The notes under the pieces were generated by a model that was not told where the DNA came from, did not search any database, and worked only from the letters and a program-made list of their open reading frames with translations. Position numbers and translations under genes: made by a program. A DNA stretch of 61,321 bases from Candidatus Rokuibacteriota bacterium (GTDB lineage Bacteria; Methylomirabilota; Methylomirabilia; Rokubacteriales; CSP1-6), in contig QHSX01000063.1 in NCBI GenBank assembly GCA_003221695.1, positions 1 to 61,321 of the forward strand. Direction: 5' to 3'. Position 1 is the first letter of the stretch. Each line of letters starts with the position of its first letter. Below, one piece after another: positions 1 through 61,321 of the stretch.

Positions 1-1270
1 ACCGCGCCCCCATCGCCCCGTCCATCACCCGGTGGTCGCAGGAGAGCGTCAGCGCCATCCTCCGCCCGACGCCGAGCCCGGCGTCGTCGACGACCGGCAT
101 ACGCCGCACCGACCCGACGGCGAGGATCGCACCCTCGGGCGGATTGATGATCGCCGAGAACTCGGCGACGTCGTACATCCCGAGGTTCGAGATCGAGAAC
201 GTGGCGCCCGAGAGCTCCGGGGCGCGTAGCTTCCGCACCCGGGCGCGCTCGGCGAGATCGCGCGCGTCGACGGCGATCTGGGCGAGCGACTTCGCCTGGC
301 AGTCTCGGAGCACGGGCGTGATGAGTCCGTCGTCGAGCGCGACCGCGATGCCGATGTGCGCGCGGTGCCAGACGCGGATCGACTCGCCCTGAAAGGAGGC
401 GTTCACACCGGGGTGTCGGAGGAGCGCCAGGGCGCACGCGCGCACGACGAGGTCGTTCACCGAGATCTTCGGCTGGCCCTCGAGCGCGTTCAGCTCCTCG
501 CGGAGCTCCCACGCGCGATCCATCGCGACCTCGCTCGTGACGTAGAAGTGCGGGACGGGCGCTTTCGAGAGCGGCATGCGCTTGGCGATCGTCGCCCGGA
601 TCTGGGAGAGCGGCCGGTCTTCGTATTCGACGCCGGGGACGGTCGCGGCGGCAGCTGGCGCGGCCGTCACGGCGGCGGGCGCGGCCGCGGCCGTCACGGT
701 GGCCGCCTCGACGTCGCGCCGGATGATGCGACCACCGGGTCCGGTGCCCCGGATCAGCCGGAGATCGACACCCGACTGAGCCGCGATCTTCTTCGCTAGC
801 GGCGACGCCTTGACCCGCCCGGCCGATGCCGGCGCCGCGAGGCTGACCGCGGGCGTTGCCGGAGCCGGTGCCGACACCACGGCGGGTCTTGGCGGCGCTG
901 GTGCAGGCGTGGCGGCGGGCGCCGGGGGGGCTTCCGGGCGAGTGTCTTTCCGAGCAGAGGAAGCCCCCCCGGCCCCCGGCGCAGCCGCCGGTGCGGGCGC
1001 GGCAGCGAGCACCGCCGCGATGTCCTCGGTCGGCTCCGCGATGACCCCGATCAGCGTCCCCACGGGCGCCTTCTCGCCGGCGGGTACCAGGATCTTGCGC
1101 AGCACGCCGGCGCCGAACGCCTCCATCTCGACGTCGGCCTTGTCGGTCTCGATCTCCGCGAGGATGTCACCGCCCTGGACCCGGTCGCCCTCCTTCTTGA
1201 GCCACTTGATGATCTTCCCCGTCTCCATCGCGTCGGACAGTTTCGGCATGACGACCTTCGTGACGGCCAT
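1..1270 (-). CDS. pdhC: Pyruvate dehydrogenase E2, dihydrolipoamide acetyltransferase (3' end off window)
   Basis: Transfers the acetyl group from E1 to CoA on a swinging lipoyl arm. The ATG at 1270 lies 2 nt after the E1-beta stop. An N-terminal lipoyl domain (about residues 1-75) carries the lipoyl lysine K44 in ETDKADVEME. It is followed by a long Ala/Pro linker, a peripheral-subunit-binding domain (VKASPLAKKIAAQSG) and the catalytic domain, which reaches the active-site SCDHRVMDG just before the window edge. Roughly the last 10-20 residues are outside. LipA, which makes the lipoyl group, lies at the head of the same gene run. The 2-oxoacid could in principle be other than pyruvate, but the E1 neighbours favour PDH. 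Confidence 0.93.
   Translation of the reverse strand, partial: MAVTKVVMPKLSDAMETGKIIKWLKKEGDRVQGGDILAEIETDKADVEMEAFGAGVLRKILVPAGEKAPVGTLIGVIAEPTEDIAAVLAAAPAPAAAPGAGGASSARKDTRPEAPPAPAATPAPAPPRPAVVSAPAPATPAVSLAAPASAGRVKASPLAKKIAAQSGVDLRLIRGTGPGGRIIRRDVEAATVTAAAAPAAVTAAPAAAATVPGVEYEDRPLSQIRATIAKRMPLSKAPVPHFYVTSEVAMDRAWELREELNALEGQPKISVNDLVVRACALALLRHPGVNASFQGESIRVWHRAHIGIAVALDDGLITPVLRDCQAKSLAQIAVDARDLAERARVRKLRAPELSGATFSISNLGMYDVAEFSAIINPPEGAILAVGSVRRMPVVDDAGLGVGRRMALTLSCDHRVMDGAMGAR
921..973. repeat. Perfect 15-bp inverted repeat inside the E2 linker
   Basis: Positions 921-935 and 959-973 are exact reverse complements (arm GCCGGGGGGGCTTCC) around a 23-nt spacer. The element is in frame within the Ala/Pro linker of E2, between the lipoyl and subunit-binding domains, where extra residues would be tolerated. 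No second copy was seen in the window. Confidence 0.75.
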
Positions 1271-1272
1271 CG

Positions 1273-2262
1273 TCAGCTCCCGTTCGCGTTGCAGACGCGG
1301 CGGATCGCGGCTGCGATTTTGTCCTTCGTGGGCGTCTTGAGCTTCTCGAGGTTCCGCGCGTACGGCATCGGGGCGTTGGCGCCGGTCACCCGTTCGACGG
1401 GCGCGTCGAGGTCGTCGAAGGCGTGCTCGGTGACGAAGGCCGAGATTTCCGAGCCCATGCCGGCGAACCCCGCCCCCGCCTCCACGACGACGACGCGGTG
1501 GGTCTTGCGCACCGACCCGATGATCGTCTCGACGTCCATCGGCCGGAGCGTCCGCGGATCCACCAGCTCGACGGAGATCCCTTCCTTGGCGAGCTCGTCG
1601 GCCACCTCGATCGCCCGGTACATCATGCCCATGTAGGCGATCACGGTGACATCGGTGCCCTCGCGGCGGACGACCGCCCGGCCGAGCGGGATGACGAAGT
1701 CGGGGTCCTCCGGCACCTCGCCCTTCACGGGGTAGAGCGTCTCGGCCTCGATGAAGATCACGGGGTTGGGGTCCCGGATCGCCGACTTCAGGAGCCCCTT
1801 CGCGTCCATCGGCGTCGTCGGCCTGACGACCTTGAGTCCTGGCACGTGGTAGAAGTACGTCTCCATCGACTGCGAGTGCTGGGCCGCGAGCTGCGCCGCC
1901 GGGCCGCCCGGCCCGCGGATGACGATCGGCACGTTGAACTGGCCGCCGGACATGTAGTACATCTTCGCGGCCGAGTTCACGATCTGGTCGAGGGCGAGGA
2001 GCGCGAAGTTGAACGTCATCATCTCGACGACGGGCCGCAGCCCGAGCATCGCCGCCCCGATGCCGATGCCGGTGAACCCCGATTCGGCGATCGGGGTGTC
2101 GACGACCCTCCGAGGCCCGAACTCCTTGAGGAGCCCCTGCGTCACCTTGTAGGCGCCCTCGTAGAGCCCGACCTCCTCGCCCATCACGAACACGCGCGGA
2201 TCGCGGCGCATCTCCTCGCGGAGGGCCAGGTTCAGAGCCTCGCGATACGTCATCACCGCCAT
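1273..2262 (-). CDS. pdhB: Pyruvate dehydrogenase E1 component, beta subunit
   Basis: Beta chain of the heterotetrameric (alpha2beta2) thiamine-diphosphate-dependent E1 that decarboxylates pyruvate and acetylates E2. At 329 aa it has the normal length for the family. It begins MAVMTYREALNLALREEM and contains the typical ALRGLRPVVEMMTFNFALLALDQI-like region and a C-terminal transketolase domain (PRTLRPMDVETI). The ATG at 2262 sits 1 nt after the pdhA stop, and the stop is followed 2 nt later by pdhC, so the three are co-translated. Confidence 0.95.
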   Translation of the reverse strand: MAVMTYREALNLALREEMRRDPRVFVMGEEVGLYEGAYKVTQGLLKEFGPRRVVDTPIAESGFTGIGIGAAMLGLRPVVEMMTFNFALLALDQIVNSAAKMYYMSGGQFNVPIVIRGPGGPAAQLAAQHSQSMETYFYHVPGLKVVRPTTPMDAKGLLKSAIRDPNPVIFIEAETLYPVKGEVPEDPDFVIPLGRAVVRREGTDVTVIAYMGMMYRAIEVADELAKEGISVELVDPRTLRPMDVETIIGSVRKTHRVVVVEAGAGFAGMGSEISAFVTEHAFDDLDAPVERVTGANAPMPYARNLEKLKTPTKDKIAAAIRRVCNANGS

Positions 2263-2263
2263 C

Positions 2264-3274
2264 TCAGTCCTCCTTGTAGATGTCGGTGAACAGCCACTCG
2301 TCCGGCGGTTCCGGGGAGGCGTCGGCGAACGCGACGGCCTCGTCGATCCGGTCGTTGACGTCCTTCTCGATCGCCCGCACGTCGGCCTCCGTGACGACCC
2401 CGGCCCGGAGCGCGCGCTCGCGGAACATCACGATCGGGTCGCGCTGTTTCTCGCGCTCGACTTCCTCCTTCGTCCGGTACACCGCGCCCGCCGGGTCGCG
2501 CATCGAGTGGCCGCGGTACCGGTAGGTGTCCGCCTCGATCAGGGACGGCGTCTTGTCCTGGCGCGTCCGGGCCACGGCGCGACCGACGACCTCGCGCACC
2601 GCGAGGACGTCCATACCGTCGACCTTCTCGGACGGGATCCCATAGGTCTGACCGAACTTCCAGATCTCGGTCTGTGCGAGGGCGCGGTCGGTGGAGGTAC
2701 CCATCGCGTAGCGGTTGTTCTCGCAGAGGTAGATCACGGGGAGCTTCCAGAGCGCCGCGAGGTTCAGTGACTCGTGGAACTCCCCCTGAGGGACGGCGCC
2801 GTCGCCGAAGTAGCAGACGATAACCGCATCGCGCCCCTCGTACTTGATCGCGAACGCCGCGCCCGCGGCGAGCGGCAGGTGCGCGCCCACGATCGCGTGG
2901 CCGCCGAGGAAGTTCACGCTCCGGTCGAACAGGTGCATCGAGCCGCCCTTGCCCTTCGAGAGCCCATCGCGGCGGCCGAAGAGCTCGGCCATCACCCGCC
3001 TCGGGTCGGCGCCCTTGGCCAGACAGTGCCCGTGCTCCCGGTAGGCGGAGATCGCGCAGTCATCCGGGCGGAGGACCGAGGTGGCGCCGACCGCAACGGC
3101 CTCCTCCCCGATGTAGAGGTGGAGGAACCCGCCGACCTTCCCGAGGGTGTAGGCCTCCGCCGCCTTCTCCTCGAAGCGGCGGATCAGGAGCATGTCGTGC
3201 AGGAGCTTCCGCGCCAGCTCGGCGTCCACGCCGAGGACCGCAGACCCTCTCCGCTCCGGCATCGTCTTCGCCAT
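2264..3274 (-). CDS. pdhA: Pyruvate dehydrogenase E1 component, alpha subunit
   Basis: ThDP-binding alpha chain of E1, 336 aa. The ThDP/Mg motif GDGAVPQGEFHESLN...ENN is near the centre, and the loop YRYRGHSMRDPA, which is the regulatory phosphorylation loop in mitochondrial enzymes, is present. The ATG at 3274 lies 12 nt downstream of the nuoK stop on the same strand with no visible terminator, so PDH is probably transcribed with the complex I genes. A purine-rich GGAGGG Shine-Dalgarno precedes the start. Confidence 0.95.
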   Translation of the reverse strand: MAKTMPERRGSAVLGVDAELARKLLHDMLLIRRFEEKAAEAYTLGKVGGFLHLYIGEEAVAVGATSVLRPDDCAISAYREHGHCLAKGADPRRVMAELFGRRDGLSKGKGGSMHLFDRSVNFLGGHAIVGAHLPLAAGAAFAIKYEGRDAVIVCYFGDGAVPQGEFHESLNLAALWKLPVIYLCENNRYAMGTSTDRALAQTEIWKFGQTYGIPSEKVDGMDVLAVREVVGRAVARTRQDKTPSLIEADTYRYRGHSMRDPAGAVYRTKEEVEREKQRDPIVMFRERALRAGVVTEADVRAIEKDVNDRIDEAVAFADASPEPPDEWLFTDIYKED

Positions 3275-3286
3275 GCCTCCCTCCTG

Positions 3287-3592
3287 CTACCAGCGCATCA
3301 GGCTGAGGTCGTCCACCGACAGCCGTCGGCGGAGACGGAAGATCGTGACGATGATCGCGAGCCCCACGGCCACCTCCGCGGCGGCGACGGCCATGACGAA
3401 GAACACGACCGCCTGGCCGTCGGGGTTGCCGACGCGCCGGCCGAAGGCCACGAGCGCGAGGTTCGCGGCGTTCAGCATGAGCTCGATCGACATGAACATC
3501 ACGAGCGGGTTACGCCGGATCACGACCCCGATCACCCCGATCGTGAAGAGAACCGCCGACAGCCCGACGTAGTACGACTCGGGCACCATCAT
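3287..3592 (-). CDS. nuoK: NADH-quinone oxidoreductase subunit K (cluster 1)
   Basis: Small membrane subunit of complex I, 101 aa with three transmembrane helices. It contains the conserved [21 protein letters not shown] stretch with the membrane glutamates used in proton translocation. It is the last nuo gene of cluster 1. The next gene is pdhA where nuoL would be expected. It is separated from nuoJ by a 94-bp repeat-containing gap, the only sizeable gap in this operon. Confidence 0.95.
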
Positions 3593-3596
3593 AATA

Positions 3597-3685
3597 GGCT
3601 CGCCTCGCGCTTCGCGCTGCGGCTTCGCACTCCCATCACAGGCTCGCCTCGGGCGTCGGACGCCCTGCGGCTTCGCACTCCCATC
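3597..3685. repeat. Two tandem copies of a GC-rich hairpin repeat (41 and 45 bp)
   Basis: Copy 1 (3597-3637) and copy 2 (3641-3685) share GGCTCGCCTCG at one end and CTGCGGCTTCGCACTCCCATC at the other. Each has a variable palindromic centre. In copy 2 the centre GGGCGTC-G-GACGCCC is a perfect 7-bp stem. Copy 1 is 4 nt shorter in the middle. A third copy lies at 27790-27827 in reverse orientation with compensated stem bases. The pair fills the gap between nuoJ and nuoK. Confidence 0.85.
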
Positions 3686-3686
3686 C

Positions 3687-4184
3687 TTACACCCTCCGTC
3701 GCGCCAGGAGGAGCACCCCGACCATCGCGGCGAGCAGCAGCACCGAGGTCAGCTCGAAGGGGAACAGATACCGCGTGAACAGGAGACCGGCGATCGCCTC
3801 GACGCCACCGCCGGCGGGCGAGACGTCCGCCCCGCCCCCACCACGATCCCGGCCCACTACGAAGATCAGTTGGACGAAGAGGAGCGCGCCCGCGGGGAGC
3901 GCCAGGAGCCGCCAGGGGCGCCGCGGGTCGGGGCCCGTCTCCTCCTTGCCGGGAATGAGGACCATGATCGCGAAGACGAAGAGGACCATGATCGCGCCGG
4001 CATAGACGATCACCTGCGCCCAGGCCAGGAACTCGGCGCCGAGGGTCTGGTAGAGCACGGCGATCGAGCCGAGGTTCACGATGAGGAAGAGCGCCCCGTG
4101 GATCGCGTTCCGCCTGAGGACGAGCCCCAGCGCGGAGACGACGGCCATCGCCGCGACGACGAAGAACGCCGCGTACGCCATCAT
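3687..4184 (-). CDS. nuoJ: NADH-quinone oxidoreductase subunit J (cluster 1)
   Basis: Membrane subunit, 165 aa, about five transmembrane helices, with the conserved [21 protein letters not shown] segment. The start at 4184 (MMAYAAFF) overlaps the nuoI stop as ATGA and has a GGAGGCC Shine-Dalgarno. A longer upstream reading in this frame is only the shadow of nuoI. Confidence 0.93.
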
Positions 4185-4720
4185 GGCCTCCGGTCCGCTG
4201 AGATCGGGACCGGTGACGTCGGACGGCCGCCGGGGCCGGCAGGCTCGAGCGCCAACAGCACCTCCTTCGTGTAGATCATCCCGTCCCGGCTGTAGGAGGA
4301 GAACTCTAAAATGCCTGTGTCCATCCGGATCGCGTCTTCCGGACACGCCTCCACGCAGTAGCCGCAGAAGACGCACTTGCCCAGGTCGATGTCGAAGCGC
4401 GCGGGAACCTTCTCGATCTCCGGGTTCGGGTGCTCGTCCGCGACGATGTAGATGCAGCGCGCCGGGCACACGGTCTCGCACATCATGCACGCCACGCAGC
4501 GCGGCGAGCCGTCCTCGCGCCTCACGAGTCGGTGAAGCGAGCGCAGGCGTGGCGCGTACGGCCGACGCTCCTCGGGATACTGGATCGTCACCGCGCCCCG
4601 CGCGTCGACCCGACCGAGCGCGTGCGCGATGTGGCGGCCCAGATTGCGGAAGAAGTGGGCGGCCGTGAGACCGAGCCCCGAGAGCACCTCCGCGAGATAG
4701 AAGCGCTGCAGGACCTTCAC
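4181..4720 (-). CDS. nuoI: NADH-quinone oxidoreductase subunit I, two [4Fe-4S] (cluster 1)
   Basis: Ferredoxin-like 8Fe subunit, 179 aa, passing electrons from the peripheral arm toward NuoB. Two cluster motifs are visible: CVACMMCETVCP near residue 75 and CVFCGYCVEACP near residue 115. The GTG start at 4720 overlaps the nuoH stop (GTGA), and the stop overlaps the nuoJ start. Confidence 0.95.
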   Translation of the reverse strand: MKVLQRFYLAEVLSGLGLTAAHFFRNLGRHIAHALGRVDARGAVTIQYPEERRPYAPRLRSLHRLVRREDGSPRCVACMMCETVCPARCIYIVADEHPNPEIEKVPARFDIDLGKCVFCGYCVEACPEDAIRMDTGILEFSSYSRDGMIYTKEVLLALEPAGPGGRPTSPVPISADRRP

Positions 4721-5808
4721 GCGGGGCCTCCCCAGAGTAGGAGCCCGATCCCCGTGAGGACGATGTTCAGGACCGACAGCGGGAAGAGCCCGAGCCAGCC
4801 CAGCCGCATCGCCTGGTCGTAGCGGAAGCGGGGCAGCGTCCAGCGGACAAGCATCATGAAGAAGATCGTCGCACAAACCTTGGAGACGAACGCGCCTACC
4901 TGGAGGAGGACGACGAGCAGGTGGGGCAGCGCGACCGCTCCACCCCACGGGAACCGGAAGCCCTCCGCGACGAGGTAGGGGACCTGCCAGCCGCCGAGGA
5001 AGAGCGAGGTCGTCATCCCCGCGATGACCACGGTCTCGAGGAAGTCGGCCATCGCGAACATCCCGAACTTCATCCCGCTGTACTCGATGAAGTAGCCGAT
5101 GATCTCGGACTCGCCTTCCGGCGTGTCGAAGGGGATCCGCTTGGTGGCGGCGATGCCGGCCGTCAGGAAGAGGATGAACGCGAGCGGCTGGGTGACGATC
5201 CCCCAGGCCGGGAGCCACCCCCAGAAGAGGTGCCCCTGTACTCGCACGATGTCCTGCATGTTGAGCGAGCCCCCGATCATGACGATGCCCATGATCGAGG
5301 CGCCGATCGCGACCTCCGCGGAGATCATGAGGGCCGCCGCGCGCTGGCCACCCAGGAGCGCGAAGTTGTTCGCCGACGACCAGCCGGCCATCATCACGCC
5401 GTAGACGCCGAGCGAGAGCATCGCGAACACGTAGAGGATCCCGACGTTCAGCGTGACCGCCTGCAGCGGGATCTCACGCCCGGCCACGCGAAGCACGTCG
5501 CCGAAGGGGATCGACGCAAAGGCGACGAGCGCGCAGAAGACGGAGACGAACGGCGCCAGGCCGAACAGGAAGCGGTCGGCGCGCGCCGGGCGGAAGTCCT
5601 CCTTGGTGAGCATTTTGATCGCGTCGGCGAGGGGGTGGAACAGGCCCAACAGGCGGAACCCGAGGATCGACGCGCGGTTGGCCCCGATGCGGTCCTGCAT
5701 GATCGCCGACTGTTTGCGCTCCACCCAGGTGAGGAGCCCGCCCAGGTTGAGGACGAAGAGCATGACGAAGGCGACGCGTCCGAAGGCGATCGAGAGGTCC
5801 CCGATCAT
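4717..5808 (-). CDS. nuoH: NADH-quinone oxidoreductase subunit H (cluster 1)
   Basis: Membrane subunit linking the quinone site to the membrane arm, 363 aa, eight or so transmembrane helices. Conserved loops include ERKQSAIMQDRIGANRA, the acidic AADRFLFG-like region and RIPFDTPEGESEIIGYFIEY. The ATG at 5808 overlaps the nuoG stop (ATGA). An alternative upstream start would lie inside nuoG and is rejected. Confidence 0.95.
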   Translation of the reverse strand: MIGDLSIAFGRVAFVMLFVLNLGGLLTWVERKQSAIMQDRIGANRASILGFRLLGLFHPLADAIKMLTKEDFRPARADRFLFGLAPFVSVFCALVAFASIPFGDVLRVAGREIPLQAVTLNVGILYVFAMLSLGVYGVMMAGWSSANNFALLGGQRAAALMISAEVAIGASIMGIVMIGGSLNMQDIVRVQGHLFWGWLPAWGIVTQPLAFILFLTAGIAATKRIPFDTPEGESEIIGYFIEYSGMKFGMFAMADFLETVVIAGMTTSLFLGGWQVPYLVAEGFRFPWGGAVALPHLLVVLLQVGAFVSKVCATIFFMMLVRWTLPRFRYDQAMRLGWLGLFPLSVLNIVLTGIGLLLWGGPA

Positions 5809-7388
5809 GGGAGCTTGGCGCCTCCATCGCCGATCGATTGATAGGTGAGTCCCGCGAAGACAGGGACGGCGCCGGCCAGCTCGCGGAACCATCGCTCGGC
5901 CCGCGGCGCGCTGACCTCCACGCCGAGTGCCTGCAGCACGCGGCCCAGGATGTCCCATTCGGGGAGCGCCTGGCCCAGGGGCTCGACCGCCGCGCGGAAA
6001 CGCTGCACCCGACCCTCAAAATTGGTGTACGTCCCCTCGCGCTCCACCCAGGTGGCGGCCGGCAGGACCCAGTGGGCGCGCTCGCTCGTGGCGTTGGCGT
6101 TGGTCCCGGTGAAGATCAGGAGCGGGACCGCCCGCAGGGCGGCGTCGGTCTCGGCCGCGTCCCAGGCGCACTGGAGGAGGTCGTGGCCGAAGACCCAGAG
6201 GCACTTCACCACTCGGGCGCGGGCGGCGGCGAGGATGGCCGCGCCGTCGCCGTCGAGCCCGAGCAGCTCGGCGCCGCGGGAGTTCGGGTTCTTGTCGCCG
6301 CGGATCAGCACGGTATCCTCGTCGCCCGGCTCGCGCGGCGGCACGCGGAAGGCGACGCGCCGGATCCCGCGCTGCTCGAGCACGCGCCGCAAGGCCCAGA
6401 GATCCTCGTTCGCCATCTTCGGCGAGGCGACGACGCCGATCTCGTCCGGGGCGAAGCGGCGGAGCGCGCCGGCGACCGCCCCGATCGCCTCCTCCCACGT
6501 GGCGTCGCTCACCGCGCCGTCCTCGCGGCGGCTCGGGGCCAGGAGCCGAGTCTTGTCGTCCACGAACGCGAACCCGTAGCGGCCGGCGTCGCAGATCCAC
6601 CAGCGGTTGACGTCCGCGTTGAAGCGCGGCTTGAGGCGGGCCACGCGGCGCCCCTCGTTGTGGTGCGGGCGCCGGCGGTTCACGTGCACCTCGATGTTGC
6701 AGCCGCGCGCACACCCCGGGCAGATCGACGTCGCGCGCTCCAGATACCAGACGCGCACTGCGAAGCGGAAGTCGCGGTCGGTGAGGGCGCCCACCGGGCA
6801 GATGTCCACGACGTTGCCAGAGTACTTGTTGGCGAGCTCCGTCCCCGGGAAGAGCCCGATCTCCGAGTGATCGCCGCGATCGAAGATGCCGAGCTCCCCC
6901 GTGCGCGTGACCTCGTCGCAGAACCGCACACAGCGCGAGCAGAGGATGCACCGCTCCGCGTCCAGCATGACGTGCGGGCCGAGCGGCACGGCCTTCGGTT
7001 TGTGCACCTTCTCGTCCCGCATCCGCGGGTCGTAGAGGCCGTGCTGCATGTAGTAGATCTGGAGCCAGCACTCGCCCGCCTGGTCGCACACCGGACAGTC
7101 GAGCGGGTGGTTGATCAGGTGGAACTCCATGATCGACTTGCGCGTCTCCTTGACGCGGTCGGTCTCGGTCAGGACGACCATCCCGTCGACCGCCGGCGTG
7201 TTGCAGGCGATCGTGGGTCGTGGCGTCTTCTCGATGTCCACCATGCAGAGGCGGCACTGCCCGGCGATCGAGAGGCCGGGATGGTAACAGTAGTGCGGGA
7301 TCTCGACGCCGATCTTCCGCGCCGCCTCGATCAGGTTCGTCCCGGGCGGAACCTCGACCGCGTGGCCGTTGATCGTCAGGTTAGGCAT
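5805..7388 (-). CDS. nuoG: NADH-quinone oxidoreductase subunit G, short form (cluster 1)
   Basis: Iron-sulfur subunit of the NADH module, 527 aa. The N-terminal [2Fe-2S] domain has C-x10-C-x2-C (HYCYHPGLSIAGQCRLC) and a later ACNTP cysteine. It is followed by the His/Cys cluster (HPLDCPVCDQAGEC), two [4Fe-4S] motifs (CILCSRCVRFC, with CPVG), and a molybdopterin-type Fe4S4 domain start (SICPGCARGCNIEV). The C-terminal molybdopterin-like region is reduced compared with the roughly 700-900 aa of many NuoG proteins. All cluster ligands remain. Confidence 0.92.
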   Translation of the reverse strand: MPNLTINGHAVEVPPGTNLIEAARKIGVEIPHYCYHPGLSIAGQCRLCMVDIEKTPRPTIACNTPAVDGMVVLTETDRVKETRKSIMEFHLINHPLDCPVCDQAGECWLQIYYMQHGLYDPRMRDEKVHKPKAVPLGPHVMLDAERCILCSRCVRFCDEVTRTGELGIFDRGDHSEIGLFPGTELANKYSGNVVDICPVGALTDRDFRFAVRVWYLERATSICPGCARGCNIEVHVNRRRPHHNEGRRVARLKPRFNADVNRWWICDAGRYGFAFVDDKTRLLAPSRREDGAVSDATWEEAIGAVAGALRRFAPDEIGVVASPKMANEDLWALRRVLEQRGIRRVAFRVPPREPGDEDTVLIRGDKNPNSRGAELLGLDGDGAAILAAARARVVKCLWVFGHDLLQCAWDAAETDAALRAVPLLIFTGTNANATSERAHWVLPAATWVEREGTYTNFEGRVQRFRAAVEPLGQALPEWDILGRVLQALGVEVSAPRAERWFRELAGAVPVFAGLTYQSIGDGGAKLP

Positions 7389-7392
7389 GCGG

Positions 7393-8619
7393 CTATCTGG
7401 GTATCAGGGCCTCGAACTCGGCCCTGAACTTTTCGATGTACGAGACATAGGGCCCCACGGCGCCGTCGTAGAACGCACAGATCGTCGTCCCGGCGCCCCG
7501 GCGCGCCACATCCAGGATCGTATCCAGGTCGTCCTTCCGCCCTCGCCCCTCGACGATCCGGCGGACCATCTTGTAGATCCAGCCGGTCGACTCGCGGCAG
7601 GGCGTACACTGGCCGCAGCTCTCGTGGGCGTAGAACCGCGCGACGACCATCAACGCCTCGGGGATCGACACCGTCTCGTCCATCACGATCACGCCCGCCG
7701 AGCCCGCCATCGTGCCGGCGTTGCGGAGCCCGTCCACGTCCATCGTGACGTCGATCTCATCGCCGCGGAGGATCGCCGCCGACGAGCCGCCGGGGACGAC
7801 CGCCTTGAGTCGCCCGTTGCCCGTGACCCCGCCCGCCAGATCGTAGACGAGCTGGCGCAGCGTGATCGCCACCGAGGCTTCGTAGACCCCTGGTCGCGTC
7901 ACGCGCCCGGAGACCGAGTACATCCGCGTGCCGCCCTGGGTCTTGGTGCCGAGCGCCGCGAACCACGCGGCGCCCCGGGCGATGATGTGCGGCACGTGGC
8001 AGATCGTCTCCACGTTGTTCACGATCGTCGGCGCGCCGAAGGCGCCCTTGATCGCCGGAAAAGGAGGCTTCAGCTTTGGCCAGCCCTTCTTCCCTTCCAG
8101 CGAAGAGATCAGTCCGGTTTCTTCACCACAGATGTAGGCACCCGCGCCGCGATGGACCACGACGTCGAACCCCTTGCCGAGATACCCGGCGTCGTACGCC
8201 TCGCTCACCGCGGTCGCGAAGCGTCGATACGGCTCGACGTATTCCCCGCGGACGTAGACGAAGCCGGTCGCCGAGCGGATCGCCCGCGCAGCGATGAGCA
8301 TGCCTTCGATGACCGCGTGCGGGTCACGCTCGAGCAGGTAGCGGTCCTTGAACGTCCCGGGCTCGCCCTCGTCGGCGTTGATGACGAGGTAGACGGGTCC
8401 GCCGTGGCTCTTCGGGATGAACGACCACTTCGTCCCCGTCGGGAAGCCCGCGCCGCCGAGCCCGCGGAGGTTGGACTGCTTGACCTCCTCGGTGATCTCC
8501 GCGGGCGGGAGCGTCTGAGCCTTCTGCCAGGCGGTGTAGCCGCCGGTCTCGAGATACGCCTTGAGCGTGTGCGAGTCGGCGCGCGCGAAGTTGCGCGTGA
8601 GGATCTTCTCCGCCGTCAC
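7393..8619 (-). CDS. nuoF: NADH-quinone oxidoreductase subunit F (cluster 1)
   Basis: FMN and NADH-binding subunit, 408 aa. It has the glycine-rich NADH loop LRGLGGAGFPTGTKW, the FMN region GAGAYICGEETGLI, and the [4Fe-4S] ligands ESCGQCTPCREST plus a C-terminal TTICAF cysteine. The GTG start (VTAEKILTRNF) overlaps the nuoE stop as GTGA. The longer upstream reading only translates nuoE out of frame. Confidence 0.95.
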   Translation of the reverse strand: MTAEKILTRNFARADSHTLKAYLETGGYTAWQKAQTLPPAEITEEVKQSNLRGLGGAGFPTGTKWSFIPKSHGGPVYLVINADEGEPGTFKDRYLLERDPHAVIEGMLIAARAIRSATGFVYVRGEYVEPYRRFATAVSEAYDAGYLGKGFDVVVHRGAGAYICGEETGLISSLEGKKGWPKLKPPFPAIKGAFGAPTIVNNVETICHVPHIIARGAAWFAALGTKTQGGTRMYSVSGRVTRPGVYEASVAITLRQLVYDLAGGVTGNGRLKAVVPGGSSAAILRGDEIDVTMDVDGLRNAGTMAGSAGVIVMDETVSIPEALMVVARFYAHESCGQCTPCRESTGWIYKMVRRIVEGRGRKDDLDTILDVARRGAGTTICAFYDGAVGPYVSYIEKFRAEFEALIPR

Positions 8620-9131
8620 CGGAGACCCTCGAGGATCCGATCGACCTTCTCGGGCGTCAGGCCGAACTCGTAGCGGTCGTCGACTTGCATCATCGGCGCG
8701 TGCTCGCAGGCGCAGAGACACTCGACCGACTGCAGCGTCACCCGCCCATCGTCCGTGGTCTCGCCCACGTCGATGCCGAGCCGGCGCCGGAGGTGGGCCA
8801 CGATCATGGGCGCGCCGGCCAGGTGGCAGGAGAGGTTGTGGCAGACGGCGACGATGTGGCGGCCCTTCGGCGCGCGGAAGAACAGCGTGTAGAACGTCAC
8901 CACCTCGTGCACGTGGGCCGGCGTCAGGTCGAAGAGCGCGGCCACGTACGCCTCGACCTCGAGCGAGACGTAGCCGAACGTCTCCTGCGCCAGGTGGAGC
9001 ACGGGCAGGAGCGCCGCCCGCCGGTCCGGATAGAGCCCCTGGAGCCGGTGGACTTCTGCCAGCTGCTCGACAGAGAACGCGACGGGTGTAGAGGCGCGCG
9101 TGGCTGCGTCCGTCCCATCCTGTCCCCTCAT
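8616..9131 (-). CDS. nuoE: NADH-quinone oxidoreductase subunit E (cluster 1)
   Basis: Thioredoxin-fold [2Fe-2S] subunit of the NADH module, 171 aa. Ligand cysteines are seen in VCHNLSCHLAG and VECLCACEHAPMMQV. The start MRGQDGTD overlaps the nuoD stop (ATGA). The N-terminal 20 residues before FSVEQLAEV are probably a flexible tail. Confidence 0.94.
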   Translation of the reverse strand: MRGQDGTDAATRASTPVAFSVEQLAEVHRLQGLYPDRRAALLPVLHLAQETFGYVSLEVEAYVAALFDLTPAHVHEVVTFYTLFFRAPKGRHIVAVCHNLSCHLAGAPMIVAHLRRRLGIDVGETTDDGRVTLQSVECLCACEHAPMMQVDDRYEFGLTPEKVDRILEGLR

Positions 9132-10501
9132 CGGTCCAGCTCGCCGCCGATCATGTTCACCGAGCCGAACGTCGGGATGAGGTCCGCGACCATCCCGCCC
9201 TCGATCATCCGGTGGAGCGCCGCCATCGGCGGCAGGCACGGCGGCCGGCAGCGAACCCGGTACGGCCGGTCGCTGCCGTCGGACACGACATAGAAGCCGA
9301 GCTCGCCGTTCGCCCCCTCGACCGCGACGTACGCCTCGCCCTGCGGCGGCCGGATGCCGAAGCCCTCCATGATCAGCATGAAGTGGTTCATCAACCCCTC
9401 GATCGACCCGTACGTCGTCTCCTTCGGCGGCAGGACGACCCGCTTGTCGGCCGCGTTGACCCGATCGTGGGCGGGCCGCTCCGAGCCCTGGAGGTTGGGC
9501 GAGAGCGTGATCGGCACGAGGAGCAGCCCCTCCGTCTTGCCCTGCTTGCCCCGGTCCACGTACGCTGCGGGGTCGATCGGGCGCCCCGCGAAGTCCACGT
9601 TGATGGGGCCACCCGGAATCATCGCGAGCGCCTGCTCCACGATCCGCATCGACTGCTCCATCTCGGCCATGCGGACCAGGTACCGGGCGTAGTTGTCGCC
9701 GGCCTTCTGCGTCGGAATCTCGAACGCGAGCCGGTCGTACACGTCGTAGGGCTGTGCCCGCCGCACGTCGTAAGGGACGCCGACCGCGCGGAGCAGCGGG
9801 CCCGTGATCGCGTACGCGATCGTCTCCTCGCGGCTGAGGGCGCCCACGCCGATCATGCGATCCATGAAGATGCGGTTGCCCGTCAGGAGGCGGTGGACCT
9901 CGTCGAGGACCTCACGCGTCTCCTTGAAGGCCTTGGCCGCCCGCTCGGCGAAGCCGTCGGGCAGGTCCGCCTTGACACCGCCGACGCGCCCGTACGAGAT
10001 CGTGAGCCGCGCGCCCGTCACGTCCTCGACCAGCTCCCACAGGTACTCGCGCGCCTTGATCATGTAGAGGAAGACCGTGAACGCCCCGAGCTCCATCGCC
10101 GAGGCGCCGATGCACGTGAGGTGGTCGCAGACGCGCGAGATCTCCGCCATGATGACGCGGATGTACTTGCACCGCTCGCTGACGTCGATCCCCAGGAGCT
10201 TCTCCACCGCGGCGCAGTACCCGAAGTTGTTGATGAGGGGCGAGACGTAGTTGAGCCGGTCGGTGTACGGGATCGCGTTGTTGTAGCCGCCCTGCTCGCA
10301 GTCCTTCTCGAACGCGCGGTGGAGGTACCCGATCTCGACGTCGGCGCGGACGATGACCTCGCCGTCGAGCTCGGTCACGATCCGGATGATCCCGTGCATG
10401 GCCGGGTGCGCCGGCCCCACACCGACGTGCAGGCGCTGGCTCCCGCTGCCGGTGCCGCTCCCCTCGCCCAGCATGAATTCGCGTCGTGTCATCTCCGCCA
10501 T
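9128..10501 (-). CDS. nuoD: NADH-quinone oxidoreductase subunit D (cluster 1)
   Basis: 49-kDa homologue forming the quinone site with NuoB, 457 aa, derived from [NiFe]-hydrogenase large subunits. It contains HVGVGPAHPAMHGIIRI and a conserved carboxy-terminal region ending NMIGGELDR. The N-terminal extension of about 20 residues is Gly/Ser-rich. It starts 8 nt after nuoC. Confidence 0.95.
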   Translation of the reverse strand: MAEMTRREFMLGEGSGTGSGSQRLHVGVGPAHPAMHGIIRIVTELDGEVIVRADVEIGYLHRAFEKDCEQGGYNNAIPYTDRLNYVSPLINNFGYCAAVEKLLGIDVSERCKYIRVIMAEISRVCDHLTCIGASAMELGAFTVFLYMIKAREYLWELVEDVTGARLTISYGRVGGVKADLPDGFAERAAKAFKETREVLDEVHRLLTGNRIFMDRMIGVGALSREETIAYAITGPLLRAVGVPYDVRRAQPYDVYDRLAFEIPTQKAGDNYARYLVRMAEMEQSMRIVEQALAMIPGGPINVDFAGRPIDPAAYVDRGKQGKTEGLLLVPITLSPNLQGSERPAHDRVNAADKRVVLPPKETTYGSIEGLMNHFMLIMEGFGIRPPQGEAYVAVEGANGELGFYVVSDGSDRPYRVRCRPPCLPPMAALHRMIEGGMVADLIPTFGSVNMIGGELDR

Positions 10502-10509
10502 CGCCGTGT

Positions 10510-11028
10510 CTAGTTCGTCGGACCGATCAGCGGCTGCCGCCGGTCGATCGGATAGTCCTTCCGCAGCGGGTGGCCGACGAACTCCTCGTACATCAGCAGG
10601 CGCCGCGGGTCGGGGTGACCCGCGAAGCGCACACCGAACATGTCCCAGACCTCCCGCTCGAACCAGTCGGCGACCGGCCAGAGGTCGACGGCGGTCGGCA
10701 CCACGGCGTCGTCCTCGTCGACCCGCACTTTCACTCGCAGCCGGTGGTTGTGGGCGATCGAATAGAGGTGGTAGACGACCTCGAAGCGCGGGCCGTCCTC
10801 GCGTCCGGGATATTTCGAGTAATCCACCGCGGTGAGGTCCGTCAGCATCTCGAACGCGAGCGCGGGCTCGTCACGGCAGTGCGCGAGGACGCGCGGGAGC
10901 GCCTCACGGGTCACGACCGCCGTGTGGTCGCCGCGGAAGTCGTGTGTCTCGATGACGCCCGACCCGAACCGCGCCCGGAGCGCGGCGAGCATCGCCGCCC
11001 CGTCCATCAGCGTCGCACTCCCACTCAA
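10510..11028 (-). CDS. nuoC: NADH-quinone oxidoreductase subunit C (cluster 1)
   Basis: 30-kDa homologue, 172 aa, with the signature REVWDMFGVRFAGHPDPRRLL and the terminal HPLRKDYPI. The most economical start is TTG at 11028, which overlaps the nuoB stop as TTGA. An in-frame ATG seven codons later is the alternative. Confidence 0.93.
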   Translation of the reverse strand: MSGSATLMDGAAMLAALRARFGSGVIETHDFRGDHTAVVTREALPRVLAHCRDEPALAFEMLTDLTAVDYSKYPGREDGPRFEVVYHLYSIAHNHRLRVKVRVDEDDAVVPTAVDLWPVADWFEREVWDMFGVRFAGHPDPRRLLMYEEFVGHPLRKDYPIDRRQPLIGPTN

Positions 11029-11483
11029 TACCTCTGGGCCTGGGCGGCGATCCTATCCTGAAGCTTCATGAGCCCGTCGATGACGGACTCCGGGCGGGGC
11101 GGGCAGCCGGGGATGTAGACGTCCACGGGGATGATCGTGTCGATGCCCTGGACGGTCGCGTAGTTGTCGTAGAAGCCGCCCGTGCACGTGCAGACGCCGA
11201 ACGCGACGACCCACTTCGGCTCGGTCATCTGGTCGTAGACGCGCTTGAGCACGGGCGCCATCTTGTGGCTGATCGTCCCGACGACGAAGAGAACGTCCGC
11301 CTGCCGCGGCGAGAAGCGCGGCAGCCCCGCGCCGAACCGATCGATGTCGTAGTGCGAGCACGCCGTGGCCATGTACTCCATGCCGCAGCATGCCGTCACG
11401 AACGGGTACTGGAAGATCGAGTATTTCCGCGCCCAGCCGATGGCCTCGTCGAGCTTGGACGTAAAGAACGTGCCTAGTCCCAC
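11025..11483 (-). CDS. nuoB: NADH-quinone oxidoreductase subunit B (cluster 1)
   Basis: N2 [4Fe-4S] subunit, 152 aa. Ligands are seen in TACCGMEYMA, FGVCTCTGG and YIPGCPPRPE. The GTG start (VGLGTFFTSK) overlaps nuoA by 10 bp. The longer upstream reading is a shadow of nuoA. Confidence 0.94.
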   Translation of the reverse strand: MGLGTFFTSKLDEAIGWARKYSIFQYPFVTACCGMEYMATACSHYDIDRFGAGLPRFSPRQADVLFVVGTISHKMAPVLKRVYDQMTEPKWVVAFGVCTCTGGFYDNYATVQGIDTIIPVDVYIPGCPPRPESVIDGLMKLQDRIAAQAQRY

Positions 11484-11824
11484 TCGAGTCCTCCCTTGCG
11501 CCAGATATAGAGGAACCCGAGCATGAGGATCGCCAGGAACACCATCATCTCCACGAACCCGAACCATCCGAGCCTGCGATAGATCACGGCCCACGGCCAG
11601 ACGAACATGAGCTCGATGTCGATCAGGATGAAGAAGATGGCGATCGTGGAGAACTTGATCGCGAATCGGCCCTCCGACACGGCGATCGGGTCCTTGCCAC
11701 ACTCGAACGGCTCGGCCTTCACCGGCGTGAGCCGCCGCGGCGCGAGAAGCCTGGGGATACCGAGCAGCGCACCGGCGACGAGCGCCGCGAAGACGAACGT
11801 CATGAGCATCGAGACAGAGGTCAC
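11474..11824 (-). CDS. nuoA: NADH-quinone oxidoreductase subunit A (cluster 1)
   Basis: Three-helix membrane subunit, 116 aa, with the conserved PFECGKDPI loop and an acidic second helix (FFILIDIELMFVWPWA). The ATG at 11824 overlaps the lipA stop (ATGA), placing lipA at the head of the complex I operon. Confidence 0.95.
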   Translation of the reverse strand: MTSVSMLMTFVFAALVAGALLGIPRLLAPRRLTPVKAEPFECGKDPIAVSEGRFAIKFSTIAIFFILIDIELMFVWPWAVIYRRLGWFGFVEMMVFLAILMLGFLYIWRKGGLEWD

Positions 11825-12729
11825 GCGGTCGCTCCCGCGGCGTCCGCCTGGCGCTTGGCGTGGTACGAGCTGCGGACGAGCGGCCCCGCCTCGACGTGGG
11901 TGAACCCGAGCTCCCGCCCGATCGCCGCGAGCTCGGCGAACTCGTCGGGACGGTAGTAGCGCGCGACGGGCAGGTGCTGCGGCGACGGCCGAAGGTACTG
12001 GCCGAGCGTCAGGATCGACACCCCGACCGCGCGCAGATCGCGCAGGGTCGCGACCAGCTCATCCCGCTCTTCGCCGAGACCCAGGATGATCCCCGATTTG
12101 GTCGGAATCTCCGGCGCGACCGCGCGCGCGTGACGGAAGAGCCCGAGCGCGCGCGCGTAACGGCCGCCGTGCCGCGCGACCTTGTAGAGACGCTCCACCG
12201 TCTCGGTGTTGTGATTCAGGATGTCCGGCCGCGCGGCGAGGACCGTCTCGAGCGACGCGGCGCGGCCCTGAAAGTCGGGGATCAGGACCTCCACGCGGCA
12301 GCGCGGCGCGTGCCGACGCACCGCGCGGACCGTCGCCGCCCAGTGCGCGGCGCCGCCGTCCGCGAGGTCGTCACGGTTGACCGATGTGATCACGACGTAG
12401 TCGAGCCCGAGCTCGCCGACGGCGCGGCCGATCCGCTCGGGCTCCTCGCGGTCCTCCCAGACGGGCGTGCCGTGCGCGATCGCACAGTAGCCGCAGTTGC
12501 GGGTGCACACGTCCCCCAGGATCATGAACGTCGCGGTCGCGTCCTCCCAGCACTCGCCGATGTTGGGACAGCGCGCCTCTTCGCAGACCGAGTGGAGGTT
12601 CCACTCGCGCATCCGACTCTTGAGACGCATGTAGTTGGGGCCGCCGGGCGCGCGGACCTTGAGCCACGCCGGCTTAGGCCCCTCCGGGACGAGGCTCGAG
12701 GGCTGGACCACGGGAAGTGAGCGTGTCAT
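11821..12729 (-). CDS. lipA: Lipoyl synthase (radical SAM)
   Basis: Inserts two sulfurs into protein-bound octanoyl groups to make lipoyl, needed by PDH E2 encoded about 11 kb downstream on the same strand. At 302 aa it has the radical SAM motif CTRNCGYC and the auxiliary-cluster cysteines CEEARCPNIGEC. The C-terminal region (PLVRSSYHAKRQAD) includes the conserved RSSYHA serine. ATG at 12729 is chosen over an in-frame GTG two codons upstream. It is the first gene of a run ending with pdhC. Confidence 0.95.
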   Translation of the reverse strand: MTRSLPVVQPSSLVPEGPKPAWLKVRAPGGPNYMRLKSRMREWNLHSVCEEARCPNIGECWEDATATFMILGDVCTRNCGYCAIAHGTPVWEDREEPERIGRAVGELGLDYVVITSVNRDDLADGGAAHWAATVRAVRRHAPRCRVEVLIPDFQGRAASLETVLAARPDILNHNTETVERLYKVARHGGRYARALGLFRHARAVAPEIPTKSGIILGLGEERDELVATLRDLRAVGVSILTLGQYLRPSPQHLPVARYYRPDEFAELAAIGRELGFTHVEAGPLVRSSYHAKRQADAAGATA

Positions 12730-12888
12730 TAGCACTTATCCCCGTTCGCTCAAACCGAATCATTATGCCATACGGCGGGAACCCGACGTTCAGGGTACGG
12801 GCGGAGAACGAAGAGTCGGTCGCGGCGGAGCGTCAGGCGCGGAACCAGGGCGACCGGACGCGGGCGTGCGAGTCGCTGAGCCCCTTCC

Positions 12889-13380
12889 TCAGGCCGAGAT
12901 TCCCGGCGCCCACGCGCGTCCGAATCGGCCGAGCCAATCGTCGAGCTCGAGCGGTCTCCACCTGGCCCACATCCATTTGCGGGCGGTCACCAGCGTCCCT
13001 CTGCCGAACTCGGAGATGATCTCGAACTCGTCCATGAGCCGTCGGACGCCTGGCAGGCCCAGGCCGAGGCTCCCGGAGGTGGAGAACCCGTCCCGCATCG
13101 CCAGCGCGAGGTCGGGGATCCCGGGCCCGGTGTCGGCGGCCCTGACCTCGACCCCACGCTTGTAGCCGTCGTCGACCAGCCTCAGGATGATCTCGCCGCG
13201 CGCCGCGTGACTGACGATGTTTCGCGCCAGCTCCGAGATCGCGGTGGACACGAGGGCGAGATCGGTAGCGGGGAAGCCGCACCACCCCGCTAACTCGCGC
13301 CCGTTCTGGCGGGCCGCCACGATATCCGTGTCGGAATCGATGGACACCCGCGTCTCGCTCTCGATGAGCGCTGCCTTCAT
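12889..13380 (-). CDS. RsbT/anti-sigma-type GHKL ATPase
   Basis: Small HATPase_c protein, 163 aa, of the serine kinase/anti-sigma family (RsbT-like). Visible motifs are the N box ([12 protein letters not shown]), G1 box (DTGPGIPD) and G2 box ([17 protein letters not shown]). Such proteins phosphorylate STAS partners or sequester sigma factors. No STAS partner is adjacent. About 30 residues ([14 protein letters not shown] and on) extend beyond the usual RsbT length. The start at 13380 lies just downstream of a tRNA-Leu, and any longer reading would run through the tRNA. Confidence 0.85.
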
Positions 13381-13398
13381 GCGTCGGTCCTTTCCATG

Positions 13399-13483
<85 letters not shown>

Positions 13484-13507
13484 GCGCTGCGAGGCCGCAG
13501 TATACCG

Positions 13508-14368
13508 CTACCGCGCGCGGCTGACAAACCTCGCGGCGCTCTGTCTGAGGCGCGGGTCGAGCGCGTCACGGATCCCCTCGCCCAGGAGGTTGTACGAGAG
13601 CACGGTGAGGAGGATGGCGAGCCCCGGGTACACGGATAACCACCAGCCGATCTCGATCGCGTCCTTGCCTTCGTTGAGGATGTTGCCCCAGGTCGCGTGC
13701 GGAGGCTGGACGCCGAGCCCCAGGAACGACAGGCCCGACTCGGTGAGGATCGCGGCGGGAATGCCGAGCGTCATCGCCACGAGCACGGGCGCCATCGCGT
13801 TCGGCAGGATATGGCGCCAGACGATCCGGAAGCCGCTCGCGCCCACCGCCTGCGACCAGATGACGAACTCGCGCTCCTTGAGCGCCAGGAACTCCGCGCG
13901 GACGAGCCGCGCCACGCCCATCCACCCCGTGAGGCCGATCACCGCCATGATCGTCCAGATCGAGGGGCGCAGGAACGCGAGCACCGCGAGGAGGAGGAAG
14001 AAGCGCGGGAAGACGAGCATCAGATCCACGAGTCGCATGATCGCCCCATCCACCAGGCCGCCGTTGTAGCCCGCGAGGGAGCCGAGCACCACGCCGATCA
14101 GCGACGCGATCCCGACCGAGACGAACCCAACCGCGAGCGACACGCGCGCGCCGTAGAGCATGCGCGACAGGACGTCGCGCCCGAGCTGGTCGGTCCCGAG
14201 CGGGTGCGCGTTCGACGGCCCGTCGAGGATCTTCTGGATGTCGGGCCGGTTCGGGTTCCAGGGCGCGATGACGGGGGCCAGGAGCGCGAGGAGGACGAGG
14301 CAGACGACGACAACCCCGCCCACCAGCGCGAGGCGGTTCCGTCTGAGCGCGCGCCAGAACGCCCTCAG
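13508..14368 (-). CDS. oppC: ABC transporter permease, OppC/DppC type
   Basis: Second inner-membrane permease of an oligopeptide-type importer, about 286 aa, six transmembrane helices. It has a typical N-terminal first helix followed by the [19 protein letters not shown] signature and the EAA loop [20 protein letters not shown]. The start is uncertain: no ATG/GTG/TTG is available near the expected place, and CTG at 14368 overlapping the oppB stop (CTGA) is the best fit. The matching ATPase genes (D, F) are not in the window. Confidence 0.88.
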
Positions 14369-15360
14369 CGGCGTCCCCGGCGGGCGCCCACGCGGATCCG
14401 TGGATCGACGAAGCTGTAGGTGACGTCCGCGACGAGATTGGCCACGAGCGTGAGCGTCGAGACGATGACGAGGTTCCCCATGATCACCGGGTAGTCGCGC
14501 TCGAAGACCGCCTGCACCATGAGCTGCCCCATGCCGGGGATCGCGAAGATCGACTCGACGATGATGCTGCCGCCGATGAGTCCCGGCAGCGAGAGCCCGA
14601 GGATCGTGACGACCGGGAGCAGCGCGTTGCGAAGCGCGTGCTTGCCGATCACGATGGGCTCGGCCAGGCCCTTGGCCCGCGCCGACTGGATGTAGTCCTG
14701 GCGGACGACCTCGAGCATGGACTGGCGCATGTAGCGCGAGAAGCCGGCGAGCCCGCCGAACGTCGCGACCAGGATCGGCAGGACGAGGTGGCCGAGGAAG
14801 TCCCACTGCTGGCGCCAGAACGAGAGGTACTCCCAGTTGAGCGAGCGGAGCCCCGAGATCGGCAGCCAGCCAAGCTGCACCCCGAAGAGGATCATGAGGA
14901 GCAGGGCCAGCCAGAAGTCCGGCGTCGCGAAGCCCACGAAGACGAAGACCGTCGTCACCTTGTCGAAGAGGGAGTACTGGCGCGTGGCGGACAGGACGCC
15001 GATCGGCACCGCGAGGCCGACGATGACCAGCATCTCGATGATGTTGAGGAACAACGTCACCGGCAGCCGCTCACCGATCTTCTGGAGTACCGGCCGGGCG
15101 TCGGGCGAGAACGATTTGCCGAAGTCGAGCCGCACCAGGCGCGCGAGCCACCTGGCGTACTGGACGTGGAGCGGCTTGTCGAGGTCGTACGTTTCGCGCA
15201 GGAGCTGCCGGGCCTGGGCGTCGGACTGGATCGAGAGGTCGCCGGTCTGGACCTCGGCGGGCTCCCCGGGTGCCAAATGGATCACGACGAACGAGACAAA
15301 GGTGATGCCGAGCAAGAGCGGGAGGGCGAGGAGGAGCCGCCGCAGCGCGTACCCGAGCAT
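14365..15360 (-). CDS. oppB: ABC transporter permease, OppB/DppB type
   Basis: First permease of the importer, 331 aa. It begins MLGYALRRLLLALPLLLGIT with the usual HLAPGEPAE periplasmic segment, and has the EAA loop ARAKGLAEPIVIGKHALRNA. It follows oppA by 29 nt and overlaps oppC. Confidence 0.93.
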   Translation of the reverse strand: MLGYALRRLLLALPLLLGITFVSFVVIHLAPGEPAEVQTGDLSIQSDAQARQLLRETYDLDKPLHVQYARWLARLVRLDFGKSFSPDARPVLQKIGERLPVTLFLNIIEMLVIVGLAVPIGVLSATRQYSLFDKVTTVFVFVGFATPDFWLALLLMILFGVQLGWLPISGLRSLNWEYLSFWRQQWDFLGHLVLPILVATFGGLAGFSRYMRQSMLEVVRQDYIQSARAKGLAEPIVIGKHALRNALLPVVTILGLSLPGLIGGSIIVESIFAIPGMGQLMVQAVFERDYPVIMGNLVIVSTLTLVANLVADVTYSFVDPRIRVGARRGRR

Positions 15361-15389
15361 GGCGCGCTATTGTAGCGTAGCCGCCGACG

Positions 15390-17039
15390 TCACTCCGCGG
15401 TGTAGCGTTGGAGGTGCTTCGGGACGTACCACTTGTGGAAGTTGTAGAGGATCCCGTTCGGCGACGGGACGATCCCGCGCACGCGCGACGAGACGACCGG
15501 CAACGCGTCGCGGAAGTAGAGGAAGATGATCGGCTGGTCCTCGGCGAGGATCTCCTGGAGCCGGGTGTAGTACTGCTTCCGCTCCTCCTCCCGGCACGAC
15601 GTGCGTCCCCGCTCGAGCAGCGCGTCCACCTCGGGGTTCGCATACGAGATGTGATTGAGCTCGTCCGGGCCCGTCTTCGACGAGTGCCAGATCTCGTACT
15701 GGTCCGGATCCAGGCCGATGCCCCAGCCCATGACGATCGCCTCGAACCGCCGCTTCTTGATGTACTCCTTGAGGAACGACGCCCACTCGATCACGCGGAT
15801 GTCCACCTGGACGCCGAGCTCCTTGAGCGACGCCTGGACGATCTCGGCGACCTTCTTGCGCTCGTCGTTGCCCTGGTTGGTCAGGAGCTCGAAGGCGAAG
15901 GGCTGGTCGTGCCTGTTCACGAGCACGCCGTCGGCGTTCTTCTTCCAGCCGGCCTCCGCGAGCAGCGTTCGCGCCGTGTCCACGTCGTAGGGGTACGTCT
16001 TCACGTTCGGGTCGTACGCCCAGGTGCCGGGCTTGTAGGGGCCCGTCGCCGCACGTCCGAGGCCGAGCAGCACGCCGTCGATGATCTCGCGCTTGTTGAT
16101 GGCGTGGGCGAACGCCTGCCGGACCCGCCGGTCGGCGAACCTTTGATCTCGAAGGTTGAAGCCGACGTACGTGTACGCGTTCGCCGGGTACTCGTACTTG
16201 TGGTAGGCCTTCCGGAAGGCCGGGTATTCCGTCTGGCGCTTGAACTGCAGCGCGGTGAGGCCGGCCGAGTCCACGCCCTTCGCCTTCAACTCGAGGAAGA
16301 TCGTCGCCTGGCTCGGGATGATCCGATAGACGATGCGCGCAATGTACGGGGACCCATCGAAGTAATCGGGGTTCGCGACGAGCACGACCTTCTCCCCGGG
16401 CTTCCACTCCTTGAGCCGGTACGCGCCCGTGCCCACCGGGTTCGACCGGTTCTGCGGCGCCTCGCGGAGGCGACCCTCGCGGACGTAGGGCTCGAGCACG
16501 TGCTTGGGCAGCATCCAGACGCCCCAGCTCTGCAGCGCCTTCGCGTACGGCTGCTTGTAGCGGACGTGCAGCGTGTACGGGTCCACCGCCTCGACCGAGG
16601 CGACGGCCCGAAAGTCCTCGCGGTACGCGGTCGGCGTCTTCGGGTTGATCATCGTCTCGTACGTGAAGACGACGTCCGCCGCGGTGAACGGCGCGTCGTC
16701 GTGCCAGCGCACGTTACGTCGCAAATGCAACGTGAGGTCGAGACAGTCCTTGCTGAACCGCCACGACTCGGCGAGTTCGCCGATGAGGTTCAGGTCACGG
16801 TCGCGCGTCACGAGACCGCTGTAGAGCAGTGAGCCGACTTCGAACGAGGCACTGTCGCTGAGGACGTTCGGGATGAGGCCCGAGATGTTGCCGATGAGCG
16901 CCTCGATGAAGGTGTCGCCGTAGGCGGGCTTCTCGCTCGCGGGGGCGTGGTCGATGGCGCTGTCGGCCTCGCCCCCGCAGCCGGCGAGGCCCAGCGCCAG
17001 GATCAGCGCGAGCCGGGCGAGTGGAGCTCCGGGCGTCAC
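15390..17039 (-). CDS. oppA: Extracellular peptide-binding lipoprotein (SBP_bac_5)
   Basis: Substrate-binding component of the importer, 549 aa. A lipoprotein signal with lipobox LAGC places the mature cysteine near residue 21. The family-specific start of the mature domain is DTFIEALIGNISGLIPNVLSD, with WHDDAPFTAADVVFTYE later. It could carry peptides or other ligands such as nickel or opines. The GTG start lies 2 nt after the secG stop. Confidence 0.92.
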   Translation of the reverse strand: MTPGAPLARLALILALGLAGCGGEADSAIDHAPASEKPAYGDTFIEALIGNISGLIPNVLSDSASFEVGSLLYSGLVTRDRDLNLIGELAESWRFSKDCLDLTLHLRRNVRWHDDAPFTAADVVFTYETMINPKTPTAYREDFRAVASVEAVDPYTLHVRYKQPYAKALQSWGVWMLPKHVLEPYVREGRLREAPQNRSNPVGTGAYRLKEWKPGEKVVLVANPDYFDGSPYIARIVYRIIPSQATIFLELKAKGVDSAGLTALQFKRQTEYPAFRKAYHKYEYPANAYTYVGFNLRDQRFADRRVRQAFAHAINKREIIDGVLLGLGRAATGPYKPGTWAYDPNVKTYPYDVDTARTLLAEAGWKKNADGVLVNRHDQPFAFELLTNQGNDERKKVAEIVQASLKELGVQVDIRVIEWASFLKEYIKKRRFEAIVMGWGIGLDPDQYEIWHSSKTGPDELNHISYANPEVDALLERGRTSCREEERKQYYTRLQEILAEDQPIIFLYFRDALPVVSSRVRGIVPSPNGILYNFHKWYVPKHLQRYTAE

Positions 17040-17040
17040 G

Positions 17041-17382
17041 CTACCGCGGCGCTCCCGGGGACGCGGGAGCCGCCGGGGCGCCGGGCGTCGGCGTCCCCGC
17101 GGCCGGCGCGGCGGCCGGGGGCGGCGCAGCCTCGCGCACGACAGAGCCGCCGCGCTCGCCGCCCAGCAGGGCCAGGCTGAACGAGGTGATGGTGAACATC
17201 GCGGCGATCGCGGCCGTGATCTTGCCGAGCACCGTCGGCGTGCCCATCGAGCCGAAGACCGCCTGGCTCCCCGCGCCGCCGAACGCCGAGCCGATGTCGG
17301 CGCCCTTACCGGCCTGCAGGAGCACGATCCCGATGATCGCGAAGCACGAGATAACGTGAACGACGATCAGGACGAGGTGCAT
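17041..17382 (-). CDS. secG: Preprotein translocase subunit SecG
   Basis: Two-helix component of SecYEG, 113 aa. Residues 1-70 are the SecG domain (VLLQAGKGADIGSAFGGAGS loop between helices). The remaining 40 residues are an Ala/Pro-rich cytoplasmic tail. Its place directly after tpiA is a common arrangement. Confidence 0.92.
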   Translation of the reverse strand: MHLVLIVVHVISCFAIIGIVLLQAGKGADIGSAFGGAGSQAVFGSMGTPTVLGKITAAIAAMFTITSFSLALLGGERGGSVVREAAPPPAAAPAAGTPTPGAPAAPASPGAPR

Positions 17383-17386
17383 TCCG

Positions 17387-18166
17387 TCACTCCTTCGGCG
17401 CGGTACCGGCGCGCGCTGCCTTCCTCACGATCGCAACAAATCCCGGCGCGTTCAGGCTCGCGCCGCCGACCAACGCGCCGTCGATCTCGGGCTCGGCGAC
17501 AAGGGTATCGACGTTCTCGGGCTTGACGCTGCCGCCGTAGAGGATCCGGACCGACTGGGCGGCCTCTTTCGAGGCGAGCTCCGAGAGCAGGCCGCGGAGG
17601 TAGCCGTGGACCTCGCCGGCCTGGGTCGGCGTCGCGTTGACGCCCGTCCCGATGGCCCAGACCGGCTCGTAGGCGAGGACGACCTTCTCCATCTGCGCCG
17701 CCGTCACGCCGGCGAGCCCGGCGCGCAGCTGACCCTCGACCGTCGTGAAGGTGAATCCCTGGCGCCGCTCCTCCGCCGTCTCGCCGACGCAGAGGACCGG
17801 CGTGAGCCCGTGGGCCATGGCGGCGCGGAGCTTGAGATTGATGACCTCGTCGGACTCGCCGATCTCCTTGCGCCGTTCGGAGTGGCCGACGAGCACCCAA
17901 CGGCAGCCGAGGTCGGCGAGCATCGGCGCCGAGATCTCGCCGGTGTGGGCGCCCGCGGGCTCGTGGTGACACGTTTGCGCCCCGAGCTGGATCGGGCTGC
18001 CGGCGAGCACCTCGGCGACGGCGGCGAGGGCGGTGAAGGGCGGGCAGACGACGACCTGCACCCCGCGCGGGCGCCGGATCGCGTCGCGGATCGCGCCGGC
18101 GAGGACGCGCGCCTCCGCGACCGTCCCGTGCATCTTCCAGTTGCCGATGACGACGGGTGTCCTCAC
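17387..18166 (-). CDS. tpiA: Triose-phosphate isomerase
   Basis: Interconverts dihydroxyacetone phosphate and glyceraldehyde 3-phosphate in the cytoplasm. It is 259 aa, with catalytic K11 in GNWKM, the histidine in VGHSERR, the glutamate in AYEPVWAIGTG, and phosphate loop LYGGSVKPEN. The GTG start overlaps the pgk stop (GTGA). Confidence 0.96.
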   Translation of the reverse strand: MRTPVVIGNWKMHGTVAEARVLAGAIRDAIRRPRGVQVVVCPPFTALAAVAEVLAGSPIQLGAQTCHHEPAGAHTGEISAPMLADLGCRWVLVGHSERRKEIGESDEVINLKLRAAMAHGLTPVLCVGETAEERRQGFTFTTVEGQLRAGLAGVTAAQMEKVVLAYEPVWAIGTGVNATPTQAGEVHGYLRGLLSELASKEAAQSVRILYGGSVKPENVDTLVAEPEIDGALVGGASLNAPGFVAIVRKAARAGTAPKE

Positions 18167-19350
18167 GCCGGCGCCTCGGTGAGCGCCTCGACGCCCGGGA
18201 GCCGCCGGCCCTCGAGGAACTCGAGGAACGCGCCGCCGGCCGTCGAGACGTAGCCGATCCGCTCGGTGACGCCGGCCGTCGCGAGCGCGGCGATCGTGTC
18301 TCCGCCGCCGACGATCGTGAACCCCGGCGCCTCCGCCACGGCGCGGGCGATGGCGAGCGTGCCGGCGGCGAAGGCAGGCCGCTCGAACACGCCCATCGGC
18401 CCGTTCCAGACGACCGTCTTCGCCATGCGCGTCACGCCGGCGAAGCTCTCGGCCGTGCGCGGCCCGATGTCGAGCCCCATCTCGGCGTCCGGAATCTCAC
18501 GGATTCCGACCGCACGCCCGGCGGCGCTGTCCGGGCGCTCGGCGACGACCGTGTCGAGGGGGAGCACCAGGCGGACGCCCCGGCGGCGGGCTGCCTCGAG
18601 CGCGGCCCGAGCGGTTTCGACGCGGTCGGGCTCGACGAGCGACCGGCCGATCGCGTGGCCGAGCGCCAGGAGAAACGTGAACGCCATGCCTCCGCCGACC
18701 AAGAGCGCGTCCACCCGTCCGAGCAGGTGCTCGACGAGCGCCAGCTTGTCGGACACCTTCGCGCCCCCGAGGATCGCGACGAGCGGCCGCTCGGGCGACT
18801 GGAGGATGCGACCGAGGGCGGAGAGCTCCTGCTGCATCAGCAGGCCGGCGGCGGCAGGCTGCAGGTAGCGCGTGATCGCCGCGATGGATGCGTGCGCCCG
18901 GTGCGCGGCCGCGAACGCGTCGTCCACGTAGCAGTCGGCGAGCGCGGCCAGCTCGCGGGCGAATCCCTCGTCGTTCGCCTCCTCCCCTGAGTGGAACCGC
19001 AAATTCTCGAGCAGGAGGATCTCGCCCGGCTTGAGCGTGCCGACGCGCGCGCGCGTCTCCGGGCCCACGCAGTCCGGTGCGAGCTCGACCCGCTCGCCCA
19101 GGAGCGCCTCGAGCCGCTCCGCGACCGGGCGCAGCGAGTACTCGGGCGCGACGTGGCCCTTCGGCCGTCCGAGGTGGGAAGCGAGCACAACGGCGGCGCC
19201 CGCCTTGAGGGTGTACTGGATCGTCGGCACGACCGCACGGAGCCGCGCGTCATCGGCGACCTGGCCAGCGGACAGGGGCGCGTTCAGGTCGGCGCGGAGG
19301 AAGACGCGCTTGCCGGCCAGGTCGAGCCGCTCGATCGTGAGCTTGGGCAA
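18163..19350 (-). CDS. pgk: Phosphoglycerate kinase
   Basis: ATP-forming step of lower glycolysis, 395 aa. The N-terminal substrate arginines (FLRADLNAP, SHLGRPKG) and the C-terminal GGGDTIAAL nucleotide loop are visible. The start is TTG at 19350, immediately after the gap stop (TAATTG), which also implies translational coupling. Confidence 0.96.
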   Translation of the reverse strand: MPKLTIERLDLAGKRVFLRADLNAPLSAGQVADDARLRAVVPTIQYTLKAGAAVVLASHLGRPKGHVAPEYSLRPVAERLEALLGERVELAPDCVGPETRARVGTLKPGEILLLENLRFHSGEEANDEGFARELAALADCYVDDAFAAAHRAHASIAAITRYLQPAAAGLLMQQELSALGRILQSPERPLVAILGGAKVSDKLALVEHLLGRVDALLVGGGMAFTFLLALGHAIGRSLVEPDRVETARAALEAARRRGVRLVLPLDTVVAERPDSAAGRAVGIREIPDAEMGLDIGPRTAESFAGVTRMAKTVVWNGPMGVFERPAFAAGTLAIARAVAEAPGFTIVGGGDTIAALATAGVTERIGYVSTAGGAFLEFLEGRRLPGVEALTEAPA

Positions 19351-21227
<1,877 letters not shown>

Positions 21228-21232
21228 CGGCG

Positions 21233-22180
21233 TCAGCCGCGGACGGGACGGAGGGTGTTCCAGCGGTGGCAGGACGGACACCGGTCCTGCCACAAGGCAC
21301 TCGTGGCGCCACACCCGGCGCACTGGTGCGGCCAGTCGAACGCGTGGCCGAGTTGGAGCGCGCGTCGATACTCGTCGAAGGCCGCGCGCGTCTCGCCGCG
21401 TCGCTCGAACACCGCGCCGAGATAAGCGTGGACGACCGGCAAGGCCGGGGCCCGCACCTCGACCTTCTCGAACTGGTCAGCCGCCTCGTCCAGCATCTCG
21501 AGCTCGAAGAAGACGCGGCCGAGCGCCACGGCGAGCGCGACCTCGTCGGGTGCCTTCTCCAACGCCTGCCGGTAGAGCGCGATCATCCGGGTCGGCCGCC
21601 CATCCTCGCGGAAGGCCCGCTCCAGACGCGCCAGGAGCGGCAGCGCCGGCTGCACCTCCGCGGCGCGCTCCCAGACACGCACCGCCTCGCGGCGGTCACC
21701 GGCCCCCTCGTACGCGTCGCCGAGGGCGAGCGCCGCCGGCAGGAACGTGCGGTCCGTGCGGACCGCGTTCCTCAGGTGGACGAGCCCGGCGGCCGGGCGC
21801 CCACGGGCGAGCTCGGCGCGCCCGAGCTCGTAGTGGATCACGGCCAGCCACTCGGTTTCGGGCGAACGTTCCGCGGGCGTCACCGCGTCGACGATCCGCT
21901 GCTCGAGATCGAGCGCTTCCGCCCACCGCCCGGCGGCGGCGGCGAGGTCGCGCAGACCCCGCAGCGCGGCGAGGTGGCTGCGCCGTGTCTGGAGGATCTG
22001 CCGATAGAGCGTCCCCGCCTCCTGGTGGCGCCCCGCCCGGCTGACCTCGCCGGCGCGGGCAAGGAGCGCCGCAGTCTCGGGGTCGTCCTGCCCCGGTGGG
22101 GACGCGCGGCGCCGGTCGAAGAGGCGTTTCAGGTCGAAGCCGACCGCGAGGAGCGTGCGGAGCGAGGAGAGCAGAGTCAC
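21233..22180 (-). CDS. TPR protein with C-terminal rubredoxin-like zinc domain (LapB/YciM-like)
   Basis: About 315 aa. It has a hydrophobic N terminus (LLSSLRTLLAVGF) that may be a membrane anchor, a run of TPR motifs (about residues 45-280), and a C-terminal metal-binding CAGCG...CPSCHRW. This layout matches LapB, which controls LpxC turnover and LPS assembly at the inner membrane. The GTG at 22180 is the first usable start after the DksA-type gene. LapB identity is inferred from architecture only. Confidence 0.75.
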   Translation of the reverse strand: MTLLSSLRTLLAVGFDLKRLFDRRRASPPGQDDPETAALLARAGEVSRAGRHQEAGTLYRQILQTRRSHLAALRGLRDLAAAAGRWAEALDLEQRIVDAVTPAERSPETEWLAVIHYELGRAELARGRPAAGLVHLRNAVRTDRTFLPAALALGDAYEGAGDRREAVRVWERAAEVQPALPLLARLERAFREDGRPTRMIALYRQALEKAPDEVALAVALGRVFFELEMLDEAADQFEKVEVRAPALPVVHAYLGAVFERRGETRAAFDEYRRALQLGHAFDWPHQCAGCGATSALWQDRCPSCHRWNTLRPVRG

Positions 22181-22229
22181 GGGGAGGACGGATGCAACGG
22201 CTGGCGTCGGGAGGCGGGGCCGGGTGCGC

Positions 22230-22595
22230 CTAGCCCGTGGCCATGCGCTCCTCTTGCTCGATGGCCCGCTGGCAGTCGATGCAGTAACGTGCGAACGGCA
22301 GCGCCTCGAGCCGCTTCTCGGAGATCGCCTCCCCGCACCGCTCGCACGCGCCGAAGCCACCGTCGTCCAGCTTCTGCAGGGCGGAGACGACATCGCGCAG
22401 CAGGCGCCGGTCGCCGTTGCCGAGCTCGAAGAAGAACTCCCGGTTGTACGCCGTGTTCGCCTGGTCGCCGAGATCCTTGATCGAGTCGTCCTCCTGGTCT
22501 TTGCCGTACAGCGCCGTCCGGCCGACCTCGTCCGCCAGCTGGCGCTGCTTCTCGAGCAAACGCTTCTTGAAGTACGCCAGTCGATCCTTTCGCAT
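22230..22595 (-). CDS. DksA/TraR-family zinc-finger protein
   Basis: A 121-aa protein with an N-terminal coiled coil (RLAYFKKRLLEKQRQLADEV) and a C-terminal four-cysteine finger CERC...CIDC. The family binds the RNA polymerase secondary channel and modulates transcription, often with ppGpp. The coiled-coil tip (KDLGDQANTAYN) resembles the DxxDxA tip of DksA only loosely, so the regulatory output cannot be assumed. Confidence 0.88.
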   Translation of the reverse strand: MRKDRLAYFKKRLLEKQRQLADEVGRTALYGKDQEDDSIKDLGDQANTAYNREFFFELGNGDRRLLRDVVSALQKLDDGGFGACERCGEAISEKRLEALPFARYCIDCQRAIEQEERMATG

Positions 22596-22687
22596 CGGGA
22601 CCTCCCTCGCGACTCCGGTGGTGCGTACTTAAGATTGAGAAGCTAACACGCGTCCGGAGAGCGTGCAACACCTTGACGGGCACGCAG

Positions 22688-23044
22688 TCACGAACCGTCG
22701 AGGGATACAGCTGGGGCGTCACCCCAGAGCCGCTCGAGCGCGTAGTATGCGCGTGTCTCCTCCAGGAACACGTGCATCAGCACGTCGCCGTAGTCAAGCA
22801 GGATCCAGCCGCTCGCGGCGACGCCCTCGGCGTGGAGGGGTCGCGCCCCTTCGCGCTTGAGTTCGTCGCGGATCGCGTCGGTGATGGTCTTCAGGTGAGT
22901 CGTGGACTTGCCGCTGCAGAGGAGGAAGTAGTCGGTGACGCTCGAGAGCCCCTGCACGTCGAGCACGACCAGGTCCGTCGCGCGCTTGTCGCGGGCGGCG
23001 CCCGCGGCGCACCGGACCTTGCGCTCGGCCGTGAGCCTCGTCAC
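22688..23044 (-). CDS. rsfS: Ribosomal silencing factor RsfS
   Basis: Binds L14 (uL14) and blocks 30S joining when nutrients are low. It is 118 aa with family motifs VVLDVQGLSSVTDYFLLCSG and GWILLDYGDVLMHVF. The GTG start overlaps the nadD stop (GTGA). The nadD-rsfS pairing is widespread. Confidence 0.95.
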   Translation of the reverse strand: MTRLTAERKVRCAAGAARDKRATDLVVLDVQGLSSVTDYFLLCSGKSTTHLKTITDAIRDELKREGARPLHAEGVAASGWILLDYGDVLMHVFLEETRAYYALERLWGDAPAVSLDGS

Positions 23045-23649
23045 GCCCCTTCGGCCCGGTACAACCGCTTCGCCTGGATGAAGGCGCTGACCGACTCGGG
23101 CAGCCGGTAGGCCACGGACCGCCCCTCGCGCACTCGGCGCCTCAGGTCGGACGCCGAGATCGGGAGGGACGTCGCGCGCACGATGAGTGGCTCGTCGCCG
23201 ATCTCACGCACCACCTTGCGCACCGCGGCGCTCTCGGGGTCGAAGGCGCTTCCCACCCGGGGCACGACGGTGATCCGGGCGAGGTCGGCGATCCGCCGTG
23301 GCTCGCGCCACGTCAGGAGGTCCAGGAACGTCTCGGAGCCCACGAGGAGGAACAGGTCCGCGCGCGGGATCCGGAGCGCCTCGAGGGTCTCGACCGTGTA
23401 CGAGGGTCCCGCGCGGCGCAGCTCGAGGTCGGAGACCGCGAACTTGGGGCGGCCGGCCACCGCCAGCTCCACCATCGCATAGCGGTCCGCCGCCGGCGCC
23501 AAGTACGCCGGTGACTTGTGCGGAGGGACGGCGGCCGGCACGAAGAGGATCCGGTCGAGGTCGAGAGCCTCCACCACGTCGTCGGCGAGGAGGAGGTGGC
23601 CGTAGTGGATCGGGTTGAACGACCCGCCGAAGACCGCCGTGCGAGCCAA
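23041..23649 (-). CDS. nadD: Nicotinate-nucleotide adenylyltransferase
   Basis: Adenylates nicotinate mononucleotide in NAD synthesis, 202 aa. It has the nucleotidyltransferase signature GGSFNPIHYGHL at the N terminus and the C-terminal ISASDLRRRVREGRS motif that contacts ATP. It lies 30 nt after proA. Confidence 0.95.
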   Translation of the reverse strand: MARTAVFGGSFNPIHYGHLLLADDVVEALDLDRILFVPAAVPPHKSPAYLAPAADRYAMVELAVAGRPKFAVSDLELRRAGPSYTVETLEALRIPRADLFLLVGSETFLDLLTWREPRRIADLARITVVPRVGSAFDPESAAVRKVVREIGDEPLIVRATSLPISASDLRRRVREGRSVAYRLPESVSAFIQAKRLYRAEGA

Positions 23650-23679
23650 GCTCAGTCCGACGCCCGGGTCATGCGGAGC

Positions 23680-24936
23680 CTACTCCCTCACCTGGCCATC
23701 GCCGACCACGACGAACTTCGTCGTCGTCAGCTCGCGCACGCCGACGGGGCCGCGCGCGTGGACGCGGGAGGTCGAGATGCCCATCTCCGCGCCCATGCCG
23801 AACTGTGCGCCGTCCACGAGCCGCGTGGACGCGTTGACCAGGACGGCGGCCGCGTCCACCTCGCGCGTGAAGCGCCGCGCGTGGCCCAGGTCGTTGGTCA
23901 CGATCGCCTCGGCGAGGCCGGTGCCGTGGCGGCCGATGTGGGCGATCGCCGCGTCGAGGTCGTCCACGACCAGGACCGCCAGGATCAGGTCGAGGTATTC
24001 CGTGTCCCAATCCGCGTCCGTCGCCGGACGGGTGGACGGGACGAGCGCGCATGTCCGCGGGCAGCCACGGAGCTCCACGCCCGCCTCCGCGAGGCGCGCC
24101 GCGAGGGAGGGGAGGAGCCGCGGGGCGATCTCCCGGTGCACCAGCAGGGTCTCGAGGGCGTTACAGACGCTCGGCCGTTGCGCCTTCGCGTTCAGCACGA
24201 TCTGGACGGCCATCGCGGGATCGGCCGAGGCGTCCACGAAGACGTGGACGAGCCCCTTGTCGTGCTTGAGCACGGGGACGCGCGAGCGCTCGGCGACCCA
24301 CCGGACGAACTCCTCGCCCCCGCGTGGGATGATCAGGTCGACGAGCCCGGGGAGGTCGAGGAGCGCCGCGACCGCCTCGCGGTCGGTGGTATCGATAAAC
24401 TGGATCGCGTCGGCAGGCGCCCCCGCCTTCTCGACGGCTTTGGCCAGCACCGCGGCGATCATCGTGTTCGAGTCGATCGCGTCGCTGCCGCCGCGGAGGA
24501 TCACCGCGTTGCCCGATTTGACGCAGAGGCCCGCGGCGTCGGCCGTGACGTTCGGCCGCGACTCGTAGATGAACCCGACGACGCCCAGCGGGACGCGGAC
24601 GCGAGAGATCTCGATGCCGCTCGGCCGCCGCCACACCTCGACGACCGTCTCGACGGGGTCCGGCAGTGCGGCGATCTCGCGGAGCCCCTGCGCCATCTCC
24701 TCGAGGCGGCTCTCGGTCAGCGTGAGACGGTCGAGGAACGCCCGCGTCGCGCCCCGGCCCCGCGCGCGCTCGACGTCGGCCCGGTTCGCCTCGAGCAGCG
24801 CCCCGGTCTTCTCGACGAGTCCGTGGGCCATCTGCACGAGCGCGTCGTTCTTGATTTTCGTCGGGCAGAGCGCCAGCGCGCGCGCCGCGTCGCGGGCCGC
24901 GCGGGCCTTGGCCTGCACGAGATCGCGGACGTCCAT
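23680..24936 (-). CDS. proA: Gamma-glutamyl phosphate reductase
   Basis: Second step of proline synthesis (NADPH-dependent reduction of glutamyl phosphate), 418 aa, aldehyde-dehydrogenase fold. The catalytic cysteine lies in SVCNALETLLVH, and GFIYESRPNVTADAAGLC is typical. It follows proB by 11 nt. Confidence 0.96.
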   Translation of the reverse strand: MDVRDLVQAKARAARDAARALALCPTKIKNDALVQMAHGLVEKTGALLEANRADVERARGRGATRAFLDRLTLTESRLEEMAQGLREIAALPDPVETVVEVWRRPSGIEISRVRVPLGVVGFIYESRPNVTADAAGLCVKSGNAVILRGGSDAIDSNTMIAAVLAKAVEKAGAPADAIQFIDTTDREAVAALLDLPGLVDLIIPRGGEEFVRWVAERSRVPVLKHDKGLVHVFVDASADPAMAVQIVLNAKAQRPSVCNALETLLVHREIAPRLLPSLAARLAEAGVELRGCPRTCALVPSTRPATDADWDTEYLDLILAVLVVDDLDAAIAHIGRHGTGLAEAIVTNDLGHARRFTREVDAAAVLVNASTRLVDGAQFGMGAEMGISTSRVHARGPVGVRELTTTKFVVVGDGQVRE

Positions 24937-24947
24937 GGTTCTCCCCT

Positions 24948-27365
<2,418 letters not shown>

Positions 27366-27367
27366 TC

Positions 27368-27679
27368 TCAGACCTCGATCTTGGTGATGCGAACCGTCGT
27401 GGCCGACTGCCGGTGGCCGCGATGGCGACGGTAGTTCTTCCGGCGCTTGAACTTCACGACCTTGACCTTCCGTCCACGCCCTTGGCCGACGACCTCGCCG
27501 GAGACCCTGGCGCCCGTGAGGGCCTTCGGGTCTGCGATCACCTCGCCGTCGCGCGTCACCAGCAGCACCGACTGGAACTCGATCGACGCGCCCGTCTCGC
27601 CGGGCAGCTTCTCGATCGAGATGACCTGCCCCGGCGCCACGCGGTACTGCTTGCCGCCCGTCGCGATGACCGCTTCCAT
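27368..27679 (-). CDS. rplU: 50S ribosomal protein L21
   Basis: A 103-aa protein, [18 protein letters not shown], with the C-terminal [16 protein letters not shown] rRNA-binding motif. First gene of rplU-rpmA-obg-proBA. Confidence 0.97.
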
Positions 27680-27789
27680 GAATCCAGACCTTTCTGAACC
27701 GCCTCGAGTGACGAGCCCCTATCTGAGCACACGGCGACGCCCCGCGCAACTTTGGAGCGGGCTCCGCGGGGCCGGTGCGGTTGGTGGCG

Positions 27790-27827
27790 GTGCGAAGCCG
27801 CAGCGCGTCCGACGCGCGAGGCGAGCC
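27790..27827 (-). repeat. Third copy of the GC-rich hairpin repeat
   Basis: Read on the minus strand this matches the copies at 3597-3685: GGCTCGCCTCG, a palindromic centre GCGCGTC-G-GACGCGC, then CTGCGGCTTCGCAC. The centre differs from copy 2 (GGGCGTC-G-GACGCCC) by a paired change on both arms, so base pairing is kept. It sits in the 189-bp gap between the ECF sigma gene and rplU. Confidence 0.85.
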
Positions 27828-27868
27828 CGCGTGAGTCGGCCTGCGACGAGGTGCGGCGCGGCTCCGCC

Positions 27869-28477
27869 CTACGCCTTCTCCATGTACTCCGCGAGGCGCT
27901 TGCGCACGAACAGGCGCGACCGGTGCACCCGCGACTTCACCGCCGGCAGGCTGATGCCGAGCGCCTCGGCGATGTCGGGATTCGACAGCCCCTCGATGTC
28001 GTGCAGCACCAGGGCCGTGCGGTAGTCGTGCGGCAACGCATCGACCGCGGTCGTGAGCACGCGCCGGAGCTCGCCCTGCAGGGCCTGCTCATCCACCCGA
28101 TTGGACCAGTCGTCCATGGGCTCGAAGTGCTGGCCGTCCCCGTCGAGCGCGGGCAGCACGTCGTCGAGGGCGACCTCGTGGGCCTTCGCTTTCCGCGTAC
28201 GGAGCTTCTGGTAGGCCGCGTTCGCGGCGATGCGGTAGAGCCAGCTGCCGAACGCCGACTCGCCCTTGAACGTGTGGATCTTGCGCGCCGCCGTCCAGAG
28301 CGCGTCCTGGGCCACCTCCTCCGCGTCCTCGTTCGACCCCGTGATGCGTAGCGCGAGGCGGTACACCCGGTCGCCGAACGTCTCCACGAGCTGCTCGGGC
28401 GCGTCCGGGTCCTCGCGCCGGAGGGCCTCGACGAGGGCGGCGTCGGTGTCGGCTTTCCGTGTCTCCACGGTCGTCAC
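27869..28477 (-). CDS. ECF-type RNA polymerase sigma factor
   Basis: A 202-aa sigma-70 family protein with region 2 ([46 protein letters not shown]) and region 4 ([29 protein letters not shown] and a VKSRVHRSR helix). The linker between the two regions is long and acidic. The GTG start overlaps the TetR stop (GTGA). No anti-sigma gene is next to it, so control by the coupled TetR repressor is the likely mode. Confidence 0.92.
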
Positions 28478-29094
28478 GCTCCCAGCTCGTAGATCGACAG
28501 GTAGCGCTTCATCTCGCCCACGCACTGCTCCATGACGGCGATGTCCTTCGTGAGCTTCGTCAACAGGATGGCGCCCTCGAGCCCGGCGACGAGGAAGTGC
28601 GCGACCGCCTCCGGGCGGCAGTCGCCACCGACGTCGCCGCGGCGATGGGCCTCGTGGAGCGCCTCGGTCAGCCGCTCACGCCAGGCACTGAAGACGAGGG
28701 CCAGGCGGCTGCGGAAGCCCTCGTGAACGTCCGAGAGCTCGGCCGCGAGATTGCCGAGCGCACAGCCGCCCACGCAGTTCTGCTCCCGCTGGATCTCCAG
28801 CACCCGGTCGAGGAAGCACCGGATCTGCGCGAGCGGCCTGCCCTCGGGGTCCGAGAAACACGGCGCGAGCGTCTCGGCGAGGAAGGACGCGATGATTTGA
28901 TCGAGGATCGCGTAGCCGAGCTCTTCCTTGCTCTTGAAGTGATAGTAGAAGTTGCCCTTGCCGACGTCGCTCTCGCGCAGTACGTCGTCGAGCGAGGTGT
29001 GGTTGTAGCCGTGGACGTGGATGAGGCGGCTGGCCGCCTCGAGAATCGCCTCGCGCGTCGACCGCCCGACCCTGGTTTTCGTGCTGATGGTCAT
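28474..29094 (-). CDS. TetR/AcrR-family transcriptional repressor
   Basis: A 206-aa protein with an N-terminal HTH (TREAILEAASRLIHVHGYNHTSLDDVL, then GKGNFYYHFKSKEEL) and a C-terminal ligand domain containing cysteines (NCVGGCALGN), as in the C-terminal region of several stress-sensing TetR proteins. ATG at 29094 is chosen over a TTG three codons upstream, because the TTG would lie inside the palindromic operator. It is translationally coupled to the downstream ECF sigma gene. Confidence 0.92.
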   Translation of the reverse strand: MTISTKTRVGRSTREAILEAASRLIHVHGYNHTSLDDVLRESDVGKGNFYYHFKSKEELGYAILDQIIASFLAETLAPCFSDPEGRPLAQIRCFLDRVLEIQREQNCVGGCALGNLAAELSDVHEGFRSRLALVFSAWRERLTEALHEAHRRGDVGGDCRPEAVAHFLVAGLEGAILLTKLTKDIAVMEQCVGEMKRYLSIYELGA

Positions 29095-29095
29095 C

Positions 29096-29145
29096 TGTAC
29101 CAACTAGTCGGTACATACCCTACCCTGAATGACCCCTCGCGTCAA
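29096..29145 (-). promoter_or_regulatory. Promoter and 20-bp palindromic operator of the tetR-ECF operon
   Basis: Minus strand: -35 TTGACG (29145-29140), 17-bp spacer, -10 TAGGGT (29122-29117), then TGTACCGACTAGTTGGTACA (29115-29096). The last is a near-perfect palindrome (one mismatched pair) ending 1 nt before the TetR start codon. The geometry is that of an autorepressed TetR promoter. Confidence 0.8.
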
Positions 29146-29177
29146 TTTCTTGGCGAAAGCGACGCGGTTTCCGGCGG

Positions 29178-30605
29178 TTAGAAAAGGGGCGCCGAGACCC
29201 GGAGCGCTGCCATCACCAGGGGCTTGGGGTACACGCCCAGGACGACGACGCCCCCGACGCAGAGGAGCACGGCGAGCGCGAGCGTCGCCGACACCTGCAC
29301 GCGCCCGGGTCGCTCGGGCGGCTCGATATACATCCGCTTGGCCACGACCAGGTAATAGAAGAGCGCCACGACCGTGAGAACCGCGCCGACGAGCACGAGC
29401 CAGTAGAGGCCGGCCGACGCCGCGGCCCAGAAGACGTAGAGCTTCGCCCAGAACCCCGCGACGAACGGGATCCCGCCGAGCGAGAGCAAGAAGATCAGCA
29501 TCGCCAGGGCCAGGAGGGGCGAGCGCTGCGCGAGCCCGCGGAAGGCTGTCGTCGCTTCCGAGCCCTCGGAGCGCGCCACCGCCTCCACGACCAGAAACGC
29601 GCCCATGTTTCCGAAGACGTAGGTGACCAGGTAAAAGAGCACCATCGCGACACCCGACGCCGAGGCGGCCGCGAAGCCGACGAGCATGTAGCCGATGTGG
29701 GCGATCCCCGAGTACGCGAGCAGGCGCTTCGTGTTCTGCTGGGGGAGCGCCATGAGGTTGCCCGCCACGATCGTGAGCGTGGCGAGGCCCGCGACGAGCG
29801 GCATCCACGTGGCCGCCCGGTCGCCGACGCCCTCCAGGTAGACCCGGAAGAGCGCCACGAAGCCCGCCGCCTTGGGCGCGACGCTGAGCCACGCGACGAA
29901 CGGCGTGGACGCGGCCTCGTACGTGTCCGGCACCCACATGTGGAAGGGGAACGCGGCGATCTTGAACGCGAAGCCGGCGAACGCCGCGAGGAGACCGAGC
30001 GCCAGGAGCGGCTCCGTCGCGGCGGAGGCCCGGGCCACCGTCGCGAGGTTGGTGGAGCGCACCGCGCCATAGACGAAGGAGAGCCCGTAGGCCAGCACCG
30101 CCGACGAGACGCTCCCGACGAGGAAGAACTTGAGCGCGGCCTCGACGGCCTCCTCCTGGCGCTTGAGGAAGCCCGAGAGCACGTAGAGCGGGATCGACAT
30201 GAGCTCGAACGCGACGAACAACAAGATGAGGTCGCGCGCGGAGGCGAGGACGAACATCCCCAGGAGGGACGACAGGATGAGCAGGTGGTACTCGCCCGCG
30301 CGGCGCACGAACGCGGGCTGCGCGTTCCCGAGGGAGGCGAGCAGCCCGATGAACGTCGCGACAAGGAAGAGCCGCTTGGCGAAGATCGCGAGACCGTCCT
30401 GCACGAACATGCCATCGAGCGCGGGCGGCGCGGGTCGCACGAGGAAGCTCGTGAAGGCGAGGACCAGCACGCCCCACGACGCGATCCAGCCGACGACGCG
30501 CCGGTCGGCACCGCGGATGCCGAGGTTTGCGACGAACACGAGCAGCAGGAGGGCGCCGAGTCCGATCTCCAGCACGAACGCACGCACGACGTCGGGGCCG
30601 GGCAT
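29178..30605 (-). CDS. nuoN: NADH-quinone oxidoreductase subunit N (cluster 2)
   Basis: Antiporter-like proton-pumping membrane subunit, 475 aa, about 14 transmembrane helices. It has key charged helices (FVAFELMSIPLYVL, ALKFFLVGSVSS, AFPFHMWVPDTYEAAS) and a discontinuous-helix lysine region (NTKRLLAYSGIAHIGYM). Starts at 30605 (MPGPDVVRAFVLE), 5 nt after nuoM. It is the last gene of the second complex I operon. Confidence 0.95.
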   Translation of the reverse strand: MPGPDVVRAFVLEIGLGALLLLVFVANLGIRGADRRVVGWIASWGVLVLAFTSFLVRPAPPALDGMFVQDGLAIFAKRLFLVATFIGLLASLGNAQPAFVRRAGEYHLLILSSLLGMFVLASARDLILLFVAFELMSIPLYVLSGFLKRQEEAVEAALKFFLVGSVSSAVLAYGLSFVYGAVRSTNLATVARASAATEPLLALGLLAAFAGFAFKIAAFPFHMWVPDTYEAASTPFVAWLSVAPKAAGFVALFRVYLEGVGDRAATWMPLVAGLATLTIVAGNLMALPQQNTKRLLAYSGIAHIGYMLVGFAAASASGVAMVLFYLVTYVFGNMGAFLVVEAVARSEGSEATTAFRGLAQRSPLLALAMLIFLLSLGGIPFVAGFWAKLYVFWAAASAGLYWLVLVGAVLTVVALFYYLVVAKRMYIEPPERPGRVQVSATLALAVLLCVGGVVVLGVYPKPLVMAALRVSAPLF

Positions 30606-30610
30606 CGGGG

Positions 30611-32137
30611 TCAGAACCCCACGATCCGCGCCAGCAAGGGCAGGGTCGCCGTGTCGACCGGGGCGATCGCGAGCCCGGGCACCATGCCGAAGAGCACGAG
30701 CACCGTGACGAGGAGCACGAGCGCGACCCACTCGGGGCCGCGCGCGTCCTCCAGGTGCTGGAAGTGTGGCGAGGGCGGCCCCCAGAAGATCTGCTTGGCG
30801 ACCCGCAGCACGTAGACCGCCGTGAGGAACGTGCCCGCGACCGCCGGAAAGAGCCACCAGCGGTGGTCCGAGCGCCACGCTCCGAGGAAGGTCAGTAGCT
30901 CCGCGATGAACCCGGCCGTCGCGGGCAGGCCGAGCGACGAGAGGCTGCCCATCGTGAACGCGGTCGCAATGCCCGGCATCACCGCGCCGAAGCCGCCCAT
31001 CTTGCCGATCTCGCGCGAGTGCGCCTTCTCGTAGACGAGGCCGACGAGCGCGAAGAAGAGACCCGTCATCACCCCGTGGGCGAACATCTGGAACACCGAG
31101 CCGTTGAGCCCGGTCTCGGTGAGCGTCGCCGCGCCGAGCATGACGATCCCCATATGCGAGACGGAGGAATACGCGATGACGTACTTGAGATCCGTCTGCG
31201 CCATCGCGGAGAGCGCCCCGTACACGATGTTCACGCACGCGATCGTGCCCATGAGCCACGCGAGCTCCACCGCGCCGCTCGGGAGGAGCCCCATGCCCAA
31301 GCGCACGACCCCGTAGGCGCCGAGCTTCATCAGCACGCCCGCGTGGAGCATCGACACCGCCGTCGGCGCCGACGCGTGCCCGTCCGGCGACCACGTGTGC
31401 AGCGGCCAGATGCCGGCGAGCACGCCAAAGCCCACGTAGAAGGCGAGGAAGACCCAGCGCTGGACCGCGGGCGCGAACGACACGCCCTCGAGGTCCACGA
31501 ACGAGAAGGACGAGGCGCCGGCGTTGACGTAGAGGGCGAAGATGCCGACGAGGATGAACGCCGACCCGAAGAGGAGGTACAGGGTGAGCTTCATCGCCGC
31601 GTATTCTTTCGTGCCGACGCCGGTCTCCCGGTACGCCCACGCAAAAATGCCGCGCGGGCGGATCTCGCCGCTCGAGCCCCACACCCCGATCAGCAGGTAC
31701 ATCGGGAGGACGGCGAGCTCGTAGAACAAGAAGAACACGAAGAGGTCGAGCGCGACGAAGACGCCGAACACGCCCGTGACGAGCGCCAGCAGCAGCGCGT
31801 AGAACTCCTGGCTGCGAACGGTGACCGTCCACGACGCGAAGACGCCGGCGAAGATGATCACCGCCGTCAGCAACACCAGGAGCAGGCTGATCCCGTCCAC
31901 ACCGAGCTCGTAGGAGATGCCGAGCGGCGGAACGAGCGGGACCTTCTCGTAGAACTGGAAGCCCGCCGCGTCGCGGTCGTAGACGGCGTAGAGCCAGAGC
32001 GCGCCGACCATCGAGACGCCGGTCGTCGCGACCGCGATCAGCCGCACCGCGAGCGGGCGGTAGCGGGCCGTGAACATGATGAGGAGAGCGCCGGCGAAGG
32101 GCGACCACGTGATGAGCGACAGGACCGGCACCGTCAT
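30611..32137 (-). CDS. nuoM: NADH-quinone oxidoreductase subunit M (cluster 2)
   Basis: Antiporter-like pump subunit, 508 aa. Conserved features include FFLFYELAVLPMYLLIGVWG, the WPLHTWSPDGHASAPTAVSM loop and DLKYVIAYSSVSHMG. The ATG at 32137 overlaps the nuoL stop (ATGA). Confidence 0.95.
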   Translation of the reverse strand: MTVPVLSLITWSPFAGALLIMFTARYRPLAVRLIAVATTGVSMVGALWLYAVYDRDAAGFQFYEKVPLVPPLGISYELGVDGISLLLVLLTAVIIFAGVFASWTVTVRSQEFYALLLALVTGVFGVFVALDLFVFFLFYELAVLPMYLLIGVWGSSGEIRPRGIFAWAYRETGVGTKEYAAMKLTLYLLFGSAFILVGIFALYVNAGASSFSFVDLEGVSFAPAVQRWVFLAFYVGFGVLAGIWPLHTWSPDGHASAPTAVSMLHAGVLMKLGAYGVVRLGMGLLPSGAVELAWLMGTIACVNIVYGALSAMAQTDLKYVIAYSSVSHMGIVMLGAATLTETGLNGSVFQMFAHGVMTGLFFALVGLVYEKAHSREIGKMGGFGAVMPGIATAFTMGSLSSLGLPATAGFIAELLTFLGAWRSDHRWWLFPAVAGTFLTAVYVLRVAKQIFWGPPSPHFQHLEDARGPEWVALVLLVTVLVLFGMVPGLAIAPVDTATLPLLARIVGF

Positions 32138-33963
32138 CGCGGCCACCACTGCGACCAGACGAAGAGCAGCAGCACGCCGAACGCGACGCCGTAGACGTAG
32201 TCCTGCGCGTGCCCGCTCTGGATGTGCCGCAGCAGGTCGCCGCCGCGCAGCGTCCACGCGCTCAGGAAGTTCAGGACACCGTCCACGAGGTAGCGGTCGA
32301 TCCACCCGATCAGGCGTGAGAAGCTGAGGAGGAAGCCCCGGTAGAGGCCGGCGTAGAGCGTGTCGAGACCGTAGCGGCGGCGCGCGAGGAGGTCGACCAC
32401 CGAGAACGGGAACGTCGCGGCCAGGCCGCCGGGGTCGACCACGCCGCGCTGGTACGTGGCCCAGGCGAGCGCGATCCCGCCGAGCGCGGCCGCCACCGAC
32501 AGCGGTGCGAGCCACCCGGGGCCGTGGTGGGCGCCGACGTCCCCGAGCGCGAGCCGGAGACCCACGAGGACGGTGAGGGCCGCGAGGACCCAGAGCGGGG
32601 CGCGCATCGTCCAGGACGGGTCGTGCGGGTGGCCGGCCGCGGGCGCCCGGCCGAAGAACGTGAGGAAGACGACGCGGAACATGTAGAAGGCGGTCAGGAG
32701 CACCGTGAGCGCGAGCATGAGGAACGGTCCGGTCATGTCCGCCTCCCAGACGCCGGCGAGGATCGCCTCCTTGGAGAAGAAGCCGGCGAGCGGCGGGAAC
32801 CCGGCGAGCGCGAGCGTGCCGACGATGAAGACGACGCCGGTCTGTGGCATGGCGCGGAAGAGCCCGCCCATCCGGAAGATGTCGTTGGTCCCGACCGCGT
32901 GGATCACGGCGCCCGCGCCCAGGAACAGGAGCGCCTTGAACAGGCCGTGCGTCAGGAGGTGGAGGAAACCCGCGTCCGGGGCGCCGGCGCCGGCCGCGGC
33001 CATCATGTACCCGAGCTGTGAGACCGTCGAGTACGCGAGGACGCGCTTGATGTCGCTCTCCACGCACGCCATCGTCGCCGCCAGGAGCGCCGTGAAGGCG
33101 CCGACCCAGCCGATGAGCGCCAGGACGTCGGGGACCAGGGCGAAGAGCGGCTGCGCACGCGTGACCATGAAGACCCCCGCGGTGACCATCGTCGCGGCGT
33201 GGATCAGCGCGGAGACCGGCGTGGGTCCCTCCATCGCGTCCGGGAGCCATACGTGCAACGGGAACTGGGCCGACTTGCCGACCGCGCCCAGGTAGATCAG
33301 GAACATGATCGTCCCGAGCCCCTCGATCGCCAGCGCGTGCTCCTGCGCCAGCGCGAACAGCACGCGGAACTCGAACGTGTCCGTGGCGGCCCACAGCATG
33401 ACGATTCCGATGACGAAGCCGAGGTCGCCGAGCTTGGTGATCCAGAAGGCCTTCACCGCTGCGCGCGCCGCGGTCGGGCGCGCGTACCAGTAGCCGATCA
33501 GGAGGTACGAGCAGAGGCCCACCAGCTCCCAGAACACGAACATCTGGATGAAGGACGGCGAGAGCACGAGCCCCAGCATGGAGAACGCGAAGAGCGACTG
33601 GAACGTGTAGTACCGCCCGAGCGACGGCGGCCGCTCGTCGTGGAGGTACGCGAGCGAGTAGATCTGCACGAGGAGCGAGACGAGCGTGACCAGCACGAGC
33701 ATCGCGTTGGCGAGCGGGTCCACCAGCACGCCGACGGTCGCCGTGGGGCCATCGTCGGCCGGAATCCAGGTCCACGTCGCCTCGCGCGTGAATCCCACAC
33801 TCCACACGAGCACGGCGCCGAGGAAGGCCGCCGCGATCGCCGCGATCGAGACGGCGCCCGCCGCCCGCCCCGCGCGACGCAGCGGGGCCACGACCGCGAG
33901 CAGGACGAAGCTCGCGAACGGGAGTCCCAGGACAAGGACCGGCAGCCAGACGGTCGCGTCCAT
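32134..33963 (-). CDS. nuoL: NADH-quinone oxidoreductase subunit L (cluster 2)
   Basis: Distal pump subunit with the lateral amphipathic helix, 609 aa. Motifs include FVFWELVGLCSYLLIGYW, FPLHVWLPDAMEGPTPVSAL and DIKRVLAYSTVSQLGYM. It follows nuoK by 4 nt. This is the only nuoL in the window, although there are two complex I loci. Confidence 0.95.
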   Translation of the reverse strand: MDATVWLPVLVLGLPFASFVLLAVVAPLRRAGRAAGAVSIAAIAAAFLGAVLVWSVGFTREATWTWIPADDGPTATVGVLVDPLANAMLVLVTLVSLLVQIYSLAYLHDERPPSLGRYYTFQSLFAFSMLGLVLSPSFIQMFVFWELVGLCSYLLIGYWYARPTAARAAVKAFWITKLGDLGFVIGIVMLWAATDTFEFRVLFALAQEHALAIEGLGTIMFLIYLGAVGKSAQFPLHVWLPDAMEGPTPVSALIHAATMVTAGVFMVTRAQPLFALVPDVLALIGWVGAFTALLAATMACVESDIKRVLAYSTVSQLGYMMAAAGAGAPDAGFLHLLTHGLFKALLFLGAGAVIHAVGTNDIFRMGGLFRAMPQTGVVFIVGTLALAGFPPLAGFFSKEAILAGVWEADMTGPFLMLALTVLLTAFYMFRVVFLTFFGRAPAAGHPHDPSWTMRAPLWVLAALTVLVGLRLALGDVGAHHGPGWLAPLSVAAALGGIALAWATYQRGVVDPGGLAATFPFSVVDLLARRRYGLDTLYAGLYRGFLLSFSRLIGWIDRYLVDGVLNFLSAWTLRGGDLLRHIQSGHAQDYVYGVAFGVLLLFVWSQWWPR

Positions 33964-33967
33964 CGCG

Positions 33968-34267
33968 TCAGCCCCGAAGCAGGTCGAGGCGGTCGGCCTC
34001 CACCGTCCGCCGCACGCGGAAGATCACAATGACGATCGCCAGCCCCACCGCGACCTCGGCGACGGTGATCGCGATCGTGAAGAGCGTGAAGACCAGCCCG
34101 AGGAGGTCCCCGTGGAATCGGGCGAAGGCGACGAGATTGATGTTCACGGCGTTGAACATCAGCTCGATCCCGAGGAGGATCCCGATCGCGTTGCGCCGCG
34201 TGAGGACGCCGAAGAGGCCGATCGCGAACACGAGCGCGGCGAGCGTGAGGTACGCGGTCAGGCTCAC
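33968..34267 (-). CDS. nuoK: NADH-quinone oxidoreductase subunit K (cluster 2)
   Basis: A 99-aa three-helix subunit with RRNAIGILLGIELMFNAVNIN. The end FRVRRTVEADRLDLLRG resembles its cluster 1 counterpart. Its ATG overlaps the nuoJ stop (34264-34267). Confidence 0.95.
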   Translation of the reverse strand: MSLTAYLTLAALVFAIGLFGVLTRRNAIGILLGIELMFNAVNINLVAFARFHGDLLGLVFTLFTIAITVAEVAVGLAIVIVIFRVRRTVEADRLDLLRG

Positions 34268-34758
34268 TCGTCCGCCCTCGCAAAGTAGAGGGCGCCCAGG
34301 AGCGCCACGACCAGGAGCACGCCGAGCAGCTCGAGCGTGAGGGCGAACGGCCCCACCAGCGCCCGACCGAGGGCGGGGGTCGCGTCACCGACGAGCGGCG
34401 CCCGCGGGAGGGACCGGGGCACGCGGATCAGGAAGCCGGCGATGCCGATGAACACCCCCGCGGCGACGACCCCGCCGTTCACGAGGTGGCGGCTCGTCTG
34501 GGTAATGCGCTCGCCGACCAGCCGCTCGGTCAGCATGATCGCGAAGACCACGATCGCCATCACCCCGACCGCGTAGAGGAGGAGCTGGACGGCGAAGAGG
34601 AAGGGCGAGTCCAGCAGGAGGAACACGACGCCCGTCGCGACGAGCGCCGCCGCGAGGTAGAGCACCGCGTGGAAGAGGTTGGGGGTGAGCACGACGGCGA
34701 GGCTCGACGCCAGTAGCACCACGGCTACCACCCAGAACCCCGCCGTCTCGAGCGTCAC
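34264..34758 (-). CDS. nuoJ: NADH-quinone oxidoreductase subunit J (cluster 2)
   Basis: A 164-aa membrane subunit with FAVQLLLYAVGVMAIVVFAI. The GTG start (VTLETAGFW) overlaps the nuoI stop (GTGA). The longer upstream reading belongs to a shadow of nuoI. Confidence 0.93.
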   Translation of the reverse strand: MTLETAGFWVVAVVLLASSLAVVLTPNLFHAVLYLAAALVATGVVFLLLDSPFLFAVQLLLYAVGVMAIVVFAIMLTERLVGERITQTSRHLVNGGVVAAGVFIGIAGFLIRVPRSLPRAPLVGDATPALGRALVGPFALTLELLGVLLVVALLGALYFARADE

Positions 34759-35318
34759 TCGGCGGGCTCCTTCACCTCTCCCCTGGCCTCGGCCTTGGCC
34801 GGTTTCGGGGGCGCCTGCATGTCGCGCAGCCGGGTCCCCGTCGCCCACGAGGGCTCGAACTGGCGCCCGAGGGCGTGGAGCCGATCCTTGTCGAGCAGGA
34901 GGTCACGCCGATCCGCCGTGGCGAGATCGAACGACTTCAGCATGATGATCGCGTCGGTCGGACACACCTGCACGCACAGCTCGCAGAACTCGCACGAGTA
35001 GAGCTCGAGCGTGAACGTCTTCGCGTAGTTCCGCTTCTCGCTCTTGAGCATCTCGACCTTGATGACCTGGGGCGGGCAGATGTACTCGCAGAGGCGGCAG
35101 CCGATGCAGGCTTCCTCGCCCGTCTCCTTTTCGTAGACGAGCGCGAGGATCCCCCGGAAGCGGTCGGGGTACGGCCGCTGGACGTCCGGATAGCGGACCG
35201 TCACCGGTCGTCGGAAGAGGTTCCGCAGCGTAATCGCCATCGCCCGGCCGACGGCGCCGACGAGCTGCGCCGTCTCCCGCCAGAATCCCACCGCGGGACG
35301 GGCCCCGTTAGACGCCAC
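34755..35318 (-). CDS. nuoI: NADH-quinone oxidoreductase subunit I, two [4Fe-4S] (cluster 2)
   Basis: A 187-aa 8Fe ferredoxin-like subunit with CIGCRLCEYICP and CEFCELCVQVCP. It is longer at the C terminus than the cluster 1 copy, with a charged Lys/Glu/Pro tail (APPKPAKAEARGEVKE) absent from cluster 1. In complexes without NuoEFG, this subunit is the likely entry point for electrons from a soluble donor (inference). GTG at 35318 overlaps nuoH by 11 bp. Confidence 0.93.
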   Translation of the reverse strand: MASNGARPAVGFWRETAQLVGAVGRAMAITLRNLFRRPVTVRYPDVQRPYPDRFRGILALVYEKETGEEACIGCRLCEYICPPQVIKVEMLKSEKRNYAKTFTLELYSCEFCELCVQVCPTDAIIMLKSFDLATADRRDLLLDKDRLHALGRQFEPSWATGTRLRDMQAPPKPAKAEARGEVKEPAE

Positions 35319-36297
35319 CGGCGCCTCGCGTGGCGACCACGAGCCCCGTCGCGAGCAGCAGGACGAGCGTCGCCGGCAGCAGGAGCTTCCAGGAGATCGC
35401 GAGGATCTGGTCCACACGGATCCGCACGAAGGACCAGCGGACCCACGTCACGATCAGGAAGATGAGCAACGCCTTCCCGAGGAACCAGAACGGACCGAGC
35501 CACGCCGGCCCCGGCCCGAGCCAACCGCCCAGGAAGAGCAGCGCCCCGAGGAAGCTCGTCCCCAGCATGTGGGCGTACTCGCCCAGCTGGATCAGCGCGA
35601 ACTTCATCCCGCTGTACTCGACACGGAAGCCCGCGACCAGCTCCGACTCGGCCTCGAGGATGTCGAACGGCACGCGGTTCTCGGCGGCGAGCGTCGCGAC
35701 GAGGTACGCGACGAACGCGAGCTGCCCGAGGACCGGGTAGAAGACGAACGCCAGCCCCTGCTGGGCGTCGACGATCGCCGACATCTGGAGCGACCCCGCG
35801 AGCAGCACGGGGACGAGCGCCGCGAACACGAACGGGAGGTCGTAGGAGATGATCTGGTTGACGGCCCGCATCGCCGACAGCAGCGCGTACTTGTTGTTGG
35901 ACCCCCAGCCGCCCATGAAGAGCCCGACGATCTCGAGCGAGGAGACCGCCAGGAAGAACAGCACCCCGATGTTCAGGTCCGCCACGCCGAGCCCCGGGGC
36001 GAACGGGATCGTCGCGAAGATGAGCATGCACGGGACCAGGAACACGACGGGGGCGAGGTTGTAGACGCCACGGTCGGCGGCCGCCGGAACGATGTCCTCC
36101 TTGATCATCAGCTTGAGCGCGTCCGCGATCGGCTGGAGCCACCCGTGCGGGCGGCCGACGTAGTAGGGACCGATCCGCGACTGCATCCGCGCCGCGAACT
36201 TGCGCTCGAGGAGCGTCACGTAGGTCACCAGCAGGACCACCGCGTTCAGGACGACGAACGCCACGAGCGCGTGCCAAGCGACGGGCGGCAGGGCCAT
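35308..36297 (-). CDS. nuoH: NADH-quinone oxidoreductase subunit H (cluster 2)
   Basis: A 329-aa membrane subunit with ERKFAARMQSRIGPYYVGRP and RVPFDILEAESELVAGFRVEYSGM-type loops. It is clearly a paralogue rather than a near copy of the cluster 1 NuoH, so the two loci are old or separately acquired. It lies 5 nt after nuoD. Confidence 0.95.
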   Translation of the reverse strand: MALPPVAWHALVAFVVLNAVVLLVTYVTLLERKFAARMQSRIGPYYVGRPHGWLQPIADALKLMIKEDIVPAAADRGVYNLAPVVFLVPCMLIFATIPFAPGLGVADLNIGVLFFLAVSSLEIVGLFMGGWGSNNKYALLSAMRAVNQIISYDLPFVFAALVPVLLAGSLQMSAIVDAQQGLAFVFYPVLGQLAFVAYLVATLAAENRVPFDILEAESELVAGFRVEYSGMKFALIQLGEYAHMLGTSFLGALLFLGGWLGPGPAWLGPFWFLGKALLIFLIVTWVRWSFVRIRVDQILAISWKLLLPATLVLLLATGLVVATRGAGGV

Positions 36298-36302
36298 GGT
36301 CG

Positions 36303-37466
36303 TCAGCGATCGACCTCACCGAAGACCGGGTCCACGGAGCCCATGATCGCCACGACGTCCGCCACCTTGTGACCGGGGACGATGTGCGGCAGCACCGCGA
36401 GGTTCGAGAACGACGCGCCCCGCCACTTCATCCGGTACGGTTTGGGACCGCCGTCGCTGACGAGGTAGCAGCCGACCTCGCCGCGCGCCCCCTCGACGCG
36501 CGCGTACCCCTCACCCTTCGGCACGCGCACCTGCCCGACCGACTTCACGCCCGGCCGCGACGAGATCGGCCCCGCGGGCAGGCCGTCGAGGGCCTGGCGG
36601 ACGATCCGGATCGACTGGCGGAACTCGACCATCCGCACCCGGTAGCGCGCGTAGCAGTCCCCCGCGGTCTCGACGGGCACGACGAAGTCGAAGTCCGCAT
36701 ACGACGAGTACGGCTCGGCGCGCCGCACGTCGTAGTTCACGCCCGAGCCGCGGATGAGCGGCCCAGAGACGCCCACCGCCTGCGCGAGCTCGCGCGAGAT
36801 CACCCCGACCCCCTGCGTGCGGGCCACGAAGAACGTGTTGCGCTCGAGCATCGCCTCGTACTCGTCGATCCGGCGCTCGATGAAGCCGACGGTCTCGCGC
36901 ACCTTCGCGTCCCAGCCCGCGGGGATGTCGTACCGCGTGCCGCCGACCTGGTGAAAGCCGTAGAGGAGGCGGGCCCCGGTCAGCTCCTCCAGGCGATCGA
37001 GCACCATCTCGCGCTCGCGGATCGTGTAGAGGAAGACCGTCGCGCCGCCGCCAAGCGCGCCGCCCATGTCCAGGCACCAGGTGCCGAGCCAGAGGCAGTG
37101 TGACGCGATCCGCTGCAGCTCGGCCGCGATCACGCGCAGATACTGCGCGCGCCGGGGAACCTCGATCTTCGCGATCCTCTCGACCGCCGAGACGTACGCG
37201 AGCTCCGAGGTCATCGCGGCGACGTAGTCGGTTTTCGACGCGATCGACGGGTACTGGACGTAGGTGAGCGTCTCGCCGAGCTTCTCGTGGCAGCGGTGGA
37301 GATAACCGATCACCGCGTCCACGCCGACGACCGTCTCGCCCTCGAGGGCGAGGATCATGCGGAAGACGCCGTGCGAGGACGGGTGCTGCGGCCCCATGTT
37401 CATCATGAGGCGCTCGTTGCCCCCGTACCCGAGCTCGACGATCTGCTGGATCTGGGTGTCGGGCAT
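36303..37466 (-). CDS. nuoD: NADH-quinone oxidoreductase subunit D (cluster 2)
   Basis: A 387-aa 49-kDa-type subunit with NMGPQHPSSHGVFRMIL and VDPVFGEVDR at the end. It is shorter than the cluster 1 copy because it lacks that protein's N-terminal extension. The ATG shares its A with the stop of the NIPSNAP gene (TAATG). Confidence 0.95.
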   Translation of the reverse strand: MPDTQIQQIVELGYGGNERLMMNMGPQHPSSHGVFRMILALEGETVVGVDAVIGYLHRCHEKLGETLTYVQYPSIASKTDYVAAMTSELAYVSAVERIAKIEVPRRAQYLRVIAAELQRIASHCLWLGTWCLDMGGALGGGATVFLYTIREREMVLDRLEELTGARLLYGFHQVGGTRYDIPAGWDAKVRETVGFIERRIDEYEAMLERNTFFVARTQGVGVISRELAQAVGVSGPLIRGSGVNYDVRRAEPYSSYADFDFVVPVETAGDCYARYRVRMVEFRQSIRIVRQALDGLPAGPISSRPGVKSVGQVRVPKGEGYARVEGARGEVGCYLVSDGGPKPYRMKWRGASFSNLAVLPHIVPGHKVADVVAIMGSVDPVFGEVDR

Positions 37467-38101
37467 TACTTCATGGGCGACGCGGGCGCGGGGAGCAGGA
37501 TGACCGAACGCATCTCGACGAGCAGCGGCATCCCCTTCCCGAGGAACGCCTGCCAGTCGGGATCCTTGACGGCGTTGGCCCGGACCTCCGCACGGTGGTT
37601 CAGGTCACGGTACGCCCAGAGGTGGACGACCTCGTTGAGCTGCGCGATCTCCGTCTGCCACAGCCCGACGTTCTTCGAGTACTTCTCGCGCACGGGCAGG
37701 ATCGCCTTGAAGTGGCTGAGCCACTCGCCCGCCTTGCCTACCAGGGTGCGGTACGTCCGAAGCTCGTAGACGTGCCCGCCGTCCAGGGGTGGCTTGAGCG
37801 GCAGCTGCGCCGAGAGCATCTTGTTCTCCTGGGCGACGAGCAGAGGCCGGATTTTCGGCATGTAGTCCTTGGTCCACGCGTCGTTCTTCATGAGCTCCGC
37901 GCGGAGCCGCTCCCGCTCGACGAGGTCGGGGTAGGCCCAGAGGTGGACGAACTGGTTCAGCGTGCCGAACTCCGTCGTCCACGACCCCTCGAGCTTTCCG
38001 TACTTGTCGCCCCGTGTCGGGCGCCCCACCTCCGCGTTGAGCTTGAGGTACTCACCTTGCTTGCCCGGCACCAGCGTGTACGTCCGCAACTCGTAGATCA
38101 T
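37466..38101 (-). CDS. NIPSNAP-family protein embedded in the complex I operon
   Basis: A 211-aa protein made of two tandem NIPSNAP (ferredoxin-like alpha/beta-barrel) domains. Each starts with YELRTY (MIYELRTYTLV and HVYELRTYRTL) and contains a VHLWAY motif. There is no signal peptide and there are no cysteine clusters. It lies between nuoC and nuoD, 22 nt after one and overlapping the other by 1 nt, so it must be co-expressed with the enzyme. NIPSNAP biochemistry is poorly defined. An accessory or assembly role is only an inference. Confidence 0.88.
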   Translation of the reverse strand: MIYELRTYTLVPGKQGEYLKLNAEVGRPTRGDKYGKLEGSWTTEFGTLNQFVHLWAYPDLVERERLRAELMKNDAWTKDYMPKIRPLLVAQENKMLSAQLPLKPPLDGGHVYELRTYRTLVGKAGEWLSHFKAILPVREKYSKNVGLWQTEIAQLNEVVHLWAYRDLNHRAEVRANAVKDPDWQAFLGKGMPLLVEMRSVILLPAPASPMK

Positions 38102-38123
38102 GGATGGCTCCTCCCGTGATGGC

Positions 38124-38576
38124 TCATCGGTACGGTGCAAAGGGCGTGTCGACGGCGTAGTCCTTGCGGAGGGGATGGCCTTCCCAGTCCTCGGCGAGCA
38201 GGATCCGCCTGAGGTCCGGATGGCCCTCGAAGCGGATGCCGAACATGTCGTAGCACTCGCGCTCCATCCAGTCGGCGCCGCGGTAGAGCCCCGCCAGCGA
38301 GGGGCAGCGTGTCTCGCCCGGGCCGAGGCGCGTGCGCAGGGTCACGACGAGCCCGGCGTCGAGGTTCTCGAGGCGGCAGACGACCTCGAGCCCGGACTCC
38401 TTCCAATCGATGGCCGATAGCCAATTAAAATAGTGCGCGCCGAGCTCGCGGAGCGCGAAGGTCGCGAGTTCCGTCCAGCTCTCGCGCGGCACGACGACGG
38501 TCACGGTCGCGCCCTCGACCGCCGCCTCGATGCCAAACGTCTCCCGGATTCGCGCGCTCGCGTCGGCGGCCGTCAT
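38124..38576 (-). CDS. nuoC: NADH-quinone oxidoreductase subunit C (cluster 2)
   Basis: A 150-aa 30-kDa-type subunit with [21 protein letters not shown] and [12 protein letters not shown] at 38576 ([10 protein letters not shown]) is 2 nt after the nuoB stop. A long upstream reading in this frame is a nuoB shadow. Confidence 0.94.
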
Positions 38577-38578
38577 GC

Positions 38579-39214
38579 TCACTGGGGATCGGAGGCGGTC
38601 GGACGCTTGCCGGTCTTCTGGAATTCGGCGACCTGCTCCTGCAGTTTGAGCAGCCCGTACATCAGCGAGTCGGGCGTCGGCGGGCATCCCGGGACGTAGA
38701 CATCGACCGGGACGACCCGGTCGACCCCCTTCACGACGTGGTAGCCGTGGCGGAAGGGGCCGCCGGAGTTCGCGCACGAGCCCATGGAGACCACCCACTT
38801 CGGGTCGGGCATCTGGTCGTAGATGCGCTTGAGCATCGGCGCCATCTTGATCGTCACGGTTCCGGAGACGATCATGAGGTCCGAGTGGCGCGGCGACGCC
38901 CACGGGACCATCCCGAAACGCTCGACGTCGAACCGGGACGCGAACGTCGCCATCATCTCGATCGCGCAGCAGGCGAGCCCGAACGTCACCGGCCAGATCG
39001 ACGACTTTCGCGCCCAGTTGAAGATCTTGTCGGTCGTCGTCGTCACGATCCAGCCACCGGGCATGTGGTGGATCGTGTCGGCGATCGCAGCGAGGGCGCT
39101 GGAGGTCTTGTCGTCGGTCGCGCGCTCCTGATGGTACTTCTCCCACTCCTGGAGATCCTTGAACTCGCTCCACACCGGCGGCGGAATCTGTGGCGTGGGC
39201 GCCTTCACTTCCAC
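38579..39214 (-). CDS. nuoB: NADH-quinone oxidoreductase subunit B (cluster 2)
   Basis: A 211-aa N2-cluster subunit with ligands in [19 protein letters not shown] and VPGCPPTPD. It has an N-terminal extension of about 60 residues ([20 protein letters not shown]) and a basic C-terminal tail absent from the cluster 1 NuoB. The GTG start overlaps nuoA by 10 bp. Confidence 0.94.
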
Positions 39215-39558
39215 TCGAGGATTCCCTCACGGTAGGCGTAGAGCCAGCCGAGCCCGATGATCGCGACGAACACCGCCATCACCCAAAAGGCCGCGAGCCC
39301 CGCGCTGCGGAGCACGAGCGCCCAGGGAAAGAGGAACACCGCGAGCGCGTCGAAGACGATGAACACGAGGGCGACCAGGTAGAAGCCGACGGGGAATTGG
39401 ACCCACGCCGAACCGATCGGCTCCGCGCCGCACTCGTAGTTCGTGAGCTTCACCACGCCGGGACGGCCGGGGCGGAGCAGCCGCGCGACCACGAGCGACA
39501 CGACGCCGAAGGCGATGATCAGGACGGCGAAGATGAACACGGGCACATAGCCCGACAA
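39205..39558 (-). CDS. nuoA: NADH-quinone oxidoreductase subunit A (cluster 2)
   Basis: A 117-aa three-helix subunit with [13 protein letters not shown] and [12 protein letters not shown]. The start is TTG at 39558, decided by a perfect AGGAGG Shine-Dalgarno at 39570-39565 with a 6-nt spacing. No ATG or GTG fits the expected N terminus. It is the first gene of nuoABC-NIPSNAP-nuoDHIJKLMN. Confidence 0.92.
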
Positions 39559-39672
39559 CTGGTTCCTCCTTCGCGGATCGACCCAGAAAACGAGTATATC
39601 ACGCGGTGGTCGGACCGCGACCGAGCCACGAGCGTCGTCCGACAGTAGCGGCCGTGCTAGACTCGCCGTCGT
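39559..39672. promoter_or_regulatory. Divergent promoter region between nuoA (cluster 2) and the REC-PilZ gene
   Basis: A 114-bp divergent gap. On the minus strand TATACT (inside GTGATATACTCG, about 39593-39600) is a good -10 for the nuo operon, with no convincing -35. On the plus strand TAGACT about 15 nt before the response regulator ATG could be a -10 for a nearly leaderless transcript. Confidence 0.45.
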
Positions 39673-40368
39673 ATGCGAGTGCTGGTGGTCGAGGACGAGC
39701 CGGACCTCGGCGACCTGCTGGGCGATTTCCTCCTCGACCTCGGACACCACCCGCTGGTGGTCAGGAGCGCCGAAGCCGCGCTCGGCAAGCTCCAGACCGA
39801 ACGCCCCGACGCGATCATCCTCGACGTCCATCTGCCGGGCATGAGCGGCCTCGACTTCCTCCAGCTCCGCCTCGTGCGCGAGCTCGGCGTACCGATCGTC
39901 GCCGTCTCGGGTGTCGCGACCGAGAGCCAGGCCCGTGAGTGCCTGCGCCTGGGCGCGACCGACTTCATGGGCAAGCCCATCCCGCTCGACCGGCTCGGCG
40001 AGATCCTCTCGGTCATCGAGCCGCACGCGCTGAGCCGCCTCGAGGAGTCCTGGCGGCACGACCGACGCGCCTCGTCACGAGCGCTCCTCGCCCTGCCGAT
40101 CCGGGTGCTCGAGTACGGCGGCAGCGAGCACCGCGGGACGACCGTGGAGCTGGGCGTGGAGGGCCTGAAGGCGCGTCTGGACGCGTCGCTCAGGCCACGC
40201 ACGGTGGTGAGGCTCTCGTTCACGCCGCCCGACGCGGGCTCGGCGATCACCGTGACGTCGCTCGTGATCCGCGCGGACCCCGACGGGTACGCGTTCGCCT
40301 TCGTCCGCCTGCCGGAGGCCGACACCCGGCGCCTCCGCGACCTGATCCGGCGCCCGCCGTCCCGCTGA
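39673..40368 (+). CDS. Response regulator: REC domain fused to PilZ domain
   Basis: A 231-aa protein. The N-terminal receiver has the acidic pair E7/D8, phospho-acceptor D51 (IILDVHLPGMSG) and the lysine in MGKPIPL near residue 100. The C-terminal part (about 130-225) looks like PilZ, with a basic RRASSRALLALPIRVLEY start and VELGVEGLKA, similar to the RxxxR and D/NxSxxG c-di-GMP motifs but with the second motif altered (VELGVEG). Whether it binds c-di-GMP is uncertain. No histidine kinase is adjacent. It is the first plus-strand gene in the window. Confidence 0.8.
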   Translation: MRVLVVEDEPDLGDLLGDFLLDLGHHPLVVRSAEAALGKLQTERPDAIILDVHLPGMSGLDFLQLRLVRELGVPIVAVSGVATESQARECLRLGATDFMGKPIPLDRLGEILSVIEPHALSRLEESWRHDRRASSRALLALPIRVLEYGGSEHRGTTVELGVEGLKARLDASLRPRTVVRLSFTPPDAGSAITVTSLVIRADPDGYAFAFVRLPEADTRRLRDLIRRPPSR

Positions 40369-40383
40369 GGGCGGGACGGCGGG

Positions 40384-41937
40384 TCACGCCTCCGTGAGCG
40401 ACGCGAGCGCGCCGGCGCGGTCGGAGGCGGCGAGGCGGGCGAGCACGCGGTCGGCCAGGGCCACCGCGCGCGCCTCGGCGTCGGGTCCCTGGAGCACCAG
40501 CGTGCGATAGCGCAGCGCGAGCTCCCGTGACGCCTGGAATCCGCCGCCGTTCGCCGCGTCGCACTCGGCCGCGCGGATCACGCTCGCGAGCAGCGTGTCG
40601 AAGTGCGCCCGCATGCGGCGTCGCACATCGCCGTAACCCTTCACGAGCTGGGCGCCGCGTGCGACTTCCAGGGCGAGCGCCCTGTCCCAGCCCACGCACC
40701 GCGCCAGGGCGGCGAGCCATCGGTCGATGCGCACGTGCTCTTCGTGCGCGCGGTGAGAGATCGGGCGCAGCGGGCGGAGCAGCGTCAGCACCCACACGCG
40801 CAGGTAGCCCAGGACCGTCGTGGTCTTGACGTGCTGACCGAGGGCCGGCCGGCCGTGGGGCCAGCGGCGCTCGGCCCAGCGGGCGAAGGGCGCAACGAGT
40901 CGGTGGGGCAGGATGCCGTAGATCTCGTCGAGGTCCGGCTTGAGGAAATCGGTGACGACGATCTCGCCCCGCAGCGCTCCCTTCTCCCGCCGGATCCGGT
41001 CGAACCGGCTCGGACGAGTCTTGAGCTGGGCCACGCGGATGGCGTCTTCGTACGCCATCCAGACGGCCAGGTGACGGGCGACGACGCGGGCCAGCTCGGG
41101 GTCGGCCGCGAACGGCCGGAGCCGCTCGAGGTACCGCTCGGCGTAGCGCCGGTCCTGATAGTCCACGAGCCGGGTGATTGCTGCCGCGAGCGTCGGCCGC
41201 AGCTCGGCTGGGAAGACGCCCACCTTCCGCTCGATGTCCGGATCGAGCGCCGGGCTCGTTGGGGAGGGAGGGAGGGAGGGGTCCCGGGCCCCCTCCCCCC
41301 CTCCCGCCTTCAGACGCGTCGCGACGGCCAGCCCGGCGTCGAAGCCGCGGAGGTTGGCGTCGACCTGCACGCCCTTCGCTCGGATCGCGTCCCGGTAGGC
41401 ATCGACGCGGATCGGCAGGACGCCCGAGCCCGCCAGGGCGCCGAGCAGCACGGCATTGGCCTCGGTTCCGTGCTCGCGGGCCAGGGCCAGCGCGTCGAAG
41501 GCGAAGAGCGCCCGCGAGAACGCACGCGCCCCAGCGTCGAGATCCTCGCTCGAGTAGATCCCACGCCCTGTCGCGATCTTCTCGTGGATCGAGTAAAGCC
41601 GATGGGTGCTCGCGATGATCGTCGTCCGGTCGGGCGACGGAAAGCCGAGCTCGATCATCCGACCGACCTCGAGGAACTCCGGCGCGAGAAGGACGTCGAG
41701 CGCGCCGGGCACCGGATAGAGCGAGAACGCGGGCGGCTCCGCCGTGCCGTCACGCTCCGTGAAGAGCTCGATGTAGTACGTGGTCGAGCCGGTACGCTGG
41801 GCGACGCCCGGAATCGAGGTGCCGTGGACCTGGAGCCCGTCGGCCAGCGCCGCGTCGACGATCCACTCGAGGAGGACGCCGCCACCCTGCCCGCCGACGG
41901 CGGGGATCAGGATGGACAGGAGCCGCGCGTCGCTCAC
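40384..41937 (-). CDS. iorB: Indolepyruvate:ferredoxin oxidoreductase, beta subunit (extended)
   Basis: Gamma-domain partner of IorA, 517 aa. The N-terminal 200 residues are the 2-oxoacid:ferredoxin oxidoreductase gamma/E3 domain (PAVGGQGGGVLLEWI). A DUF6537-like helical C-terminal half follows (residues 250-517), as seen in long IorB proteins. A 16-residue low-complexity stretch (GGGEGARDPSLPPSPT) separating the halves is encoded by a G-rich inverted repeat. GTG at 41937 overlaps the iorA stop. Confidence 0.88.
   Translation of the reverse strand: MSDARLLSILIPAVGGQGGGVLLEWIVDAALADGLQVHGTSIPGVAQRTGSTTYYIELFTERDGTAEPPAFSLYPVPGALDVLLAPEFLEVGRMIELGFPSPDRTTIIASTHRLYSIHEKIATGRGIYSSEDLDAGARAFSRALFAFDALALAREHGTEANAVLLGALAGSGVLPIRVDAYRDAIRAKGVQVDANLRGFDAGLAVATRLKAGGGEGARDPSLPPSPTSPALDPDIERKVGVFPAELRPTLAAAITRLVDYQDRRYAERYLERLRPFAADPELARVVARHLAVWMAYEDAIRVAQLKTRPSRFDRIRREKGALRGEIVVTDFLKPDLDEIYGILPHRLVAPFARWAERRWPHGRPALGQHVKTTTVLGYLRVWVLTLLRPLRPISHRAHEEHVRIDRWLAALARCVGWDRALALEVARGAQLVKGYGDVRRRMRAHFDTLLASVIRAAECDAANGGGFQASRELALRYRTLVLQGPDAEARAVALADRVLARLAASDRAGALASLTEA
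41260..41306. repeat. G-quadruplex-prone run and inverted repeat inside iorB
   Basis: On the plus strand (template strand of iorB) 41261-41281 has five G runs of 3-4 separated by single A residues, a canonical quadruplex pattern. It is followed by TCCCGGG and a C-rich arm (41288-41305) that can fold back on the G arm. The insertion keeps the reading frame. Confidence 0.75.
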
Positions 41938-44078
41938 GCCGTAACGGCGGCGAGGCGCCCGATGACGCGACGACGCACGCGGCCCACGAAGCGCGTCCAC
42001 CGCGTCGGGTTCGCGATCACCCTGACCTCGTAGAAGGACGGGCAGAGCACCGCGGCGTGTGCGACCTCACCGCAGACGCCGCAGCCGACGCATGTCTCGT
42101 CCACGTAGGCGATCGGATCCTCTCGCAGCGGGTCGGGGTTCTCCCGGAGGGTGAGCGATGGACAGCCGTTCAGACGCATGCACGAGTGGTCGCCCGTGCA
42201 GACGTCGGGATCCACCCCGAAGCGCGGCTGGACGACCTCCGCGCCCGCGGCGATCGCCTGCCGGACGCGGGGCTTCTCGCGGCGCTGGCGCTCGAGCATG
42301 CACTCGTTCCGGGCGATGATGACCTTGAGGCCCGGCACCCGCGTCGTGAGCGCCTCGCGGAGCGTCCCGATGACCTCGGCAATCCGGTAGGAGTTCACCG
42401 TGCGGATCCACTTGACGCCGAGCCCGCGGAGCGCGTCGGGGATGCCCATCCGCAGCGGCTCGTTGCGGGCGTTCGTGCCGGTCGACGGGACGTGGTGCTG
42501 GCCCGTCGCCGCGGCGTAGAAGTTGTCGAGGATCACGAGCACCGAATCCTGCCGGTTGTACATCGCGTTCGCGACGCCGTTCGTCAGTCCGTTGTGCCAG
42601 AAGCCCCCGTCGCCCATCACCGCGACGGTCCGCTTGCCGAAGAGCGGCGCGACGGCGCTCGACGACGCGAGCCCCATGCCGTACCCGAGGACCGAGTTCC
42701 CGACATTGAACGGTGCCTGCGTCGAGAACGTGGAGCACCCGATGTCTGCCGAGACGTGCGTGTCGCCGATCGCGGGCTCGCGCTGGCGCAGGATCTTCAA
42801 CGCGCTGAACACCGGGCGCTCCGGGCACCCGGTGCAGAAGGACGGGGGCCGCTTCGCGACAGGCTCGGGGAGCACGGAGCGGACTTTTTCCCGGTGGGCG
42901 GTGAGCGCCTGGTAGCGCGCGTCGATCTCGGTCGCCGACCGCGACGTGAGCCCGCCGGCGGTGAGAAACCGCCGGAGCCCGCCGATCACGAGCTGCGGGA
43001 CGTACTCGCCGTGGGGGGAGAAGACGTGCTTGCCCTGGATCTCGACATCGAGCCGGGCGTCGTGGGCGAGCGCCCCGAGCTCGCGCTCGATGTAGTTCGG
43101 CATGCCCTCTTCGACGACGAGCACGCGCCGCTTGCCCCGGAGGAAGGCGAGCAGCTCGTCGGGGACGAGCGGGTGGATGGCGTTCAGAACCAGGAGCGGG
43201 ATCGCCGTGCCGCCGCGCGTGTCGGCGAGGCCGAGCACGTGGAGCCCGCGCAGCGTCGTGTTCCAGAGGCCCCCCTGCATGACGATCCCCAGATCGGGCT
43301 CGGCCCCGCGATGGTGCTCGTTCAGCCGGTGCTCGACGATGTAGCGCTGCGCCGCCGGCAGACGCTTCTCGAACTTCTGCGCTTCCATCTGATACGTGAA
43401 CGGCGGCAGGTTGATGCGCTCGAGGCTGAAGCTCGGCTCGCTGAGCGGCGAGAGCATGCTGATCTTCGGTCGCACGTTATCCCGGCAGCGGAGCGTGCCG
43501 CGCATGTGACAGGCGCGGATGCGGATCGAGAAGAGGACGGGCTCGTGGCACGCCTCGGAGAGGCCGAAGCCCGCTTCCACGAAGCGCGCGAAGGACTCGA
43601 GGCTGTTGCGCGGGTCGAGCAGCGGGAGGGACGACTTCAGCGCGGTCGAGTGCGTGCGCTCCTGGAGGATCGAGGCGCCCTCGCCGTAGTCCTCGCCGAT
43701 CACGACGACGGTGCCACCGATGACGCCGGCGGACGCGACGTGCGAGAGCGCGTCGGAGGCGACGTTGGTGCCGACCACCGACTTCCACGTGACGGCTCCC
43801 CGCATCGGGTAGTTGATCGAGGCGCCCAGGAGCGCCGCCGCGGCCGCCTCGCTCCCCGATTGCTCGAAGTAGATCCCGAGGGGCTTGAGCAGCGGCTCGT
43901 TCGCGTCGGCCAGGACGTCGATCAGGTAGGAAACGGGCGCGCCCGGGTAGCCGCCCACGTAGCTCACGCCCGACTGGAGCAGCGCCTTGGTGATCGCCAG
44001 GATCCCCTCGCCGCGCAGCACCTCCCCCGCGCCGTAGCCGAGCTGTTTCACGTCCTCAGCGAACGAGCGCTCACCCAT
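41934..44078 (-). CDS. iorA: Indolepyruvate:ferredoxin oxidoreductase, alpha subunit
   Basis: Decarboxylates aryl-pyruvates (from aromatic amino acids) to acyl-CoA, reducing ferredoxin. It is 714 aa: N-terminal pyrimidine-binding and transketolase-C domains (VGGYPGAPVSYLIDVLAD), then a ThDP domain with GDGGFWHNGLTNGVANAMYN. A C-terminal ferredoxin domain carries CTGDHSCMRLNGC and CVGCGVCGEVAHAAVLC. The start MGERSFAEDVKQ at 44078 is preferred; longer readings have a basic non-homologous leader. Confidence 0.92.
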   Translation of the reverse strand: MGERSFAEDVKQLGYGAGEVLRGEGILAITKALLQSGVSYVGGYPGAPVSYLIDVLADANEPLLKPLGIYFEQSGSEAAAAALLGASINYPMRGAVTWKSVVGTNVASDALSHVASAGVIGGTVVVIGEDYGEGASILQERTHSTALKSSLPLLDPRNSLESFARFVEAGFGLSEACHEPVLFSIRIRACHMRGTLRCRDNVRPKISMLSPLSEPSFSLERINLPPFTYQMEAQKFEKRLPAAQRYIVEHRLNEHHRGAEPDLGIVMQGGLWNTTLRGLHVLGLADTRGGTAIPLLVLNAIHPLVPDELLAFLRGKRRVLVVEEGMPNYIERELGALAHDARLDVEIQGKHVFSPHGEYVPQLVIGGLRRFLTAGGLTSRSATEIDARYQALTAHREKVRSVLPEPVAKRPPSFCTGCPERPVFSALKILRQREPAIGDTHVSADIGCSTFSTQAPFNVGNSVLGYGMGLASSSAVAPLFGKRTVAVMGDGGFWHNGLTNGVANAMYNRQDSVLVILDNFYAAATGQHHVPSTGTNARNEPLRMGIPDALRGLGVKWIRTVNSYRIAEVIGTLREALTTRVPGLKVIIARNECMLERQRREKPRVRQAIAAGAEVVQPRFGVDPDVCTGDHSCMRLNGCPSLTLRENPDPLREDPIAYVDETCVGCGVCGEVAHAAVLCPSFYEVRVIANPTRWTRFVGRVRRRVIGRLAAVTA

Positions 44079-44099
44079 GGCCGGTAGTGTACTACGACC

Positions 44100-44322
44100 G
44101 TGGACGTCGTGATCCGCCGCGCGCTGCCCGCGGACGCGCGGAGCGCCATCCGGTCTCCTGCGCGGTTCGCGGCGCGTTACCACGCTGAGGGTCGACGGCA
44201 CGCGCGTCCTTCGGATCGCGTCGGACCCGTACTCTGAGGGCTCCTATCTGCGAATGGGCGCACGGCGAGTCGCTCAGTGGCCGTCCACGCCGAGGGGACG
44301 GGCGCTCCCGCCGCTGGAATAG
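44100..44322 (+). pseudogene. Remnant of a GNAT acetyltransferase (internal deletion and frameshift)
   Basis: The 5' part (GTG at 44100) reads VDVVIRRALPADARSA, a typical GNAT N terminus. From about 44170 a different frame reads VDGTRVLRIASDPYSEGSYL then RMGARRVAQWPSTPRGRALP, ending at 44322, a typical GNAT C terminus. The central core with the acetyl-CoA loop is gone. This accounts for most of the 319-bp gap between iorA and the endonuclease; nothing else is recognisable there. Confidence 0.7.
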
Positions 44323-44397
44323 GGCGTTGGCCCGCAAGACGTAGGCGTATCTGATTTGAGGCATTGACCGTGCGTCGAGTCGCGCGACGCTGGATGT

Positions 44398-45314
44398 GTG
44401 AGGCTGCCTCAGCCGTATGTCGTGATCGATCCCGAGGTGCTCAGGCGGCTCTACGTGGACGAGAGGCTCACGACCGATGAGGTCGCGGCCCGGCTGGGGT
44501 GCGGGGCGACGACGGTGGCGAGAAGGCTACGCGAGTTCGGGATTCAAGCCCGCCCCCGGGGACCATTCCCCGGGTACGCATTCGAGCGCAGCACAGCCGC
44601 TCCATATCGCCGCACTCAATGGTCCCCGAGACAGCCTATGTCGTGGGCTTGATCGCGACGGACGGCAACCTCTCAGGAAACGGGCGCGCCGTCTCGATCA
44701 CCTCGAAGGATCTGGATCTGCTCGAGACCGTACGAGCGTGTCTCGACCTGCGAACCAGGATCAGCCCCGTGAAGGGTGGCTATGGGACGACGTGCTACCG
44801 TGTCCAGTGGAGCGACCGTCGGTTCTATGGCGGGCTCGTTGGGATAGGGCTGACGCCCGCCAAGAGTCTCACCCTGGGGCCACTGGTGATTCCCAACGAA
44901 TGCTTCGTCGATTTCTTCCGCGGCTGCGTCGACAGGGACGGCACGGTCCTCGTGTACATCGACCGGTATCACACGCGGACGGGGACAAAATACGTCTACG
45001 AGCGTCTCTACGTGTCCCTCGTCTCCGCGAGTCGCCCCTTTCTCGAGTGGATCCAGGCGACGGCGCATCGGCTCGTCGGTGTCTCCGGGACCATCAATAC
45101 AAAGAGGAACCGGGACCGGCGGCCGATCTCAATTCTTCGCTACGCGAAGGCCGAGTCGATCCGGGTGATCGGCTGGATGTACTACGCGCCCGAGGTCCCG
45201 TGTCTCGCTCGCAAGCGAGCGAACGCCGAGGCGTTCCTCTCGCCTCTGGGACGCGCCCTTGTCCGCCACGTCGGCCGACCGAGGGTCGGATGGCTGTACA
45301 ATGTAGCGCCATAA
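44398..45314 (+). pseudogene. HTH-LAGLIDADG homing-endonuclease-like gene, frameshifted
   Basis: Frame 1 (GTG at 44398) encodes an HTH domain (RLTTDEVAARLGCGATTVAR). A second frame encodes a LAGLIDADG protein with both catalytic helices: YVVGLIATDGNLS and FFRGCVDRDGTV. The frames join logically at the C run 44624-44627: one extra base there would read WSPETAYVVGLIATDG without a break. It ends 21 nt before tRNA-Leu. As it stands only a 231-aa product from ATG 44619, lacking the HTH, could be made. It may be a real decay event or a homopolymer error. Confidence 0.82.
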
Positions 45315-45335
45315 GGTGGGACCCTGAACAAGCCC

Positions 45336-45421
45336 GCCGGAGTGTCGGAACGGAAGACGATGGCGTCTCAAAAGCGCCTGCCCGTAAGGGCGTGCGGGTT
45401 CGAATCCCGCCTCCGGCACCA
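45336..45421 (+). tRNA. tRNA-Leu (anticodon CAA)
   Basis: An 86-nt class II tRNA with encoded CCA. Acceptor GCCGGAG pairs with CTCCGGC, the anticodon loop is CTCAAAA, the variable arm is GCCCGTAAGGGC, and the T arm is GCGGGTTCGAATCCCGC. Confidence 0.95.
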
Positions 45422-45467
45422 TACCTTGACAACCTTTCCCGCCGCCCGGTAACGTGATGCTTCGCGT

Positions 45468-46604
<1,137 letters not shown>

Positions 46605-46621
46605 GACCGGGGCCCTCCCCG

Positions 46622-46828
46622 TTACTTCACGAGATCCACGAGTGTGACTCCCAGCGCTCTCGTGATCTGTTCCAATGTGTCCAGCGTCGGAGGATGCATT
46701 GCTCGCTCAAGACGGGCTAGCGTCACACGGTTGATATGCGCCTTCTTTGCGAGAGCTTCCTGGCTCATGCCCTGCTTATGCCGAAGCTCAGCGATCCGGG
46801 CCGCGACCTTTCTGGTAGCTGGTGTCAC
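46622..46828 (-). CDS. XRE-family HTH regulator of the island
   Basis: About 68 aa, essentially one HTH_3 domain (QGMSQEALAKKAHINRVTLARLERAM). GTG at 46828 is chosen because an 18-bp palindrome lies immediately upstream. An in-frame ATG at 46861 would include that palindrome in the coding region. Likely autoregulator of the island genes or of integrase, inferred from position. Confidence 0.8.
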   Translation of the reverse strand: MTPATRKVAARIAELRHKQGMSQEALAKKAHINRVTLARLERAMHPPTLDTLEQITRALGVTLVDLVK

Positions 46829-46866
46829 AGTAGCATGCACGCTACTACAGAATTGGTCCATGTCAA
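46829..46866 (-). promoter_or_regulatory. Palindromic operator and possible promoter for the XRE gene
   Basis: 46829-46846 reads AGTAGCATGCACGCTACT, a palindrome with 6-bp arms. On the minus strand TTGACA (46866-46861) lies 16 bp before TAGCGT inside the palindrome, so a repressor bound here would cover the -10. If used, the transcript would be almost leaderless. Confidence 0.55.
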
Positions 46867-47060
46867 CAGCGAGCACGAGAGCGGGGGTCCAGATCCCGAA
46901 TGACTTCATCAACGACCCGGGCAACGCGGGAGTCGGCCTGCCGGAAATGGGCCACCCACGTATCAAACTCAGATCGGCGGACGAGGATCTTGCCGCCCAC
47001 CCGGTAGTGGGGCAGCGGCCGGGCCGGGTGGTCCAGGTACTCCCTGAGCGTCCTGTTCTT
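46863..47060 (-). pseudogene. Excisionase-type HTH protein, N-terminally truncated
   Basis: A minus-strand reading with stop at 46865-46863 encodes RTLREYLDHPARPLPHYRVG then GKILVRRSEFDTWVAHFRQ, the second half of an excise/MerR-like excisionase domain. The expected first 15-20 residues with the first HTH helix are absent; upstream the frame runs straight into the end of the HEAT gene, with no start codon. It appears cut off by the insertion or deletion that placed the HEAT genes here. Confidence 0.72.
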
Positions 47061-47857
47061 TATTTCAGTTTCTTCAGTGCCTCGTTTGCGGCGTCTCTTA
47101 TCAGTGTCGACGGATCGCCCGTCGCAAGATTTCGAATCAACGGAATAACGTCAAGGTCCCCCAGTTTTGCGAGCCCCTCGACGCTCTCAAGCCTTACATA
47201 CGGCGAGCTATCCCTCACGGCTCGAAGAAGCGCGTCTTTGATTTTTTGTCTGGACAGAGGATCGCTCACCCTTGAGACATTTTGTGTGTCTAGCATGTGA
47301 GCAAGCACAAAACTTGCCGAGCCCCTTGTGCCGGTGTCGCCGCGATTCAGCAGTTCTATCATGCGATCGAGTGCCGCATCACCAAACCCCGCCAGAGTGC
47401 TCGTTACCATATAGCCCGTTCGTAAAGCTCCAATCAATGCCTCGAGCGATCTTGTGTCTCTCAAAGAAGTGACAGCCGCGATTAGATCCTCATAATATTC
47501 CATCCTTTCCTCAGCGTCGGGGAACGGGTGAGGGAAGTCCGGTCCTTCCTTAGCGTATTTCTGTAAAATGACGGCTTCTCGCTCCTTTTCTAGTGCATTT
47601 TCTCTCTCTAGGACCTTCACCAGAGCCAGCTTAATGTCATCGGATCTTTCGGGCCACTTTCGCAACAAATCTGATAATGCGCGCCGAGGCTCCACGCGCG
47701 CACTATCGGCCTTCAGAAGCCTATAAAACGCCGTGCTGCGATTTCTCCAGTCAGCATCTTCCAACTGCTTTATCGATTGCTCAAGGACCGAGAGATCGGA
47801 TCGCTGGCCGTAGGAGGGAACGACAAGCAGCAGGATTCCGCAAACGAAGACGGACAT
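47060..47857 (-). CDS. HEAT-repeat exported protein, island copy B
   Basis: A 265-aa protein of unknown role. A short hydrophobic N terminus (VFVCGILLLVVPSYGQ) looks like a signal peptide ending at YGQ. The body is alpha-helical HEAT-like repeats ending RDAANEALKKLK. It is a paralogue of the gene just upstream (47883-48689), with shared blocks SDLSVLE, PHPFPDAEER and SRQKIKDAL. In copy A the signal starts at MKRL; here the equivalent position reads AKRL, so translation must begin six residues later. GC is low compared with the flanks. Confidence 0.78.
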   Translation of the reverse strand: MSVFVCGILLLVVPSYGQRSDLSVLEQSIKQLEDADWRNRSTAFYRLLKADSARVEPRRALSDLLRKWPERSDDIKLALVKVLERENALEKEREAVILQKYAKEGPDFPHPFPDAEERMEYYEDLIAAVTSLRDTRSLEALIGALRTGYMVTSTLAGFGDAALDRMIELLNRGDTGTRGSASFVLAHMLDTQNVSRVSDPLSRQKIKDALLRAVRDSSPYVRLESVEGLAKLGDLDVIPLIRNLATGDPSTLIRDAANEALKKLK

Positions 47858-47882
47858 GCCTACGAGTCTCTTCGCCGAAGTT

Positions 47883-48689
47883 CTATCTTAGTTTCTGCAG
47901 TGCTTCATTTGCAGCATCTCTCACTGGTTTAAAAGGATCGTTCATCGAAAGATTTCGAATCAGAGGAATAACGTCAGGATCCTTCAATTTTGCCAGCCCC
48001 TCGACACCCCCGAGTCTCATAAGACCCGACTGATCCCCAGCGGCTCGAATGAGCGCATCTTTGATTTTCTGTCTGGACACAGGATCACTCACCTTCGAAG
48101 CATTTTTCGCGTCGAGCATCCCCGAAAGCACTCCACATGCCGAGTGTCTGGAGACCTCGTCACCGTTATTGAACACTTCGAGTACGCGGTCGAGCGCAGC
48201 ATCGCCGAGTTCTGCCAGGGCGCTCGTTACCATATTCCCCGTGTTTATGGCGCCGACCAACGCGTTCACCGATCTGGGGTCTTTCAAACCCCTGACCGCA
48301 TCGACTAGATACGAATAGTAAGAATCCCTTTCCGCAGCATCTGGGAACGGATGGGGAAAGTTGGGTCCCTTGTATTCCCGCAAAAAGAAATCTAGCCGTG
48401 CCTTTTCTACTTGATTTTCTTTCTCTAACAGCTTGATCACGGCGAGCACAATCTCATCGGATTTTTCGGGCCACCTCCGCAACAGAACCGATAATGCGTC
48501 CCGAGTGAACCCTGGCTCATGGACTAGCCCCATAAGCCTCTCAAACGCCACGCTGCGGTTTTTCCAGTCTGGATCCTTCAACTGCTTTAGCGATTCCTCA
48601 AGGACCGAGAGGTCAGATTGTTGACCATAGGAGGGAAAGGCAACACTCGTCATTGCAAACAAGATAGAGATGCTCGAGAGTCTTTTCAT
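47883..48689 (-). CDS. HEAT-repeat exported protein, island copy A
   Basis: A 268-aa protein of unknown role. The signal peptide MKRLSSISILFAMTSVAFPS ends at YGQ, followed by helical HEAT-like repeats ending VRDAANEALQKLR. It lies 25 nt before its paralogue, a tandem duplication. ATG at 48689 overlaps the stop of a possible 24-residue ORF (48760-48686, MRALIEELKALRLGIDRTVR) as ATGA, which may couple translation. The product is probably periplasmic or cell-surface. No catalytic motif is visible. Confidence 0.78.
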   Translation of the reverse strand: MKRLSSISILFAMTSVAFPSYGQQSDLSVLEESLKQLKDPDWKNRSVAFERLMGLVHEPGFTRDALSVLLRRWPEKSDEIVLAVIKLLEKENQVEKARLDFFLREYKGPNFPHPFPDAAERDSYYSYLVDAVRGLKDPRSVNALVGAINTGNMVTSALAELGDAALDRVLEVFNNGDEVSRHSACGVLSGMLDAKNASKVSDPVSRQKIKDALIRAAGDQSGLMRLGGVEGLAKLKDPDVIPLIRNLSMNDPFKPVRDAANEALQKLR

Positions 48690-48841
48690 TGAGAGCCTCC
48701 ACGCACCGTGCGATCGATACCGAGTCGGAGCGCCTTGAGCTCCTCGATCAGCGCCCGCATTGACGAGGTCGGCCATCGGCTTCTGGCAGGAACGATCCCA
48801 GTTGATTGTCGTTCGCATCGGTCATTCCTCAGCTTCCTCCA
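48690..48841. other. Gap upstream of the HEAT genes with a possible 24-residue ORF
   Basis: The only readable item is a minus-strand mini-ORF (ATG 48760 to TGA 48686) overlapping the HEAT gene start. Family and function are unknown, and it could be the tail of a lost gene. Nothing else is recognised here. Confidence 0.35.
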
Positions 48842-49279
48842 TCAGGTTGGGCGTTCAGAGAGCCTCTGCCAGAACGTGGGAATGTCGAGGATCGGGATCC
48901 CTCGAACCTCGCGGAGGCTCAGGAGGTCGGCGTCGGCACTGACCACGTAGTTCGCCTCGCCCGATACTGCGCATTCGAGGAACTTGTCGTCTGTGGGATC
49001 CCGGCTCATGCGAATCGCGACATCAGGACGAACGAGCGTGGCCCGACGTTGGAGTCGAACCAGCACAGCTCGAGCCTCGCGTGGCGTCACTCGGAGTTTT
49101 CGCAACACGTCCGGGCGCATGGTCACCGCGTCGACTTCGGCGAGGATCTGCTCGGAAACGAGGAGGACGAACTGGTCGGCTCGCCACGCCTCGTAGATGC
49201 GAGCCGTGAGGCTCTCGGTACGCGCGAGCGCGCCCCTCAGGAGGACCTGAGTGTCAAGAACGACTTTGGGCCCGGACAG
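48842..49279 (-). CDS. PIN-domain toxin (VapC-like ribonuclease)
   Basis: About 145 aa. The PIN core starts PKVVLDTQVLLRGAL (first acidic residue in LDT), with the middle acidic region SEQILAEVDAV and the C-terminal DPTDDKFLECAVSGEANYVV plus SADADLL. All acidic active-site positions seem present. No ATG, GTG or TTG precedes the conserved first strand; the best start is CTG at 49279, overlapping the antitoxin by 26 bp. Starting at GTG 49126 would lose the first active-site aspartate. Such toxins cleave tRNA, rRNA or mRNA. Confidence 0.82.
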   Translation of the reverse strand: MSGPKVVLDTQVLLRGALARTESLTARIYEAWRADQFVLLVSEQILAEVDAVTMRPDVLRKLRVTPREARAVLVRLQRRATLVRPDVAIRMSRDPTDDKFLECAVSGEANYVVSADADLLSLREVRGIPILDIPTFWQRLSERPT

Positions 49280-49526
49280 CGCGCACCGCTTCGTCGATGA
49301 TGACGGCGATCGCCTCGTCCCCGAGCGACGCGGCCCGCCGCCGCGCTCGCTCGATCACGGCGTCGAGCTCCTTATCGGACAGCGTCTGGAGCGAGCGGTC
49401 GATTTCCTCGAGACCAGCGCGCGTGGTCAGGAGGTCGGGCAACACCTCGTGCGCCAACTCCTGACGCTCGGTCTCAGAAAGAGCCCGGATCTCCGCGATG
49501 AGCGACTCTACCCTCTTCGTTGCCAC
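49254..49526 (-). CDS. Antitoxin partner of the PIN toxin
   Basis: A 90-aa helical, charged protein (MATKRVESLIAEIRALSETE) of the short addiction-module type that usually precedes a PIN or RelE toxin. GTG start at 49526. The overlap with the toxin frame implies coupled translation. Family assignment rests on context more than on motifs. Confidence 0.72.
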   Translation of the reverse strand: MATKRVESLIAEIRALSETERQELAHEVLPDLLTTRAGLEEIDRSLQTLSDKELDAVIERARRRAASLGDEAIAVIIDEAVRAVRAQSRS

Positions 49527-49681
49527 GGCGCCGCACCACCTCTCGACGGGGTATCTCCCCTACAATAGCATGCTGGCCACCACGAGCTGGTTGCGGCTGG
49601 GTTGCGTCCGGCGCATCGATTTGCCACGATTTGCCGAGATGCGGTTCATAAATTACGAGGATTTATCGTCCACCGGTCGGC

Positions 49682-49726
<45 letters not shown>

Positions 49727-49750
49727 TTTCTCCCCCGATAGTTACCAAGC

Positions 49751-50206
49751 GTGTGGGCGAGTGGCGCAGCGTACGAACCTTACGTAGGTCGGTGGAGCCG
49801 TCTCGTCGCTCGCGAGTTTGTCGAATGGCTCGCGATCCCGCCTGCTGCACGGTGGTTGGACGTCGGCTGCGGCACGGGTGCGCTCACTGAAACCATACTT
49901 CGCAACGCCAACCCGGCGCAGATCGACGGCATTGATCCTTCGGAGGGCTATCTGGAGCTCGCGCGGCAACAGCTTCACGATCCTCGCGTTCGCTTTGGCG
50001 TCGGCGACGCGCGCCACCTCTCTGCCGAATCGGAGCGGTACGATGCAGTCGTATCCGCGCTCGTGCGCAACCGCTGGCCCGAAAAGGCTCTGCATACGGA
50101 GGGTATCGATGGCGAACACGGCATACATGGTGGTAGAGCATTTCAAGGACAAGGACGCCGTGCCCGTCTATCGCCGTTTTCGCGAGCGCGGCCGTATGGC
50201 GCCTGA
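49751..50206 (+). pseudogene. Class I SAM methyltransferase, truncated
   Basis: From GTG 49751 the reading starts in a conserved YEPYVGRWSRLVAREFVEWL block and continues through motif I (WLDVGCGTGALTETIL), IDPSEGYLELAR and YDAVVSALV. After about residue 105 homology stops and the frame runs on as a shadow of the next gene. The final roughly 150 residues of the fold are missing. A deletion appears to have fused it to the DUF3303 gene; its start lies 24 nt beyond the island's attR, so the N terminus may also be affected. Confidence 0.78.
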
Positions 50207-50408
50207 GGGCCTCGTCTATGTCGCGAGCTGGGTCGATCACAAGCTCGAGCGTTGCTACCAGGTGATGGAAACGCACGACCGTGCACTGCTCGACGAGTGG
50301 ATGGCAAACTGGAGCGACCTGATCGATTTCGAGGTCCATCCCGTCGTCACGTCGAAGGAGGCTGCCGAGAGAGTCGGGCCGCTACTCGATGACCGACCGA
50401 AGCCATGA
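50109..50408 (+). CDS. DUF3303-type small protein
   Basis: A 99-aa protein with MANTAYMVVEHFKDKDAVPV, APEGLVYVASWVD and LDEWMANWSDLIDFEVHP, the pattern of a small ferredoxin-like-fold domain annotated DUF3303. No signal peptide. A GGAGGG Shine-Dalgarno lies 6 nt before ATG 50109, which settles the start. Function unknown. The stop overlaps the next gene (ATGA). Confidence 0.78.
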   Translation: MANTAYMVVEHFKDKDAVPVYRRFRERGRMAPEGLVYVASWVDHKLERCYQVMETHDRALLDEWMANWSDLIDFEVHPVVTSKEAAERVGPLLDDRPKP

Positions 50409-51178
50409 GGCCCATCACTCGCCTCGCGACTCGCCGGATCCTGTGGTTCGTCTTGCCGGCAGCCGTTCTGGTGTTCGCGGCTGCCTTCTTCCCGTCGATA
50501 TCCCAACGAGTGCCACGATTTGCCTTTCCGGCCTCGGCAACGGTAGGGGCCGCGCTGCTCGTTTTTTCCTGCGTTAACTCCCTCGTTCAGTTCGTGCGGC
50601 GCTACCGGAGAGAAGGGCGCCTTCGCGTCTTCCCCGTCATCGTCAATGCCATTGCAACCATTTTTCTGGTGGTCCTGCCGTTAACGCGCCTTCTGGGAGT
50701 GCTGACCGCCTCCGGAGGCGGAGCTCCGCGAACTCTCGCAGGCTTTGGTGATTGGCTGGGGGGAGAAGGGTATCCGAGGCTGAGTCCCCATCGCGGCGTC
50801 GACATCGCAGGTAGCATCGGGACGGACGTGCTCGCCGCGGCCGACGGTCGCGTCACCGTGGCGCGGGACACCCAGGACTTGTGCGGTTTGATCGTTGCCA
50901 TCGCTCACGATCCTTATGGATACCGGACGATCTATTGCCACTTCTCCGCGATCTCGGTGAAGCCGGGAGAGATGGTCAAGCGAGGCCAACGGATCGGTGC
51001 CATCGGAACAACTGGGCAGCGCGCGTGGCCCGGCTATGAGCACGTGCACCTGGAGCTGCAGAGAGGCACGGATGCCAAAGACGTCGAGGACCCTGTCCCA
51101 AGGATCGTCGGATGCTTCGATGGAACAAAGCTCTACCCGACGGACCGCCTGGTGCTGACGTATCCGGTCCGGTGCTGA
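50405..51178 (+). CDS. Membrane-anchored M23 metallopeptidase (LytM type)
   Basis: A 257-aa protein with three N-terminal transmembrane segments (about residues 12-30, 40-60, 78-98) and a periplasmic M23 domain. Zinc ligands are in HRGVDIAGS and the HVHLEL motif; [19 protein letters not shown] is also typical. It probably cleaves peptidoglycan crosslinks. It overlaps the DUF3303 stop and is likely co-transcribed. Confidence 0.88.
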
Positions 51179-51242
51179 GAATTCGCCAGCGAATGCGGAG
51201 ACGATGTCGTGCGGACGGCCGTCGCCGCAAGCGGAGGCCGCT

Positions 51243-51607
51243 ATGCCCTACGCCCCGATCAGCTTCGCCGCAAAATTCGCCAGGTTCAGTGAGCACTGGT
51301 CACCGAGGATCATCGCTCAAATGAACGACTACCATTTCAAGCTCGCAAAGATCCAGGGGAGTTTGTCTGGCACTCTCACGCCGACACCGACGAGGTCTTC
51401 ATTGTCCTGGACGGGCAAATGACGATTGATTTCCGCGATGGAAAGGTCGCTTTGCAGTCAGGAGAAATGTTCGTGATTCCGAAGGGCGTGGAGCACAGGC
51501 CGTTCGCCGATCGGGAGTGCAAGATCATGCTGGTTGAAAAGGCCGGCACGCTCAATACCGGCGACGTGCAGAGCGGTCTCACCGCGAAGGACGGCGTGTG
51601 GGTGTGA
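51243..51607 (+). pseudogene. Cupin-domain protein, frameshifted
   Basis: Frame A from ATG 51243 encodes [20 protein letters not shown] to KIQG. Frame B continues [20 protein letters not shown] with the cupin metal-binding HxH(x)4E-like motif, then [14 protein letters not shown]. The switch falls at the G run 51356-51359, where one extra G would restore a single about 121-aa small cupin. Either a real mutation or a homopolymer error. Confidence 0.82.
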
Positions 51608-51875
51608 TACCCGATCGCATCCCTGATCTCACCTCCGGCAATCGCATGTGTCCGTCGCCTGACACGGCGCGTTCGACCTCGTAACGCCCCCACTGCGTTC
51701 GTAGTGCGGGGTTCGCCTGACGTTCGGCCAGTAAGTGCGCAGGGCTCTTGCTTCGGCAGGCACATTGCGAGAGTTGGGACGGGCACCGGGCTGGCGCCCG
51801 TCAGCGGACAGGACGGGGGAGGCGATGAGCCATCGAAGTCACGGGCCGCGGAGGCCCAGAAACGGAGGATGAAGC
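51608..51875. other. Non-coding gap with two GC hairpins
   Basis: No gene is recognised. 51687-51711 can form a hairpin around GTTCGT, possibly stopping transcription after the cupin but with no U tract. 51778-51784 pairs perfectly with 51796-51802 (GACGGGC/GCCCGTC). A GGAGG Shine-Dalgarno stands before the next gene. No known riboswitch signature was recognised. Confidence 0.4.
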
Positions 51876-53579
51876 GTGTCGCGTGCAGATCGCAAGGACA
51901 AGTCTCGGGGAGGCGGGGCCGTTGTCGGTCTCGCATTCGTCGCCCTTGGGCTGCTGGGAGCCGTGCCAGCGCTCGCGGCGCGGACCGACAGCGCCGTGCA
52001 TGCCCCGCCAGCGACGGGCCAATTCGCGTACAACGCGTTCGTGCCCGCGCGCGCGCCAGGCTTCAGCTACGTCGACCCGGTGTTCCACGAGACGGTGCGA
52101 CGGCTCACCACCGACCACGCGCATGACGACATCTACGCTCGTAACATGTGGTGGTCTGCCGACGAGACGCGGTATCTCCATCGCACGTCGAATCCGGATT
52201 TCTGGGACGTGATCGATGTCGCAACGGGGACCGTGACGCACACCGGGATTCCAAACGGTGGTGGGTTCGCGGCAGACGGGGGCTTCGATCCCGTCGATCC
52301 CAACGTCCTTTACTATCTCACGGGCACAGATGTCCACCAGGTCACGCTCAATCCGGACGGCACCTTTACGGACGCAATTTATTTCACCCCACCCGGCGGC
52401 GCCCCCCTCGGTGACCTCGGCGGCAAGATGAACTGGCTCGACGCCAGCGGGCGCTACATGCTCGTCCGATACGGCGCGGAGCCCTCTGTCCATCTCTATG
52501 ACCGGACGAATTTCAGCGCCGGTCCTTATGCGAATCCCATAGACGCGACCAGGTCCGTTGGTTTTGGCCTTGGCCTGTCCCCCGACGGTCAATTCGTGGT
52601 GGGCTACGACGGACGAGCCGTCGGGTATGGCGGCATGGGCCAGGGGCTGAGCTGGCGGATCGACCACGTCAACCGGGCGCTGCCCGTCACACCGAACTAT
52701 TTTTGGGGCCTGTGTGGGAACCACGGCGCATTTGTCTCGGCCTCGGACGGGCGAAATTATATGGCCGTCTCGGACTGCTTCAGTGGCACACAACTCTGGC
52801 GTGTGGACATCACGAACGCTGTCGGAGATCAGAGCCCCGGCACAGGGCCCGATGTCGATGCCCAGCACGCGATGCCGAACAACAAGCTTCTTGCATCCTG
52901 GCCGACTCCGGGAGAGGGAGCGGGCCACGTGTCGGCAGTCGCGGCGGGACCGCTTCGCGACTGGGTCTTCTACGCGACGGAAGACAGAGACGACACCTTC
53001 GACGGCGGAACGGGCGACAACACCGGCCGGATCACGCCCTGGCACGCCTACCGCCAGGAGATCATGGCGATCAACGTCATGACGGGCGAGATCCGGCGTC
53101 TCGCGCACCATCGGTCGCGGCTCGACGACGACTACTACAGCCAGCCTCACGTGTCGGCCTCCTGGAAAGGGGCAGTGGTCGGCTTCTCCTCGAACTTCAA
53201 CCAGCCCGGAACCCAAGGCGAGCCTCCGGTCACTGACGTCTACGCGATTCCGTTCGTGTTCCCCGCGCCGTCGCTGAGCTCATTGTCACCCGTCAACGTC
53301 GGTGGCGGCCCCGACGGCTTCGTCTTGACGGTGAGCGGAAGGAATTTCGTTTCGAATTCGATCGTCCAGTGGAACGGCACGAATCGGACGACCTCGTTCG
53401 TCAGCAGCACAGAATTGCAGGCAACAATTCCGGCCGCCGATATCGCGACGCCAGGCACGGCCGAGGTGACGGTGATCAATCCAGCGCCCGGCGGCGGGAC
53501 ATCGAATGCCCTGACGTTCACGATTCAGTCGGTGTTGTCCCGCCACGTTGTTCCCCGGATCTTGTGGCCATCGACCTGA
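51876..53579 (+). CDS. Secreted propeller-like protein with C-terminal IPT/TIG domain
   Basis: A 567-aa protein with a GTG start and GGAGG Shine-Dalgarno. Signal peptide about residues 15-35 (VGLAFVALGLLGAVPALAAR). Residues 45-460 look like WD40/TolB-type blades (YARNMWWSADETRYLHRTSN, VTPNYFWGLCGNHGAFVSAS). Residues 465-555 form an IPT/TIG immunoglobulin-like domain (PSLSSLSPVNVGGGPDGFVL). Probably extracellular binding. No catalytic residues are evident. Confidence 0.8.
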   Translation: MSRADRKDKSRGGGAVVGLAFVALGLLGAVPALAARTDSAVHAPPATGQFAYNAFVPARAPGFSYVDPVFHETVRRLTTDHAHDDIYARNMWWSADETRYLHRTSNPDFWDVIDVATGTVTHTGIPNGGGFAADGGFDPVDPNVLYYLTGTDVHQVTLNPDGTFTDAIYFTPPGGAPLGDLGGKMNWLDASGRYMLVRYGAEPSVHLYDRTNFSAGPYANPIDATRSVGFGLGLSPDGQFVVGYDGRAVGYGGMGQGLSWRIDHVNRALPVTPNYFWGLCGNHGAFVSASDGRNYMAVSDCFSGTQLWRVDITNAVGDQSPGTGPDVDAQHAMPNNKLLASWPTPGEGAGHVSAVAAGPLRDWVFYATEDRDDTFDGGTGDNTGRITPWHAYRQEIMAINVMTGEIRRLAHHRSRLDDDYYSQPHVSASWKGAVVGFSSNFNQPGTQGEPPVTDVYAIPFVFPAPSLSSLSPVNVGGGPDGFVLTVSGRNFVSNSIVQWNGTNRTTSFVSSTELQATIPAADIATPGTAEVTVINPAPGGGTSNALTFTIQSVLSRHVVPRILWPST

Positions 53580-53695
53580 GCCATGTGCTACAGTCCCCCT
53601 GCCAGCCACTGCGGCCCCGAGGGTTGACGCGGGCATGTGCGTCGAGACCCGGTGACGAGGCGTGACCCCACTCTCCTTCACCCAAGAGAGCTGCC

Positions 53696-53905
53696 ATGGA
53701 GCCTATTCAAGATCGACTCACCTTCTTGCTCCGAGCGTACCGTACGGTCCGCTTCTGTGACGCCTGTCTGGCGCTGAAGATGGGCGCCTTTCCCCGAGAG
53801 GTGCGAGAAGCCGTGGTCCTGATCGGGGACGGATTTCAAATCGCTTCGGGAAAGTGTTCTGAATGTCTGCAGGAGAAGACGGTCGTCCGGGCCGTTGCCG
53901 CCTGA
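53696..53905 (+). CDS. Small CxxC/CxxC zinc-ribbon-like protein
   Basis: A 69-aa protein with RFCDACLALKMG near the start and GKCSECLQEKTVV near the end, forming a likely four-cysteine zinc site. Function unknown. It precedes the ELWxxDGT genes on the same strand but is separated from them by a 320-nt region with its own promoter. Confidence 0.65.
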   Translation: MEPIQDRLTFLLRAYRTVRFCDACLALKMGAFPREVREAVVLIGDGFQIASGKCSECLQEKTVVRAVAA

Positions 53906-54228
53906 CCCCGATTCGTCGCTCACAACCCCCTTGAAGACCCTCCCAAGCAGGCGTAGAATCCGGCCGGGCTGGACGCCCACGCATTAAGCAGGCTAGCTTC
54001 GACTAGCTTCTCCTGCATGAGGAGCGGGATGCTCGCAGGAGCGCGGTCAGCGTCCGGCCCGCTCTCTCTCCTTGATCTTGCCCCCGACGAACCGTCACTT
54101 ATGGGTTCGTTCGCCCTCGATTTCAGGGCCTTTCCTTTCGGAAGCTCGGGCGTTCACCCGGTTCAAGTCCCCTCCGCGCGTCAGTAGAGTTCGGACGTCC
54201 CATCCTGGTTTCCCCGTAGGAGGCAGGG
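53906..54228 (+). promoter_or_regulatory. Promoter and long leader of the ELWxxDGT operon
   Basis: TTGAAG (53931-53936), 17-bp spacer and TAGAAT (53954-53959) form a good sigma-70-type promoter on the plus strand. It would give a 5' leader of about 260 nt before ATG 54229, rich in short hairpins (for example GCTAGCTTCGACTAGC near 53993). No known riboswitch class was recognised. AGGAGG lies 7 nt before the start codon. Confidence 0.55.
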
Positions 54229-57039
54229 ATGATCCCTTTGGTGGCGCTCGTCCTCACGCTCGTCACGACGGTTTCCGTCGCCCTCGCCCAGCAAGGCAGG
54301 CCCGACACGCAGGCTTTCCTCGTCAAAGACATCAATGACACCTTCGACACCGCCGCCGGCTCCTCGCCGGGCCCATTCGTAGAGGCCGGCGGCGCCGTCT
54401 TCTTCATCGCCGATGACGGGACCAGCCCCGCGCTGTGGCGGACCGACGGGACGCCGGCCGGCACCGTGATGGTCAAGGCCGTGGGCGGCCGTACCCACAG
54501 CCTCTTCAACTTCAACGGCACGCCCTACTTCGTCTCCCAGTTTTCCCCATTCTCCCAGGACACGAGCGACAAGCTCTGGAAGAGCGACGGGACGGCCGAA
54601 GGCACCGTGCTCGTGGCGGGAGACAGCGGCTCGCAGCCCCCTCGGCCCACATTCTTCAGCGGGTTCACGGTCGTGAATGACACGATATTCTTCGTCAGCA
54701 AGTTCGACATTCAGTGGAGTCTCTGGAAGAGCGACGGGACACCCGCGGGGACCGTGAGGATCCGGACCTGGTGTTGCTGGTCCCCCTCCAACCTTACCGC
54801 CGTCGGCGGCACGCTCTTCTTCACCCAACTTCGCCCCGACATCGGCGTCGGCATCGAGCTCTGGAAGAGCGACGGGACGACCGAGGGGACCGTGCTGGTC
54901 AAGGACATCAATCCTGGGGCCGGCTCCTCCGGTCCCTCGAATCTCACCGACGTCAACGGCACCCTCTTCTTCAGGGCGTTCCGCCCCGACACCGGCACCG
55001 AGCTCTGGAAGAGCGACGGGACGGCTGAGGGCACCGTGCTCGTCAAGGACATCAATCCCGGGGCCGCCTCCTCCGGCCCCTCTAACCTGACCAACGTCAA
55101 CGGCACGCTCTTCTTCACGGCGTTCCGCCCCGACACCGGCTACGAGCTGTGGAAGAGCGACGGGACCGAGCAGGGCACCGTGCTCGTCAAGGACATCGAG
55201 CCCGGGGCGGGCTCCTCCTCCCCCGGCAACCTCGCCAACGTCAAGGGGACCCTGATGTTCTCGGCCCTCCAGGCGGGCACGGGCAGAGAGCTCTGGCGGA
55301 GCGACGGGACGCCCGACGGCACCGTGCTGGTCAAGGACATCGTGTCGGGGAACAGCTCGTCGTCGCCAGCCGCCCTCACCGCTGTCGGTGGCACGCTCTT
55401 CTTCACGGCCTCTGACTCCGGCACTGGCACCGAGCTCTGGAAGAGCGACGGGACGGAGGCCGGTACCGTGCTCGTCAGGGACATCCACCCGGGCCCCGGC
55501 GACTCCAACCCCACCACCCTCACCAGCGGCATGGGCAAGCTCTTTTTCTCGGCATCGCCGCCGAGCACCGGCAGCGAGCCGTGGACCAGCGACGGGACAG
55601 AGGCCGGCACCGTGCTCCTCAAAGACATCAACCCCGGGGCAGGGTCGTCGTACCCGAGCGGCCTGGTCCGGGTCAACAAGACCTTGTTCTTCACAGCCTC
55701 TCGCCCCGACACCGGCCGCGAGTTGTGGAAGAGCGACGGGACCGAGGCCGGCACCGTCCTCGTCAAGGACATCGTCCCGGGGCCGGGGTCCGGCGCGGGG
55801 TCCGGCCCTGGATTTCTCACCGCGGTCAACGGCACCCTCTTCTTCACGGTCTATCACTACTCAGGTGACGTGCTGTGGAAGAGCGACGGGACCGAGGCCG
55901 GCACCGTCCTCGTCAAGGACATCTACCAGGGGGGGCCGCAAGGGTCCTGGATCAGCAATCTCACCGCGGTCAACGGCACCCTCTTCTTCACCGACTTCCA
56001 CCGGGACACCGGCTGGGAGGTGTGGAAGAGCGACGGGACCGACGCCGGCACCGCGCCCCTCAAGGACATCGTCCCGGGGCCCGGCTCGTCCTACCCCGGA
56101 AATCTCATCGAGGTCAACGGCACCCTCTTCTTCAGCGCGTTCCACCCGGACACCGGCAGCGAGCTCTGGAAGAGCGACGGGACCGAGGCCGGCACGGTCC
56201 TGGTCAGGGACATCAATCCCGGACCCGCCGGATCCGGCCCCTACAACCTCACCAATGTCAACGGCACCCTCTTCTTCACCGCCTTTCGTCCCGAGACCGG
56301 CTACGAGTTGTGGAAGAGCGACGGGACCGAGCAGGGCACCGTGCTCGTCAAGGACGTCACTCCGGGGCCGGACTCGTCCGGCGCGACGCCGCTCATCGGT
56401 GTCAACGGTGTCCTCTTCTTCAGAACCTCGAACCCGCTGGGGCTGTGGAGGACCGATGGCACCGAGGCAGGCACGGCACTGATCCGGGAGGGCATCTTTC
56501 CCCTAGGGCCCTCCTACCCGAACCGCTGTGGGGGTGGCCTCGCCGCGGTGAATAACCTTCTGGTGTTCGTCGTGCAACGTGGCGCGTGCGAGCTGTGGAG
56601 GAGCGACGGCGTCACGGCGGACTTCCTCATCGAGCTTCCTGGGGCCGGGAACGCCCTCAGGATGGTGAGCGGCCTCGTGCTGTTCAGCGTGTACGACAGC
56701 GCCCATGGCCGCGAGCTGTGGGCGACCGACGGCACGAGCGTGGGCATGGTCCAGGATATCGCCCCCGGCCCGGCCTGGTCCTCGCCGAGCTCCTTTACCC
56801 CGGTCGGGCCTCTCGTGTTCTTCCAGGCGAACGACCACGTCACGGGCGCCGAGCTGTGGGCGATGTCGAAATCGGCCATTCACCGGACGCTGAACCTGCC
56901 CGAGCCCAGCCCCGATGTCGCCGCCCAGGAAGGACCGTCACCCAAACGGCGCGAGCCCGCCAACGAATCCCGGGCGTTTCTGCCGGCCTTCGAGGACGAC
57001 CCTGACGAGCTCGTCGCGTCCGAGCGCGAGACTCCCTGA
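54229..57039 (+). CDS. Exported ELWxxDGT-repeat protein 1
   Basis: A 936-aa protein with signal peptide residues 1-20 (MIPLVALVLTLVTTVSVALA). The rest is about 17 repeats of roughly 47-50 residues, each with ELWKSDGTxxGTVLVKDI, GSSxPxNLT and NGTLFFTA. This is the ELWxxDGT repeat family, probably beta-propeller or beta-helical and cell-surface or secreted. The last repeat degenerates (ELWAMSKSAIH). A 50-residue charged tail absent from protein 2 follows (SPDVAAQEGPSPKRREPANE). Function unknown. Confidence 0.88.
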   Translation: MIPLVALVLTLVTTVSVALAQQGRPDTQAFLVKDINDTFDTAAGSSPGPFVEAGGAVFFIADDGTSPALWRTDGTPAGTVMVKAVGGRTHSLFNFNGTPYFVSQFSPFSQDTSDKLWKSDGTAEGTVLVAGDSGSQPPRPTFFSGFTVVNDTIFFVSKFDIQWSLWKSDGTPAGTVRIRTWCCWSPSNLTAVGGTLFFTQLRPDIGVGIELWKSDGTTEGTVLVKDINPGAGSSGPSNLTDVNGTLFFRAFRPDTGTELWKSDGTAEGTVLVKDINPGAASSGPSNLTNVNGTLFFTAFRPDTGYELWKSDGTEQGTVLVKDIEPGAGSSSPGNLANVKGTLMFSALQAGTGRELWRSDGTPDGTVLVKDIVSGNSSSSPAALTAVGGTLFFTASDSGTGTELWKSDGTEAGTVLVRDIHPGPGDSNPTTLTSGMGKLFFSASPPSTGSEPWTSDGTEAGTVLLKDINPGAGSSYPSGLVRVNKTLFFTASRPDTGRELWKSDGTEAGTVLVKDIVPGPGSGAGSGPGFLTAVNGTLFFTVYHYSGDVLWKSDGTEAGTVLVKDIYQGGPQGSWISNLTAVNGTLFFTDFHRDTGWEVWKSDGTDAGTAPLKDIVPGPGSSYPGNLIEVNGTLFFSAFHPDTGSELWKSDGTEAGTVLVRDINPGPAGSGPYNLTNVNGTLFFTAFRPETGYELWKSDGTEQGTVLVKDVTPGPDSSGATPLIGVNGVLFFRTSNPLGLWRTDGTEAGTALIREGIFPLGPSYPNRCGGGLAAVNNLLVFVVQRGACELWRSDGVTADFLIELPGAGNALRMVSGLVLFSVYDSAHGRELWATDGTSVGMVQDIAPGPAWSSPSSFTPVGPLVFFQANDHVTGAELWAMSKSAIHRTLNLPEPSPDVAAQEGPSPKRREPANESRAFLPAFEDDPDELVASERETP

Positions 57040-57065
57040 TGGACGTCCACAAGGGAGGACCAGCG

Positions 57066-59792
57066 ATGCTGATCTCTCGAAAGGCGTGCACTGTTGTTGT
57101 CACGCTCATCGTGACGCTCGTGACGACGGTCTCGGTGGCCCTCGCCCAGCAAGGACGGCCGGACACGCAGGCCTTCCTCGTCAAGGACATCGACGACTCC
57201 TTCAACACCGCCGCCGGCTCGTCGCCGGGGCCATTCGTCGAGGCTGGCGGGACCGTCTTCTTCACGGCCAATGACGGGACCAGCGCGGGGCTGTGGCGGA
57301 CCGACGGGACGGCGGCCGGCACCGTGATGGTCAAGGCCCTCGGCGCCCACGACCTCACCAACGTCAACGGCACGCTCTTCTTCGCCTCCGGCTTCTCTCC
57401 CTTTTCCACTTTTGGAAGCGACAGGCTCTGGAAAAGCGACGGGACGGCCGCGGGGACCGTGCTCGTGGTGGGAGACAGCTTGCAGCCCCCTCCGCCCTTG
57501 CGCTTCAGCGGGTTCACCGCCGTAAATGGCACGTTGTTCTTCGTCCAAGATCTCGATCGGCTCTTTTCGCTCTGGAGGAGCGACGGGACGGCCGCGGGCA
57601 CCGTGGGGATCGCGAACACGAAATTTTTTCGCCCGTCCAATCTGACCGCCGTCGGCAGCACGCTCTTCTTCACGCTCCTTCGCCCTGACATCGGCCTCGG
57701 CACCGAGCTCTGGAAGAGCGACGGGACGACTGAGGGGACGGTGCTGGTCAAGGACATCAATCCTGGGGCCGGCAACTCCTTGCCCTCGAGTCTCACCAAC
57801 GTCAATGGCACCCTTTTCTTCGCGGCCTTCCACCCCGACCTCGGCACCGAGCTCTGGAAGAGCGACGGGACGGAAGCGGGGACGGTGCTGGTCAAGGACA
57901 TCAGTCCCGGGGCCGCCTCCTCCGGCCCCTCCAACCTCACCAACGTCAACGGCACCCTCTTCTTCGCCGCCTTCCGCCCCGAGACCGGGTACGAGCTGTG
58001 GAAGAGCGACGGGACCGAGCAGGGCACCGTGCTCGTCAAGGACATCGAGCCCGGCGCCGGCTCCTCCTCCCCCGGCAACCTCGCCAACGTCAACGGGGCC
58101 CTGATGTTCTCGGCCTTCCAGGCGGGCACGGGCCGAGAGCTGTGGCGGAGCGATGGAACGGCCGAGGGCACCGTGCTCGTCAAGGACATCGCCCCGGGGG
58201 ACGGCGATTCGTCGCCCGCCGCTCTCACCGCCGTCGGCGGCACGCTCTTCTTCACGGCCTCCGGCGTCGGCACCGGCATCGAGCTCTGGAAGAGCGACGG
58301 GACCGAGCAAGGCACCGTGCTCGTCAAGGACATCAGTGCAGGGCCCGGCGACTCCAGTCCGTTGAACCTCGCCAGCCGCATCGGCAAGCTCTTCTTCTCG
58401 GCGTCTCAGCCGAGCACCGGCCGCGAGCCGTGGACCAGCGACGGCACGGAGGCCGGCACCGTGCTCCTCAAAGACATCAACCTCGGAGCGGGCTCGTCGA
58501 GCCCGGACAACCTGGTCAGGGTCGGCAACACTCTGTTCTTCGCAGCCTCCACGCCGCAGGCCGGCCGCGAGCTGTGGAAGAGCGACGGAACCGAGCAGGG
58601 CACCGTGCTGGTCAAGGACATCGTTCCCGGGGCCGGCTCGTCCGCTCCGGACTGGCTCACCCGGGTCGGGAGGACCCTGTTCTTCAAGGCCACTCACCCC
58701 GACACCGGCACGGAGCTGTGGAAGAGCGACGGGACGGAGGCTGGCACCGTGCTCGTCAAGGACATTGTCCCGGGGCCGGGCTCGTCCTCCGTCCGCGACC
58801 TCACCGAGGTCAACGGCACCCTGTTCTTCGCCGCGTTCCTACCCGACACCGGCTGGGAACTGTGGAAGAGCGACGGGACGGAGGCTGGCACCGTGCTCGT
58901 CAAGGCCATCGGCGTGGGTGAGCTCGTGAATGTCAACGGCACCCTCTTCTTCAGCGCCTTCCAACCGGACACCGGCAGCGAACTCTGGAAGAGCGACGGG
59001 ACGGAGGCCGGCACGGTCCTGGTCAAAGACATCAGCCCGGGGCCATTAAACTCCAGCCTAACGGGACTGATCAATGTCGGTGGGACCATCTTCTTCAACG
59101 CCATACAGCGGAACGCCCTCTACCACCCTGAGTCGAACACCGGCTATGAGCTATGGAAGAGCGATGGGACGGAGGCGGGCACCGTGCTCGTCAAGGACAT
59201 CGTCCCCGGGCCCGGCTCGTCCGACGTGACTCCGCTCATCGGCATCAACGGCGTCCTCTTCTTCAGCACCATCGACGGCGGATTGTGGAGGAGCGATGGA
59301 ACCGAAGCGGGGACATGGCTGCTTCGGGAGCACATTCTTCCGGGTGGCGGGTTGTCATGTGGCGATGGCTTCGCCGCCGTGAACGGCACCCTGGTGTTTG
59401 CCGCGAGGGATGAGAACGGGTGCGAGCTGTGGAGGAGCGACGGCGTCACGGCGGACCTCCTCATGGACATCAATCCGGGACCGGGCAGTTCGATGTGGCG
59501 GCGGTTCGGGGTCGTGGCTCAGTTCAGGTCAGTGAGCGGCCTGGTGCTGTTCAGCGCTTACGACGACGCCCATGGTTTCGAGCTGTGGGCGACCGACGGC
59601 ACGAGCAACACGGGCATGGTCGAGGATATCGCCGTCGGCCCGGGCTGGTCCTCGCCGAGTTCCTTCACACCGGTCGGGTCTCTCGTGTTTTTCACGGCGA
59701 ACGACGGCATGACAGGCACCGAGCTGTGGGCGATCTCGCGATCGGCCATTCACCGGGCGCTGAATCTTCCCCAGCCCAAAGCCGGTCCCTGA
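57066..59792 (+). CDS. Exported ELWxxDGT-repeat protein 2
   Basis: A 908-aa paralogue of protein 1 with the same signal-peptide end (LVTTVSVALAQQGRPDTQAF), about 17 repeats and the same degenerate final unit (ELWAISRSAIH), then a short tail. ATG 57066 is preferred because GGGAGG lies 8 nt upstream. An earlier ATG at 57039 overlaps the stop of protein 1 (TGATG) and would add a nonhydrophobic leader. The 3' end overlaps the convergent Cys-rich gene by 43 bp. Confidence 0.87.
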   Translation: MLISRKACTVVVTLIVTLVTTVSVALAQQGRPDTQAFLVKDIDDSFNTAAGSSPGPFVEAGGTVFFTANDGTSAGLWRTDGTAAGTVMVKALGAHDLTNVNGTLFFASGFSPFSTFGSDRLWKSDGTAAGTVLVVGDSLQPPPPLRFSGFTAVNGTLFFVQDLDRLFSLWRSDGTAAGTVGIANTKFFRPSNLTAVGSTLFFTLLRPDIGLGTELWKSDGTTEGTVLVKDINPGAGNSLPSSLTNVNGTLFFAAFHPDLGTELWKSDGTEAGTVLVKDISPGAASSGPSNLTNVNGTLFFAAFRPETGYELWKSDGTEQGTVLVKDIEPGAGSSSPGNLANVNGALMFSAFQAGTGRELWRSDGTAEGTVLVKDIAPGDGDSSPAALTAVGGTLFFTASGVGTGIELWKSDGTEQGTVLVKDISAGPGDSSPLNLASRIGKLFFSASQPSTGREPWTSDGTEAGTVLLKDINLGAGSSSPDNLVRVGNTLFFAASTPQAGRELWKSDGTEQGTVLVKDIVPGAGSSAPDWLTRVGRTLFFKATHPDTGTELWKSDGTEAGTVLVKDIVPGPGSSSVRDLTEVNGTLFFAAFLPDTGWELWKSDGTEAGTVLVKAIGVGELVNVNGTLFFSAFQPDTGSELWKSDGTEAGTVLVKDISPGPLNSSLTGLINVGGTIFFNAIQRNALYHPESNTGYELWKSDGTEAGTVLVKDIVPGPGSSDVTPLIGINGVLFFSTIDGGLWRSDGTEAGTWLLREHILPGGGLSCGDGFAAVNGTLVFAARDENGCELWRSDGVTADLLMDINPGPGSSMWRRFGVVAQFRSVSGLVLFSAYDDAHGFELWATDGTSNTGMVEDIAVGPGWSSPSSFTPVGSLVFFTANDGMTGTELWAISRSAIHRALNLPQPKAGP

Positions 59793-60751
59793 TGGGGAAG
59801 CGCGTGCAGGTCGAGCAGGGTATCGAAGCAGTGGAGGCCGTGGACCGACGCTGAAATATCGATACGCGGGAACTCGCCGCCGCCGTCCACCAGGCCACTG
59901 TCGAAGTGCGTCGGGCCCTCCTTGCCCACGCGCAAGTCCAGACTGAGCTGCTGCTGCACGGCGAATTCGCCCCCCACGCGATAGGTCCCGATCCCATGCA
60001 CCGGAATGCCAGAGGCGCCCGGAGCCCTGGCAATCAGCCAGTCCACATCGACGACCGCGAGCTCGACGAAGAGCGGACCCTGACGCAGGTCGACCAGAGC
60101 AAAGGTTCCGCCGATGGGGCGCGGCACACCGAGCGGACACTCGCAGGGAGGAAAACAGCCCCGCTGGACCGTGCTCTCGGGCAGCAGAATGTAGGGGTGG
60201 ACCTGGTCGGGAGGGACTGGCGACGCGCCGACGAGGAAGACGGTGTCGAAGCACACCTGACCGCTCATCGAGATGGTCACGCTGATATCGGGGAACTTCC
60301 CGCCGCCCGGGACGAGGCCACTATCGAAGCGCTGAACCTCGCTGTCCCCGATCTTCAAGTCGAGCGCGAGCTCCTGCTGCACGGCGAACTCGCCGCCGAC
60401 CTTGTAGGTTCCGGACCCCGTCACGCGCAGCTCCTGATCGCCGGAGGCAACGATCCAGTTCACGTCGGTGACCGCGTAGGTGTTGAAGAGGCCGTCGAAT
60501 CCGGTGGACGTGAGGACGAAGGTTCCCCGAACGTCGGTGCCCACGAGGATCGGACACATGCACGGCCCGAAGCAGCCTTGTTGGTAATTGCTGGCCGGGT
60601 TGAGCCGGTAGATCGTGGCGGCGTCCGAGGCCCCCTGGGCGAGAGCCGTGGGGGCCCCGAACGCCAATGTCCCGGCGACGACCGCCACCAGTTGCACGGC
60701 GCGGACCGCCAGCGGTCGCACGGAGCGGAGCAGTGGAACGAGCCGAATCAT
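59750..60751 (-). CDS. Secreted Cys-rich protein with two internal repeat domains
   Basis: A 333-aa protein with signal peptide ending TALAQG near residue 40. Two homologous halves of about 135 residues follow. Each begins with a cysteine cluster (QQGCFGPCMCPILVG; QRGCFPPCECPLGVP), then an NWIV/DWLI strand, GTYKVGGEFAVQQELALDL-type and FDSGLVPGGGKFPDI-type blocks, and a late single cysteine (VCFDT, HCFDT). The pattern suggests disulfide-stabilised beta domains. No known enzyme family was recognised. Confidence 0.78.
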   Translation of the reverse strand: MIRLVPLLRSVRPLAVRAVQLVAVVAGTLAFGAPTALAQGASDAATIYRLNPASNYQQGCFGPCMCPILVGTDVRGTFVLTSTGFDGLFNTYAVTDVNWIVASGDQELRVTGSGTYKVGGEFAVQQELALDLKIGDSEVQRFDSGLVPGGGKFPDISVTISMSGQVCFDTVFLVGASPVPPDQVHPYILLPESTVQRGCFPPCECPLGVPRPIGGTFALVDLRQGPLFVELAVVDVDWLIARAPGASGIPVHGIGTYRVGGEFAVQQQLSLDLRVGKEGPTHFDSGLVDGGGEFPRIDISASVHGLHCFDTLLDLHALPHQGPALGWGRFSAR

Positions 60752-60780
60752 GGTCCGAGCGCCACTCGATTATAACGTCG

Positions 60781-60918
60781 TCAGATCGTGATGTCGTTGG
60801 CGAGCTTCGCCGGCTCCACGATGAGGCGTGACCGGCTGGGGGCAAGGGCGCTGAGCGCCGTGAGCACGAGCGCCATGGTCACCACCACGGCGAGACTGAT
60901 GGAACGGATCCTCGTCAT
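60781..60918 (-). CDS. 45-residue exported small protein
   Basis: ATG 60918 follows a GGAGGAG Shine-Dalgarno. The product MTRIRSISLAVVVTMALVLT continues ALSALAPSRSRLIVEPAKLA and ends NDITI. One hydrophobic segment with a possible signal-peptide cleavage after SALA would leave about 20 residues. It lies 29 nt before the Cys-rich secreted protein on the same strand, so the two probably form a unit. Function unknown. Confidence 0.62.
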   Translation of the reverse strand: MTRIRSISLAVVVTMALVLTALSALAPSRSRLIVEPAKLANDITI

Positions 60919-61112
60919 CTCTCCTCCAATGTTTTCGGCCCGCGCGGCGTGCGCCGGGCCGTGTTCGGAGTGGTTACAGTCCTCTGGTTAGCAGCCCCCT
61001 GCGCTTCTGCGCAATTCGGAGAACCACGGAATGGGCGGGCGGCGCGTCCCGGAATGCAGCGGGGAGATCCCCTTCGTCGCGCGCGGTATGATACGGAGGA
61101 CCGAGGCGCCCG

Positions 61113-61321
61113 ATGGCCATCCTCTATAACAAGAACGGCTGACCGACCTGCACCAAGGCGAGAGAGGATCTCTCGCGGCGTGGCGTCGCCTACGAGAACC
61201 GCCTGGTGGAGCAGGCGCCGGTCGGCCGCGCGGCGACGCTCGCGCTGGCCCGCGGCGCCCGGCGCATGGTCGCGAAGGTGGGCGATACGCTCGTGCGTCT
61301 GGACGCGCCCTTTACCGACGC
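61113..61321 (+). CDS. Candidate selenocysteine-containing glutaredoxin-like protein (3' end off window)
   Basis: ATG 61113 follows GGAGGA (61096-61101). The reading is MAILYNKNG, then TGA (61140-61142), then PTCTKAREDLSRRGVAYENR and on to the window end without another stop. The TGA falls exactly where the first active-site cysteine of a thioredoxin/glutaredoxin CxxC would be, giving U-P-T-C. The surrounding beta-strand and helix pattern (ILYNKNG-U, TKAREDLSRRG) is that of glutaredoxin-like proteins. A downstream hairpin fits a bacterial SECIS. Translation as a Sec protein needs SelA/B/C/D elsewhere in the genome. Confidence 0.82.
61140..61176 (+). promoter_or_regulatory. Putative bacterial SECIS element
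   Basis: 61158-61164 (GCGAGAG) pairs perfectly with 61170-61176 (CTCTCGC), leaving the 5-nt loop AGGAU. The loop lies 23-27 nt after the UGA and presents two G residues near its start. Known bacterial SECIS hairpins sit just downstream of the UGA, inside the coding region, with a guanine-bearing small apical loop. Confidence 0.75.

Follow-up and report, generated by a model that had tools for sequence, protein, structure and literature searches.

A reading frame near the end of a contig from Candidatus Rokubacteria (Methylomirabilota) meets an in-frame TGA at its tenth codon and continues without a further stop as far as the sequence goes. Does this TGA end a decaying gene, or is it translated as selenocysteine (Sec)? 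The conserved frame and TGA, a covarying SECIS hairpin, the Sec machinery of the genome, replacement of Sec by Cys in homologues and the predicted fold support a model in which UGA 61140-61142 is a Sec codon in a true selenoprotein gene, to which we assign a probability of about 0.96.

An in-frame TGA in a truncated gene

The window analyzed is the entire contig C16 (61,321 nt) of a 4.6-Mb genome assembled in 109 contigs. The features discussed below are as follows.

61095..61106, plus strand: ribosome-binding region, GGAGG 61095-61099 and GAGG 61103-61106 5′ of the ATG (read from the sequence)
61113..61321, plus strand: 5′ part of the probable selenoprotein gene, from its frame and homologues; 69 codons seen of about 109-125, the 3′ end being lost to the contig end
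61140..61142, plus strand: TGA codon read as Sec10, the N-terminal redox residue of U-P-T-C, from homologues and Sec machinery
61149..61151, plus strand: TGC codon of Cys13, the putative resolving cysteine of UxxC
61158..61176, plus strand: bSECIS hairpin, 8-bp stem GCGAGAGA/TCTCTCGC (arms 61158-61165/61169-61176), loop GGA

An earlier note on this DNA had described a frame open on both sides of the TGA, a proper Shine-Dalgarno sequence and U-P-T-C at the position of a CxxC motif. The sequence bears this out: ATG 61113 opens the frame, TGA is codon 10, positions 61143-61321 are open to the contig end, and the GAGG and GGAGG elements upstream are Shine-Dalgarno-like. Cys13 is invariant in the homologue alignment (A1). 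With TGA as U, the product reads MAILYNKNGUPTCTKAREDLSRRGVAYENRLVEQAPVGRAATLALARGARRMVAKVGDTLVRLDAPFTD. The full-length homologues L028/L057 have 109 aa, and complete homologues overall about 109-125 aa. A search of the other contigs of the same assembly for the 3′ half found none; judging from orthologues, it would add about 40 codons and end like ...GDLLVRGYTEELYREAL.

Other open frames cover the same stretch (60915-61319, minus; 60949-61320, plus), as is usual at such G+C, yet conservation among homologues follows the TGA-containing frame. Past the TGA, changes relative to the nearest relative, L028, are distributed 2/5/13 over codon positions 1/2/3 (13/20 at the third position), and those relative to L030 10/8/24. 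This third-position excess is the pattern expected of a translated frame.

The TGA is conserved among homologues

Three same-genus orthologues (74-84% identity) have TGA at the same codon. Homologues were present in 37/60 relatives, with a single in-frame TGA in all but one. When 95 genomes of the phylum were searched with a profile, 37 strong matches (>85 bits) were obtained; 35 of them contain one TGA, and the two in G014 and G083 contain none. The earlier note had suggested looking for Cys or U at this position: 35/37 strong homologues have TGA, 2/37 have Cys, and no unrelated residue occurs.

These counts bear on the simplest alternative, namely that a glutaredoxin-like gene is decaying and has acquired an ordinary nonsense mutation, or that TGC, TGT or TGG was misread in sequencing. 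That this copy is known as a contig-end fragment alone, and that standard annotation would stop at the TGA, would be in keeping with such an origin. However, the TGA is common to dozens of separately assembled genomes from several families, a pattern that no read error in one contig could produce, and its conservation in relatives likewise rules out a nonsense mutation; random decay had already been judged a poor explanation in the earlier note. The protein-level constraint on the downstream frame, the covarying hairpin 3′ of the TGA and the Sec machinery in the genome (see below) also argue against this alternative, whose probability we regard as negligible.

The two Cys homologues, L094 and L095, share the motif ILYDxxCDCPxSELARRAL, with Cys directly before the conserved Pro in place of Sec. 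Compared with UPTC, their CDCPxS has Ser for the resolving Cys and gains a Cys two positions N-terminal to the catalytic residue. The SECIS hairpin is lost as well, with CGG/CGC and ACG/GCC codons at the stem positions. In the tree, the two group together (100/100) and are nested in the Sec-containing clade, which points to one Sec-to-Cys change; forks around the clade have moderate support (82-84). Because Sec became Cys while the second UxxC Cys and the SECIS were lost and a new Cys appeared upstream, the clade is a clean natural experiment. Many sister genomes with SelB lack the gene, so the lineage can do without it.

A covarying hairpin lies downstream of the TGA

The hairpin at 61158-61176 covers the A-R-E-D-L-S codons, with 15 nt between UGA and stem and 23 nt between UGA and loop. 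Its geometry conforms to the bSECIS constraints given in a 2026 review, namely a loop of 3-9 nt, a stem of 4-16 bp, G in the first two loop positions and a distance of 16-37 nt from the UGA (PMC13188914). Among 1360 TGA triplets on both strands of the window, only TGA 61140-61142 satisfies the hairpin-spacing rule. The local RNA fold has a z score of -2.25.

The register is identical in 29/29 TGA homologues examined, and every hairpin examined has a G-G-N or G-U-N loop. Across 22 distinct hairpins, pairing holds in 92.6% of cells vs 79% in shuffles, and double-sided changes occupy 24 cells vs 8.2, a value reached in 0/500 shuffles; since related sequences can beat shuffles without any structure, a slide control and the codon evidence weigh more. 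The covariation signal broke down when the partner was shifted by 1-3 columns. The numbers of distinct covarying pairs (4) and of pair types (9) are not extreme, being reached in 72 and 76 of 500 shuffles, and 7/22 hairpins lack the outermost pair, which is weak. Codon choice in the stem makes selection at the nucleotide level visible. The Arg codon of A-R-E is AGA or AGG in 29/29 genes vs 22/308 elsewhere in the same genes (p=2e-28, which overstates independence as the rows are related), and stem Leu and Ser are encoded by CTC and TCG in 29/29.

A hairpin in the same register with other bases is found in related selenoprotein genes of the phylum, of the NF041106 type and a Uxx-star/YruB-type glutaredoxin (for example, GCGCAAGA-GTT-TCTTGCG, ACGCAAGG-GTT-CCTTGCG and GCGAAAGA-GTT-TCTTTCG). 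A hairpin in exact register across related redoxin families, written in codons that run against the genes' own bias, provides a sharp search pattern for selenoproteins of this phylum, and has already pointed to another candidate in the genome, at C6:131381 (see below).

The genome encodes the Sec machinery

The earlier note had named selA, selB, selD and a tRNA-Sec as genes to look for, and all four are present. The tRNA-Sec scores 69.8 bits (cut-off 47) and is called tRNA-SeC with anticodon UCA by ARAGORN. On C52, it forms a cluster with SelA (588.6 bits) and SelB (373.3 bits) that lies between about 11.8 and 16.5 kb. SelD (337.1 bits) is located on C35 and has a TGA of its own at the classical catalytic position, TSYATCAGUASKM, which serves as an internal positive control. 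SelB-family matches were obtained in 60/60 relatives, above the cut-off in 55.

The open frame past the TGA would also be expected if UGA were read as another amino acid, through natural suppression to Trp or Cys or a changed genetic code. However, many of these genes, among them L028 and L032, end at a true TGA stop, indicating that UGA is not globally reassigned and ruling out an altered code. Suppression is at odds with the tRNA-Sec carrying a UCA anticodon, with a position that is otherwise Cys alone and never Trp, and with Cys homologues that lack the hairpin. We therefore attach almost no weight to decoding as another amino acid.

Under the selenoprotein model, UGA 61140-61142 would be decoded by SelB and tRNA-Sec, directed by the coding-region hairpin just downstream. 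Sequence comparisons predict actual insertion of Sec at residue 10.

The predicted fold resembles those of ArsC and Spx

The earlier description of the gene as glutaredoxin-like holds for the N-terminal half alone, which matches Pfam glutaredoxin PF00462 (28.7-30.8 bits, cut-off 22.9); the full-length homologues are instead ArsC/Spx-like and closest to NF041106. Four other models scored below their cut-offs. NF041212 (Uxx-star) gave 38.9 bits with the fragment and 43.5 with a full-length orthologue (cut-off 66). Complete Sec homologues reached 38.6-50.7 bits against NF041106 (cut-off 85) with near full-length coverage. PF03960 ArsC gave 15.9 bits over residues 6-105 (cut-off 24), and TIGR01617 Spx/MgsR 17.3 bits (cut-off 75).

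An AlphaFold2 model built with nine family sequences (pLDDT 92.5, pTM 0.86) contains the core of a thioredoxin fold: strand E2-6, the redox residue at position 10 and helix H11-22 directly after it. The elements follow in the order strand, redox helix, strand, helix, two extra strands and a helix, and a final hairpin and helix. Foldseek against the PDB placed Spx and ArsC-like chains first and glutaredoxins and NrdH next, and a sequence-profile comparison pointed the same way (2m46, 1rw1, Spx). The predicted fold is thus thioredoxin-type with an ArsC/Spx-like insert. Spx/ArsC-like structures (PDB 3l78, 1z3e, 3gkx, 1rw1, 2m46) are thioredoxin-type as well and have the insert after the redox helix and before the last β hairpin, but identity is 14-22% with a TM of about 0.5-0.6, the Arg-Pro motif is missing here and Sec replaces Cys.

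The nearest named family is NF041106, 'ArsC family (seleno)protein', which corresponds to the 'Arsenate reductase-like protein' with UxxC listed in the review (PMC13188914). The two share a length of about 107-110 aa, the full-length architecture and UxxC at the same place, and the NF041106 member in the same genome (L065, C4:22012, 131 bits) has a SECIS in the same register. The present family differs in scoring below the 85-bit cut-off, in its 28% identity to L065 and in its own side of the branch: in the tree it is split from NF041106 members, including the in-genome one, with 99/97 support. It is therefore a sister family of NF041106 without a model of its own in NCBIfam. Uxx-star (NF041212) also has Sec at the N-terminal position of a glutaredoxin-type motif and gives the best N-terminal match (43.5 bits), but its model has 70 positions and lacks the insert that brings our protein to about 110 aa. 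Sec-containing glutaredoxins, which appear as PF00462 UxxC selenoproteins in Table 1 of the review (PMC13188914), have the glutaredoxin-like N-terminal half and UxxC in common with it; however, the PF00462 match spans the first 35-45 residues alone and the C-terminal half differs.

Proposed function

Fold and motif suggest that the protein is most likely a UxxC thiol/selenol oxidoreductase. Sec10, at the N-terminus of the first helix, would attack a disulfide or other oxidized substrate, and Cys13 would resolve the adduct, releasing the substrate from Sec10 through a selenenylsulfide. This redox chemistry of the Sec10/Cys13 pair is that predicted from the fold and the motif.

The same selenoprotein might instead have another job: in place of a general redoxin, it could be a genuine ArsC arsenate reductase, or the transcription regulator Spx, in Sec form. 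Spx and ArsC-like chains are the best structural and full-length sequence matches, and the closest full-length NCBIfam model bears the ArsC name. However, the Arg-Pro motif of ArsC and Spx, which has a role in arsenate binding, is Val-Pro here (FLRVPVL), as in redoxins. Given this replacement and the Pfam ArsC score below cut-off, an arsenate reductase label is not justified, the Spx/MgsR score is far from its cut-off, and clustered neighborhoods show no recurring neighbor; we consider an ArsC or Spx role unlikely. Inspection of gene neighborhoods at eight loci, with neighbors compared by clustering, found no consistent partner; the most populous cluster is made up of frames that overlap the gene itself or run antisense to it. 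More speculative still, and in our view improbable, is a Sec-containing redox switch with a Spx-like fold, in which the Sec-Cys pair would sense oxidants and alter how the protein binds a partner, for example RNA polymerase. The gene would then encode a Sec-containing regulator instead of the general reductase that we favor.

Relation to known selenoproteins

Sec-containing ArsC/glutaredoxin-like UxxC proteins have been known since marine metagenome surveys (PMC2398784), and the gene described here is a new branch of them. The 2026 review counts 119 prokaryotic selenoprotein families and subfamilies and mentions 63 selenoproteins predicted in a Methylomirabilota MAG (PMC13188914); the richness of the phylum in selenoproteins is thus already known, and the present family may be among the predictions for that MAG, unnamed there. 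Among the papers searched for Rokubacteria selenoproteins, none described this gene. Our analysis adds a selenoprotein family that is spread through an uncultured phylum and missed by present NCBIfam models. As these models do not call the family, annotation probably cuts its members down to fragments or overlooks them.

Other selenoprotein genes

The genome contains further genes with an in-frame TGA. L001 (C35:101909, also given as C35:101933) encodes a Uxx-star/YruB glutaredoxin with TUGPC that scores above the TIGR02196 and NF041212 cut-offs. L003 (C84, about 37000) is a PDO thioredoxin with TUPYC (TIGR02187 PDO, 260 bits). L065, also given as C4:22027, has GUNSC, and the SelD gene, L022 (C35, about 113900), has GUASK. 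Formate dehydrogenase was considered as an additional selenoprotein and rejected, since the one match above cut-off lacks an in-frame stop.

L126/L002 (C6:131381) is a probable selenoprotein, RFYYRPG-U-SSCAKTKELLSSWGVEF, in which a USSC glutaredoxin-like domain starts a longer protein. A SECIS-like hairpin lies 3′ of its TGA, and the Pfam match begins after the TGA. A SECIS model search of the genome matched this site weakly (E = 0.015); the three strongest matches of the model are the sequences from which it was built and give no independent support. L106, L108 and L115 form a further Sec-containing ArsC-like branch (YQKPTUTSCVKGRAVLSRR...) that is long in the tree; L106 has the variant hairpin GGGAGGGC-GGT-GCTCTCCC.

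Other genes in the window

Complex I (NADH dehydrogenase) subunits, namely NADHdh, Nqo3-like and 49 kDa subunits and, some 22 kb away, an antiporter-like subunit, are encoded on the minus strand at 4720-10501 and 32137-33963. Two neighboring tRNA genes occupy 45336-45418 and 45468-45540 on the plus strand. Adjacent large genes at 54229-57036 and 57039-59789 (plus strand; 936 and 917 aa) look like a tandem pair, and their matches are weak PQQ_2/BamB-like β-propeller ones alone.
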